DNA of 64,000 bases from Allacma fusca (lineage: Eukaryota; Arthropoda; Collembola; Symphypleona; Sminthuridae), in assembly GCA_947179485.1 (NCBI GenBank), contig OX359248.1, positions 32,931,378 to 32,995,377 of the forward strand. Reading direction: 5' to 3'. The notes under the pieces are model-generated. The model made no database searches. It had not been told where the DNA came from and worked only from the letters and a program-made list of their open reading frames with translations. Numbering within the stretch: the first letter of the stretch is position 1; every line of letters begins with the position of its first letter. This document shows positions 1 through 64,000 of this stretch, one piece after another. The position numbers and the translations under genes are program-made.

Positions 1-700
1 CATAAATCGTGTGTTCACCTGAAATCAGTTGAGTTCGTATTTGTTCTCGTTTACATCCATGGTAAATTAAAATGGTTTTAAAGGTTATCCACGGACAAAG
101 CATTTTCAATATTGAAGGTATTCTGCAAATGCACTTAATTATTCTCAGGATTCCCCCAGTAAAACCTTCCGTAGTCATGCATTTTTAGTGACAACTGTCG
201 CCATATGATTTATACGCACCTAATTTGTACAATGATTAATGATATTGCATTCTGGTGACTATGGTTCGAAGGCTTACTGATAATCATGCCATTCATCATT
301 GTTATTGTTACCCAGAGGTTGCATGTTCTTACGTTTCAACAAATAGATCACTACCTTGTTGGCGAGTTTCATGCTTGCGTCGACCGGAAATATCCCATTC
401 AACGTAGAAATTCCAAGCAAAATACTAGGAGGAACTATTTAGCTCCTACAATAGGCATGCTAGGGTTAGACATCCATCAAACTAGTTGTAATCAGGACAA
501 CGTCACTGGTAGTATGTGTAAGTTAAGCACCTTCACTAATTCTAAAAGGACATCAAAAAGTTAAATTACAATATCAGAATTTTGACGCAATAAGTGCAAA
601 TTGATTTTTTTTTTGAACTATGCTGTAGCAAAACCGAGTCCATCTACGTGCCATTTTTGGTTTGTTGAGTATAAGCACTGAAAGATTAAATTCCAGAATT
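1..700. other. left edge, no gene recognised
   Basis: This upstream flank of the receptor gene contains a 92-codon open frame at 286-564 on the + strand. It has no recognisable domain, no signal peptide and no splice continuity with the receptor exons, so I treat it as chance. Promoter and 5' leader sequence of the receptor gene should lie here, but I see no clear core element. Confidence 0.5.
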
Positions 701-3700
701 ATGCTGCCACTGCTGATAATTTTGGCTGCGAAGTTATTCGGGGATAATGGTGACCTGAAGCCTCCTAATATTTCGATCGGTGTTTGGTTGCCTACTGGCA
801 CTTTATCGTGGTCCTATAATGATGTACCGGAAGGCGTCAAAATTGAGAACAACTCAATTTCGGTGCCGTCAAATATGGATGGTATAAGGTTTTTGTGTAA
901 CGCCTCGTATCCCATCCAATGGGACTTTGCAGCGGATAGCGTATGTATTGCTTATTTCTTCCGTTCTATGTTGTATGATCATGATATTTCAGTTAAAAAC
1001 CTGGTTGCAGATAAACATCACTTGCTTAAATTTGTAGATAAATGACGATCGCCGGAGAAAGCACACAATGGACCATCTGGTGAAAAATATTAGACAGGCG
1101 GCCGACATTTTTAACAAATCTACTTATGAGTACATTGCAGAGCTTCAGTTATTTGGAGAGGATATCACATTAACCAGAAATTATTCATGCAGAAGCTCCG
1201 AGGACCCTTCACTTATGTCTTGGATTTACGTATTTTGGGAAGGTATAGTTGTCGAATAACCGCCGAACCCCTGGTGCATACACAACTTCGCACGTGTTGA
1301 GGAAACTATATTTATATTTTTTCCACAGGTAGTTCTCCTCCTTATCTCCTGGATTATAATGAAACAACGGTTGTCTACGTTGGATCTAACCCAGGTCATC
1401 GTTCCAAAGAAAATGAAATGGTGAAGGTTGTGCTGCCATGCCGAGTATCTGTTCGAACAGTTAATGTTCAACTTCAGAAAAGAAAGAATGGTGTATGGAT
1501 TTTATGTAAAAAATCATTCATTGGAACAAAATGCAAGCAGGAAGTCATGTGTTATTTGGTTTTGATTAGACATGGAGAAGTTTGGCTAATACGGAATTCG
1601 CAACCTACGATCCTTACACGGGTTTTACAGTTGAGACTTACCGAGAGACTGTTTTTGGGGTATATCAATGTGTTGTTCCGGACAGCCCTGTCGACGATCA
1701 GCGAATAGTCATTGTCAGAGAGGGAGAGCGTAAGTGTATTAAACTTCGGGCACCATATTAGAAAAATAATGATACAAATATGTATTAACAGCAGTAATAA
1801 TGTTTCTTAGCTCGTTCTCAACCACCGTTCCATGAGTTTGTCCAAGGCAACGCTTCATTTGCATATAATAACTACACCAATACATTCACTTGCTGCTCAG
1901 ATAATTGGCAACCACCGGCTATGCAAATAGTTTATTGTGATCATCCTACTCTTTGTGATACCAAGAAGAAGGTCTTGGACAGAGTTAGTGCCGTTTTCAG
2001 AAATGTTACTTTATTTGTTTACGGATCATGCTAATACTAAGATTTGAATTTTAAACTTTTCAGATTGTAAGCAACGGCAGACGCCACATTGGCAAAAGCT
2101 GCACGAGTTCTAAAATACGATTTGAGACATCTGGTATTTTGAAGTGTGTAGGAAGTGGCATTAGTGTTTTTCGAGAGTATTTCTTTCCAGTGTCTCTGGG
2201 TCTGAGCAGCATTTTGTTTCGGAAGAACAACCGTGCGCTTCCAAAAGTAGAGGGCGTGCCTTGTAAGACAAGTTTTTGTAACTCGTGTGTGTTATAACCG
2301 CTACCATTGTTAGATTTTGACTAATTTTACGTTTTGCATATTCTTTTCTTCACAATAATTAGACTATCACTGGGAAGACGTGAACCCCGTGGAAATGATT
2401 TCAATTGAATCATCGAGGAATAACCCGGTAATATTTGCAGGGCAGTCATTAACTCTGAAGTGTAAACCATCCCAGTACTATTTTGCACAAGGGGCTAAAT
2501 GGCTTTTAACGTGGAGCAACCATTCTAGGCTTGTCATGGATGGTGAGATTGTTGAAATTACTGTTAGAATCTGCAAACGAGATTCGGGTCTTTTGGTTAT
2601 GAATAACTTGCAATTTTTGTGAACCAGGAGCGGAATCCTCACCGCTGCTTTCAACGTCCATGCTAAATTCACGAGACTCTAATATTGATATTACTGTTGG
2701 TGCTAATTTAACTCAAATAGCTTGTGTTGCTCCTGTGTGGAATTCAAGTCAGTATGTTATCAAGACGGTTTATCTTAATGTAACTTGTAAGTTTGGAAAT
2801 TATTGAAAGTTGTGATGATATGCATTACATATTACAGTCAAAGGTTTGTATCCTCGAATGTCATTGTTCTGCTTTTTTAGTGCCAACAAGGCCCTCTGTC
2901 GACGGTTCTGAGGAGAACATTATTGTTCCTAGCATCTTCTGGTATGTAAATGAAACTAAAAAGTCATTAGCGTGTTTCGCCAAGGGACTTCCACTACCAA
3001 CAGTCATTTGGAAGCATGATGGAACGGTGAGTGGTTCTGGAAAGCTTTCGTAAAACTATTCAAATTTTGTCTGTTTCTGTGGCTATTGAATTAAGGGATT
3101 ACTCAGATATTCAAAGCATAGTTACTGTATATATTTCAAGAGATTAATCTTGGCCGCAATATAAGTAATATCATATAAACGATTAGTTTAATATGTTTAA
3201 CAAATCGAGAGTATTATTAGTAAGTCATTTTATATATAATATAATTTCTTTACAATTTTTTATTCTCTTAGATTGTTTCCAAACAGCGAAGCTTCAATGG
3301 AACATCAATGTTGAACTTTACTACTGTGAATTTCACCAGTCACGGGGAATATGTATGCAAGGTGATCAATGTGGCTGGTCAGGTGACGAAAACGTTTCAT
3401 ATAAACTTAAAAAGTACGTTATAGTTATTATTTCTTTACCTCTCAGTTTTTCCAGTAACTATGTTAATAATGTGCATAAATAAGACAATTGAGAATCTCG
3501 CCTGTTCTGTTAGAATTTTAAACAGTAAAAGGATTTACGAAAGCTTATTATTGTGACGTTATTTTTCAGTTGATGTCCCATCTACCGGATGGGTTACTGG
3601 GATCGTCCTTCTAACCTTACTTTCCCTACTGACCATTATAATACTTGGGTTTTTGGTGAAACGAGTTCGAGATCAAGCAACATCTTTAAACAGTCTGAGA

Positions 3701-3877
3701 ACTGTTGCTTTTAAGGATGTTCTTGAGCAACAACATGGGTTTGCTTTTACAAATTCGGAAAATAATTTGGAGGCAACAACTGATGATGGAGATATGAATA
3801 TTAAATATGAAAATGCTAACGAAGTGTTGTCAAGCTTCTCAATTCACCAGAAGAATGTAAGCTACCAAAGATTCTGA
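701..3877 (+). CDS. PDGF/VEGF-receptor-like Ig-domain transmembrane receptor without a kinase
   Basis: Eleven exons: 701-940, 1038-1242, 1329-1492, 1570-1729, 1811-1983, 2064-2262, 2363-2542, 2628-2786, 2881-3026, 3272-3413, 3570-3877. All introns are GT..AG, phases agree, and the sum of 2076 nt gives 691 residues. The start is the first ATG and opens a signal peptide (MLPLLIILAAKLF). Residues about 30-590 carry successive Ig-like domains. Domain 1 ends NYSC..IYVFWEG and domain 2 has VVLPCRV, a GFTVETY strand and VYQCVV, the pattern of VEGF/PDGF receptor domains 1-2. The last Ig has SLACFAKGLPLPTVIW and GEYVCKVINVAG. A membrane helix follows at about 597-618 with a VKRVR stop-transfer, then only about 73 cytoplasmic residues. 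The usual split tyrosine kinase is absent from the open frame. Many NxS/T sites suit an extracellular protein. By family it would bind PVF/VEGF-like ligands at the cell surface; acting as a ligand trap or decoy is inference. Some exon ends (exons 1 and 3) are less certain than others. Confidence 0.82.
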
Positions 3878-4040
3878 AAACCTTCAACATTACCATATGA
3901 TGCAAGTACAATTCTGAAGGGATTGTAGATTGTTGGTGATTAAGAGTTTATAAAATGAAAATTGACAGGATAGTCCTTAATAACTTTAAAATTTCAAACT
4001 GGGATTATGTATGAAGTACCTATATATTTTAAATTTTCGA

Positions 4041-4046
4041 AATAAA
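4041..4046 (+). promoter_or_regulatory. poly(A) signal AATAAA after the receptor stop
   Basis: A canonical AATAAA lies about 165 nt after the receptor stop codon, before the kinase-like remnants. If used, it ends the transcript upstream of them, which fits a receptor that no longer includes the kinase. Confidence 0.5.
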
Positions 4047-4086
4047 TCTAAATACTACTCTTATGCTTTGGAATTCCCGATCAAAG

Positions 4087-4686
4087 TCATCAAAACCTAC
4101 CCCAAACAGTGCTATTCCCTATAATGAATCATTCGCTGGGATACCGAAAAACCTTTTGCGATCTTCTGTCGTTTACTTACTTACCCGTAAGTGTGCATCA
4201 ATTTTCACCCTTACAAAACATTTTCGGTCTGCTCATTGTAAAAATACTCTTGTGAAATTTTCAAATATGAAATTTAATATTATTGATAATAAAAAGAAAG
4301 GAAGTTTAATATTGCTAAATTTCATAGAACCAAGAATAAAGCTGGAGCGACTTGAAAGATAAATGACGCCGTTTTGGTTTATGCCGGAGATATTTATTAC
4401 GCAGACCCAGGTCAATTACAACAGATACTCAATGTAACAAGTTCGATCACCTCTTGACCGACATTGCCAACGGGATATTTAATCTAACTAATAAATATTG
4501 CTTTCTTCATGTACGTATGGGGCAGTAAAAGTAGGAAAAGGGGAATCGAGCTTCCGACCGAAAATCTATCATCCCCATTGCTCCAAGTTTAGCCTTTTAA
4601 CTGCATGTTCAGTAGTACAATCGAAGTATTTTTCCATGTTGAGATTTACACAGAGATTCGAAACATTAGCCGATTTGATTATGTAA
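4087..4686 (+). pseudogene. eroded receptor tyrosine kinase remnant
   Basis: Three separate pieces resemble a class III/V receptor kinase in the right order. At 4087-4184, between a possible acceptor and a GTAAGT donor, the frame reads IPYNESFAGIPKNLL, like the juxtamembrane/kinase lead LPYDxxWEFPRxxLxLG. At about 4444-4512 the frame reads LLTDIANGIFNLTNKYCFLH, like the helix E and catalytic-loop entry (QIAxGMxFLxxKxFLHRDL). At about 4519-4683 the frame reads KVGKGESSFRPK..HCSKFSLLTACSVV..RFTQRFETLADLI, like the C-lobe tail (LxxGxRMxRPxxCPxxLYxLMxxCW..RPxFxxLxxxLxxLL). The glycine loop, VAIK, DFG, APE and helix F motifs are not visible, and only a few bases separate pieces two and three. It could not encode a working kinase. 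Each match is weak alone; the order and position beside the receptor make the case. A chance resemblance remains possible. Confidence 0.45.
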
Positions 4687-5227
4687 ATTCAAATCACAAG
4701 ATAAAGATGTCTAAAAAGAAGCTACTTTCTGAGACTATAGTGGGGGAACTCTGCGGATCTATAAACTTACTGTAGCTGCATGATCCGCCACCTTATCAAC
4801 TTTCTAGTATTGTTCACAAGAGAAAACGGGGTTAGCATGGTGTTGTTCAAGAACTGAAAATATTTATTGAGTTAATCAGTTTCTTTTCAAAAAATTTTAA
4901 AAGAAGAAATAAGTGGTTATTGGAGAAATTAGTGCTTCGGGGCAGGCACTTATCGGAGACCATAAACTATTATCAATTATGAATTGGGTCATTATGTGGA
5001 ATAATTGACAATCAGATTTTTTGTCAGTTTTCAGATGTTGCTTGATCTCGAACTCGTTTCACCAAAACACCAAGTGTTACAGTGGCAAATTTCTATTAAG
5101 TTCGGTAGTAATGATTTTTCTTGTAATGAAATAGAAAAATATGTCACTACTTTGCATGAAATATAATATACACAAACACATTAATAATTATTACACAATC
5201 ATTTTGACTGTTTAGCTTTTTAAACAA
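4687..5227. other. AT-rich spacer between convergent genes
   Basis: No gene, tRNA or clear repeat is seen here. The stretch separates the receptor locus from the 3' end of the decarboxylase gene on the other strand. Confidence 0.5.
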
Positions 5228-5233
5228 TTTATT
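5228..5233 (-). promoter_or_regulatory. poly(A) signal of the decarboxylase gene
   Basis: TTTATT on the + strand reads AATAAA on the minus strand, about 195 nt beyond the MVD stop codon, a normal distance for a 3' UTR end. Confidence 0.5.
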
Positions 5234-5427
5234 TTTTACATACATTATGTGTTATAAAATCCGAACCTCAATTTTTGCGAAACCCTGAAAACAGCACCAA
5301 CCCTGATAGTGTATATATAAAACGAAATTTTCGCTTTGTACTTTGTACAATATCAATCTGAATATTATGCAGATTCCAATATATTAATTTGCCATCACCG
5401 TGTTGAGATTAGTTAATAAGATTTGGT

Positions 5428-7293
5428 TTAAAAAGCCATTGGTGTTGGATGTCCATTTGCACCCAACAAATGATCGGCTGCAGTGAGCTCTTTAGGACCC
5501 TCACCAATTTTAGTGTGCACTGTGTAACGAAGGGCATTAGGGTCCCACGGGGTTCTTTCAACTATTTTCGGCAACTTTTTCTACAAGTTAAAAATTTAAA
5601 ATTTAATCACTTATACCTCTAGTTTTTAACTCACATTCCCATGTATAAATAATTTCACAATACAAACCTCCAGTTGACTATCTAAAGTGACCGGAATTCC
5701 AGTGAAATAAGTATCAGCATTTTGAGTGGTGGGAAAGACATGATTAACTGCAGCCAAAACAAGTGGCACATGTTCTTCCAGCAAATACAAACATGCATTT
5801 GGGCCTGCATCAAATGTGTATGCTACCTGCACAATCATGGAAAAGTCATAATTGTAGCATCATACATGAACTTTCTTAAACCAAAAATATAAATTTGTAA
5901 GACTATTACAATGGTTTTTCCAGCTTCCTCGTTGATCTGGTGAATAAGATCCGAAATGGCATGAGAAACTTCGGACATGTACACCAAAGGTGGGTACGTG
6001 TCTAAACAGACAGCATGGAACTGGTTGCTATCTTGCATCGTAATGTCAGCGAAAGTTTTGAAATCCTTGTTGTAGATCGCCTGTAAGCAATTTTAAAATT
6101 ATAAATTTAGCCTATTAGACATTTTTTTACTATTAGGATTACATATGTATTCCTTAAATAGTTACCTGCTTGATATCAGCAAGACGTTTAGGCACAACCT
6201 GAGAAACTCGTGTTTTGAGTAATTCACTGGTTGCCACACTAGTCTGCATACCCGCCGTACTCCCAGTTTTCTTCTTGTTTTCGCTGACCTGCAGTATCAC
6301 ACAGAATTAACAATTATTTCACCCAGCTCTCATCTTTACACGATAACGTTAACTCAGCAAAAATATAATTACTCAACTTACTACAAGTATAAGGACTCTC
6401 ATTTCGTTCCAATGATTTGAATCCACAACCTGCACAGCACAGGAGTCAGTCCCATCGTTCTTATCTCCAGCAATCCATTCCACGAAACCCCCATAAATAC
6501 TCCGACAGGCACTTCCAGATCCCTGCCGAGCAATCGAAGAGATATCCCCATCCAGCTGATATAATTTAGACAATGAAGCCACTGCAAAGGACAAACCAAT
6601 TGACTTCAATTCTTTTTTGTAAACGTAAATTCATCTAAATATATAATAATTTACCTAAGCAAGCATATCCCGCAGCAGATGATGCTAGCCCAGCTGCAGT
6701 GGGGAAATTATTAACCGAACAAATGTGTACATTATATTCCAGCTCCTCCGGGGATATTTTCCCCTGTTCTTTAGCCCTTCTTCGAACTATCGAATGATAA
6801 ACATGATTACTACAAATTATCCCCCGTCCTCATATTATAAAAATGTTATAACAAATCCTTCCAAAATCTCCCAGTCACACCTTCATTAAGACAGTTAATC
6901 AAACGCCGGTTCTCAAAAGTTTCTTCCACCCCGTTGAGCCATATTCTGTTTCTAGTGAAATTCCGACTAAAAGAAACAGTAGTTTTGGCACACATCTACA
7001 AAAAATGTCTCATAATAATGCACCTTGAATAAGTACAATTATTAATTAATAATACACCAAATTTACTTGGTTCGTTGATAACGTGCCACTGATTGAGCCA
7101 TTCAAAGGTAATATCAGGTTCTCATCCCTTTTCCCCCCTAATAAACAAAATACCGGGCAATTATTAACTTCTACTCAAAAATAATTCCATTCTTATACTC
7201 GGAAAAAAAAACCCTCCACATAAATCTCTTACAATATTTAATCACAGCAATATTCACAGGTGCGACAACAGTGACCATTCGTAAAGTCTCCAT
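5428..7293 (-). CDS. MVD: mevalonate diphosphate decarboxylase
   Basis: This cytosolic GHMP-superfamily enzyme converts mevalonate 5-diphosphate plus ATP to isopentenyl diphosphate, CO2, ADP and phosphate, the last step of the mevalonate pathway. Nine exons on the minus strand (7233-7293, 7067-7137, 6881-6995, 6655-6786, 6382-6581, 6166-6288, 5910-6080, 5668-5826, 5428-5580) have GT..AG introns and consistent phases and sum to 1185 nt, 394 residues, the normal family length. Visible signatures are [18 protein letters not shown] (about 11-28), ISGTLS (about 36-41), the ATP-binding loop [15 protein letters not shown] (about 109-123), [16 protein letters not shown] (about 141-156), [17 protein letters not shown] in exon 7 and [10 protein letters not shown] in exon 8 with the catalytic Asp. 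The C-terminus ends NGHPTPMAF. The ATG at 7293 gives the canonical [14 protein letters not shown] start. Arthropods lack sterol synthesis, so the product would feed dolichol, quinones, prenylation and terpenoid hormones. No defect seen. Confidence 0.97.
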
Positions 7294-9440
7294 TTCTAAA
7301 GGTCAATGAAAGGTCCGAATCCGAAGTAGCGCTGGAGATTGTTTTTTTAATTTAAACCAAGGCTGGCTGATTGAATGGACGGATCAAATCCCAGGTTCAT
7401 TAATTTGTGGCTTCCTAAAAATAAAAAAATTAAATACATTACGAAACGAACTAGTTTAACAAATAGAAATAAAAACATGCATGCTGTAATTACACGAGTC
7501 ATTACATTGGAACTAAGGAATTGACTTAAGTATTTACAAAGCGAGTACCTTTTAAGAAATGGAGTAAGTACAAGAATAATTATTTGAACAATAGGTCTTT
7601 CTAGAATGATGACAATATTGATACCTATTTCAGAACAGCCAAGGCCAAAGAGCAAGTCTATAAAAGCACATTACAATGCGGCTTACAAATTTCCATGTGA
7701 AATAATTACTTTTAGGGGGTTAACACAAAACCCAAAACCAGTATTGTGTGTGAACACTGTGCAAAACTAAAAATACTATTCTAGTCAGTCAAATGTTACC
7801 TGGGGAGGAAGCCCAAGCGAACAACATCTGATTGAAACTTCACTCTACAACAAAAACAAATAAACGTACATACTCTGTATGGCACAGTGCACATGCCTTT
7901 TTTACATGCAAGGGAGAAGTGCTCGGCGCGGGTAAGAGCATTCCGTACCCGTCTTGCTATTAATACAAACATTAAACAATTTTAATAGTAGATATTATTA
8001 TTAAAATTAACAATAATACTCACATAATAATGCAAAGTAGTACATTAGGAATTTAAACAATTTCTTGGGATTATTGCTATTAAGAGTTATTGATGTCTGT
8101 AATATAATCATTATTAAATAAGCAAGTTTGCAGTAATTACTCAAATGTGAGTATTTCTCGCTAATTTTTGCTCACCTGAATTATTTTACCAGGTTTTGAC
8201 TTCCAGACATAAAATACCTTTGAACAGTTTAATGTAGTCCTTTATTGTTAATTTATGTCAGTGGCAAGCACTGTTGTCTCTCACAGTTAGAGGACAAGCA
8301 AGGGAGAAAAACATGATTTTGTAATAGGGATTATGAAATATCCATGTAGTTGTAGCAATTCACACGACTTTGTGGTCATGATATTTCAGAAAAACTATGA
8401 GTATGATGAGCGAAGTTTAATAAAAAATCCTCACATTCTGTGTAAGGAAGTTGAGGAGTACGTAAGATATCAAAGGTAAAATATTACCTCAAACCCAAGT
8501 AGATATGCAACGCACATAGTAGTGTTTTCCTTTTCGTGTAAAAAATTGTTGTTTTCAAGTATCTTTCAATTTGGATTTTTGGTGTAAAAATTTAGGCTTC
8601 CTATCTTTTTTGGGAAGTTTTCAATTTATTTGAGAATATTTACGGGAAAGGGTAGAGAGTTGCAAATTATCGTGATTACCTGGTTTCAAGAGGTACTGGA
8701 ATGAGTAATTACGTCCCTGAACAGGTATTTAGTCTTAAAAAGCAAGCGACTACATGTTGCCTGTGCTTATAACTGGATCTGTATCCATAATTTTTTCATG
8801 GAGAGAATGTACACCCTAAACACCACCAAAAAGTATTAGTAAAGTAAATATCCGTATTCGGTTTCCCCCTGACAATGCACGATTCCACGTTGTAGCGATG
8901 AAGACAATGTTGACCAAAAGGGTTATGGTTTTGAATTAATTTAAAGGTTGTCATCAGGAACGAAAGGTTGTGCTTTGTTTAAGATATATATTTTTGGTTG
9001 CTGCAATCCCAATTCTTGACTTGTAGGCTATGATAATATTAATGCAATGCAAATGAATCCTTATGGAATTTTCTGCAAGCCGATGATTTGAAATGTTTTT
9101 TTAATGGCTTTCTATAGACTAGATAAGATGACATCAGAAATTGTTCATACTCCGCATTTGCTTCGATTTCTCTCCTTGAGAGTAATTTCTTCCATCTTGC
9201 TCCCCGTCTTTTCCGCTCATGACACCAATTCTCAGTGGAGCAAGCGATCAAATAGCTGTCTGGAAAACTTGTCAATCTCCTACAACCGAAAGTCAAAACA
9301 TTTTGTGAAAAAAAGAAATTGATATTTTAAAAAATTATTCTCGAATTTTTTCATGTTTCTGAACCCGGTGACCTCAAATATTAACCCAGGCCAATGAAAC
9401 AAATTTTAGGAAATCTGGAACTAAATAAAACTAAACTACA
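7294..9440. other. upstream flank of MVD, no gene recognised
   Basis: The MVD promoter and any leader exon should lie at the low end of this stretch. A 102-codon frame at 7347-7655 (minus) and two antisense-paired frames near 9040-9320 have no recognisable domain and no good splice context. A short GC-richer patch at about 7925-7960 stands out from the AT-rich surroundings but matches no RNA gene I can identify. Confidence 0.5.
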
Positions 9441-9479
9441 AACTGGGGGAACCAAATTTATGAGTGACTCCCTTAGTTT

Positions 9480-10075
9480 TGCTAGGGAGGAGGCATATGA
9501 TATTGTCTCCCTGTACATTACATTAAAGTTTGGGAATGATTTCAATATTGCTCGTTGATAAAAGATCTAAAGTCGTCGGTCACGACTTTTTTGTCGTCAT
9601 GCATGGCTGTTATTTATCATTTTTCAAAGCCAAAAGGCCCCCTGCTGGTTGCTTTGAGAAGAAAAATTACGGCTCCCAGCATCGTTTGATACTTATATGA
9701 ACGAAACTAACAATGAGGAAGAAGTCAGTAGCCTGTGTCACTAAACGGCTTGCAGTTTAAACATTAATTTGGAATCATGATGACAGGGTCTATCTATATA
9801 ATTTAAGTGCTGTTTCATTCTAATTTTTCCTTATTATCATTGTTCATTCGAGTGACTCTTAGGACATTCAATTCAAAGCACAGGCAGGTACCAAGTACAA
9901 AAAATAATTCGGCTCAAATTTCTAAAAATGAATGTACCAACATGCTCTACACACAGTAGAACCTTTCGGAATGTAATCCACAAGTATGCCTTCTAATGCT
10001 TGAAAAAATTTCTTTCAAAACTTCCTAGTCTTTTAAATCTTTCGAAAAATCCAAGTCTCAATGGAACATGACCAT
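9480..10075 (+). pseudogene. decayed duplicate of receptor exons 8-10
   Basis: Clear nucleotide similarity to the receptor gene at 0.7-3.9 kb, same strand and order. Positions about 9629-9788 align along the whole of receptor exon 9 (2881-3026); shared stretches include GAAACTAA, AAGTCA and TTTGGAA.CATGATG. Positions about 9498-9542 align with the 3' end of exon 8 and its donor region (AAGTTTGG.AAT.AT). Positions about 10036-10075 resemble the start of exon 10 (TCAATGGAACAT). The exon-9-like part is interrupted by in-frame stops and small length changes, so it is not coding. Earlier exons, the membrane exon and a kinase are not evident. This points to an old tandem or segmental duplication of the receptor locus, with the MVD gene now between the copies. 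Confidence 0.7.
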
Positions 10076-10823
10076 GAGCTTATAAATGGAAAACTTGATG
10101 GGATTAACTAGAACGCCAAGAACTTCTTCAAAATTTGTACTTAAAAAAAAAATTCTAGAAAAAGCTGTAGCCTTAAAACTGTGAAGGACTAATAAAATCT
10201 GATTTTGCAGTGGGTATTTTTTTCTCTTTAAATACATTTATTTTTCGGTACATATAATAATGTATGGTATCTTTATACAGACTATAGGTATAGGTATTGT
10301 ATGTGTATATTAGTAACATGACACGGCCTACACACGTCATTAATACTTGCATTTTCTCCCAAATATTCAATATATTAACATTAAACTTTATTATTCGATT
10401 TGCTTTTTATTATAATATGTTTATTATTACATATTTTATTCACCTTTGTGTCCGTCATTCGATTCAATTTTTAATATAACACAACTATCTCAGCATGTTC
10501 TTGTAATACGGGAAACGTTCTCCATATAATTAGTAGATACTCATATTACTCAATATGTTATTATATAGTAATAGTGTATATGTATAGTAAGTAGTATGTA
10601 TGTATGCACGTATTATTCCATTATGACAATTTGCAATTTAAATATTTATTAACATGGTATATTTTTAAGTATATATATAATTATAGACGCTCCATTTAAC
10701 CTTGTTTGCATGGTACACAGACACACTTTTGCGGTATGATTAGAGGGAGGATTGATTTTATATATTTTATATTATGCATGTTAAACATTGACTGTATATA
10801 CTTTACACACGTAGCCTAATTAA

Positions 10824-10829
<6 letters not shown>

Positions 10830-10855
<26 letters not shown>
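10830..10855. repeat. (TA)n microsatellite
   Basis: About 13 uninterrupted TA units, following a TTAATTAATTA stretch. Confidence 0.9.
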
Positions 10856-13800
10856 TGAATTAACTTATTTTAATTACTCAAAAACTTAATAATTTTGAAT
10901 AAAAAAAACTTTTGAACCATATTTTGTTCACTTAAAATATGATTATCAAATAACCCTTCCTTGCTCACATCCTTCCATCATCATGAAAAATTAAATAATT
11001 GCTTTCAAATCTGTCTGATGCTCGCACAGTGTTAAGAGAATAGTTGGAGTAGATTTATGATCCCATGAAAAAAAAAGTCCTAGGATTCATTCCAGGCAAA
11101 GGACAATTTACTTATAAGTAGATTTTTTCCACCCTGGCTACGGCTGATATATGTAATTATAATAAGCAATGAAAATGAGTATTAACTTGTATTCATTTTC
11201 AATACCTTTCCAAGGACTTTATCACATTCAATTCTTCCATGAGATCATGACAATTCCAAGGTTCACTTTGGGTGCAGCTACAGTCTGAAAGTAATTGAGC
11301 CCCATATTTTCCATGGACAGATTCAGAAAAATAATTTTCTTGAAGATATAAGCAAGGATTGGTTTTCCCCTTTCTCTGATTTCTCCTCATGATATTTACT
11401 GGCCTTTAATTTTCATATATTTTGATTTCATTTTGTAATTTTGTGTGCTGTTGTTGTTTTTTTTTTCACACAAGTAAAAACGTTTTTTTTCCTTTGCCTT
11501 TTTCTTCACTCCCTACAGCTCTCAGATTTTCTTGGAGGATTCCATAAAATACTTTACAATCCTATATTTAAATTGGAGAATGTTCCACTTGTTATAGAAT
11601 CAGTGTATTCTCAATATTTAATAGAAGCGGAATCCCTTCTAATTTAATCCTCACTCCCTTTTATATTCATCATTAGTTCCGTTCATGTTAGATATCAATA
11701 TAAAGTATACATATTACTGCAATTATTTTATGTCCCTGCTAAAGTCTACGGCAGCGAAGAAACTTTGAAAGTGAGAAAATTTATAATGTCCATTCTTATA
11801 ATAATTATAACTCGTTGCAGTCCGGATATTTCCCTCAAAACTCTTCCAAACAATAAGCTGCCAGTTACAAATTTCACAGTCACGGATGGACATTTTCATA
11901 CTGTATAGTGTTTTTCTTGTTGCAGCTCTCTTTCTCTCTATTTCTCTCCATACTGTCTATACAAACGGTAGAATGATGAATTCCTCTCATTTTAAATCTT
12001 TCAAAAGATTATGAATTATTTCATTTTTTTTTACTTAAAATCTATACGCATTGGAAGGGGAGACAATTCAGGGAGTTCTCACCACCATAGTAGCAGAGTC
12101 ATGTTTGGTACAAGTCATGGGTCAACTGTCGGTCGTATCTTCTTGACTTGATACAGTTAAGGAAACAGTGTTTGGATGTTTCAGTATTCTCTGCACATAT
12201 TTGTGTAAATGGCAGGGACAATTGTAATATTTCTAAAAATTTTTTTTTGAATGCTTTTGTAAAAAAGCAGACGCTTGTGATTGTTTTCAGTTTGTACAAT
12301 CCTAACGTTACCATAATTTCTGCCTATGGCGAAGAGACCCGGATTGTCCACACCTCTTGGGAAACTGGGATAAATGACATGTGAGGGGTTTCGTATAGCA
12401 TTTAGATGGAAGCTAACGATTTGTTACATAATCATGTGTAATTACATAAGATTACATACTCAGTTACGACTAACTTATTAGCTTTCCTCTGATCATGTTT
12501 TTTTTTGTCTACCCATGTGACGAGACAGCAATTATTACATGTTACAGGATTATAGAGTAAGTTACAATTAGTACATAATTAGGTTACATACATGATAAGT
12601 TACAGAATTAATTATTGAAAATTATTAAAAAATAATATTTTCTCAATGATCACCATATAACGAACCTGCTCATAGTTGAAAATTCAATGTACACATGGCT
12701 CACACGTAAGTAATAATTACACATAACACTTTTGTCATATTGTAGTAATAATTTGGCGGAATTCATATAATAAATATGGATAATACATCAATTGTAATCA
12801 AGTTTTTCTTTTCACTTCCGACGTAATCCGTTTTGATTCGTTGACTTTAATTATTAATGTTGACAAGACTTTGTTCTTTTGACGTAAATCATCAGTTGTA
12901 TAATCAATGTGTCTCATAATTACTATATTTTACTGACTCATCATGGAAAATGAAACTAGTACTAAATCGTAACTGGTACTGAATTTCTGTAGCAGAGTAC
13001 AGAAAGATCCCTAGTGATCATTTAGACATTTAGTACTAGAGACTCTCATCTGTGTAATGTAAAAGCAGTTCGTCTGTGCAACAACCAACGTATTTTTACG
13101 TAAGATTAATTAATTATAATATATAAGTATATATATATATGTATATGGAACGTTTAGTTTTTTTTAAAGAGTTATCCATCAAAGTTGCTCTCTCCTGTGA
13201 ATTATTTTTAAGCAGGATGACATAATGACATCCTGTCATTGCATTGGCATTGACATCATGACTTTGTGACACACAAGCTATTTATTTACCATGACATATG
13301 TGCTTTAGTGGGCACGTCTGCCCCTAATTTATTTCTTCTATTCTAGTATACACACAAGTGTGGTAATTTGCAGGTGTGACTCGTTTTTTTAAAATAATGT
13401 AGCGTTCAAGTGTGCGGAAGTTCCTACTTTTTTTTCAGATACTCATTGTATGTAAGTATTTTGTGTGTGTGTGTGGCGGTGATTCATGTAATAATTATCG
13501 TGTTACATGCAATTTTTACATTGTTCAACTCCATTTTAACCTCTGTGCCTTTAACTACCCACTACATAAGTTATAATTATATATCCCTTGAACAGATTGG
13601 GTGTTTTGTCACTGATATAATTTACAGACACATAAGTATTCCTTCACATTAATCTGGTTGTCAAAGTAATTTCATGTATGTAGTACTAGCCATAAACGAG
13701 GAGCATCTCCTAAACTGTAATTTCTTGCAGAATCAGTTCTGCACAAACTGAACCTATACAAATTGTTTTCTAGGGTTATAGTCAACATTCCTCATCATTC

Positions 13801-14649
13801 CTGTCCTTTCCAATCAGGGGAAAAGAACCGATCATACCATTCCTGACTTTCTCGTATAGTAGCCTACTATAGGACAAACTTGACCTGAATCTTCTTTACC
13901 TGACGTTCTCAACTGATTTTTTTTATTTCTGAATAATTCGATATAACCCTTTACAACCCAGCTTGTTTAGAATACTCCACATTATAGCAGAATCCGTTTT
14001 TTTGGAGTACCCCTTACGTATCTAATTACTTGTGTTTGTGTGTGTGTGTATGCATGTTTGTGTAAGTTCTGTAACAATAGCAATGAATAGTCCAGAAGAT
14101 TCCTAGAAGAATTAGTCTACTTTGTGAGGATGCATAGTTCCTATTAGGTCCTATATATATATAATTATTAGTGGTAACATATCACACATTTTCTACTTTG
14201 CACAAATTAGATCCAACGACATTTTCATGTCACCATGTTCATTGATTGAAGTGTATGTATGTAATGTAGAGTCAATTCCCTTTTTATATATCCCAGTAGT
14301 TATGGAATTAATTCTGTCTTTAAACTAATATTTATAGCATTGATGCATGAAAATAAACTACTAGTACTATATAGAAGCCTGTTTGAAGTACCTGCAGTGT
14401 GTTTCCTCGAACAAGGTTTAATGTATGTAGATAGTAGATAATTATATATATTTGTAGTAATTAAATACATAATTCCATACATATGTAGGCTTACTTGTAA
14501 AGTTATCATGAGCTATTTTGCATGAGCTAAATGTGTATGAGCTAGTTTTTTTGATTTGATAATGAGCTAAGTATGTAAGTTATTAGCTATGTATATTCCA
14601 TTGAAATTACTAAGAAATCCATGGGTTCCTAATACCCTACAACAATAAC

Positions 14650-14690
14650 GTATGTATGTATGTATGTATGTATGTCCGTATGTATGCATG
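14650..14690. repeat. (TATG)n microsatellite
   Basis: Six or more clean GTAT/TATG units with a degenerate tail. The same tetramer recurs in short runs across the window. Confidence 0.9.
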
Positions 14691-17600
14691 TGTCTGCTGA
14701 GTGTGATTTTTTTTTGTGAGGGTACCTACAGTGGTGACAGGGAAAAAGTGGAGGTGTGAGAGTAAGAAAACAGAGGTTGCTTTCAATAATACAGAATGTT
14801 ACCATATTCTTGAGGATCTTTAAGTGTGAAGTGGATTCTTGCACTTGACAGCGAGTCAGTAGTATTTGAGGATGAGGTGAAAGTTGGATAATTTTTAATT
14901 TCCAGAATTGTTTTTGTTGTAACTGGCTTGAATAATTGCCTTGTGGAATTATTATTTATAGTAATAATTGAGTAACACTAGGAGTGTTGAATATATATTA
15001 ATTGTAAGTTACATATGTATGTATATAATTAGCCGTGCAGTAGAGTGTGATGTTATTCAAGTGAGACAGATTTTAAACACCGATTATTGATTAGCTGTTT
15101 AGATTTTTTTTTAAACTATAGAAGTAATGGATGTTTGCATTATATATGTATGTATATGTGATTACAATAATATTATTATTACTCTCGACGTATGTATGTA
15201 ATAATTACTTATGAGATAAAACATAGCGCATTGTACCTGTATATATATATATATTTAATAGTATTCATCCCATCTCTTGTAACCTCGCGTTCTCTCTCTC
15301 TTTCTCTCGGACATATTAAAACGTATTCTTTTCTTACAACAACAAATCTATCGGTTTCCGTATATTTTATTATACGTATGTAGTTATGTATGTAGCTTTG
15401 AAAATACGAATAGTTCTTGTAAATATACTTTTTCTGGGTATATTTCCTCGGAATGAACTCATCTTTCCCCCCCCCCCCCACATAGCTATTTATTATAGAC
15501 AGTAAGTATTATGAGTAAAAAGGACTTTCTTACAACTGTATCCATTTTTTTTACTGCTCCTATCCTGTAACATTTATTAGTTCCAGGGCTTATAGGTTAT
15601 TATATAATACTGATGTTTCCAAATACAATTTAACTTATGCCTCTGCCTTCCCTCTACTAAAAACCATGTCTCAATTCCCTTTCCTTATACTGTTTCCATT
15701 CCCTCACTCTTTATTTTTTGTGTACTGTAACTCACTCTCAGTTTTTCTTTTGTATCAGTTTGAATCAGTCCAGCTTTTTTCACTTACAATCTCATTACCC
15801 TTTTTTCTCTTTTTGGCTTGTACCATTTTTAATTAACCACCTTTTTATTTTAAACTGCTGTTGAAAGCTACACAGAAATATACTGAATTATTCCGCTTCA
15901 CACACTACATATTTTTACATTTCAAAAAAATGAGTACGGGAGGAGTCGGTTCAGGACTACAACTACAGTTTTATTTTCCTTTCGTCTATCTCTCTTTTAA
16001 ATATTTACGGTAAACTACAGTAAGCTGTCAGCTAAGCATAGTTCACATCAACAATAATTATTCTGATTATTTTCGGATTTTCTTTTTGGCCACACAAGGT
16101 ACAGTGACAACAATGACGTAATTTAAATGCAGTGGTTCACACGCAGGTATACTATTGACCTCACAATTTTAAAGATACCTCTCAATAATTTTTCCTGTCA
16201 GGTAGTAATTATTGGAAAAAAAGCTCAAAGAATTCAAAGTAAACAACAACTCATATATGTATGTGCAAAATTCTGAATGCTTTCAATAATATTTTATCAA
16301 TGAAGATTTTTAAAATGTTTCATTTGTCAATAAATCAGTGTCATTTTGTGGAATTGAAACGTCTTTCTAGTTAATTCATTAACTTACTGTAATTAAGCAT
16401 TACAGGGCCTGTAATTCACAGTAATTAGCTTGTTTATTTAAGAAGTTAGTTATGGGAAGGAAGGAAATGTTAGGAAGGATTTGAAATGCAGCAGTTCGTA
16501 CGCAAGGAGTCCTAGCAAAAAAAAATAAAGATGTTGAAAAACTTGCTCTTCTTTTTGTAAATATTATTACTTTCCTTCCGATTGGCTAGTTAATATATTT
16601 TTAGTACTTTGTCACCTTGCATATATTTTTTATACAACATGTCCGCTTGCTCCGTATCTAGTATTTTAAATGTATTTTTTTTTGTAATACCATAAATGTT
16701 CGCAAGTGTGTATATATATGTATGTACATATCTGTCCCGTCATGTGTACTGTGCGCCCTATGTATAATTACGCATATGTAATTATATTATGTACCTACTA
16801 AAAAACCATGGAGCTGGGATTGCAGATCACTACTACAAGTTTAGCTGTCTGTTGTGTTCACAATAAAAATATCATCTACCATGTATCCATCACTGTAGCA
16901 GTATGTAATAATCTATCGTAACAACATAGAAGTTTGTTCAGTGCGTACCTATAATATAATGTATATCTCCCTTAAAATTTGTATAACTTCCCATTGTGGA
17001 ACCTCCCAGCTACATATGTACGTAATTGACACGTGTATTGTGCGAATTCTATAATAATTACCTTTTTGTGTGTGTTTTTGTAAGCATTTCAAAAATTGAA
17101 GTCTGTAGTAGTTCAAGCTTGAGGAGAAATCAGGCCTATAGTATACACAGCATTGGTGTTTGTGTTTGTCAAAACGGCGCTATATTTGGCAGTTTCTGCA
17201 AGACTAGTTGTAATTCAATGGTATACTATATAACATATGTGAAAACATTGCTTGCAATTAAAACTATCCTAAAAAGAGCCCCTTTTGGTTTACAAGAAGC
17301 TACAAATGTCCCTAAAACTATAATCATTGTTTGTCTACACACTCTTCATACGTCGTTTTCGGATTATTATTACCTTTTTTTATATAGAAAAAGCCACAAC
17401 CTTTGAATGTGTCTGTGTGCCAACATTTTTTAAAATGTCCATAATAATTACTACTGGTTTCGTCGTGAAAAGTAAAAACAATAGTTTCTCAAACTGGGAG
17501 AACACGGTACAAACATGTGTGTGTGTAATTATATGTGTGTGTGTGTGTGCATTTGGAATGAATTTAAAATTATATTTTTGTATGTACGTCAATAATGATT

Positions 17601-19954
17601 ATGGTTATACCTCACTATAGTATCACTGTGTGTAAACTATTATAATAGGATTCTCTTTTTTTACAAATCATCATAATTAATAGAGGTTTAGGTATAGATA
17701 TAGATAAGTATAACGAGGAGTCATCCTTTGTATGTATAGAGTGTTTCAAGAAAAAAAAAGTTCAAACACAGAAGCAACACCTTCCTACTAATATACACAG
17801 GTCGAATCACATTTATAACAATAAAATTGCCTAACCATAATATTACTAGCCAGGGTCCCCCCTCCCGCCCCGCCTCCCCTGCGGGACAGCAAGGAAATAA
17901 AATGTATTAAATAACATGAAATGTTATTGCGAGGATAGTATTTTAGTGCATAGAAAATACGTGGAGGTAAGTAGGTACATCATATACACTGTATACAAGT
18001 AGTAGTCATTTTGATTTCTCACAAATTGTTTAAATTTTCTAGCAGTAATTACTATGTTTAATGTAGAGGAGACTCTAATAGCAGTTATATTGGCACCCAC
18101 TACAAACACTCTAGTATTTCATATTTAAAATCACCTGAAATATATATTCTAAACTGATGCTAAAAATATTAGTGAGTCCACCCTATCAACGAAGAAGTAC
18201 TGACCTAGATCCATTTGATAGTGAACTGAAGACATGGAAGCAAAAAATAATTGATATTAGACCCTATATACATACATATGCATGTATCAGGAGATACACT
18301 CTCACTAAAAGGACTCCCTACTTTCTCCGGTAAAGTTTGTTCATTAAAAGTCATTCGGAAGTGTTTACGCCAACATCAATTGACATGATTAGAAGCACGG
18401 ATGCAAAACAACCTGTCCTGTAGTAGTGACATAATATATGTATATACATATTGGATGTACCCTACACATTTCATGTATCTGGATGTATGTGTAAAATTGA
18501 TTCCCGCGGACGAGTAATATATTGTTTGTTTATATATGATTATTATAAGTAATAATTAATTATATGTAGATATATATGTAATTATATATAACAGTAATAA
18601 TATAAATACAATTAGCAGATTATTTTCAAGAGGGGCGGGATTCACTGATTGTTACATAAACGTACAGAATTATGGTTTGTACGGAGGTATACACATTTAA
18701 TATACATAGAGTCATAGTAGTAGCAGATGAAGATCGTAACGTCACATTACTTCCCAACCACCCCCCCCCCCGCATTTCCGTTACAATCAAACTCTGTATG
18801 AGTACAAGGTTCTTGTATATATGTATATGTAGTAGTAATTATGCATGTATAGTTTTTTTTACAGTATAGTTATTTAATGCAAGTTCTAATTTAATATCAG
18901 GTGGGGATGTCCTCTCCCCACGTCCCCCTCCCCCCTGACTTTTGTTTCCTCACACTGGAGATCGACTACTAAAAGCGATATCAATAATATAATTTTATAC
19001 GATACCTCGATAACTTTATAATTTAATATTAGACATATACACTGACAGAGAATTCCTGCTTTGCCACTCGTTGGACTGTTTCAAAGTTGTCTCTTTATTT
19101 TGACCTCTCCAAATATACCTATACCTCGTGAACTAACAACATATATTTTATGACTCAGCTTTTTCTTCAAGTGTCCATTATTTCTTTTGCGGAGACACAC
19201 AGTTAGTTTATGTTTGCTCTGATACGCCTACACGTATATAAATGGATGCATGTAATGTGTAGCTGCTTTCCTCTCTGACTGTATATTAGTTTTTTTCCCC
19301 CCTCACTATATTTTACACGCTTTGATCAGTAATAGAAGTAGGAGTCAGAGTAATTAAAAGCACACACGCACATACACTATATATACATATATATATACAT
19401 ATATATATACATATATATATAATGTAATGTGTTTTTAGAGCAGAAGGAAGAATGTTTTGTTGTTGAATATCTCACACTCTCTCTCTCTCTTTCTCTATAG
19501 AAAATTGTAGAAGTAATTTGTTCCATGTACGGAATTGATTTTTTTTGTTTGTTATCAGTAATAATAATTATTATAAAATGCAAATAAATACAATGATTTT
19601 TTTTACCTGTACTTTGTCCCCCTTGGCGCTGAACTACTACACATGTAAATGACGACCATAATTACTAGTTTGTCATAAGATTTCGAACACAAGAAAAAAT
19701 GTATAATTACCTTATACATCTCTAATATTGCCGTTGTGGATGCACGTGTAGCAATAATCGTAATATATACATAACAGTAATCATAATTAATAGTGGCATG
19801 TACAGTATGTTGTATGAAAATGCCCTCATACATATAAGCTTCTTATGTTTTTTTTTCTTCTTTGGAGTAAGTATGTATGTAGATAATCATAGGAAATATC
19901 TGATCTCGCTTAAGATAAGAATATAACATTAACATGATTCATGAGCTTCAAGTT

Positions 19955-20012
19955 GTATGTATGTAATGTACATTATATGTATGTAATGTACATTATATGT
20001 ATGTAATGTATA
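19955..20012. repeat. 20-bp tandem repeat, nearly three copies
   Basis: The unit TATGTATGTAATGTACATTA is repeated head to tail; the last copy is incomplete. Confidence 0.85.
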
Positions 20013-20334
20013 AGTACTAGTAATGTGTATAGCCACTGGGTAAGATTTAAAGTGGTCAGGAAGATTTTCGATGATACTTGATTCTTTTGCTTTGACTAAT
20101 AATTAAATATAGGTATCTACATAATGGATAATAATACTTACGTTTACTGTATAGGATTATACAAGTTTTTTTTTTTAAGTTTAATAATAATAATTGTTTT
20201 GGCGTCCTACGTCTTCCTATTTCTTGGTTAGTTTTTATAGTAATACACTTGATTAATGTATAGAATGATTTCATTTGCTTGGGAGGACTGAGAATAATAT
20301 TTTTTTTTTGGAAAAGATAAGGAAGTATGTAGTT

Positions 20335-23300
20335 TTACTCATCAGTTGATTGTTGGTGGTGTTGTTGGGAGGGCTGAGGCGGGGTTGGGGAGGGACAGGA
20401 TGCCGCCATTGGGGACATCACAGCCTCAGTATTTCGACGCTTGATCTTCGTCTTCTTAAGCATGGTTGCCTGGAAATAGAAATATGGACACAGTGAAGAT
20501 CCGCAACATAGATTTGAGGATGAACTTGGGAGAGGAGCTAAATTCCCCTCCTCTCCCTATCCCCTCCACTCCTTGTCGCATCATCATCATTTACTCACCT
20601 TAAGAGCGGATTTGAGAACAACGACATCACCAGGGCTTTGGATCCATGGCTCGCCATCAACTTGTACGGGCATGTCAGTATTGAGACGGATCTTGATATG
20701 ACCTCCTTGCGCAATTCTCATAGCTGACCTGAGTCCAGACTGGATCTGACCCAGATGCACCACACCTGTGACCCCTACAATCTCAAGCATGCCATCCCAA
20801 TGATTCGGCTTAGAAAATTGGTCTTCACGCTCAGGTCCCCAAGGATTTGCACCAGAGCCCCAACTATAATATATAATGACCGTATTAAGTTCCACTACAG
20901 ATCCCCTGGGTGACAGAGAAGGGTGAAGTTACAGCCTCAACAGACTTTCTTTTTTCTACACTAAAAAAAAAACAGGGAAGAAGAACTGGGCACAATACAG
21001 AAAATACCGGGAGTCCCAAATTGAGGGTAAATACAGTACCTCAAAATATTTAAAATGATTATTCCTTCGACTGGAGGCAGCTCAACATGTTTGCCATCCA
21101 CCTCCAAGCGAATTTCTTTATGAAGATCTTTGCACATTTTTCTTGAGACCATTTTTCTGAGACCCATTTTGACATAGACACCCTTATTATGCAGTCGGGA
21201 GTTGAATTTATTTGGATTCTCCTCTCGGGCATTATGGAAGTCCAAACAGAGATCAGCGTCAATTCCAATTCCAAAGTAATTATTCATCACATATATTGCC
21301 GTGTTATCTTCACTCTGACTTGAACCCACTTGCACTGTGAAGCATAACAAACATAAAATAATAACATTAAAGCTTTAGCACCGATTCCCACGGTAATACA
21401 CCAATCCCGCATAGTATATGCAACTATAGCTACTTTTGAGCCTCTTTCCCTCAACCTGTTCTTTTCTGCTTTCATGCTTTGTCATAATTGACAGTTGACC
21501 TTTCCACGGAGTGCACACATGGAAAAGTTGTTTTACTCGCCCATATACTTTTATTGTAATTTCTTCCCATGAACATTTCCCGTTGTGGTACGAATGTATG
21601 TATGTATGTATACTGTACCTATGGGTAGAGTGGGTCTGAGGAGTTTGGTCATCAAATCATTCCATTTAGTGAGGGTGGGAGAAGGAGAGAGAGAGAGAGA
21701 GGGGGGGGGGGTTGGGTAGACAAAAGAAACAAGAACTCACAAGCTTGGTTGACGGCCACTTTGTCATCCGCTTTTTCGTCAGGATGGAACACGACAGTCC
21801 ATCTGTCGAGCCGAATTTCTTCCGCCTCAATGACATCCTTCAAGAGCGTCATTGCATCCTCTCCCCCAGTGTAGCCAGGTCCCCACCTTAGCACCCGAGC
21901 CAAATCATTACCAGTTCCAAGGGGAACAATAGCACATGGAGGGGAAGAACACTCGGAGTCTTGTCCGACATTGTCCAGACACTGAAGCACCCAGCCGATG
22001 GTACCGTCTCCCCCACATACCAGAATTCGGTAGTTGTTTATATGACGGAAGACATACAGTCCTGAAATTGTAACAACTTCTGTCAGTCTCCGACCCAAAT
22101 TATTTCCAAAAGCTACGGAGCCATATAAGCACTTTGAGTACTAAGAAATCTTTATATTTCTGGCTCCTCAAAAATAATTACACACGCTATATATAATTAC
22201 GGGAGGAGGAACAATAGCATATAATTATACACAGATATTGTACAAACACTACTAGGTATAAATAGTTCCCGGAGATGTCTCACCTGGAAGGGGTCCACCG
22301 TTATCCAAATCAAAAACTTGATACGGATTCAATAATTTTCGGAATGACGTGACAAGTTCCAGACCCTGACAACCACCGGATTTCACGTTGACGAAGACAA
22401 GAAGGGGAGTAACCCCGGCTGGAATCATATGCGAAGCCAGTGCAGGAAGAAGAAGTACCAGAAGCGTCTTATCATCATGAACAGACTCCCTTAGAACGTA
22501 GTAGGCTCGGACTGCCTCATTAGCATCCTCATAAGTAATCACAACACTCCCATACTCATAGTAGATAGGACCAATGCAGAATTTACTACTTCGACCCAGA
22601 AATTCAATGAGGACGTTTTCATACTGCCTTTGACTCATATTTGGGGGAAGGTTCCCCACAAATAGGGCAACTGTGGGTCCATGTGGATCCTCTGCTAACT
22701 GCATGTGAAACCGGACATTCTCCATTTGACGCACAGAGTCCCGAGCATGTTCCTTCAACATCAACCAGGGTTTCTCATCTCGTTCCAGGACTCTCTCCGT
22801 CACTCCACCTGGAAATTTCCAGAGGTTCCATTTCAATCATTCCTCTGTTAAATGTCCATTATTATTTTTTTTCCTACAGAAACTCCAACGTTTATGAAAA
22901 TTTCAGCTTCCAATTCTCACTCCTTTTATGCTTTCAGCTTTCAATTTAGCTTCGAAGAAATTCAATTTCAAGATTTTGGTCAGGTCATGATGATTCATCA
23001 AGACATTTTATGGAAAGTATTAAAAATTGATGAAAGTATGAAGTGTGAATTAATATGTACCTAATAATTACAGCTCTTTATACATAGATACTATATTTAC
23101 CGAATCGGTTTTGTGGGGCTGTGTATTTTCTGTGGAAGTCTGAGTCGAGAAGTTTCTTTAAAAAAATCTCTCACAATTTTGCTGGAGTAACCAATAACTG
23201 TTTAGTACTCTGACTGATCCACCTCCACCCACGTAATGTAGGTTTTAGAAAGGTATTAGGGTATTGTTGGACTTGACCTTGTTACGTAAAATTTATGTCT

Positions 23301-23931
23301 GTGTATAATTATTATAGGTAAAGGCAAGTATGCCAGTAGCATATATAATGATGATACTTACGGAGAAAGTACAGATTAGAGAAAATCCTAGTTTTTTTTT
23401 TGCACTGTATAGTCAAGTTGTTGACAGACAGTATCATTGCTGTCGTGTATACATTACTTGAGGGTAGAACTCCTCACATTCATCTCATCTGGCGGTGGAC
23501 AGATATAGAGAGACAGAAAAAGAGTTCTCTTGTTCAGGTAAATACTCTGATCAACATCTGCATCTATCTATTCAGATTATATTAGCTTAAGGATTACTTC
23601 ATGTATTTTATTCTTGTTGACACAGTATTTTTAGATGCAGTCAGTCATTCCAGGGTAAAACTTCAGATTTAGCTCTGTATGACTTTGCTGGTTTGGGAGT
23701 AAAAAAAACCTAACATAGTAGAAATGTTCATATGTATGAGTGACGCATGAAATTGAAAACAGCGTGTCCAACAAACCTCTAAAAAGGTTTCGCAACTCTT
23801 CAACTTTTTTTTCTCCCTTTTTCGCATACCCTACTTTTTTGGGGCTGATTATATATGGAGCTACACTTACTGAATATGTAATATTGTGTACTATAGAACC
23901 TAGGATGCAGGAAAAGAGAGAGAGAGGGAGA

Positions 23932-23968
<37 letters not shown>

Positions 23969-26900
23969 GGAAACTTAGACTTCAGCCAATTTCTCTGAAA
24001 CCCAATCATATGAATTCAGTTGATGTATCCATATATAGTCTCAGGGATGAAAATACACAAATACAGATACACCAAAGTTTTCATGTCTCAAAACACGGCT
24101 ACAAAAACACTCTCAACCTCGTATACCCAAGTAGTATGCAGACATCTATTGAAATATTATTTTTACAATTCACGTGTCAACCCCCTGCTGAAATAAACTG
24201 TGACTTGTTTATCTCGCTATATACGAACCTAATACTACAGAGATATTTAGAGACAAGTAAAAGACGCGGGTTTCACGTCTGCATCTGTACATTTCTCTGA
24301 AGCTGGAATGATGACGTCGAAGTACATATATTTTCTAAAATCAGAACTTACAACAACTTACAAATTCCTAGCGTTTCCCAATAATAATCATATGCATAAC
24401 TAAAAGGGTACATATATGTGCACATTTCCCCTAAATACCAGTTTTTTTTTTGAGGAAAGTGGGAACTCCACGAGTATATTTTACTCGCACTTCTCCCTGC
24501 CTTTGCTTTCAGATTTCCCATTTAAAGAGATACATAACTAAGTATGTGCACTTCCCCTACACATCTACGTACGCATGTATGTACGTATGAACTTCAGATA
24601 TCTACGTCTAACTTGTAAAACTTTCCCTTGAATTTCCGCATCATTTTCAAAAGGTCAAACCTACAAGTCCAAAGCAGACTTGATCAAGTTGAAGTTCTTT
24701 CACACATGCAGTCTGCTCCAGCCCCAAAGGCTTATTGTTTCCCATTTGTGTTGAGCTTAAAAGAGGTAATTTAACAAGGGCACTAGTCTTTACATGTGAT
24801 GATATTCCCCGGATAAAAATATAAATCAAACCGAAAGTGGATTTCAAATAAGGGGGGAATATTCACCTCTGACGTTCAAGCCTTTTCAGCCCGTCAGTTA
24901 AAAGTCACCAAAACATTTGTTGAATGCATGCCCCCCTCGAGGGACCATTGGATGAAGATGGGTTGATGAAATATATTTCAAAAATCAAAGCAATTATGAT
25001 TGAGCAGCTATCTCAAGAGTGCCTATAGTTTTAGGTTAAAATCCTCCATAAATCATAGACGCAAGGGACTATAATGAGTTGAGAGGGGAGGGGGAAGTTT
25101 TCAATAAAAATAATTCTATCAGTGGAACATTTTCAAGCCGGGAGGGACGTATGGAACAATTTACGGAAATTGGACCTTGATTGCCAAAGCCATTCCCTGT
25201 CTAAATTGGATATGACTACATATATTTGCCCATAAGACAGACACACGTCATAAAATCATTAATAATAGCACAAAGGCCCTGCAATGTGAGAGTGTCGGTG
25301 CGGTATACAAGGGAGGGATGCAGGCGTTGATAAAGCTACATAATTCTCCCTAGTTATTATGGATTTTGACTACGGAAGAAATCCAAAGACTGACTCAGAA
25401 ATTATAGACATTTTAACTTCCGACACATCCTTGCTGGAGGTGCACGGGGGCTCTTGTCTCATGGACATCTCTCTGTAGTTGTAATACTCAGGGCAGGATT
25501 GAGATATTTTCCATATAAGTATATAGAAAGTTAGTTGTCCATGGTTACATATGTATACATATGGTATCTGAACATTTTCATACCCGGAGATGATTTCCAT
25601 GACGTAAATGTAAGTTTTTACAAACCACACAAGGCATGAGAATTTCACGTGAAAAACTAATTGAAAATTGAGTAGGAGTTCAAAGTCAAAAAATTCTAAT
25701 AACAAAATGTCTGGATTTTGATATCAATGCCCCAGCTCAGGGAAATAATACTACACACTCCTAATGAACTTGCTTCTTCAGTTACTTTCTCCCAATATGT
25801 TTGTTTATCATTAGCCGTCCCTCACACATCTCCTGACACATGGGCCCATGTACTACAAGTAAGTATGCTGAGTTAAGTAAGAGCTGTCTCTGACGTCCCC
25901 TCCCGTGCGTAAATCCAGCTTAGGAAACTATGGGAATAGAGTATCAATAGGAAACGTTTAGATTTTTCCTATGGGTAACTTTAGTTTCTTATAGTTAAAT
26001 CTCCTATCATGTAAGAATTACGCAACGATAGGAAAGGTTTAGGTATTTCCTATGGGCCACCAGTTTCTCCTATGGGAATCCTGTAGCGTTCAGAAAGACG
26101 TTTCTACGCATGTCACTCTGTACTTGCGCGATATTTAGTTCCAGCGGGAAAATATTTTAACTGCAGCACCGGATCACAGCATATGCTTAAGAGACACGTT
26201 GCAGAGACTTGTGTGTTGACTCTCGTGTGACCTGTAACTCTTTTTGGATTCCTTTCTGGTGAGTACTTCAATTATTTCAAGTTATTTATTTTAGGTAGTC
26301 AAATTAATGATAATTATTAGTGCTCCATACATCGCAGTGAAAACCCATTCTATGCTTTAAGAGCACAATAGTAGTTCTCTTCCTTAAGAAACATAGTTAT
26401 ACAAATAATAGCAAAATAAAACTAAATATATTAATAATTGTGTTGCTATAGTAGTAAGCTCTTAGAAATGTTTATATTTATTAGTTTAAGAAATCTGGAA
26501 GTCAAAATAATTATACGTATGTACGTATTATAAAGTGGTTAATTATTCTTATAAAAGGAGTAAAATGACATGCAGCGTACCGTTATGAATTAGTTTTAAT
26601 TACACCATTACTAGTATTTTTTATCTAATTAGTTGTTTCAATATGTATATACATAGATTATTTTAATCATATTTAGGGATTTTTTGTATGCAGTAACATA
26701 TGTTGCAGAAATATTAATGCATTTATATATTTTTTTTATTTCAGAAATCCGGGACTGTGAACGTCAAGAATTGATTATTTAATTTGTTTTGTTCCTTGTT
26801 TGTAGAAAATTAATGTTTCCATAAAAAATATAATAAATTATTAAATTAAAACATTTTAATGATTGTGATACAGGTTGAGTACTTGTAGTTTTAGGATTCT

Positions 26901-29900
26901 GTAATATTGTTTATTAAGTTGCATCAAACAAAACCTGCATCAATGTAATATGTGTAGGAGCGAGCTGGTCGGATTCCTATAGAATCTTCATAGGAGAAAC
27001 TATAGGATACTACAGACATTTCTATAGGAGCGCATATATCAGAAAGGGTCCCAATTTCCTATTAATAAATCCTATAGTTCAAAACTATAGTATTCCATAG
27101 CCAATTTCCGCGCGGGCTATTACATATAAGTTCAACAGGAGCATTACCTTTGTCCAGGGTGAGTTTTAGCATTCGGTATGACAAGGCAGACTGCGAGTCT
27201 AGTCCGAATTGATCTAGAGCAGCTGCTATCACTTCAGCCACTGTTGTGTCATCAGTAACAGGAATGGTGGCATTACTTTGAGCCGTCTTCAATCGTCCTG
27301 AATACACTTGAACCTCTCCGGATCGTTCATCCTCCCTACATAAATCAATGTTTATTCGTTTAGTGGGCAAAAACCTTCACTTACCTATGTACATATCTGT
27401 ATGTATGTTATATCTACATGTAATTATGTATAATTATTATATAGTCAACCCCCCCCCCACAAAAACTATTTTACACTCCCTCACAATTAGATCTTATAGG
27501 CAGATATAGGTATAGGTAAATGCCAAATGCTCGTACACAATTCTATTATCATGGATGGATTTTTTAAGTATGCATCATGTCATCACGATCCATACGGACG
27601 GACGGACACTGCTCATTCTGAGACTTGAGACCAGGCCCGTCCCTTAATTTACTTATCGAGACGACAGCACGGTTTCTACAAGTGTACTAATTTGAAGTTA
27701 ATTTGATTTTAAAAGCAAAATCATCCGATCAAAATACAGTACAGGTAGGAGTAGGTACTTAATGGGAAAGATCAATTTTGGAAGTTTGTGCATATGTCTC
27801 GGAAATCTAATTGGGTGAAGTACATTTTGTGGAGTCATTATGGAGGACTCACCTGAAACGAAGGAACACGGCTGGTCTCTTGCCTTCCCGTCGTTTTAAA
27901 TTCATTATGGGGTGGGGGTCACAGAGGGGAGCCTCATCATCATAGGCATCAGTCAAATAGTAATTCTCGGTTTGTTTGATAATATGAAATGCTCGGAGAG
28001 CGGATGCCAGGAGCTGCTCTGCCGATGTATATTTTGAGATATGAACAGGTCGAAATTGTCTTCGTCGTAGTCCTTGGTTCCCATCGTAGACTTTGATAGT
28101 CTCCTCCTCCTTCTCTTTATCATGACCTTTGGATGAGCTGGCGGGTGAGTCGGACTCGGAGTCTCCACGACTTGCCAAGGGTTTCGTGTCACGGTCACCA
28201 CTGCTAAACTCTTCGGATATACTTCGGGCTGTACACAAGTTCACAACTCATACTTTTTACTCTTTCACACACACACACGCACACACACACACACTCACAC
28301 ACTCACAAGGGCAATGACAATAATTAACCCTCCTGTTCTATATATTAAAGAAACAGCATCTTCAAATGCATCAGGTTGCTCGATCAATTTTTTTTTCTCC
28401 CCTGTAGATAATTATATTTACTGTACTCATTCTTTCTAATGCTGTGGAGATATCTACATATAATTATGTATGGTCACAGGAGAAAGCACTCTGACGATAA
28501 TATAGTACAGACGATCATCATGGCAATCATCATCATTATAGGTAATTTGTACTACCTATGATTAATGAATAACTGCGAACCATTTTCTCTCTTAATTTAA
28601 TGTCTCAATAATAATTATTCCTCTCCAGATGTTATCGTACTCAATGAGGCAGCATTCAGAGAATTACTGTATTATTGGTAATTCATACATACATACATAG
28701 TTAGTAATCGGCTCAATCATGAAACTTACTGCTTGTTCTTTACTGTAGGTATCTATGTGTACCCCTCCCATATGATCAAATCATATGCACACTACAGTGC
28801 TATTACCATGAATAATTAATTATTGGCGATTCCTTAGTTTTAGAATATTCAGACGACACTTCCACTTATCAATAAATTAAGTCATTGGTATTACGGCACT
28901 GTCAATACTGTACAAATCTCCAGTCAGTGCGAGTACACAGGATAGTGCTGTAATTTTTGTGCAGAGTCTCTCCACCATACAATTAGATATTGTAAGAAAA
29001 GAGCCTTGGAAAAAAAGAGGACGGACGGAAATGTTGAATGAACATCATGAAATACTTATTGATACACAATAATAATAATTATTATTATGAAGTCATACGC
29101 AAAACAAAATATGCACACACCTTATATACTGTAGCCATGAATTCTATATAGAGTAATTTACACTAAACAGAGTAGTTAAAAAAAATTGCGGATTAGATGT
29201 ATCAATAAGTATTATGTTTATTTTTATTTATTTTTTTTGCAAAAGAAAGACTAATACAAAATGTGTCTGAAAAAAATAAGCTGCGAGCAACCCAAGAGAA
29301 AAAATGAAACTGAAGAAAGCATTGAAAATTATAAGTACAAAAAAAAAAAACCCAGACGTTGGCACTCACCTCGGATCAAGGGTATTAAATGAGATCGGCG
29401 CCGCTTCTTTCTTCGGTAACACAGATGTTGGGACTTGACACATTCTAAGCGTATAAGCAAATCAGTTCCAAAACAACTCAAACAACGTAAAAATTGTTGT
29501 GGCTTGATATAGATATTACATAAATAGAAACACGGAACAATAGTAATTTTCCAATTCTTCCTATATATATATATATATATTTTTTTTTTAAATTTTCTAT
29601 CTCTATACTACTAGTGAGTTATCTGTGACCTAACATTCTAATGATAGTGGGTCTGATTCAAATTATATGTGTCCACTCAGTAACTAGGTCACGTCTCTCC
29701 GCTAGAAATTATCCCTGCTCCCTTAAGCTGTACTGCAAAAAGCAGTGTGAGTTTATTAATTTCAAATTGATAAAAAATAATAATAATAATTAAGGATAAT
29801 AATGTAAATCAGGTTAGGATTGACAATTGACAATGTTATTTGAAATGCGAAACAAATCCCAGTTACTGAAAGAACAATATAATGTGACTTAAATAGTAAT

Positions 29901-32900
29901 CTCTACTATAGTGAATTGTGTAATTACTTAGATCATCATCTGAATTGTAAAGAGACTGAGTGAGAGACTGGTGTTGTGAGGGATAGATTTGGAAGGCGAT
30001 AGTTGTGAGTTCTATGGCACTACTGATAGGATGCTGTGACTGTGATTATAATATTATTATCATAGACAAAAAGCTGATAGTTGAACTGTTACATTACCTA
30101 CCGAGTGGACTGATGTGTGATCTGACTTTTTCTCAACAATTACAGAGTTGACGGGGTTGTGAAAAGTATTGGAGATTGACGACCGTGTAATATCTAATAC
30201 TTTGTTACAGACAATTCATTTTAAAAACTGACGGAGTGAGATTGTAAATGATGTAAGATAAATGTAAATATGTATGTACAAAAGAGTAGATATTTAGAAA
30301 ATAATAAATATATTATATAGGTAATGAAATCAGATTAAAGTTTCAAGTGGAGGTGAACTAATGTTTTTTTTTTTTTTTTGGAAATCAGTGATAATTAATA
30401 ATTATAATACAAAATATGTACAAACAAAAATAAAAGGACAGGAGGACAGTAAAACCAACAACACATAATAATAATTATTACAGACCAAAATAATAATAAA
30501 GAAATTTAAATTAATAGCAAAAACTAAACTTGATCAGTTCTACCCATGCATGGAAGTATAGTCAAATCTAAAATATAGATAGATAGCATGTGGTTCTAAA
30601 ACAAGCTTCAGCGCATTTGATTATTATTACTAGAGATACATTCTACCAACTCAATTCAAACTCTATACATGGTGAGTGTGTGGCTTTGGTAGAAGGTGTT
30701 ATTAGAAAATATGAGAGTGCGAGAAAATGCTTTCACTACTACATGGAATGACAGAGAGAAAGTTCCATGATTTTTCCATGATGAGCATCTGCAATTCTAG
30801 GCTTATGGTCTTAACTTGGACACTCCCTTAGGGTTGGTCGAGTTGGGAACTTGGGATCGATATTTTATGTTAATTTTAGGCTCTCCCATACATTACATGA
30901 ATACGCGATCATTTTTTCTCTTGCTAATTCCCCCCAAGCATTATTTTAAATGCTGGTTCTTCCCCCTTTGCGTGCTCTCACAATTACACTTTTTTTTCAA
31001 GCTAAGAGAGAGAGAGAGCTCCCATGTAATTATTTAAATATATATTTTTAGAACCCGTAGATTTTTAGGAGTTGAAGCCGTAAGCATGCACCGTATAGGA
31101 TCCACACTACAGTACAGTATACACTCTGTAGCATTGAGAGAAAATAATGAAAAACTGGGAGTTGAATGAACAGCATTATTATTTCCAGTGTTGTAAATAA
31201 CATGATTAACATCTTCATATTGATTTTATTTGATTTCCTCCCAACTCGAAATTCAACCCTGGCGATCCAAGGTACTTCCCATAAGATACTACCACTGTGT
31301 AATGAATCTAGTACAGAAGCGTCTACAGTCTACATCCCGTTGAGCCAAAAGTACTATTTCTGATAGGTCGTATGCTATTACCATTTGGGTTCTACAGAAT
31401 GAAATTACAGCATTTCCTCCTCAACCAAGAGGAAAGTTACATATGCACAAACTGTCAAGTGTCTATGGGCCTAGTCTCTCCGGGTCCAACTAAGGTCTAT
31501 ATTAAATGGAGAGAGTCACCTCCTGGCCTACATACTCATATGCAAATTGGTATATGAACATTTTGGAAATTGCTAGTGTAATTATATTACTTACATATAG
31601 AGCTATGCATAATTTGCGTACAACAGGAGAGACACAAGTTGAACTTCTCCTTGAATGCACTACATTTGGGGTGACAAGGTATACATCGTAAATACGGTAT
31701 TTTAATTATGCACTTATGACGTAGCATGTTTTTCGAACCGAAACTAGGAGGTTACAAGCGATGCGACCTTTGAGTAAACCTCAACAACCTACACTACTTC
31801 CAGCCTACGATCCATGTATATACATAATATAATAACAGTTCTGTACAGGGCATACACTTCACTAGAGGAATTTCACATCTCTCCCAGTGCTCACTATCAT
31901 CAGTAAATATCAGAATATCATTAGAACGGAATAACAGCGAAGACTCTATAGTGAGTAGGGAGGGGTGATCAAAAATCGATCACTGTTCTGACTACAAAAC
32001 TACAGTGCATGAGAGAGAGAGAGAGAGAGTACTCTTCAAGGATCACCTTTGTTGGGTATTTTAGGTCAGACATTTCCTCAACATATGGAATCATTAATGA
32101 TAGAGACTGACTACACTACTAACAACAGTTATCACACAATATAATTACTATTTCACTTACGGCAAGAGATCTCTCTCGTCATGACATCTTTGGATTTGAG
32201 GATCTTAGAGGAGACTCCAAGGATGGTCTCCATTGGAACCTCCGTCCTGGGAATGGACACTGCATGGGGCGGAAGGTAGATTGGCTCAAGTATACCAAAA
32301 CAACATTCAGGCGTCACGGATTTGTGACATGCTGCATGGGCAGTAATCCCACACCATTCACACCTGCAAAATTAACCAAAATATAAAGTAATCATTTTTT
32401 TCATCATCCGATTTCAATGCCTTTCCAAAAAAAAAAAGAAGAAGAAGGAACGCAAAATTATAATTTATTGGACGTAGCTCTAACTACATACTAAATTCCG
32501 TAAACCCTCGAGTTTAAGGGAATCCATAAATAATACCGAATAATATCTGACAAAATGAATCCCACATTTTTGATAGACACGGAAAGAGATGAGTTAAATT
32601 AAGAGGTAGATTCATATTTGCTCCATAAAGTATTATATAGCCCTTGTATTACTTCAAGTATCTAATTTTAGTAAAATGATCCCTTCAGCATTTACGGGGA
32701 AGCCGTTTCCCACTAAATCTTGATTAATACAGATATGCCCAAGTTGGTAATTCCAGGAAAAGTATTAAATTAGTACTTGACAATTTCCATTGGCAGACTA
32801 TACGTAGATACGTGCAGTCATGATAATCTGATAAGCACTATATAGATCTAGCTGGGTTCCTTATGCTCAAGTATTGGATTCAAAATGAAACTCATCCTTA

Positions 32901-35900
32901 ATCGTATCAATGAAATGACTTGATCCCTATGAGACATGTACCGGGGCTGTACCAAAGTGAAGATACCCTCAAGGAATGCCTCCCATTTATTTTTAAAATT
33001 AGCATCTTGATGAAACAGAAAATCGGCGAAGCCACAACAATGAATTGAACAAGGTTTAGTTAGAAGATCAATGAAACCACACAGTCTCAGTGTATTTTGA
33101 AAAGACTGTAATGAATACATAGCTATGCATACCTATGTATACTTAAGGAACCAAACGAACTACAATTTATTATTAGAGACTTTGAAAGGTTAGACTTTTC
33201 CAATTCAATTTCACTTTTAACTCCCAACTCCCCTCTAATGTTCAATTAGGTATCAATGCATGGCTGCTCTCGAATTATTATTTGGCATTAGTGCGCTCTA
33301 TAAAAGATGTCTGTCTGGTCGGACTGGAGGAAAAGCGATTTTCATGGAAATAATCTTTTAAGGGCGAAACCCTCTTATCAATTCAATCAAAATTTCCCCA
33401 TTCGGAGTGAATATATGGAAATTAATTAGTACTAATTATAAATTACTTTTTCTTTGGTAAAAAAAACAATTATACTTGTCTTAGTCCTAAACTTCCCAAA
33501 AATAAAAATCGTATGCTTCTGTGATGCATGAAAATAGTAAGGAAATTCTGAAGACAAATTTCAAACGTGATCTACCAAATTGGACTTCAAACTTGAGTAT
33601 TATCATGCGGACGCTACAATGTACAATTTCTGGAATGTTTCTGGCAGCTGAAGTTTTAGGATTTTTAATAAAATATGTAGATGAGCGATAACTTCGAAAA
33701 AGAATATTTCAGCATTACCTGCAAAAAAAAACCTGAAATGTAAAGAATGGTTTCGCCGAGAGGAAGTAATACAGACATTTACATGGAATTAAATGCTGGG
33801 AGAGTCAGAACTAGACTCATCCCATTTTTGACCATACAAATCATCTTTTCAACCATGTTGGGTCTAATGATGGTAAAAATTATTGTAGAAACAAAAACTA
33901 AATACCAAAAGTTGAAGAATCAATTTTTGACAGGGCTCTTGCTTGAAGGAAAAAATATAATTTCTATATATACGTATTTATCTAAAAACCTCTGCATTCT
34001 ACAGAAACAGGATGTTTGCATGCTGGAAATAAAATAATGAGACTAGAGGGTCAACAATTGCAAGGAAGTTTGATAATTTGAACTTACTTGTAGCCTGCCA
34101 GACACTCGCTGGACCAGCAGGCCTTTTTGCAAACAGCGCATTTGGAACTGGAGGCGAGATTCCCCTCTCGCCAATGGTGAATGTGCCTGACATTTTGAAT
34201 TTCTCGTCCAGGAAAATAAGTGGCACATTCTTTACAATTCGGCACAGATAACTCAACGCAGTCAATGTGCACAAAGTAATCACAAACTAAAGGGGAAACA
34301 GATTTGAGCAAAATTAGTCAAGGTAATCAAAACACCCATACATAATTACATACATACATAGTTCTCATATACAATTTTGAAGGATTGGGATAGAGGATGA
34401 AACCAAGGCTTACTTTCACATTTAACAGCACTACTGTCATCCAGTCGCTTACGGCAAACTTGGCAAAATTTTCTTTTGAAGTGCCCCGGTTCTGACCAAC
34501 AATGTGCCACCGGAGTCTGAAATCACAAAAGTAACAGTGAATTTTTTTCATCGGGTATTATTCCTTCCCTTTGAATAAGGCTAATTGCTTGAGTACTGAA
34601 AACAAAACAAAAAACGATTAGCATTCTTGAGGTGGGATGCAATATATTGTTACCTTCACATGGCTCATAGCCACTGTAGAACATGGCGTTACAACTGATT
34701 TCATACATCGTTCGTGCACCACAAAGTTACAAACTGGAAAGATACAAAGATTTCATGAAAGTCACATAGCATTTTCTGGAGTCTCTCCATTTCCTTAAAA
34801 GGAAAAATATCTTCCCCAAATTGAAAGCATATAAATAATTAGGTAAATACATATGTACGGAGATTATAATTAAGTTGGGACAATAATTCAATTGCAAGTC
34901 TTTGGAGTCCAAACCTGCAATAATTTCAGAGCATTGTTATAACAAACCCACTTTCATTTAATCATCCCTGTACCATCATATGTATGTATGTACTCATGAA
35001 ATTATGCAGGACCTCAGTTTAGGATGGGAACTTCTATTCAATTAACTGATGAGGAGATGATTGGGTTGCTCTAATTGTAAGTTCAAAGTGAGAGTGTTGC
35101 TGAGCTCCCTTTCCCTCTTTTGCAATGGGAAAAGCTACACAAACCATGTTAAATTATTTACTCAGGAAAGAGTGGAAAAAGTTTAACTTCCTTGGCACTA
35201 CAAATTTTGGGAAAGGTAGTTCTGGTGATGTAACATACCCGGAAATTCCCTAAATGTTATCCTCAACACTACCGAACACGCTAGATTGAGCTCTAACCTT
35301 ATCTATACATGAATGCATTTTCGGGGTCAAATACTTCAGCATTTCTCCAGCGCTATTAGCTGTGTGTGTGCAAGTGGAGATGCAGATTATTTCTAATTGG
35401 ACTACTGTGTATGTACATGGAATGTTGCGCGAATGAAAGCTATAAGGCTCTATGGAGCAATAATGAGATAAGCATTGCCAATGTTTATGAATTCACACGT
35501 AATGACGTGCTTTAATAGAACGGTCATTTTATTACATATTTAATCCTTGGATCCATCAATTAGCCCTTCTGCTTCTGTGTATCTACATATATTAGCCCAG
35601 CCCTGACATTAAAATTCAACTTCCTGGGAGCAAGGTTACTGTACATGAGCAAAAGCTATTGTCTTGTCCAGAAACATTTTATCCATAACTGGATTTATTT
35701 GTTCCTTAGAACTTGCAGTGCAATTTGTTTTGCATATTCGGACTTATGAGTCTTTTAATTGCAAAATTATTTCAAAATAATGTTGTTAATATGACTGAGA
35801 GATGAGATGCATGATCCACTACAACTGGGTTAACTTCATGTCCAATCGGTATTCAAAGCCCAATGTGATCTTCCAAAATGCTGGATTTTTAATTCCAAAA

Positions 35901-37863
35901 TCTCAGGTTGCTGGAAAATGACCTATAGGGATACCCGATGTGTTCTTACCAAAAATTAAAACATGAAAAAATATTTTAGATGTTTTACTACCAAGCAAGG
36001 AGTTCCTCTTTCTCTGAAAATGAAGCATTCCCTTGCATGTGTTCACCAAATTGTGGCTTTACATTATAAGTGTATGGATCAGCCTGACCTGATGCTGATT
36101 GTTTTCTGGATTCCAAAATCCTCTCTATACATGTATCTTTCCCACAAGTCTTTTTCCATGGAAATACCACCATGGACTTCCCAAACAGATTATTTTCTAA
36201 AAACCATTCGATAATGGTGGAACACTAACTTTTAATGTATAAGTACAGTGAAAGACTTCGAAAAAGCTTATTCAGGTTTGCAAGACATTTGATTATCAAC
36301 TGAAATAGTACAATATCATTACAAAACCTATGACAATTTAGCAAGATGTGATTTAGGATGCTGGTAAAAATTGATTACCTAATTTTGTGTATCTTCCCAT
36401 CATCATTAATTTCATGTCCCAGTAATTTTATGTCAGACTTATAATTCATGTAGATACTTAAAATGTCTTCGAAATTTATCAAAATACGGATGCTTAGTGC
36501 CTGATTGGGTTCAAATGGTTCATGGATACATTTCAGAAGCTTGATTTACTATACTTTCAAGTCTCGGAGCCAGAATTATGTTCCAATATATCTATACAAT
36601 TTTCATGGAAGAGTAACAACGTATTAAATTCCTGTGCAGTTGATACTCCCTCCCCTTTTAGGAATATTGTGTCCCTGCAATCCTGTAAATCTTCACGACG
36701 GCACAAAACCTCAAGATCAGAAATTAATTTCATACATTACTTACCATTACACTATCGAATAATAATTACAAATAATATTAACAAAAGAATTTTAAAATTC
36801 CCCTTCCAGTGAATTTCCAGTATTTGAAGTTATTCTTAATGAGCTAGACTTTTTATCCTTCACAATTTATGAAATTCTCCAGTTCTAGACTTGTGTGCTC
36901 CACTAAAGTCCTACATAATTTACGTAATTTCCCTGTCATGGTAATTATTTTCAAAATCAATGGTTGATTTCCGAGCAAAAAGTTAGAAAGAAAAACAAGT
37001 GAAGGTTCACAAAGACAATTTCCCCAACCTTCGGAAACTGTATGACAATTTGTGAGGGCAATAGAACCTGAAAATTTGATGCTCGGCTATAATAATAATT
37101 ATTATTATTGAAATGAACCATTGAAATATAACATAGACTAAATCAGATTCGCTTTAAATAGAAATTATATTAAAATTCATTTCAATACAAGATCATTCCC
37201 TGCCGCTATCAAAAAAATAGTCTCTAAAAATGGAACGAAACATTGTCCATTGTTACTTTAAAATTTTATCCATCTAAATAATTATATTTCATTGCATTTT
37301 TTTATTTAGATCACTGTTTGCGTAGACTAAATAAGAAAAATAAAATTGCAAATTGCATGACCAATGTAGATTCAATCCAGAGATCAACATTATTTTAAAA
37401 GTATTTACAAACAGGAATTTGTCTAGTAATATCCAGGAGTTCTCATAAAATAAGGCTTGACATGGATTTATTTAAGAAATAATGGCAGAATATTTGTACA
37501 AATCATATATCTTCATCATCTCCTGGAATTTAGTTTGGAGCTGGGACCAAATGTGGGATGCTGATAGAAGATACTAGGGATAGGAAGGGAATTAAATCCA
37601 AGGGATCGGGAGCTCACAGTTGACAAATGTAGGGTTATTTTCCAGAGAGGGGGGAGGGGAGGGGAGGGGTTAGACATGAATTAATGTAGATAAAGATAAC
37701 TGCACTTTAAGAGTCCGGTTATGATGTGTACTGCTACAATTTAATTGTTACCTTCACAAATGTATCCTTGCTGAATAAGACCCCATAGCATATCGGTGCA
37801 GTGATGGCAGAAAGTGGGCTTGTGGAAAGTCTTTTTGGCAAAGAGATGCCCATGGTTAGCCAT
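20335..37863 (-). CDS. DGKQ: diacylglycerol kinase theta
   Basis: The enzyme phosphorylates diacylglycerol to phosphatidic acid, ending DAG signalling at membranes and in the nucleus. Coding exons on the minus strand: 37752-37863, 34654-34733, 34414-34516, 34088-34286, 32161-32363, 29370-29444 (cassette), 27853-28228, 27148-27335, 22284-22808, 21741-22061, 21040-21334, 20599-20863, 20335-20469. The sum is 2877 nt, 958 residues (933 without the cassette), matching the roughly 940 of human DGK theta. Domains: three C1 zinc fingers (about 4-55 with [12 protein letters not shown]; 69-118 with FCQVCRKRL; 136-188 with [15 protein letters not shown]), which together mark the theta type; Ras-associating-like segments about 290-480; catalytic domain from [13 protein letters not shown] with the glycine-rich [12 protein letters not shown] and [15 protein letters not shown]; accessory domain from [18 protein letters not shown] to [13 protein letters not shown]. 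The start at 37863 is the first in-frame ATG after an in-frame TGA (37972-37974). All phases agree and no break is seen. The C-terminal tail is Gln/His rich. Confidence 0.96.
21685..21711. repeat. (GA)n followed by a G run
   Basis: A purine tract inside a DGK intron: about eight GA units and then eleven or more G. It lies about 30 bp downstream, in gene orientation, of the catalytic exon donor at 21740. Confidence 0.85.
22809..25900 (-). other. DGK theta intron, left part
   Basis: Intronic sequence with no exon recognised. It contains a long (GA)n tract (about 23914-23966) and an open frame of 186 codons across it on the + strand, which is low-complexity and has no domain, so it is not called. 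Confidence 0.6.
23914..23966. repeat. (GA)n microsatellite in a DGK intron
   Basis: About 25 GA units with a few interruptions. Confidence 0.9.
25902..27116 (+). mobile_element. DNA-transposon-like element with imperfect terminal inverted repeats
   Basis: The left end (25902 onward) begins CCCGTGCGTAAATCCAGCT. The reverse complement of the right end (27116 downward) begins CCCGCGCGGAAATTGGCT. Further in, both arms carry AGTTTCTCCTATG (26062 on the left, reversed at about 26989-27001) and many CCTATAG/CCTATGG words in both directions. The arms are thus about 120-190 bp, gapped and clearly inverted. The core has no long open frame. It does show a GTGAGT donor-like site at 26259, a T-rich TTTCAG acceptor at 26744 and AATAAA at 26832-26837, all on the + strand. 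It sits in a DGK theta intron, 31 bp from the donor end of the exon at 27148, in the opposite orientation. Target-site duplication is unclear (at most 2 bp). The family is not identified; probably a non-autonomous derivative. Confidence 0.6.
28260..28310. repeat. (CA)n microsatellite in a DGK intron
   Basis: A CA/CACT-rich run about 30 bp upstream, in gene orientation, of the acceptor of the exon at 28228. Confidence 0.85.
29370..29444 (-). CDS. 75-bp candidate cassette exon of DGK theta encoding a basic patch
   Basis: The exon is bounded by a TTAG acceptor and a GTGAGT donor and has phase 1 on both sides and length 75. The flanking exons 32161-32363 and 27853-28228 therefore join in frame with or without it. 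Included, it adds 25 residues containing [11 protein letters not shown] directly after the third C1 region. The basic run resembles a nuclear-import or acidic-lipid-binding signal. I see no stop. Splice sites and open frame are observed; regulated skipping is inferred from phase symmetry. Confidence 0.65.
29445..32160 (-). other. DGK theta intron
   Basis: AT-rich intronic sequence with a long T tract at 30364-30380 and a short (GA)n run near 32009-32028. Short open frames at 30816-31691 carry no recognisable domain. Confidence 0.6.
34734..37751 (-). other. DGK theta first coding intron
   Basis: About 3 kb between coding exons 1 and 2. Nothing coding is recognised. A G-rich tract lies at 37648-37670, close to the exon 1 donor. 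Confidence 0.6.
37648..37670 (+). other. G-quadruplex-forming motif near DGK theta exon 1
   Basis: Four runs of four or more G separated by single A residues lie on the + strand, about 80 bp into the intron after exon 1. The + strand is the template strand here, so a quadruplex could form in DNA ahead of the polymerase and the RNA would be C-rich. Confidence 0.6.
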
Positions 37864-38560
37864 CACCCACCCGTCAACACCACATCCGACCGACGAGCCG
37901 ATCACCACTTCATTATGCACACAGAGTTGACACGGCCACCTTTCTCGGTCCACTCGTAACAACAACAACAATCATGGTCCACTTGAAGAATTCTAATTGT
38001 CACCGTATACGCCATAGTTCCTTCCCTTTCACTTTCATCATTGCGACTGCGATTGACACACCTCTTCAGCATCCCTCAATCAATTTATACGGTCCCCGGT
38101 TTTCTCCCGCTTGCCACCTATTCCCCCGAAAAACCCGTAGATCCCAGTGTGTACGTATGGCAGACGGAGCGCAGCAGTCTATCGAACCGTATAGTTTAAG
38201 CCCGTCCTTGCATACGACTTGATTCCCGCCTATACTCCACTTACGTAGACTCTTACGTCTGCAAAATATATCCCAGCCTACCGAAAAAGTAGAACTCACC
38301 CTCTATAAATGTAGCATCTTCCTATCTCTATGAGGTTCTCAGGGAAAAGGGGAACTCGCGCAGGATCCCGTGTATGCAAAATCCTCGCATGTATAAGGCA
38401 TCCCGAGGATCTCCCCAGTCCCTATCATGAGACCTACATAGTGAAATTGCGTAAGCAAGGTGCCTCCTTTTGTACGAATTCCACATACACATTTTTGCAA
38501 CCTTCCGCAAACTTGGACGAACACACGCACGCACTTTCGTATGTAGCACAAGCCGAGACA
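37864..38560 (-). promoter_or_regulatory. probable DGK theta leader and promoter region
   Basis: This stretch upstream of the start codon is richer in G, C and CpG than its surroundings and is open in several frames on both strands, as expected by chance in GC-richer DNA. It holds a 38-codon upstream frame (37902-38015) that ends 38 nt before the main ATG. A possible leader intron (GTGAGT at about 38302, TTTTGCAG near 38262) is visible. No TATA box is evident. Confidence 0.4.
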
Positions 38561-41500
38561 ATTATAAACTTGGAAAGATTCTCCTCAATGAAATTTTCTT
38601 GTGAACGGGATCCACATTTAGAACTTTATTGTATTTATTTATACACGAGGCCATCCTGACCCTAATAATAACAAAAGGCTTTCCCTTAATTTTTTCCCTG
38701 GTTATGTAGAAAATCTCCCGGACATAAGCTTCAAACTCTCCATTCACCCTAAAACCAGTTAGGAGTTCCTTCCTTCTTCCTGGTCTTGCCCTGTTGTAAT
38801 AGATACTGTACTCTGAAACAATTATTCATTCATCCATTCAATTGTTTTTAGTCTAAAGGCTATGTACAGATAGTCTTGAGTTTTTAGCCAGGACAAAAAT
38901 ATTATTTCCACGTCAAGTATTTATACTATATGCATTATGCATTTCCCTAATAATACTATGCATTTTTAGGAGCCTACAGAGGCAGTACTGTTGAAGGCTC
39001 AGTGAGGATTTTTTGAAAGGCTATTTTAATTTTTTGTTGTAGTAGCGCTCTTGTATTGCTCCAGTGACATTCTGGAGGATTTGTTGTTCTTCAACATACA
39101 ATTACAAAATCGTTCTAGGGTATTACCTATATTTTTTTTCGTACGAATTCAACAATAGTATTCTCTAAGCTAAATTCTGGAAAGGCAATAACCCATAAAA
39201 AGTGTTTTTCATGGTCGTAGTCGTAGGATATAAAAGTCTTTACTTTGAAATCCTGTTATTTTAAGGTACCCTAGCTCTGGAAATCCTTACAATCAGGGTG
39301 GGCTAGCCGTGGAAGGATATCTCCCTTGATTTAGAATCTCCATTCATTTTAGTTTTTATCAAATTTTTTTTGTGTATTTTAGAAATTCATTCTGACTCTA
39401 TGCTGGTAATTAGTGTTCTTATTTTACAACAGAATTAAATGAGTACTATCATGGAAATCTACTGGAATAATCAAACGGATGACGCAAGCCAAATCTAAAG
39501 TCTATAGGAATAACCGTACAGTCCTAAAGACGCCTCTTCTTGTGTAACCTCTCAGGGGTACCACGACAGTTAATTAATCTGTGTAAAACAGTTTTTGTGA
39601 TGAGCATATTAGCATTGTAATTTGGGACCAGAAATTCCAGGGCTTTGAACCTGCAGAGTAATTCCAGTAGTTTTTAAAAGTTGACTAAAATTACGACCAT
39701 GAATTCCCTTTAAATAGGACGAATTTTTAACGCATCTACATTATAGGTTTTATTTGATTCTGATGCGGTAACTATAATGGGAGATTTTTCCAATTTTAAT
39801 CTCAAAAGGTTTCAAAATTTCACACAATTATAAATGATTAAGACATGTCAGCAATAATAAGATAAAGAACAGGAAGATTTATAAATAATAAAAGCTGTTC
39901 CACTTTTAAATAATAATTAAAACATGATTTGTGTGGCAATCAAAGGGTCTTAAAACAGCTCAGCCCATGCCTATGCTGTACAATAGTAACAGTTGGTATT
40001 TTCAAATAAAATACTAGAAAAACATGATGCTGCAAATACAGGCACACTTATAAAAGTATCCATGGGAAAACATATAAACTAGAGAAAGTTATTCAGAGCT
40101 CGAGGCTCCTAAGAATTTGATTGTGGTTCAGGCCACAGCGGTCTAATTGACCACCAATAAACCCAACTGACACTTGTTCGAATGATTTTGCTCAAGCCAC
40201 TAAGAAGAGGTCATGCGTGAAGAAATTATATATTATAGTGTCTTTTGCAAAAATCTTTGCTTTACATGCTAGCAGCTGATCTAACGGTGGTTAATTATAA
40301 GTATCTAATACATATAATCTTGGGATGACACAGTTCTACAGTAAAAGGTTTACATTCATAGTTTCATTTTGTTTCTTATCTTATCTGAAGAGTACTCAAA
40401 TATTTTCTAAACCTCCAAAATAGTTTTGATTTGAAACTAATTATCTATGCATGTGTATGGACTCAGGAAATGATTTCAAATCTACTATTTCATTTTTAAT
40501 TCGCATCCTAGAAAGTCCACATTGAATTATTGGTAAGGCTGGTCTTAGTTGTAGAGATCTGTGTATTCTGTACTGGGTGAGGCTTTTAGTTCCTTCAGCA
40601 ATGACCTCGAGGAACTATATACATGGTCTCCTATTTGCTATTTTTACATGGAATAAAATTTATGTTTCATTTTGGATGTATTCACCAGGACCAGGGATTC
40701 AATATGACTGTTACAAGATTTTAAAATATTTAGTGAAAATTACATAAAATGATGTTAAAAATGACAGGGGAGCCAACGGTTGTTGAATTACAGTATAATG
40801 TTGTGGTTGCAGCTTGGATAGGGAGACAGCTTGTCCGCCACGAAAAACTTGTTGGATTTCCAAGTGGTGTATGGTAGTAGTAGTAGTGGCAGTGTCATGA
40901 TCATTTCTAGGTCAAGGAATCGATTTCACCAGAAACAGAATGAAAAGATTTCCCCTTGCTTTGCTGCTTCCAGTAAAAAAAACAGAGACTTGTGTAACAT
41001 TCAAGATAATTAGTGGAGGTATCATTTCAACTTGGTTTGCTTTCGAGTGTGAAGTCTCTATGAATTGACTCCTTTTTTTTATATTTAATTGTAGTAAACT
41101 CTTCCTCATTGTCTTTGTACAGTGATCATTAAAAAGCTCCTTTAGGCCACATGTTCCGAATGAATGCCCTGCACGTGTAAGTTATTTTAGAAATTAAGGA
41201 TCTACTACTACTACAGCAGCATAAATAGAAGGATGACAAAAGTTACACTTGAGCAGTAATGCAGGACAGGTCTGTATCTATGTATGTATGTATAGGTAGA
41301 TTCGTAAAAGGTAACTTTTACTTTCTGTGGGTTAACGTAACGTGCAGTGAGTTGGGAAGGAAGGGCTGTTACAAAAGCCTCAGCCTTCCTCCTAGTTTTA
41401 TTTGAGCTCTTACTTTCGTTTTTAATTTTGGTCATTGCAGATAGTATAAGAGTTTAAAAATAAATAAAATTCATATTTCAGTCTTATCCTGCTACCCTTT

Positions 41501-43094
41501 TAAATGACAATTTCCCTTCAATCCCTACACCCGTAATTAGATATCTATACTTTTTTATCACATTCTTAGCACTTCTTGGTCATCTTGTCACTTCCCTTGT
41601 AATTTGTCCAATTTTAGGATAATATCAGAGATGGATTTAAAAGCTATTGTAAGAGACCCCGTGTAAATTTTAATTAAAGGGGAATTTATTGGGCTGTTCG
41701 AAATAATGCGTAAAATATGGTTTCGGGAAATGAACAAAGGTTGTGGTGCAACTTATCAAACTGTCCCGGTTGAAAACTAGCCTTACATACTACTACTGTG
41801 AACGTGAGCATTTAAGATTACTTGAACTCCTCATAGACGGTATATATGTCTTGTAGGTCTTGTTAGAGTCAGGGAGGAAGAATAAAAGGAAAGCCGCGAG
41901 TTTAAAAAAATAAACAACTTCTAAGAGCTTGCATTATATGTACCAGAGACTGTTTATTATTTTATGCTCTACTCCAGAAGGGATTTTTCCAGGTTTGTGT
42001 GAATACACAATTATCCAGCATACCGACGTGGGTTATGACTGCGGTGATAGTTTATGGCCATGAACATTTTCTTGAGGCTGACTACTCTATGTATGTATGT
42101 ATGTACAGACAGAGTCCTGTAAAGTAGCACAGGTGCTTTCATCTTTTATGTTTCATCTGTTTCCCGAAAAGTCAGCGCACTCATGACGGGATTTCATGTT
42201 TTGCCCAACCATTGTCGTGAGGGTCTAAATTCTCAAGAAATTAAGTTTATCATGGGAGTCTATCCCTCAAAAGTGTACCTGTATATAGAGATATGGGAGC
42301 ACATTCCCCGGATATAAAGAGCTGAATTTTGAATGAAGTCTATTACGTCCGTTGTTTTCTCCCCCTAATAAATATTTAATACCATGGACACATTTTTTAA
42401 TGTACATAATTAGTTTAAAAAAATAAAAATAAAAAGTAATTATTTCAGAAATTTGGATTTAAATCCTATGGATACGGCTGTTGTAATTATGATGAGAGAA
42501 TTGGGGAACTCTCACAGGGGTGTAATGCTGCTGCTCAATGGATTAGATTTGAAAAGAAAGCTCTAGGATTTCTTGAGACCCAGTAAAGTGTGCCACGTTG
42601 ACGCATTTGCAAGCTTTGCCTTGCACTTGAAACGTTCCACAAATATTGATGTGTCGCTCGTCAGTACTTTGATACGGAACGATGCCAATTTTGTTTCCGA
42701 AATTCGTTGCTTCTTTCCCTGCCGGTCGCACATTTTACCTATCGGTCCTATTAGATAAGTATCTTATATAAATATAAGCCTACAAGTATCTATGTATCTA
42801 TACTTACCCATAAGCCCTGCAATTAGTTCATATTTAGGAATAGTCCGACCTCTACTGCGTACTACACAGTGTACGAGCGTACATGTACATACATACGTTC
42901 TCAGAGGTGTTATGCAAAGGGTTGTGAAATATTGGGTAAAAGAAACTCATAGTGGGGGAAAATGTGTACGTCCCTGGCTTGGATATTATTTTTAAACTTT
43001 GGAAATATACTAATTCTAATTACTAGCAAACAATTCTGAAGGCTCTTCGTCTAAAATGTCTTTTTTAGTAAAAGGCCAACCAGTATTATGTTAC

Positions 43095-43119
43095 TGGGGT
43101 GGGGGGGGGAGGGGGGGGC
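43095..43119 (+). repeat. G-rich tract
   Basis: Runs of 4, 9 and 8 G separated by single T or A form a purine-rich simple repeat with quadruplex potential. Confidence 0.8.
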
Positions 43120-46100
43120 TTGGGAAACTCATGTTTGGTAATTCTCTGTCAGGGATGTGCTCATCCTCGGTGGTAATCCCAAGGAATCCTGTCCGCGTGG
43201 AGACGTGATTCGTGTCGATTTTGTACAGGAACGATTGCATTTCACTTTGATCTTCCCTGTTTTAAAAAGATGACGTCTGAATTTATCCCTGGATTTTTGT
43301 GAGAGTAGAACATGAAAGCTTGGAATTAAGAAATCTTACATGAGCTCTGATAATCCCAGTCCACAAAAATAAAATGCACTTGTAGTGATAATTTCGACAT
43401 GTGTGTAATTAAAGCCCTGTACATATATCTATAATTATATAAATATCATCATGAACTTTTAGTCTTATCTTGGGCTCTACCCTCCAAGGATGTGTGTACA
43501 TACTGACGAAGATGTATTACCATGTTGGAGGGGAGGAGGGAAATCAGCGTGTAGTTCAATTGTATCCATCTATCTTTCCGTACTCTTGTCCTGACTGGGA
43601 TCAAAAAAATCAGTGGTATTTTGGCAAGAGCGTTCATGTAGTAAAATCGGTAGGAGACATAAAATGTTACATTGCCTGTGCTGTGCCTAATGTCAGGATA
43701 CAAATAGACGTATTTGTCAGAAATGTTGTAGACATAAAAGAGTAGGCAGCAAAAATGTCTCGGTATTGATGATGAGTTCTGTCGGTAAGGTCTATGACGT
43801 TACTACACTCAAGTACTACTACTACTACTACTGTACTACTACATAGATACATTGGAGATACTTATGCTCCATATTATCCATTTCGTTGGTTACTCATTGA
43901 ATTACGTTACTATCAAAGGACAATAATTGCATAGATATATGTAACGGTTGTAGAGTCAGGAAGGATGTCATATGATTTGAGTGTACAGATATATATATAT
44001 AGAGGCTTCGTCAGTATTGTTTTCCTGTAGTACGTCAGGGCTTTAAAACCAAAATAACATTCTGATATTGGAACTATGTAGAATAATGAGTTCCGCCAGT
44101 CACTGTGCCTTGTGTGCCTTCGTCATTGTATACTCATCTATATGTATTATCTCTCGGGGTAGCAACTATGTAGCAACCCCGACTTCCCCTACCACCCTTG
44201 TTAAAGGCTGGAAAAATGATGGAATAAAAGTAATTTCAAGTAGGAATATTGGAAAGGAAATATAGAAACTAGATTGAGGGAAGCACGTGGGCTATGCCCA
44301 TATAGAAAAAAATCTTTGTCATTTGTGAATATCTAATGGGTTTTCCTTAGTAATTTAGCAACCAATTTCCTGGCTCATCGAGCTGATCTCTAACTGGAAA
44401 ACGCTCATGCTACGCAGACAACGCAGATGAAACACGTCGGCATATCTCACTTTTAGCTCTCATTGTCAGCCCTATCAGGTATTTAAGTCTCACTGATAGT
44501 TTTCCAAGGTTTTTCCCTGCATCAAATTCAATTCTTGCTATTACAGGCTTGAATCCGTACAGGGTCATTGGAAAAACTTCTCCCACTATGATACATCTTC
44601 AAAAACCTTTTTTTTTATCCTGAACGAGCATTTCCCTCATCTTCAAAATACAATAATTCTGCTTATCCTCTTGTGAACTTTCTTAAAAGGCAGGGCAGGA
44701 GAACGAAGTCAGCTAAATTGAAGAAGAAAATTAATAATTTAAGCATTCTATACAAGAGGTATCTGTAAATTATTGAGATACATAATTATGTAATTTCCCT
44801 AAACAAGGGTAAGACGTGTTACAATTCCATCAAAATCCACTGCAATAAAAAAATTGTAATCCTGCTAGCACTGAGAAGCTAAATAAATCAAAATTCAAAA
44901 TGTGGTACAATTGTATAAATCCAAATTGTCATTTTTCTACTAAAAGGTCCTGTTGATTTAGCATCATTTGGATTTAAATAGTTATCGGCACTATTTTATT
45001 TTGTTATGGACTCACACACATTATTAAAAGTAAAGACAAAAGCAGATTTTGATTTTTCTCAAAACATGCAATTCCAGAGGAATTTTTACAAAAGAAAAAC
45101 AAGATATACAAGGCTAGTACATTAAATTCTTAAACGATCCCAGAACGTATATTTATTGAAGGGTTCAGAGTTTTGAGCTCTACTTGGATGAGCATGGGAA
45201 TTCAATTGAAAAATGAATATAAATTCTTTAAAAATGAGCCTTTTTGAAATACTTTGACGCTTTGGGTGTTAATTCTTGAATGTCGTAATAAAACAACAAT
45301 TTCCTGAATTTTCTCCTTCCTGGGTCAACGGCACTCAGGAATGACGAGGCAAAGCAAGGAAAGTAGGCCATGAGCTAATAAAAATGTAGTCAGAAATCTA
45401 GAAAATTAAAGTACAGTAAGCTTCTGAAAATTAGCCAGTTGGACTAAATTGGGGCAAAAGTTTGAGGTTTCCCTGTTTCCCTGTAAAAAAAATTGTCATT
45501 TCACTAATTATTTTGTTTTTAGAATTCTCTGTAATAATACTATTAATGGCACACTTGCTGCATTTTGTGTTTAGAGATTATGAATGGTCCTTATCAGGAC
45601 TTTCATAAATAGCTTCTTCCATGTACATAAGCTCACCCCTATATGCATATGAAATTTTAGTAAGTATACTTATGCTCAGCTCATAATTAGCTGGATAGAG
45701 TTGTCATGCAGGGAGTTTTGTTTTGATGGTAATCAAGTAAAAGTGTTGCAGTGCAGACGCTTATCTTGAGGTTTCATATCAAATTGTCATTTAGCATTAC
45801 CCTATCTATATATTTATCCACTTGAATCATCGTCGGTAATGATGACAACAGGAAAATGCATGGGAAATTATGTATGACTATGGCAAAGTGAAGAAATGTG
45901 GTTACCAACAATGAGCAAACATTACACAGTCATATACTTTTAGCCCCTGTCATGATACAGACCAGTGGCTATAAAAGAATCTACTTACTGTTTAGCCCCA
46001 TGATTTCTAACTTCTAAATTACTTTTATCTGATAAATACACAGATAGTAGTCCTCAACGTATATATCTACTTTTGGCAGATTCTGAGGGACGAGGCATAT

Positions 46101-46540
46101 TAAAATAAATGTATACAATTTAAACAAGTGCAATAGACATTGGGTTGGGGTCTCTGTTGCAATTAGAACTGACACCTCCAAGTCTAGGTAAAAGTAACCA
46201 AAAGTTTCTCTAATAATTGCCAGCATTGAAAATAACACAGTGCGAACACAGAGACAAAACTAGAAACTAAAGGAGAGTATGTGTACATTTCGAGAGAAAA
46301 AAAACGTGTAAAAGCGTCAATGCTGTTTAAACAAGTATTAAAGAAATGAAATGGTATCTGCATGTGCGATTCTAAATTAGCATTTTCTTACACGCAAAAA
46401 TTTCAAAAAATCCCAGAAACATCTGTAATATTCCCGTCTTCAAGAGTCCTACGGATCCTTCCTCAACTCATTTTGAATGCGAAGGTACTATCATTGCCCG
46501 GGATACTCTCTCATTGGTAAAATCCAAGTTTTGAATTTTT

Positions 46541-46564
46541 CCTCTCTCTCTCTCTCTCTCTCTT
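46541..46564. repeat. (CT)n microsatellite
   Basis: Eleven or more CT units without interruption. Confidence 0.9.
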
Positions 46565-49500
46565 TGAAGCTCTTATAAAATTACCAGCAAATATTGACAC
46601 GTTAAATATCCCTTACAAGGGCAAACTTAAAAGAAAATCAATAATTTAACACTTGAAACTTTGGAAAAGAGCATGAAATTCTCAGGAAAAACAACGTAAG
46701 AATACTCAAAATTCTTAAAATAGACTCTAAATGGACATCAAGAGAAAATCACGTCCAATCTGAGGTGACACTTCAACACGTTCATGTGTTCTGCAGCTTA
46801 TCTGACATTTTTTTTGATCCTATCCTAACTCAAGATTACAAACAAATAAAAGCATGAGTCTTAAGGAGGTATCAGTGCACTTAAGGCTGCTAATAGTTTC
46901 GAATGAATCAATCATCTTTAAGTAGATCCTTGAACAAATAAAATAATAAAAGGGTTATGTGTGCAGAATTAAACTAGAACAGTGCTGCCAGCTCTGTTAC
47001 ATTTACTGGAACGATTTTTGCAAGGTCTTTCGCCATAAACGCAAGCCCCAAATATCCTTATACATACATGGCGTCCATACATTATGCTTATTATACCTTC
47101 AGTATAGGAAATAGGAACCCGAAGCAAGGACACATATAATTATGTACATGCATGGAAAAACAGCAGGCGGAAAATCAGCGACAGCGACTGTAAAAAAGAA
47201 ATTCACGAACTGAGTTCAATTATCTCTCGTGGATTTTTTTTCCCATTGGAGAAATACATCCTCAAATTATTTTATTGTTGGTATATGGAAGGGCTCAATA
47301 ATATGCTAAGTAATACCTCTGGGGCACAATATACAACACCGTAATTCGAGAGTGTACGAGCATTACAATCATTTAAACTCCACGTATAAAGACTGTACAG
47401 GAATTCCTCTTCTTCTAGTAATATAGTCACATCTTGTCAATTTTCATATGGAGGACGTGTGATTACAGAAAATCATCTGCGAATGAGAAATTTTCTGAAT
47501 CCAAATTCTAACTACTGAGGTATCCGGAACTATTTCCAATAGGGACTAACCGGTACTTTGACAATGACTACTGACCTTATGGTAATTTAATGGGAAAGCC
47601 TCAACCTGAAACCTATACTTTTCTCGCTACTTTTTGTTTTTAACTCATATGCCACAATTTTTTTCAGGATATATTCTTGAGGGTGTCAGTCTCAATTAAA
47701 CTCCCACAACAGAGTATTATGCCTGATGTATCCAAATACAACGTATAGATATCCTTCCTTTCCATATATGTACATATTCCTGTGTATACTCTAGTCTTTC
47801 AACAGTTACTTGAAACCTTTAGAGTCATCAATATTGTAATAATTATTCTAACAATATAACATTTCCTACCCTCCTAGTAATTATGTAGTGACACATCACT
47901 CCACTGTACATAATGTGTATAATAAAATCCACTAATTTCCCTCAAGGTAGCAATAATCCACTGCACTAGATTTTTTTTTTGGGTGAACTTACACCCCTAA
48001 ACCTAGTTCCACTCATTGTCAGCACCAGTATTAACGTATAGTGAAATATTACCGTGAGTGCGAGTAAAACTCTTGAACAAGAGTAAGAAAAAAAAGTACA
48101 GAAACAGTTATAGTGCATTAAGTCATCCAATTTTATTTTTGAAGTAATAGACACGACATTTTCGGTTTCTTCCTCCCAGCTCTGTATGTATATGAGTATG
48201 CACGCTCGACCCATATTCTCATTAAGTACATATCTGGACGACCCCGTTATATGCAGACATAGTTGAAACAATTCAGTTGCAATCAAATCTCAATCCTTCC
48301 TCACAGCAGTCGTAATTTATTTCCCCGCAATTTGCAAAATGTTGGACTTTGGATAGCGAAATGGCAGTATGTACATCCCTCCGGAGAATTGCCGAATGGC
48401 ATAATTTAAAAATGAGAGTCTACATAGAAATGAACCAAATAATAATAAGTTTCTCACCACAAAATTTCCTTTCATGGATGGGAATTAAAAAATTACAGGT
48501 GCATTATTAGTATTCCTTGAGACTCGAGGTTACAGGTTACAGTAAATATGTAGGAGGAAGTCTCATTCTAATTAGTTGACTAGGGCAATATGTGAATAGA
48601 AGGGAATTAAAATTAAAAGGAAAAGTGCGTGTTTTACTGGGAGCCCATATCCTAGCCCAATTACTATTGATTGTGTTTACATATATGTATGCATGGACTT
48701 AATTTAAAAAGTGCAGGGAATTCAGAACATCAGTTTAGAAAGCATTCTTCTGAGCGTTTTTCCACTCCACTCTATACCACACACACACACACACGAGAGA
48801 CAAGCGTATTTTACAACATGGAATTTTTTCTCCCCGTAAAGTTCCACAAACAAATCTAAACATTCACAGCTGAGATTTTAGCCTGACTCATGTCGTCATA
48901 ATAACCAAAAAAAAATAGCTAATCACATGTGTTTGGAGTATATAGCCGTAGGTGTTTTTACAAGGTTCCGACCAAAACGGAATAACATTAGTTTTTCTAG
49001 CAAATTTAATTCTTTCGCTTGCCTATATACTGTATACACTTACTAAAGGGAATAGACTTCCTTAACCTTACTCACTTGGCGTTGATTTCCCACATGTATA
49101 TTTGTATATACAAATGACATGTTCTATGAGCATTACTCAACCAATAATTAAGCATAACTGGCAGAACCTATCGCATATCACTCATTCCCAGGCCAGGCTA
49201 TGCACAGAGATTGTGCTTCTCTGAAATGTAAAACATGAACAGATCATAGGAGGCTTTGCAGAACAAAAAGGAGTTTCACTATGAACTTGCTATTTGTTTA
49301 CAGGCCCAACAACACCCGTCCAACCCCTATAGACAAATAATAATTCTTGTAAAGCTTGCATTCGAAGCAGTAAAAAAAAATTCAAGAACAGATTATCAAA
49401 CCACTGCAAATCATTTTTACTATTATATACATAAATACATATATTGTACAGTACAGCTCTATATAAGTATACGCACGCATTTTATTATCCCATTTGATGC

Positions 49501-50509
49501 TTAACAACGTCAACGTGTTTCATTTTTGCGTGTGTATATTTTTTTTTTGCTATTGGGCTCCATTTCATTGGGAAAGCAAGAAGTCCTTAGGAATAATAAG
49601 TGTACAACAATAAAGGAGAGTGTGTATTCATGGGGGATTAACAGACAAAGTCGATTGCGCTCCGGCTGTTTGATGTCAGTCGGTATGTACTGTTCACAGT
49701 TATTTTCGGCAGGGCAGGAGTGATATAACAATTTTGGGAAATAATCTTTCAACAAAATTTTGGTCATTTTCTAACATAACCCCATCATCGAGTTTCCATA
49801 CAAACCGTTATGCTTCTTCATGGAAGGCATATGCATACATGAACCTTGGCGATGAGTGCTAGGTAGACCTCCGCCTTTCGCTCGTGTGTATTTTACTTGA
49901 ATATAAGAAGGGAAGTGAAGTTTCAGGGCTTACTAGGTGTTGATCTTGTCATTGACTATACATGTCCGCACTTGGAATTAAAAACAATTATTATTAGTCC
50001 CTGGATTGGTCTAACTATATCATTAGAGCTATTTATATACAATTATTTTTATTTATCGTTCACGGAGTCAGCCATCATTAAAATATTATTCTGAGTTATA
50101 TTTCTCATTCTAAATCAGACTCTCACCATTTAAAATCCCATCTAGAATCCATCACAGGTAATGCTCAAGCTTAGACAGCTCCCCATAAAATCCGAATAAA
50201 ATTATAATCATCCCCTGAAATCCTACAACGAAAGAAATCTACTATAGCTGTAATAATTATCAGTTATAAATATTGCACCGTAGGATCTAGTCGTACTGAC
50301 GCGACCGACTCCAAATCTCATCAGCTTATTTTGATTAGCTTACTGCGAAAATGCGACCCTTGTGTATTTATTTATTAAATATACAATTTTTCGCTGAAAG
50401 GAATACAAAGGGAAACTTTAAATTTTTGAGTGTTATTACACTCACATTGAGACTCCTACTGTACAGATTTTTGGTATGACTCGGACTCATCAAACATACG
50501 ATAATGGTA

Positions 50510-50745
50510 TATATGACGCACTTTTATTTTTTGGCATGATTAGGGTATCGAATGGCATACAACACACTTTTAATTTTTGGCATGATTAGGGTATCAAATA
50601 GCATACATCACATTTTTAATTTTTGGCATGATTAGGATTTCAAATAGCATACATCACACACTTTTATTTTTTGGCATGATTAGGGTATCAAGCAGCATGC
50701 ATCCCACACTTGTATTTTTCTGCATGACCAGTGCATCAAATTGCA
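50510..50745. repeat. 46-48-bp minisatellite, five copies
   Basis: Five head-to-tail units share the core TTTTTGGCATGATTAGGGTA followed by TCAAATAGCATACATCACAC. The GGCATG words are spaced 46, 46, 48 and 48 bp. The fifth copy is diverged. It lies about 0.5-0.7 kb upstream of the presumed RNF19 leader exons. Confidence 0.9.
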
Positions 50746-51199
50746 CACTCAATTATTGTAAAAAATCCCAGCCTTATGTTTTTCTCACTTGGATCTGAAA
50801 ATCTGAATGTAAATAAGCTTTTTATCTAATCTGTCGATTCTAAATTATCAAAATGACAGAATATTAGCTATCGAGAGCTTGCAAATATTTAAAGACTTCA
50901 TTTAATTGTTCCACTGTAATTTAAATAAAGGGATAAAATGAAGCAATTTTTCTAATAATTATTAAAATTAAATAAGCTTTAGTATAACTGAAACCTAGCT
51001 GGACTCTCACAATGCCCCAATCACTGGGACGCGGAAGAGTGAAGAGCCGTCCAACACTGTTGGACTCATGTCATGTAAGTATGGGAGGAAGCATGTATAG
51101 AGAGTCTTACTCACTAGCTTCATTGTATGGTGACGGTAGCATTTAGTCATTTGAGCCTGCGAGCCTCTGTGAGTGTAAATGGTGTGTAGATACATGGAA

Positions 51200-54100
51200 G
51201 GAGCATTTGAACAACATTCAAGTCTTCAAGTTGCAGTGCTGTTGTGTTAGCAGTTCTTCGCACTTTTTATTTGTAAGTGACGAGAAATAGTTATTAATCA
51301 TATTGTAAATGTTTCTAGGTTATTTAATTTGGTCTGTCTTGTCTACATATTGTGTACAATCTAACCAAATATTTTCTGTATCTCCATCCTAAAAAAAAAA
51401 TCTGTCTTTGATTTGCAGTCGATGAAGTTGAACTGGAGTTGAAGTATAACGGTTATGTTATAATAATATACAACGAACGAATGGAACGTTTTGGAACCAG
51501 TCCTGTGTGATCATTATTGTTAGTAGAAAGAAATTCCTCTTCAAAATTATATACATACACGTCTGGATCTCGAGGTAAGTTCCATTATTGGGGAGGTTTT
51601 TTATTTGGATCTAACTATATGTAAGTTTAAGTTGATGAGGACTTAGGACCCAGAGAAATGTCTATATATTCTTAAGTCTTCCGTAATTTTTATTACTTGA
51701 TGTAACCGCAGTTCTCGAAGATACGTTCATGTAATTGGGTGTCAATATCGAAGGGGATTGAGTGTTCAGTTGATTCTATTGAAACTATTTGAAGAAGGGT
51801 TTTAATCTTTTGAGTAAGTGTGGTCTGTTTAATCATGTGTCTGTAATTATCTGTATCAGAACTTTTTTGTGGATTATTTCTCCAAGGTGTGTGTGTGTAA
51901 GTTTTTACCTTGTCGGATGTAGTAAAAACGTGCGTATGACGTGGATTGAATTCAAAGAATTTATTCCTGGTGTAACTATAGAAGTATATATGTAAGTAGT
52001 CACGTTTCTGAGGATACTGCAGGATTAATCGATATTGCTTCTATGGAATAAGTGCTTGACATGAAGACGTCACGGATGTAGTGCTCCTATTGGGAATAAC
52101 TAATAACTTACGTGTTGATATTTATTACTAATAGTCATTAAATTTAAGGAAAAACTTTTTTTGACTTAATTCCTTATAGAATGTAATTTTTTACCTGAAA
52201 AATGAATTTTTTTAAGGAGGAAATTAACAACGCATGAGTCAAGTACTGCGTACGTAGTACATACATACGTGTGTGTATATATATACGTGTATATATATAT
52301 ATATATATATCAAGAGGAAAGGAAGTGAAATCAATTACTAGTTTTAGTGTTATTGGTGTGATAATCACTTGATGGGAATTTGTCAATTGATCTCTTGAAG
52401 TTCTGGGGACGTGAAGCGGTTGGACGTCTCATATTGCCTGGGATCAAGGGTGTTTGAACCTTTGAAGGAAATTGATGTGCAAAGTCATTTAAAATGGAAT
52501 AATAAAATGTAGATTTCGTAAGAGGAAGTCATCGGGGAATTCTTGAAGACACTACTCAGAGCCAGATTGATGAACTTTCAAGATTTATTTAAATAGTCAT
52601 GTGCGAGTATGTGGAGTTTATGTTATTTGCAATTCAGCGCACAGGTGCTAAAGAAGCTAGTTTTAAAAAATTGATACAGTAATGAGTCTGAGATGGGGAA
52701 AGAGGCTATTGGGGATATTATTTATGTGAAATAACTTGGGGTTAGAGATTAATTTTTAATGTGTTAGATTTACTCTGGTAGGTGTTTGGTGTTGTCAGAG
52801 AGGGAGATTGCGTTTAAGAGGGAGTTTGTATTATACTATGTGGCATAAGTACAGACAAATAGTTTTTAATCAGTTTTGTGTGACCGTGTTTACTGTAACT
52901 GGAGCTGTCGCAAGTCTCGCCGAAGTCATCCCACTCATTGCCAGATTAGACCCGGACCTGTAGTCAGATCCGTCTTATTTAGTAACTTGGTTATTGCTGC
53001 TTTGTTTGTTCATGTGGACCGTGGATGCAACGTGTAGCTTACATTATCCCAATTTCACATTGAGTCATTCGTGAATATTGTCTGTTCTGTTGATGCTACT
53101 ATACTACGTACAATACACTTATATATGTAGTGTTTACATCTTGTGTTGCACTCAAGTGAGAATTGTAATTAGCTTTGAATGATGCTTTTCCTCATCGGTT
53201 ATCAACATGACGTCAGTTGATTCCTTTAGAAAGAAGAACCTACATTCAGCGTATATATGGCTTCTGGAGGTTTCGTCAGAGCTTGAGGCTAAATAACAAA
53301 TATTGGTTTGTCAAATTGGATCCGATCAGCTTCTCCAGATTTTATTTTTATATTGTTGCAAATGCGCGAGATTGGAATTATTATCATTTGTGGCGTAGTA
53401 AGTTGTGTCGTCATGGGTTTTATTGCTGTACTGAATATGTATAAATCAGATTGAGCTGGATTTAGTTAGTTCAGAAACCTGAAACCACATTGGATTAGAT
53501 CCCCTTTCCCCTTCTCTTAAATTGAATGAAATTCTAAGGTAGCGTCACAGGATTACATAATTGCTAATTTAGTAGTACCTCATGAGATTTAAATTCCCAA
53601 GACTGAACTCTTACCGCTGGTTGATAGGTTTTGCCTGGAACTATTCTGCAAATAGTGGGATCATTCCGTCAGAGTCTTGAGTGGGTTGCATTATAGTGAG
53701 ATGGTCAATGGTTAGATGAATGCAAGTAGAAGAATACCTCATGTGAGGTGAAGCTCTGATCTGTTTTAATTTGTGGAGAATAGCATGAAGATGGAAGGCG
53801 GGTTGATGAGATAGCATTTCGTTCACGTCAGCATACTAGTAAACAACCAGTATTTGCTAGTTTACATAGTTTATTTTCTATGAATGGTTGCGAATGTCAA
53901 GCGCTACCAGATGCTGGACAAATCAGTTAGATGTGAATCTGTTCGCACTGGCTGGTTTTGTTGTGAAATTTAATTGGAATGCACTAGTATGTATTTATCC
54001 TGCTCTCATGTATTATTTTTGTTTTAGATAAAGTGTTGGAAATTTTAACAGTGTTATCACTCGAGACTCGAGTCAGTGGTCGCTTCAGTTGTTGGTGAAT

Positions 54101-54940
54101 GCATTTCCCATTAGGCTGTCTCCTGTGTCAGAGATGTGATTCATTCCATTCAATAACCGCTTGGAGTCACTTTCTATAGTTGCCTGTAATTCTCTAATAC
54201 AGCGAAAATTAACTCAGCGATCGATCAGCCAGTAGGCTTGTAAAGCTTTTAATTAAAAAAAAAAGTAGTTACAAGTAGTTATTATTTACTTTCGTGTATT
54301 ATGTACTTATTTTCGAGATAAATTTGAATTTATGGTATATCATAAGGTGAAGGAATGTGCTACTATATTTGTGTAAGTCGAAAGTTATATTTACCTTAAA
54401 TTTTAAAGGCACGAGTTAATTATTTTACTACTGAATTGATAATATTATTTAATTACTTAATACCATTGTTCGTCGTATTTTTTACTGTGAAGCTGAGATA
54501 AACAGCGTTTATTATTATGTACATGTAGCATGTACTGTACACTTGAAATGATTTTTGTTCACTTACTTGCTGTGACTTGATGGCTTCGATTTTAAACGAG
54601 CGCAGTTTGTTTTTGTTTGTCAGTCTTACTTACGTGCTGAAACAATGAATCATCTGCCTATCGTAAAGGTTCATAGACTTGTGTGAGTGCATCCGAGCTC
54701 AGAACATTCCCAGGGGTTATGGTTATACATTATAGAAATAATTAATGTCGGGATATTTTTAGTTTACTTACATGATGTAAGTTACATCATTTGCGTTGTT
54801 AGAATAGTTAGGTAATTGTAATGGAATTATTTAAGCGGCTCAGAGATGCGTATTGGCCAAGTTGACAGTTTTGATGTAAGAAAAGCAGGGGGAGTTGAAT
54901 TCCGAGAAGGTGAATCATGATTTGTTTTTTAACTCTGCAG
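51200..54940 (+). promoter_or_regulatory. probable RNF19 5' leader exons and long leader intron
   Basis: Splice-like sites are spaced as expected for untranslated exons: a GTAAGT donor at 51273, a TTTGCAG acceptor before 51419, and a GTAAGT donor at 51575, giving a candidate exon 51419-51574. A strong TTTTTTAACTCTGCAG acceptor then lies before 54941. The sequence between (51575-54940) would be a 3.4-kb intron; it contains a (TA)n run at about 52274-52310 and no coding exon. Assignment of these exons to RNF19 is inferred from position and strand only. Confidence 0.4.
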
Positions 54941-54961
54941 ATGGAAACGTATATTTTGTGA
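54941..54961 (+). promoter_or_regulatory. upstream open reading frame in the RNF19 leader
   Basis: ATG directly at the presumed acceptor opens a six-residue frame (METYIL) ending TGA, about 340 nt before the main start. If the acceptor is used, this would be a leader-proximal uORF able to reduce initiation. Confidence 0.35.
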
Positions 54962-55300
54962 GAGTAACCGGACGGAACCATCACGACGAAATATTAAGTG
55001 TGGAAGGAAACGAAGAATTATTTAGAAAAAGAGTAAGACCTGAAGTGGTTGAAATAGTAGCATCCACAGCGTCGTCGAAGTCAGTAGAAATTGTATCGGT
55101 GTTATTCTGAAATCCGGACCGTGAGGAAATCACCGGTGCGGACCAAGTCAGTACAGAAGGGCTAGTATTTTCCACGGCTGATCCAGTTGGATGGGATATG
55201 AGCTTTACCTTGTCACTGGAAGTGAAGTCAATCCTCCTTAGTACTAGAAAGTATTTCAATTTTCTTCGAACTAGTGACTGCCATAAGATAATCAAACTTA

Positions 55301-57921
55301 ATGATGGCGAGGAAAGCAGAGAATGGGAGCAAGGCGAAATCTGGGCGGACGAGTCGGTTTTCTCTTCGTCATCTTCTGGCTTCCACAAACATTTTAGCCG
55401 GCGCTAGCAATGCAAACATACCTATACCCTCCACGACAATCAGAGCCAAAGATTCTTTTCCAAGTGTTCACAAGAAACGAAATTGTGAGTTTATTCGTTT
55501 GTAATTTTCTGAATTTGTTGCGTGAAAATTTCTGTGCTTAATGTTTGTTTGACAGAGAATTAGATTATTCTGGGACGATTTTAATTAGGCTACAATGTGG
55601 AACAATCATTGTTTTGTAATTCTATGCCATTGTAATATATATGTAAATGTGGCGAATATAGATGACATTTAAATTCTGACATTTTTGATATTACAGTTAG
55701 CGATTCGGACCAAGGACTTGAAACTATTGGATCAGGTTCAGAAGCATCGGACGTTGTCACTATCGACTGTTACGTGGAGCCACAACCTTTACCCAACGGT
55801 TTATTCGAATGTCCACTGTGTTACGCACCAGTCGAATTTTTTTCGGAAATCTCCTGTTGTCATCATCGAGCTTGTTCAGATTGCTGGAAAGCATACCTTC
55901 GAATTCAGATAACTGAATCTAGAATCAACATTACATGCTTTCAGTGCTCAAAATTACTCCATCCAAATGGTAGGACATTTTTGTAGTGCTTATTGCATGG
56001 TTATACACCTGTAATCTGTAATACAACAGTACCCGCGATTTTATTGCAGACATCAAGTCATTATGTGGTGCGGCCGATCTTATGTTGAAGTATGAAGAAT
56101 TTATGCTCCGTCGTGTCATGGCTCTGGAACCTGATGCACGGTGGTGTCCTGCTCCGGATTGTGGGTTAGTTAAATAGAAATTGATGTCAATAAGGTTAAA
56201 ATTTTTGAATGTTCGTGAACGGTAGTTTATTTTGCAATTTTATCAACATATTTCAGGTTCGCTGTAATAGCAGCGGGATGTGCAAGTTGTCCGAGACTAT
56301 TATGTGAAAGACCTAATTGCAACACTGCATTTTGTTATCACTGCAAGCAGTTGTGGCATCCTAATTTAACATGTGACGCTGCACGAGCTTTAAGGTCAGC
56401 CGCCGATGCTCTTCTGGTTCCTTCCTCTTCCGGTTCACACAAACTTAGCGCAGAGACGCAGACTGTTACAAAAGAAGATATTAAGCCCTGTCCCAGGTGC
56501 CAAATACTCATAGTGAAGATGGATGACGGCTCTTGTAATCACATGTCTTGTGCTGTTTGTGGAGCTGAATTTTGCTGGCTCTGTATGAAAGAAGTATCAG
56601 ATTTACACTATCTTAGGTGAATGAATAATTATTACAGCTAGTACTTAAACAAATCGTGGCCTGAAAACGACGAATATTAAAAAGCGTGCCTGCGAACAGG
56701 GAGGAGTTCAAAGTAACCGTCCTATTGACGTTTAAAAGCAAATGTTAATTTGTTGCAATAATAAAACTGAGTTGTGTGCTGATGTAATTTACTTGTAGCC
56801 CATCTGGATGCACCTTCTGGGGTAAAAAACCTTGGTCAAGAAAGAAGAAGCTTATGTGGCAATTAGGAACTCTTATCGGAGCTCCAGTAGGAATTGGTCT
56901 AGTCGCCGGAATTGCTGTTCCAGCAATGGTTATCGGTAATCATGATTATATTTTATCTTCCTCAGTTCGTGCCTGTTGGTGTATGTGGTAGAAAAAGTAC
57001 GGTACAAAGAAGATATCGTTTTAAACCTTGAATTTATTTTAGGCATTCCTGTGTGGGTTGGTCAGAAAATCCACAATAAAATGAAACTCTCTGCAAGGCA
57101 CAAAAGGAATGTTGCAGTGACAGGTGGTGTTTTGGCTGCCATTATTATTTCACCTGTGCTAGCAGGGTTAGCAGTTGGGCTAGGTGTCCCGGTACTTTTG
57201 GCTTATGTGTATGGTGTCGTACCTATTTCTTTATGCCGATCCGGAGGATGCGGTATGACAACTTCTTCGTCAGGATTTCGGTTTGAATTCGACGAACTTG
57301 ATGAATATTTACGGGAATTTCGCGAGCCCTCTGCTGTCATCACGCATAATGGACTAACAAGACAATCTACTCGAAGTAACGGTAAATCGACCATTTGTAA
57401 CATCACACTTTCTTAGTTTATAAAGTGATCCGTTGTTTAACCCTCGTATTAATTGTAGATTTCGGCTCAAGTCGTGGTGCTCCGTCCATTGGGGAAGTGT
57501 CAGTTGTCTCTTCTGCTGGTGTTGGCAGGGTTGCCAGAGGTTCCAGTCCCGATCGTGAGTCAGCCAGTATTGCAGCTTTAGCGGGAGCTAGTTTGACTGG
57601 GAGCGTGGGGTCTAGTAGCCATCCACCTTCTCATAACAAGTATGACATTCTGAACTCGCAGTGCCCGTTGCCATCCAACTCAGTTGGTGTGTGTTGGTGA
57701 TCCTTGGTGCGAATTTTAATTAAATTTGTTATAATTTGCACAGATTGGAGATTCAAGCTGATGTGACTTCAACGAAACGACATAGCTTAAGCAGTGAGAC
57801 AGCGTCAGTATGCTTGTCAATGGATGATGCAGCGGCTTCCACACGGGGTTTAGCCGGCTCCGTTCTCTCTTACAAAGTTAATATAGAAGACTCGAAAAGT
57901 GAAGCAAGTTGTGGACAGTAA
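55301..57921 (+). CDS. RNF19: RBR-type E3 ubiquitin ligase, RNF19 (dorfin) family
   Basis: Membrane-anchored E3 ligase that takes ubiquitin from an E2 onto its own cysteine and then to substrate. Eight exons (55301-55484, 55697-55969, 56050-56164, 56257-56616, 56799-56935, 57043-57381, 57459-57639, 57744-57921) give 1767 nt, 588 residues; human paralogues are longer (about 730-840), mostly in the tails. RING1 starts at about residue 100 ([18 protein letters not shown]). The IBR reads [20 protein letters not shown] to [19 protein letters not shown]2 reads [26 protein letters not shown]; by family the Cys of DGSCNHM is catalytic. Two hydrophobic segments follow (about 334-360 and 380-420, the latter ending [13 protein letters not shown]). 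Conserved tail motifs [10 protein letters not shown] and LEIQADV remain. An in-frame TAA at 55289 fixes the start at the 55301 ATG or the adjacent 55304 ATG. No defects. Confidence 0.97.
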
Positions 57922-60865
57922 TGCCCGGCATGTAATGTCTCAATCATAATGATATAGATATATGTATATGACATCAATTAATTAAATTGAATGATGGACG
58001 GGATCGCTATTGTATAAGTAATTAAATGTATTAAAAAGTTCCTCGCTTGTATCCACGCTTTTTAAGCGAAATCATATGGTATTTAACTAAGTTGTAACAA
58101 CTGTACGAACAAAAATTTAAACAAATTCTCAGCATATTATATTTCTGATACTTCCGTTAACTACATTAAACTTGTTAAATATGTTTGAAAAGGTTTTCAA
58201 GCAATATTTAATCGAGCTGTAAACGAGACGACGGAGCTGCAAAATTTTCACCTGGTTTGCTTTCACTCCGCGTGTTAGTTTAGATAGGTCTGGTTAAAAC
58301 CACTATATTCTCTATGTTATCCTCGAAGTCAAACGCCAATTGAAATTAGCTAGTGTCGTGTTCCTAATTACTCGAATAATTATTTAAAGTTACAGATAAT
58401 TGAAAAAATAATACAAGTTTGCTCATAATTTCTATTTGGTGTAGATCAAGCCTTCCTGATGATTGGCTAAGTCAAGTTAATGTAGTTTAGGAATCGTCAT
58501 TTTTTGGAAACACAATTTAAAACTTGCAAAAAATAAGTTATTTTGTATTTTAAGATTGTTTACCCGCATCTTTGGTAGCTTTATTTCTGTCCACAGAAGT
58601 GGCATTCTTAGTCTTGAGAACTTTATTAGAAGAACGAAACCTGTATTTACCAGTTGTAAATATTATTAGTAATTAATTTAAATAATGCAGATTGGTTTAA
58701 ATTTTATTGCTTTTAAATTGAGTTGTTATATTTGTATCTCAAGAAATTAGTCGAGAGTCAAATGCAGGCAGGTTTTATAACACGATGTTGTAGTTAGAAG
58801 TTTTTTGGAAGCTCAAAATTTCAGATTTCGTTGAATTGCTAATACAGTTACCAGAGACGAATTTTTGGTATCTGCATTTTTTATGAGTTGCTTTCTTAGT
58901 TTATAATACCTAATAGACTAACATAGAGGTTGAACTTTTTACCGAGACTTGTCGTCAGCTTATTTATAATTGCTGTAATGTATATTTATCGGTTGTAATT
59001 TTGTACTGTTTCATACTTATAATTATTTCTTTTTCGCTGAATCTAGTTTCCTATAGTTTTGTTGTTGTTTTGTAATATACATAAAATATCTAATGAAGTA
59101 GTTAAACTTAAACAATCTCTTTGGGTAAAGCTCTGACTGTCTGCTTACTTTATGCCTTGTAGTATTAACATTTTCTTCAAGGTAGTATAATTTATTATAC
59201 ACTTACTATTCATTTATGTAATTACAGCTGATTTTTTTCTCTCATCAATATGCTAGCAGAACAAAAATACAAGTAAAAAATTTATTTTAGGAAACCGTTT
59301 GACTGGAATAGACGTAATTGGCTCAATAAATAATTAATGTTAGAAAATAGAAGGTGCGAATCCCGTTACTAACAACGGGTTTCCCCAAAATAAACATTCA
59401 AACATATGTGTGGAGTAAGCACAAAAGCGGAAGTTTTATTTACGGAAGTACTTACTACGTGTAAGTCCAAATTCATCTGTGTTGTTGATTTATATTAGAT
59501 TATTACAAAATCGCTCTATTGGTAACCTGTCCATCGTTGTTTATTTACAAATATGTAGAAGTTTGTTATTTCAATTTGTTATCAATGTACATAAAGTTTT
59601 GTTTTGTAGTGACCTGGGGAGAAATTAGAAATCATTTCGACCGTAAATTAAATACTTCGTTGTTGAGTTGATTGACCATAGTCTGAATCTGAACTCCTGT
59701 TCTGTAGGATAGCAGTCCTGTAAAGTGAGAGTGTGGGTAGTTGCTCTAATTCCATGTTGTGTATGTATGTGTAACTTAGTTGGAAATTAGGATCAAAAAT
59801 CAAAATGTTTGTAAAATGAATGTCTCTATACTTTAGGTACTACGTATATATGTATATGTATGAATAAGTAACTGTAACTATACTGACGAAAGAAAAACAA
59901 TGCCAAATTATTAATTATACGTAAGCATGAGAACTTGTACTGATCATGTTACTTGTTTAGAAGTAATGATGCACACAGGTATATATGCGTGTAGCAGTAA
60001 TTATCTAAGACACTAATATATATGAAAATTAATTTTTATTCAATCGAATCGCTATGTGAGTAATCTGGAAGTTCAAGCGTATTTATGTATATATATATAA
60101 ACTGGAAATCTGCGGAAGCGCATATTACGTTTTACTGTATTCTGTGAGTTTTTTGTGATTATAAATACTTCCAGTGCATAATCTATAGCTTGTTGGAGGC
60201 CCGTGGTTGGAGCCAAGTGTGCTCATACATGCAATTAGCCACGTAATATCCAACTCTGGAACGACACTGTAATTGTGACTATATGCATAGAATATATCGA
60301 CAAATTAAGTAAATCAGAATATATAACGAACATTTTCATAAAAAATAATAAAATTAATATCCAAATACAACAAACTTTTATTTGAATCTTTTTCTTGCAT
60401 GATAACATGGTCAGCCTAAAACCTAGATTCCATTTTTTTATAATTGGAAATATTTTCTAAAGGAGTTATTCCTTTTATTAGACATTCCAAGATCTTGGAT
60501 TTACTGCAATGAGAGCTGATTCTGGTAAGTTTAAATAACAGCACACTTACAGCAAACTTTGACAAACATACATAGAGTTACAAACGTTAAATTTCCTATT
60601 TCAAGCCTTCTACAATATTATGAACAGTAACTGTTCAACAGTTATTACCTATTTTTAGTTTCTTAAGAGATACAGACGATCATACTTTAGTATTATGACG
60701 TTATATATAATTTCCTGATCTGGTTCCATATTAAATTACATATTAAAGATCCCAGCCAAGTTTGGTTTGAAAACATATCTCAAAATTGTTACATTTTGAT
60801 CATACATGTACTCATGCACCAACCATAACCAGTAATACATAAAAGTTGTCAAATTGTAGACAAAG
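57922..60865. other. RNF19 3' flank, no gene recognised
   Basis: AT-rich sequence that should hold the RNF19 3' UTR. AATAAA words occur at about 59323 and 60347 on the + strand, but which is used cannot be told. No coding exon is seen. Confidence 0.5.
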
Positions 60866-61828
60866 TCAAAGAGTACTGACGAAGAGAGCCATGATACATA
60901 TGAGCATAAAAAGACTTGATCCCGATTGGGCAATGACATTTCCTGAAGTCGGATTTTCCGAAGTTAATTTTGCGACAGTCCTTGGAGTCGTCTTGGTGTA
61001 ATGCTGAATTTTACCTTTGAATGTTGGTGTTGTCAGGTCCTGGGGTGTTGTAGTACTCACAGTTGGCTCCAGAGTTGTGGACAAATTACGCTTGAACGTT
61101 GGCGTTGTCAGATCCTGGTCCCGGGGAGTTGCAGTAGTGGTACTCGCCGTGGGCTCCGGAGTTGCAAGAAAACTTTCCTGGCTAGAACTTGCGTATCCCT
61201 CAGGACCTTCTGTCGAACTTCGGAGTTTAACCGGAAGCTGATGAATAGCTATTGAGGCCACTGTCGGCAATTCCTTTACACTCCCAGACAGATCTGAAAC
61301 GACTGATGAACTGACATTGTTAAAATACGACAGTGAGAAGCATTGAGACCTGGCGTCACTGATACTTGAGGTAGGACCGCAACACTTTTCATCCAGCCCA
61401 CAATGTAAATCTGAATCATTATTCTTGATAACGGGGTGGATTTGACAGAATTTCGGGTATTTCTGGATTTCTGTATAGCTGCGATTCAAACCAATTTGGA
61501 TCATGTTCAGCATTGCTGGCATTATCTCCAATACTAGTATTGGGGCATACTGATGGAGAAGTTTTATTCTTGCTTCTCGCCTTTCTTCCATTCGTTGTTG
61601 ATGTTCAAGGCTGCAGGGCATTCCCAATTTTCTCCCTGCATTTTGGAATATCCTTGTGTAGTTTTCGAGGTACTCAAATAAACCCGGATTTCTACTAAAC
61701 ACCGGCCCATCTTTAGAAAATAAATCTTCCACTTGGGATGAAGTTAATGAAATGTTAGTTTCTGACAGGCTAACTCCAAAGTGATTCAACAGAAATGCTG
61801 CTGTCAAGATATAAACCAAGGAACACAT
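60866..61828 (-). CDS. secreted, probably GPI-anchored Thr/Pro-rich protein, family unknown
   Basis: A single uninterrupted frame of 320 residues, by far the longest in the window outside split genes. The ATG at 61828 opens a signal peptide (CSLVYILTAAFLLNHFGVSL). Residues about 25-175 form a Cys-containing region with several N-glycosylation sites (ENYT, LNRS, NNDS, FNNVSS) and the paired cysteines HCGLDEKCCG. From about 210 to 290 the chain is Ser/Thr/Pro rich, with two copies of a repeat ending QDLTTPTFK, visible in the DNA as a tandem repeat at about 61018-61165. It ends in a small-residue stretch and a hydrophobic tail (SSLFMLICIMALFVSTL) with no cytoplasmic basic residues, as in GPI-anchor signals. 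I recognise no family. A cell-surface or mucin-like role is inferred. Introns are absent, unlike its neighbours. A possible poly(A) signal (reverse TTTATT) lies at 60474-60479. Confidence 0.65.
   Translation of the reverse strand: MCSLVYILTAAFLLNHFGVSLSETNISLTSSQVEDLFSKDGPVFSRNPGLFEYLENYTRIFQNAGRKLGMPCSLEHQQRMEERREARIKLLHQYAPILVLEIMPAMLNMIQIGLNRSYTEIQKYPKFCQIHPVIKNNDSDLHCGLDEKCCGPTSSISDARSQCFSLSYFNNVSSSVVSDLSGSVKELPTVASIAIHQLPVKLRSSTEGPEGYASSSQESFLATPEPTASTTTATPRDQDLTTPTFKRNLSTTLEPTVSTTTPQDLTTPTFKGKIQHYTKTTPRTVAKLTSENPTSGNVIAQSGSSLFMLICIMALFVSTL
61018..61165 (-). repeat. two-copy coding tandem repeat
   Basis: Two units of about 63-75 bp share AACGTTGGCGTTGTCAG-like and GGCTCCGGAGTTG-like stretches on the + strand. 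In the reading frame they give two copies of a Thr/Pro-rich segment ending DLTTPTFK. Confidence 0.8.
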
Positions 61829-64000
61829 TTTTAGCAAAACTGTGTGGTACTAAAAATTAAATGCAAATTACGCGTTTTTTATTCAAATCAATATATATTT
61901 TGAAGAATTTTCTGTCAAATTGTGAACTGATCAACTCACACAACGTGCGCAATTTTAAGTATACACCAGTCCCTGCCAAAACGGTTTTTGAACAACTACA
62001 GCGAGCAGGCTGTAACTATCACTCTAATTTCTTAGGATTCATTATTACTCATTCACTTTCAGTGCTCTCATAGGATATCAATGGAATAATGATAAAATGG
62101 TTCCAGGGTGTAATTGTCCATAAAATATATACACCCTTATAAATAGGAAAGACAGGAATGACACCCTAAAATCTCAAACATTTACTGTCCATGTAACGTC
62201 ATTCAAATTGTCTTAAGATCCCATTGTGTGTAGGCTATTTCAGGACGGTGCTTAAGAAATTTACCCTTGAGTGTAGCAGTTCCATAAATAATTTACATTG
62301 AGTCCGAACTGATTATTAACCCTAATAATAAAATTATTCTACCAGCTTTACAAAAATAATATTAAATTTTTATTCTAGAAAAAATCCCTCCAGTAACTTA
62401 AACGGGAGTTTTGCCTTCTCTGCTTGTCAATGAGTAATGATTTATTATGGTTGGAAGGGGAACTGACTGAGAATAGATATTTTGCATTTCTATGATTTAT
62501 GATACTGACTTGAAGGAAACTCTGGGTGATGACTAATTATCACATGTAATTTATGAATGGGCAGTAAAAACGTCATTTGAGGGGAGGTTTACTATAATTG
62601 TCAAACGTTTCTTCAAATCAATATTTACGAGAGAGTCAGCAATATAATTTTATTTATAGTCTATTTGTCTTTAGAAATAACTGCTTTTCTCCTGGTGGGA
62701 TGCAATTAGCCATTTATTGTAATTTGAGGCTTCGAACGCTGGGTGTATTGTCTATGTGAACAATATTTCCCATTTGAGAAATATGTAGTTCCGTCAACGC
62801 TCTGTATTTTCACAGCCATAACTTATCCTTCTCGGAAGGTACTTACTTTGCCCTGGGATTGGAAATCTTTTTTCAATCCCGCAATAAAATGTTTTCGCTA
62901 TTCTAGGAAAGCCGCACATTCCCATTTGGGGGAATCCGCATCCAAGCATAGATTTATGATGTCAGGAGAATCATCATCCTCGCAGCCATTTATTTTTTAT
63001 AAGAGAAATATATGTTTCCTGCCCAGAACTTAAATCCGACACAAAAGGAAAAGCCTATAGTTACACACACAACGAGTCAGCAGCCGCTGAAAAAAAAACA
63101 GGAAGACTGAATTATTACCTGAATTAATACAACGCAGATGAATTTACATAGCATAGCTTGGATTTTAGGAAGAGCTAGCAATTAAAATTGTTCTACTCTT
63201 CAGTATTTCTCTGGTAATGACTACTCTTTGTACTTGCTTTGTCAGAAGGTAAAAATAAACAGACGTGTCACCCGAAGCCCTATTAGAAGAGATGTCATTA
63301 AATCCAGTGAGCGAAATTCCTTGTTGGCTACAAACACGCGAATGTTTAGTGTTATAGCTAGGCCCTTGTTTTTTTCCTACTGCCGCCATGGAAAGAATAT
63401 GAAGATGTACCTACGTCTATTGTACAGATCATACTGGTTGCCAAAAATAAACCTTGTAAATATTTTACGTAATATCCGTTCTCCTTAAACATCATAACTC
63501 TGGGTGATAAAAAGTTCCGCTTTTAAAGTATCATCACCTATTAACATTAACACGATGTTGTCACTCCTCTGTCGTAAACTTGTCCGTGTATATACACATA
63601 AATGGTTTTACCGATGGACATAAATTGCAAGTGAGTGTCAACAAGGTTCTAGGAAAATTTTTAATGCTTTGCTTATAACTAATGAGAGAAGAGGAAAAAT
63701 GTATATTTTTGCTAAGAAATGAGTAATTATTTTTCCAAATACTATTACAAATATATTTCAATGCAAAGTGATTTGGCCGTAATAATGGGAATTTTGCTCT
63801 TTATTATTTATCCAAGGATATTTGAAGGATATTTTTAAGTAAATTTCCAAATCAATCAAAAAATTACAGTGGCGTTGCTGAATAAAGTTTTTCTTCCTCC
63901 TGTTGTAGAATTGGTTAAAGTGGAATTTTTGGAGGGATCACCCATCCTTTCTGAGGTTCACAAGAAAAAGTTACTACAGTAGTATAAAAATGCCTCCCAG
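61829..64000. other. right edge, no gene recognised
   Basis: Short open frames on both strands (61861-62073, 62743-63033, 63165-63488) have no domain, signal peptide or splice continuity. A frame near the right edge (about 63860-63982) ends at TAG and follows a T/C-rich tract, but nothing identifies it as an exon. Confidence 0.5.

Follow-up and report, generated by a model that had tools for sequence, protein, structure and literature searches.

Receptors of the vertebrate PDGF/VEGF family contain five to seven Ig-like domains, and VEGF is bound through domain 2. Two of their relatives, sFlt1 (soluble VEGFR1) and PDGFRL, consist of a VEGFR/PDGFR-type ectodomain without kinase; both are secreted, and sFlt1 is made by alternative splicing. 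In the insulin-receptor family, insect decoy receptors are reportedly non-signalling forms that sequester ligand. DAF-2B, a splice form in the same family, is likewise described as a non-signalling receptor that sequesters its ligand (PMC7041946), and FGFRL1/nou-darake, a membrane-anchored family member without kinase, has been proposed to be a decoy, its FGFR-type ectodomain comprising three Ig domains, or two in insects, in the account given there (PMC2754479). Arthropod PVRs (Pvr) combine a VEGFR/PDGFR-type Ig ectodomain and one membrane helix with a tyrosine kinase carrying HGDLA...PxKW, the HGDLA catalytic loop with RN being their mark according to PMC11024359. The transcriptome figures of that source (two branchiopod species with 61 PVR sequences between them, three hexapods with 17) give growth of the PVR family a precedent in some crustaceans. 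Another classification reports its PVR kinase subgroup from deuterostomes only (PMC8662651), so that PVR as an arthropod name is not agreed by all.

Kinase-less relatives of receptor tyrosine kinases are an already known kind, and as separate, membrane-anchored genes they are known for FGF receptors. Here we describe a gene from chromosome 4 of Allacma fusca, located in a 64-kb stretch called the window below. It shares the type of ectodomain and the single membrane helix with the arthropod PVRs but has no tyrosine kinase. Like FGFRL1, its product is a single-pass membrane protein without kinase, whereas its five Ig domains, their class III/V type and the presence of several gene copies set it apart from FGFRL1; from sFlt1 and PDGFRL it differs as a separate gene carrying its own membrane anchor. 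In the open-licence literature we found no description of a kinase-less, membrane-anchored PVR/VEGFR gene set in arthropods, nor of a PVR or tyrosine-kinase expansion in springtails. A set of this kind in the PDGF/VEGF family would mean that evolution had arrived at this solution once more, here beside 86 copies of the kinase loop, and would offer in Allacma fusca a natural test of how decoy and signalling classes evolve side by side.

Gene model and type of ectodomain

The gene occupies window positions 701-3877 on the plus strand and consists of 11 exons, which upon joining yield 691 codons followed by a stop, with no internal stop (Table 1). All ten introns are of the GT-AG type and 77-245 bp long, their phases are 0,1,0,1,0,1,1,1,0,1 in order, and intron 5 has a weak donor (GTTAGT). 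Exon borders were picked by hand on the three-frame translation; a spliced-alignment script fed with the window protein returned identical exons, which is circular for the window, but the script also recovers a matching exon plan in the paralogues. Homology with four paralogues at other genomic sites excludes that the model arose by chance. Behind a putative signal peptide (MLPLLIILAAKLFG..., judged from sequence alone) lie five Ig-like domains, recognised by their cysteine and exon pairs, each encoded by two exons and separated from its neighbour by a phase-1 intron, followed by a single membrane helix with a hydrophobic core at aa 601-619 (hydropathy). Several Ig-like domains and one membrane helix are the layout of the class III/V receptor family. 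The AATAAA at 4041 is the first of three in 3871-4400, a motif that is frequent by chance in AT-rich DNA. The neighbouring gene, at about 5440-7300 on the minus strand, encodes mevalonate diphosphate decarboxylase, to judge from the domains MDD_C and MVD-like_N, which are present in two of its exon ORFs.

Table 1. Features of the kinase-less receptor gene (window positions) and its kinase-less paralogues (chromosomal positions)
Feature	Position	Strand	Description
Exon 1	701-940	+	With exon 2: signal peptide (putative) and Ig-like domain 1
Exon 2	1038-1242	+	Completes Ig-like domain 1, Cys66-Cys131
Exon 3	1329-1492	+	With exon 4: Ig-like domain 2, Cys186-Cys237
Exon 4	1570-1729	+	Completes Ig-like domain 2
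Exon 5	1811-1983	+	With exon 6: Ig-like domain 3, extra cysteines
Exon 6	2064-2262	+	Completes Ig-like domain 3
Exon 7	2363-2542	+	With exon 8: Ig-like domain 4, Cys414-Cys473
Exon 8	2628-2786	+	Completes Ig-like domain 4
Exon 9	2881-3026	+	With exon 10: membrane-proximal Ig domain, Cys525-Cys571
Exon 10	3272-3413	+	Completes membrane-proximal Ig domain (Ig_3, E 1.4e-11)
Exon 11	3570-3877	+	Membrane helix, 72-aa cytoplasmic tail, stop TGA 3875-3877
GTAAGC donor-like site	3857-3862	+	Within tail; could lead to an overlooked exon further on
AATAAA	4041-4046	+	164 bp past stop; possible polyadenylation signal
29a, 30b	chromosome 3, 7.767-7.779 Mb		Tandem pair, kinase-less
L031	chromosome 3, 39.31 Mb		Kinase-less paralogue; gene start unplaced in model
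L032	chromosome 3, 61.46 Mb		Kinase-less paralogue

A Pfam search of the window protein identified the membrane-proximal Ig domain at aa 519-587. Domain 2, which contains a YDPYTGFTV stretch, was matched at aa 180-237 by PF21339 (VEGFR-1-like Ig), with an E of 6.4e-5 and 23.1 bits, under the curated cut-off of 27; in the family alignment A1, made of five kinase-less proteins and one kinase gene, the same domain was found at E <=0.1 in 6/6 rows (best E 4.6e-7). A whole-length family profile retrieved chiefly generic Ig proteins, VEGFR2 (2.7e-32) and VEGFR1 (4.6e-23) included, and therefore a profile confined to D1/D2 was built from the window protein and the four kinase-less paralogues and compared with the PDB at E up to 10. 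The top 23 of its 71 matches are all VEGFR1/2/3, PDGFR alpha/beta, CSF1R or KIT, led by VEGFR1 (E 1.9e-14), and antibodies and others rank after them. No FGFR was among the best 60 of the 71 matches, so that the ectodomain is not of the FGFR type found in FGFRL1, although FGFR2 does match the last, generic Ig domain of the window protein. By the D1/D2 profile, with the PF21339 match of the window row itself below cut-off, D1 and D2 are of the VEGFR/PDGFR type. The original prediction of eleven open, in-phase and correctly spliced exons encoding a PDGF/VEGF-receptor-type ectodomain, a membrane helix and about 73 cytoplasmic residues is thus upheld by the joined 691 aa, the intron borders, the D1/D2 profile and PF21339, with the helix present and the tail one residue shorter.

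Kinase-less paralogues and the absence of a kinase

Rather than standing alone as a truncated Pvr, the window gene has company: Allacma fusca carries at least five genes of this kind, all membrane-anchored and without kinase. The four paralogues were recovered by protein searches of the genome and spliced alignment, and five is a lower bound, single-protein searches having limited reach. Each paralogue has Ig domains, a membrane helix, a short tail and a stop. Counting starts at the alignment column that holds window aa 621, and by this measure the tails of 29a, 30b, L031 and L032 are 31, 31, 47 and 16 aa long; the four proteins are 27, 27, 24 and 28% identical to the window protein. The tandem pair 29a/30b has no intron inside domain 2 and terminates at the same aligned column, while the L032 model contains one extra intron in the domain 4 region, where it is least sure. 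The tails are the least alike part of the kinase-less proteins (mean pairwise identity 0.22 vs 0.27-0.33 for the outer domains), which indicates the outside as the working part, and by eye they have no evident motif in common.

As an alternative, the window gene might be a decaying or silent copy that is still open by chance. In 4/4 comparisons of the window gene with a paralogue, differences are fewest at codon position 2 and most numerous at position 3. Third positions of the window gene are near saturation against every paralogue, and the sole pairwise dN/dS estimate is that of 29a vs 30b (608 codons, about 52-53% identical, dN 0.367, dS 2.40 and itself near-saturated, NG86), which shows constraint on these two genes. 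At 0.05 neutral changes per site, the window gene would be expected to have gained about 4.4 stops, with a probability of 0.012 for none; the frame has none, its splice sites are intact and the same kinase-less plan is kept in four sister genes. We regard a decaying copy as very unlikely, and the codon pattern and open frame show a gene apparently under constraint until recently.

For the kinase itself, a profile was made from two kinase-bearing relatives (L033 and L036, see below) and the Src-like gene L001 of the same genome and run on six-frame ORFs. At E up to 1, it found nothing in the 64-kb window or the 10 kb upstream of it, and nothing at the four paralogues or at two further relatives, L041 and L042. 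The positives of this first run (L033, L034 and L036) were profile sources or a near copy, hence the run was repeated: 9/9 kinase loci outside the profile were detected (L043/44, L045 and L002-L008), against 0 matches in 7/7 kinase-less sources (window, upstream DNA, paralogue loci, L041 and L042). On the downstream side, the search extended over 60 kb behind the window gene and over 5, 4 and 2 kb behind 30b, L031 and L032, respectively; behind 29a it covered about 3.8 kb, as far as the next copy. A genome-wide PF07714 search, in which 118 of 854 candidates were scored, placed none inside the window among the matches listed. The HGDLA...RN loop was also sought as a codon pattern, which detects this loop only and counts copies rather than intact genes, across the whole genome (392.74 Mb in 91 contigs). 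No PVR-type loop lies within 1.9 Mb of the window gene, the nearest ones on chromosome 4 being at 28.26 and 34.91 Mb, and the loop nearest the chromosome 3 paralogues is >0.7 Mb off. By profile and codon pattern, the window gene thus has no kinase with HGDLA...PxKW of the kind that defines a PVR receptor tyrosine kinase.

A kinase could still be restored by a missed downstream exon, spliced from inside exon 11. The donor-like GTAAGC at 3857 would provide the exit, and there is a weak resemblance between the window tail and the L033 juxtamembrane, with shuffled sequences scoring as well in 28/1000 cases locally and 53/1000 globally. Against this, 60 kb of downstream sequence yielded no kinase exon, and the decarboxylase gene on the opposite strand comes next, at about 5.4-7.3 kb. 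The closest HGDLA loops on the chromosome are those at 28.26 and 34.91 Mb, and the sister genes likewise stop soon past the helix. We hold a missed exon to be highly improbable. The absence of a kinase, as originally proposed, is therefore borne out by the profile within the window and by the loop pattern over 1.9 Mb, and the window gene is very probably a real kinase-less receptor.

The same tail comparison covered five kinase-less tails and five kinase-gene juxtamembranes, aligned locally and globally with 1000 shuffles each. The window tail was no better than chance against the other four juxtamembranes, and some other tails reached 8-38/1000 in single pairs, those of 30b and L031 being best. 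With 50 comparisons made, we do not claim that the tail is a relic of a pre-kinase juxtamembrane.

Kinase-bearing relatives and proposed role

A kinase-bearing Pvr paralogue elsewhere in the genome, the search for which had been suggested as a check, exists in several forms: PVR-type relatives were found at L033/L034, L036, L043/L044 and L045. In L033 (chromosome 1, 14.07 Mb), an ectodomain belonging to this family precedes a tyrosine kinase, for which one EGFR entry ranks first in the PDB, with VEGFR2 and VEGFR1 next; L036, two copies in L043/L044, and L045 also have HGDLA kinases. With the window gene, L033 has the phases 0,1,0 over domains 1-2 in common, and L043 the last three phases 1,0,1. 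Across the genome, the PVR catalytic loop HGDL-A-[A/T/S]-RN has 86 exact matches, with 0 for a reversed-pattern control. They fall on contigs C1 (17), C5 (1), C8 (29), C9 (2), C10 (19) and C12 (18), many of them clustered, and six were examined more closely. This points to a very large expansion of PVR kinases, the figure counting loops and not intact genes. On the ligand side, two partial matches to the PDGF domain exceed the cut-off in the genome.

On whether the kinase-less genes share one origin, three trees contradict each other and are weakly supported. In a 7-row tree, 76% of bootstrap replicates have a branch that separates the kinase-less genes from the rest, and 24% do once L041 is added; in a 10-row tree of the membrane-proximal region with four more kinase genes the grouping is recovered in 4%.

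A family-type outside, a membrane helix, no kinase and short, divergent tails are most simply read as ligand binding without signalling of its own. Most likely, the window gene represents a genuine and ancient lineage of PVR receptors without kinase that works in the manner proposed for FGFRL1, as a sink or as a non-signalling partner. It encodes a cell-surface receptor of the arthropod PVR ectodomain family, its kinase lost or never present. If expressed, this receptor would bind extracellular ligands, of PVF type or related to it, and either limit them or accompany kinase-bearing PVRs, in both cases damping signalling. Its probable task is the capture of ligands, not signalling of its own. 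We favour a sink or partner role with some reserve, and the same reserve applies to the explanation as a whole, a kinase-less PVR-family receptor that binds ligand and acts in one of these two ways.

At about 24-28% identity to the window protein, the paralogues may bind different ligands, or serve in adhesion. The kinase-less genes might accordingly be PVR-derived recognition or adhesion receptors, their outer parts having diverged so as to bind other surface or immune ligands, and any signal passing via partner receptors. The very low identity among the five (with one tandem pair at about 52-53%), the size of this genome's PVR-type kinase family and the lack of an evident common tail motif would fit such receptors, but D1/D2 are still of class III/V type, with PF21339 in all rows of the alignment, and it is domain 2 that binds VEGF in the vertebrate relatives. 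We consider this rather unlikely. A broader picture can be drawn tentatively, as a possibility to which we give limited credence: springtails would have a greatly expanded PVR system in which ligand capture and signalling are split between gene classes, with immunity or tissue recognition as a conceivable setting. It would comprise up to 86 kinase receptors and an old, separate kinase-less class of at least five genes, together with a relative in which neither helix nor kinase is recognised and a possible secreted Ig-EGF relative.

Several further loci deserve mention. L033 and L034 are PVR-type kinase genes 57 kb apart on chromosome 1 (14.07 and 14.13 Mb) and 97% identical over the 197 aa that run from the last Ig domain up to where the kinase begins. 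L034 is interrupted by a stop immediately ahead of the membrane helix, so this copy could be dead, or else a haplotypic duplicate. L041 (3919-6524; chromosome 1, 24.757 Mb) contains exons for VEGFR-like Ig domains D1/D2, which match PF21339 below cut-off (E 2.2e-5), and has no kinase by profile and no membrane helix by eye. Directly behind these exons lies an ORF encoding both EGF modules and Dumpy DPY modules, a joint gene being only putative. In L042 (8258-3827, minus strand; contig C9, 44.756 Mb), family domains 1-4 are present (PF21339 E 4.5e-5, below cut-off), while a last Ig domain, helix and kinase were not recognised. About 2.3 kb further along the same strand lies an ORF that by eye resembles a Max-like bHLH.
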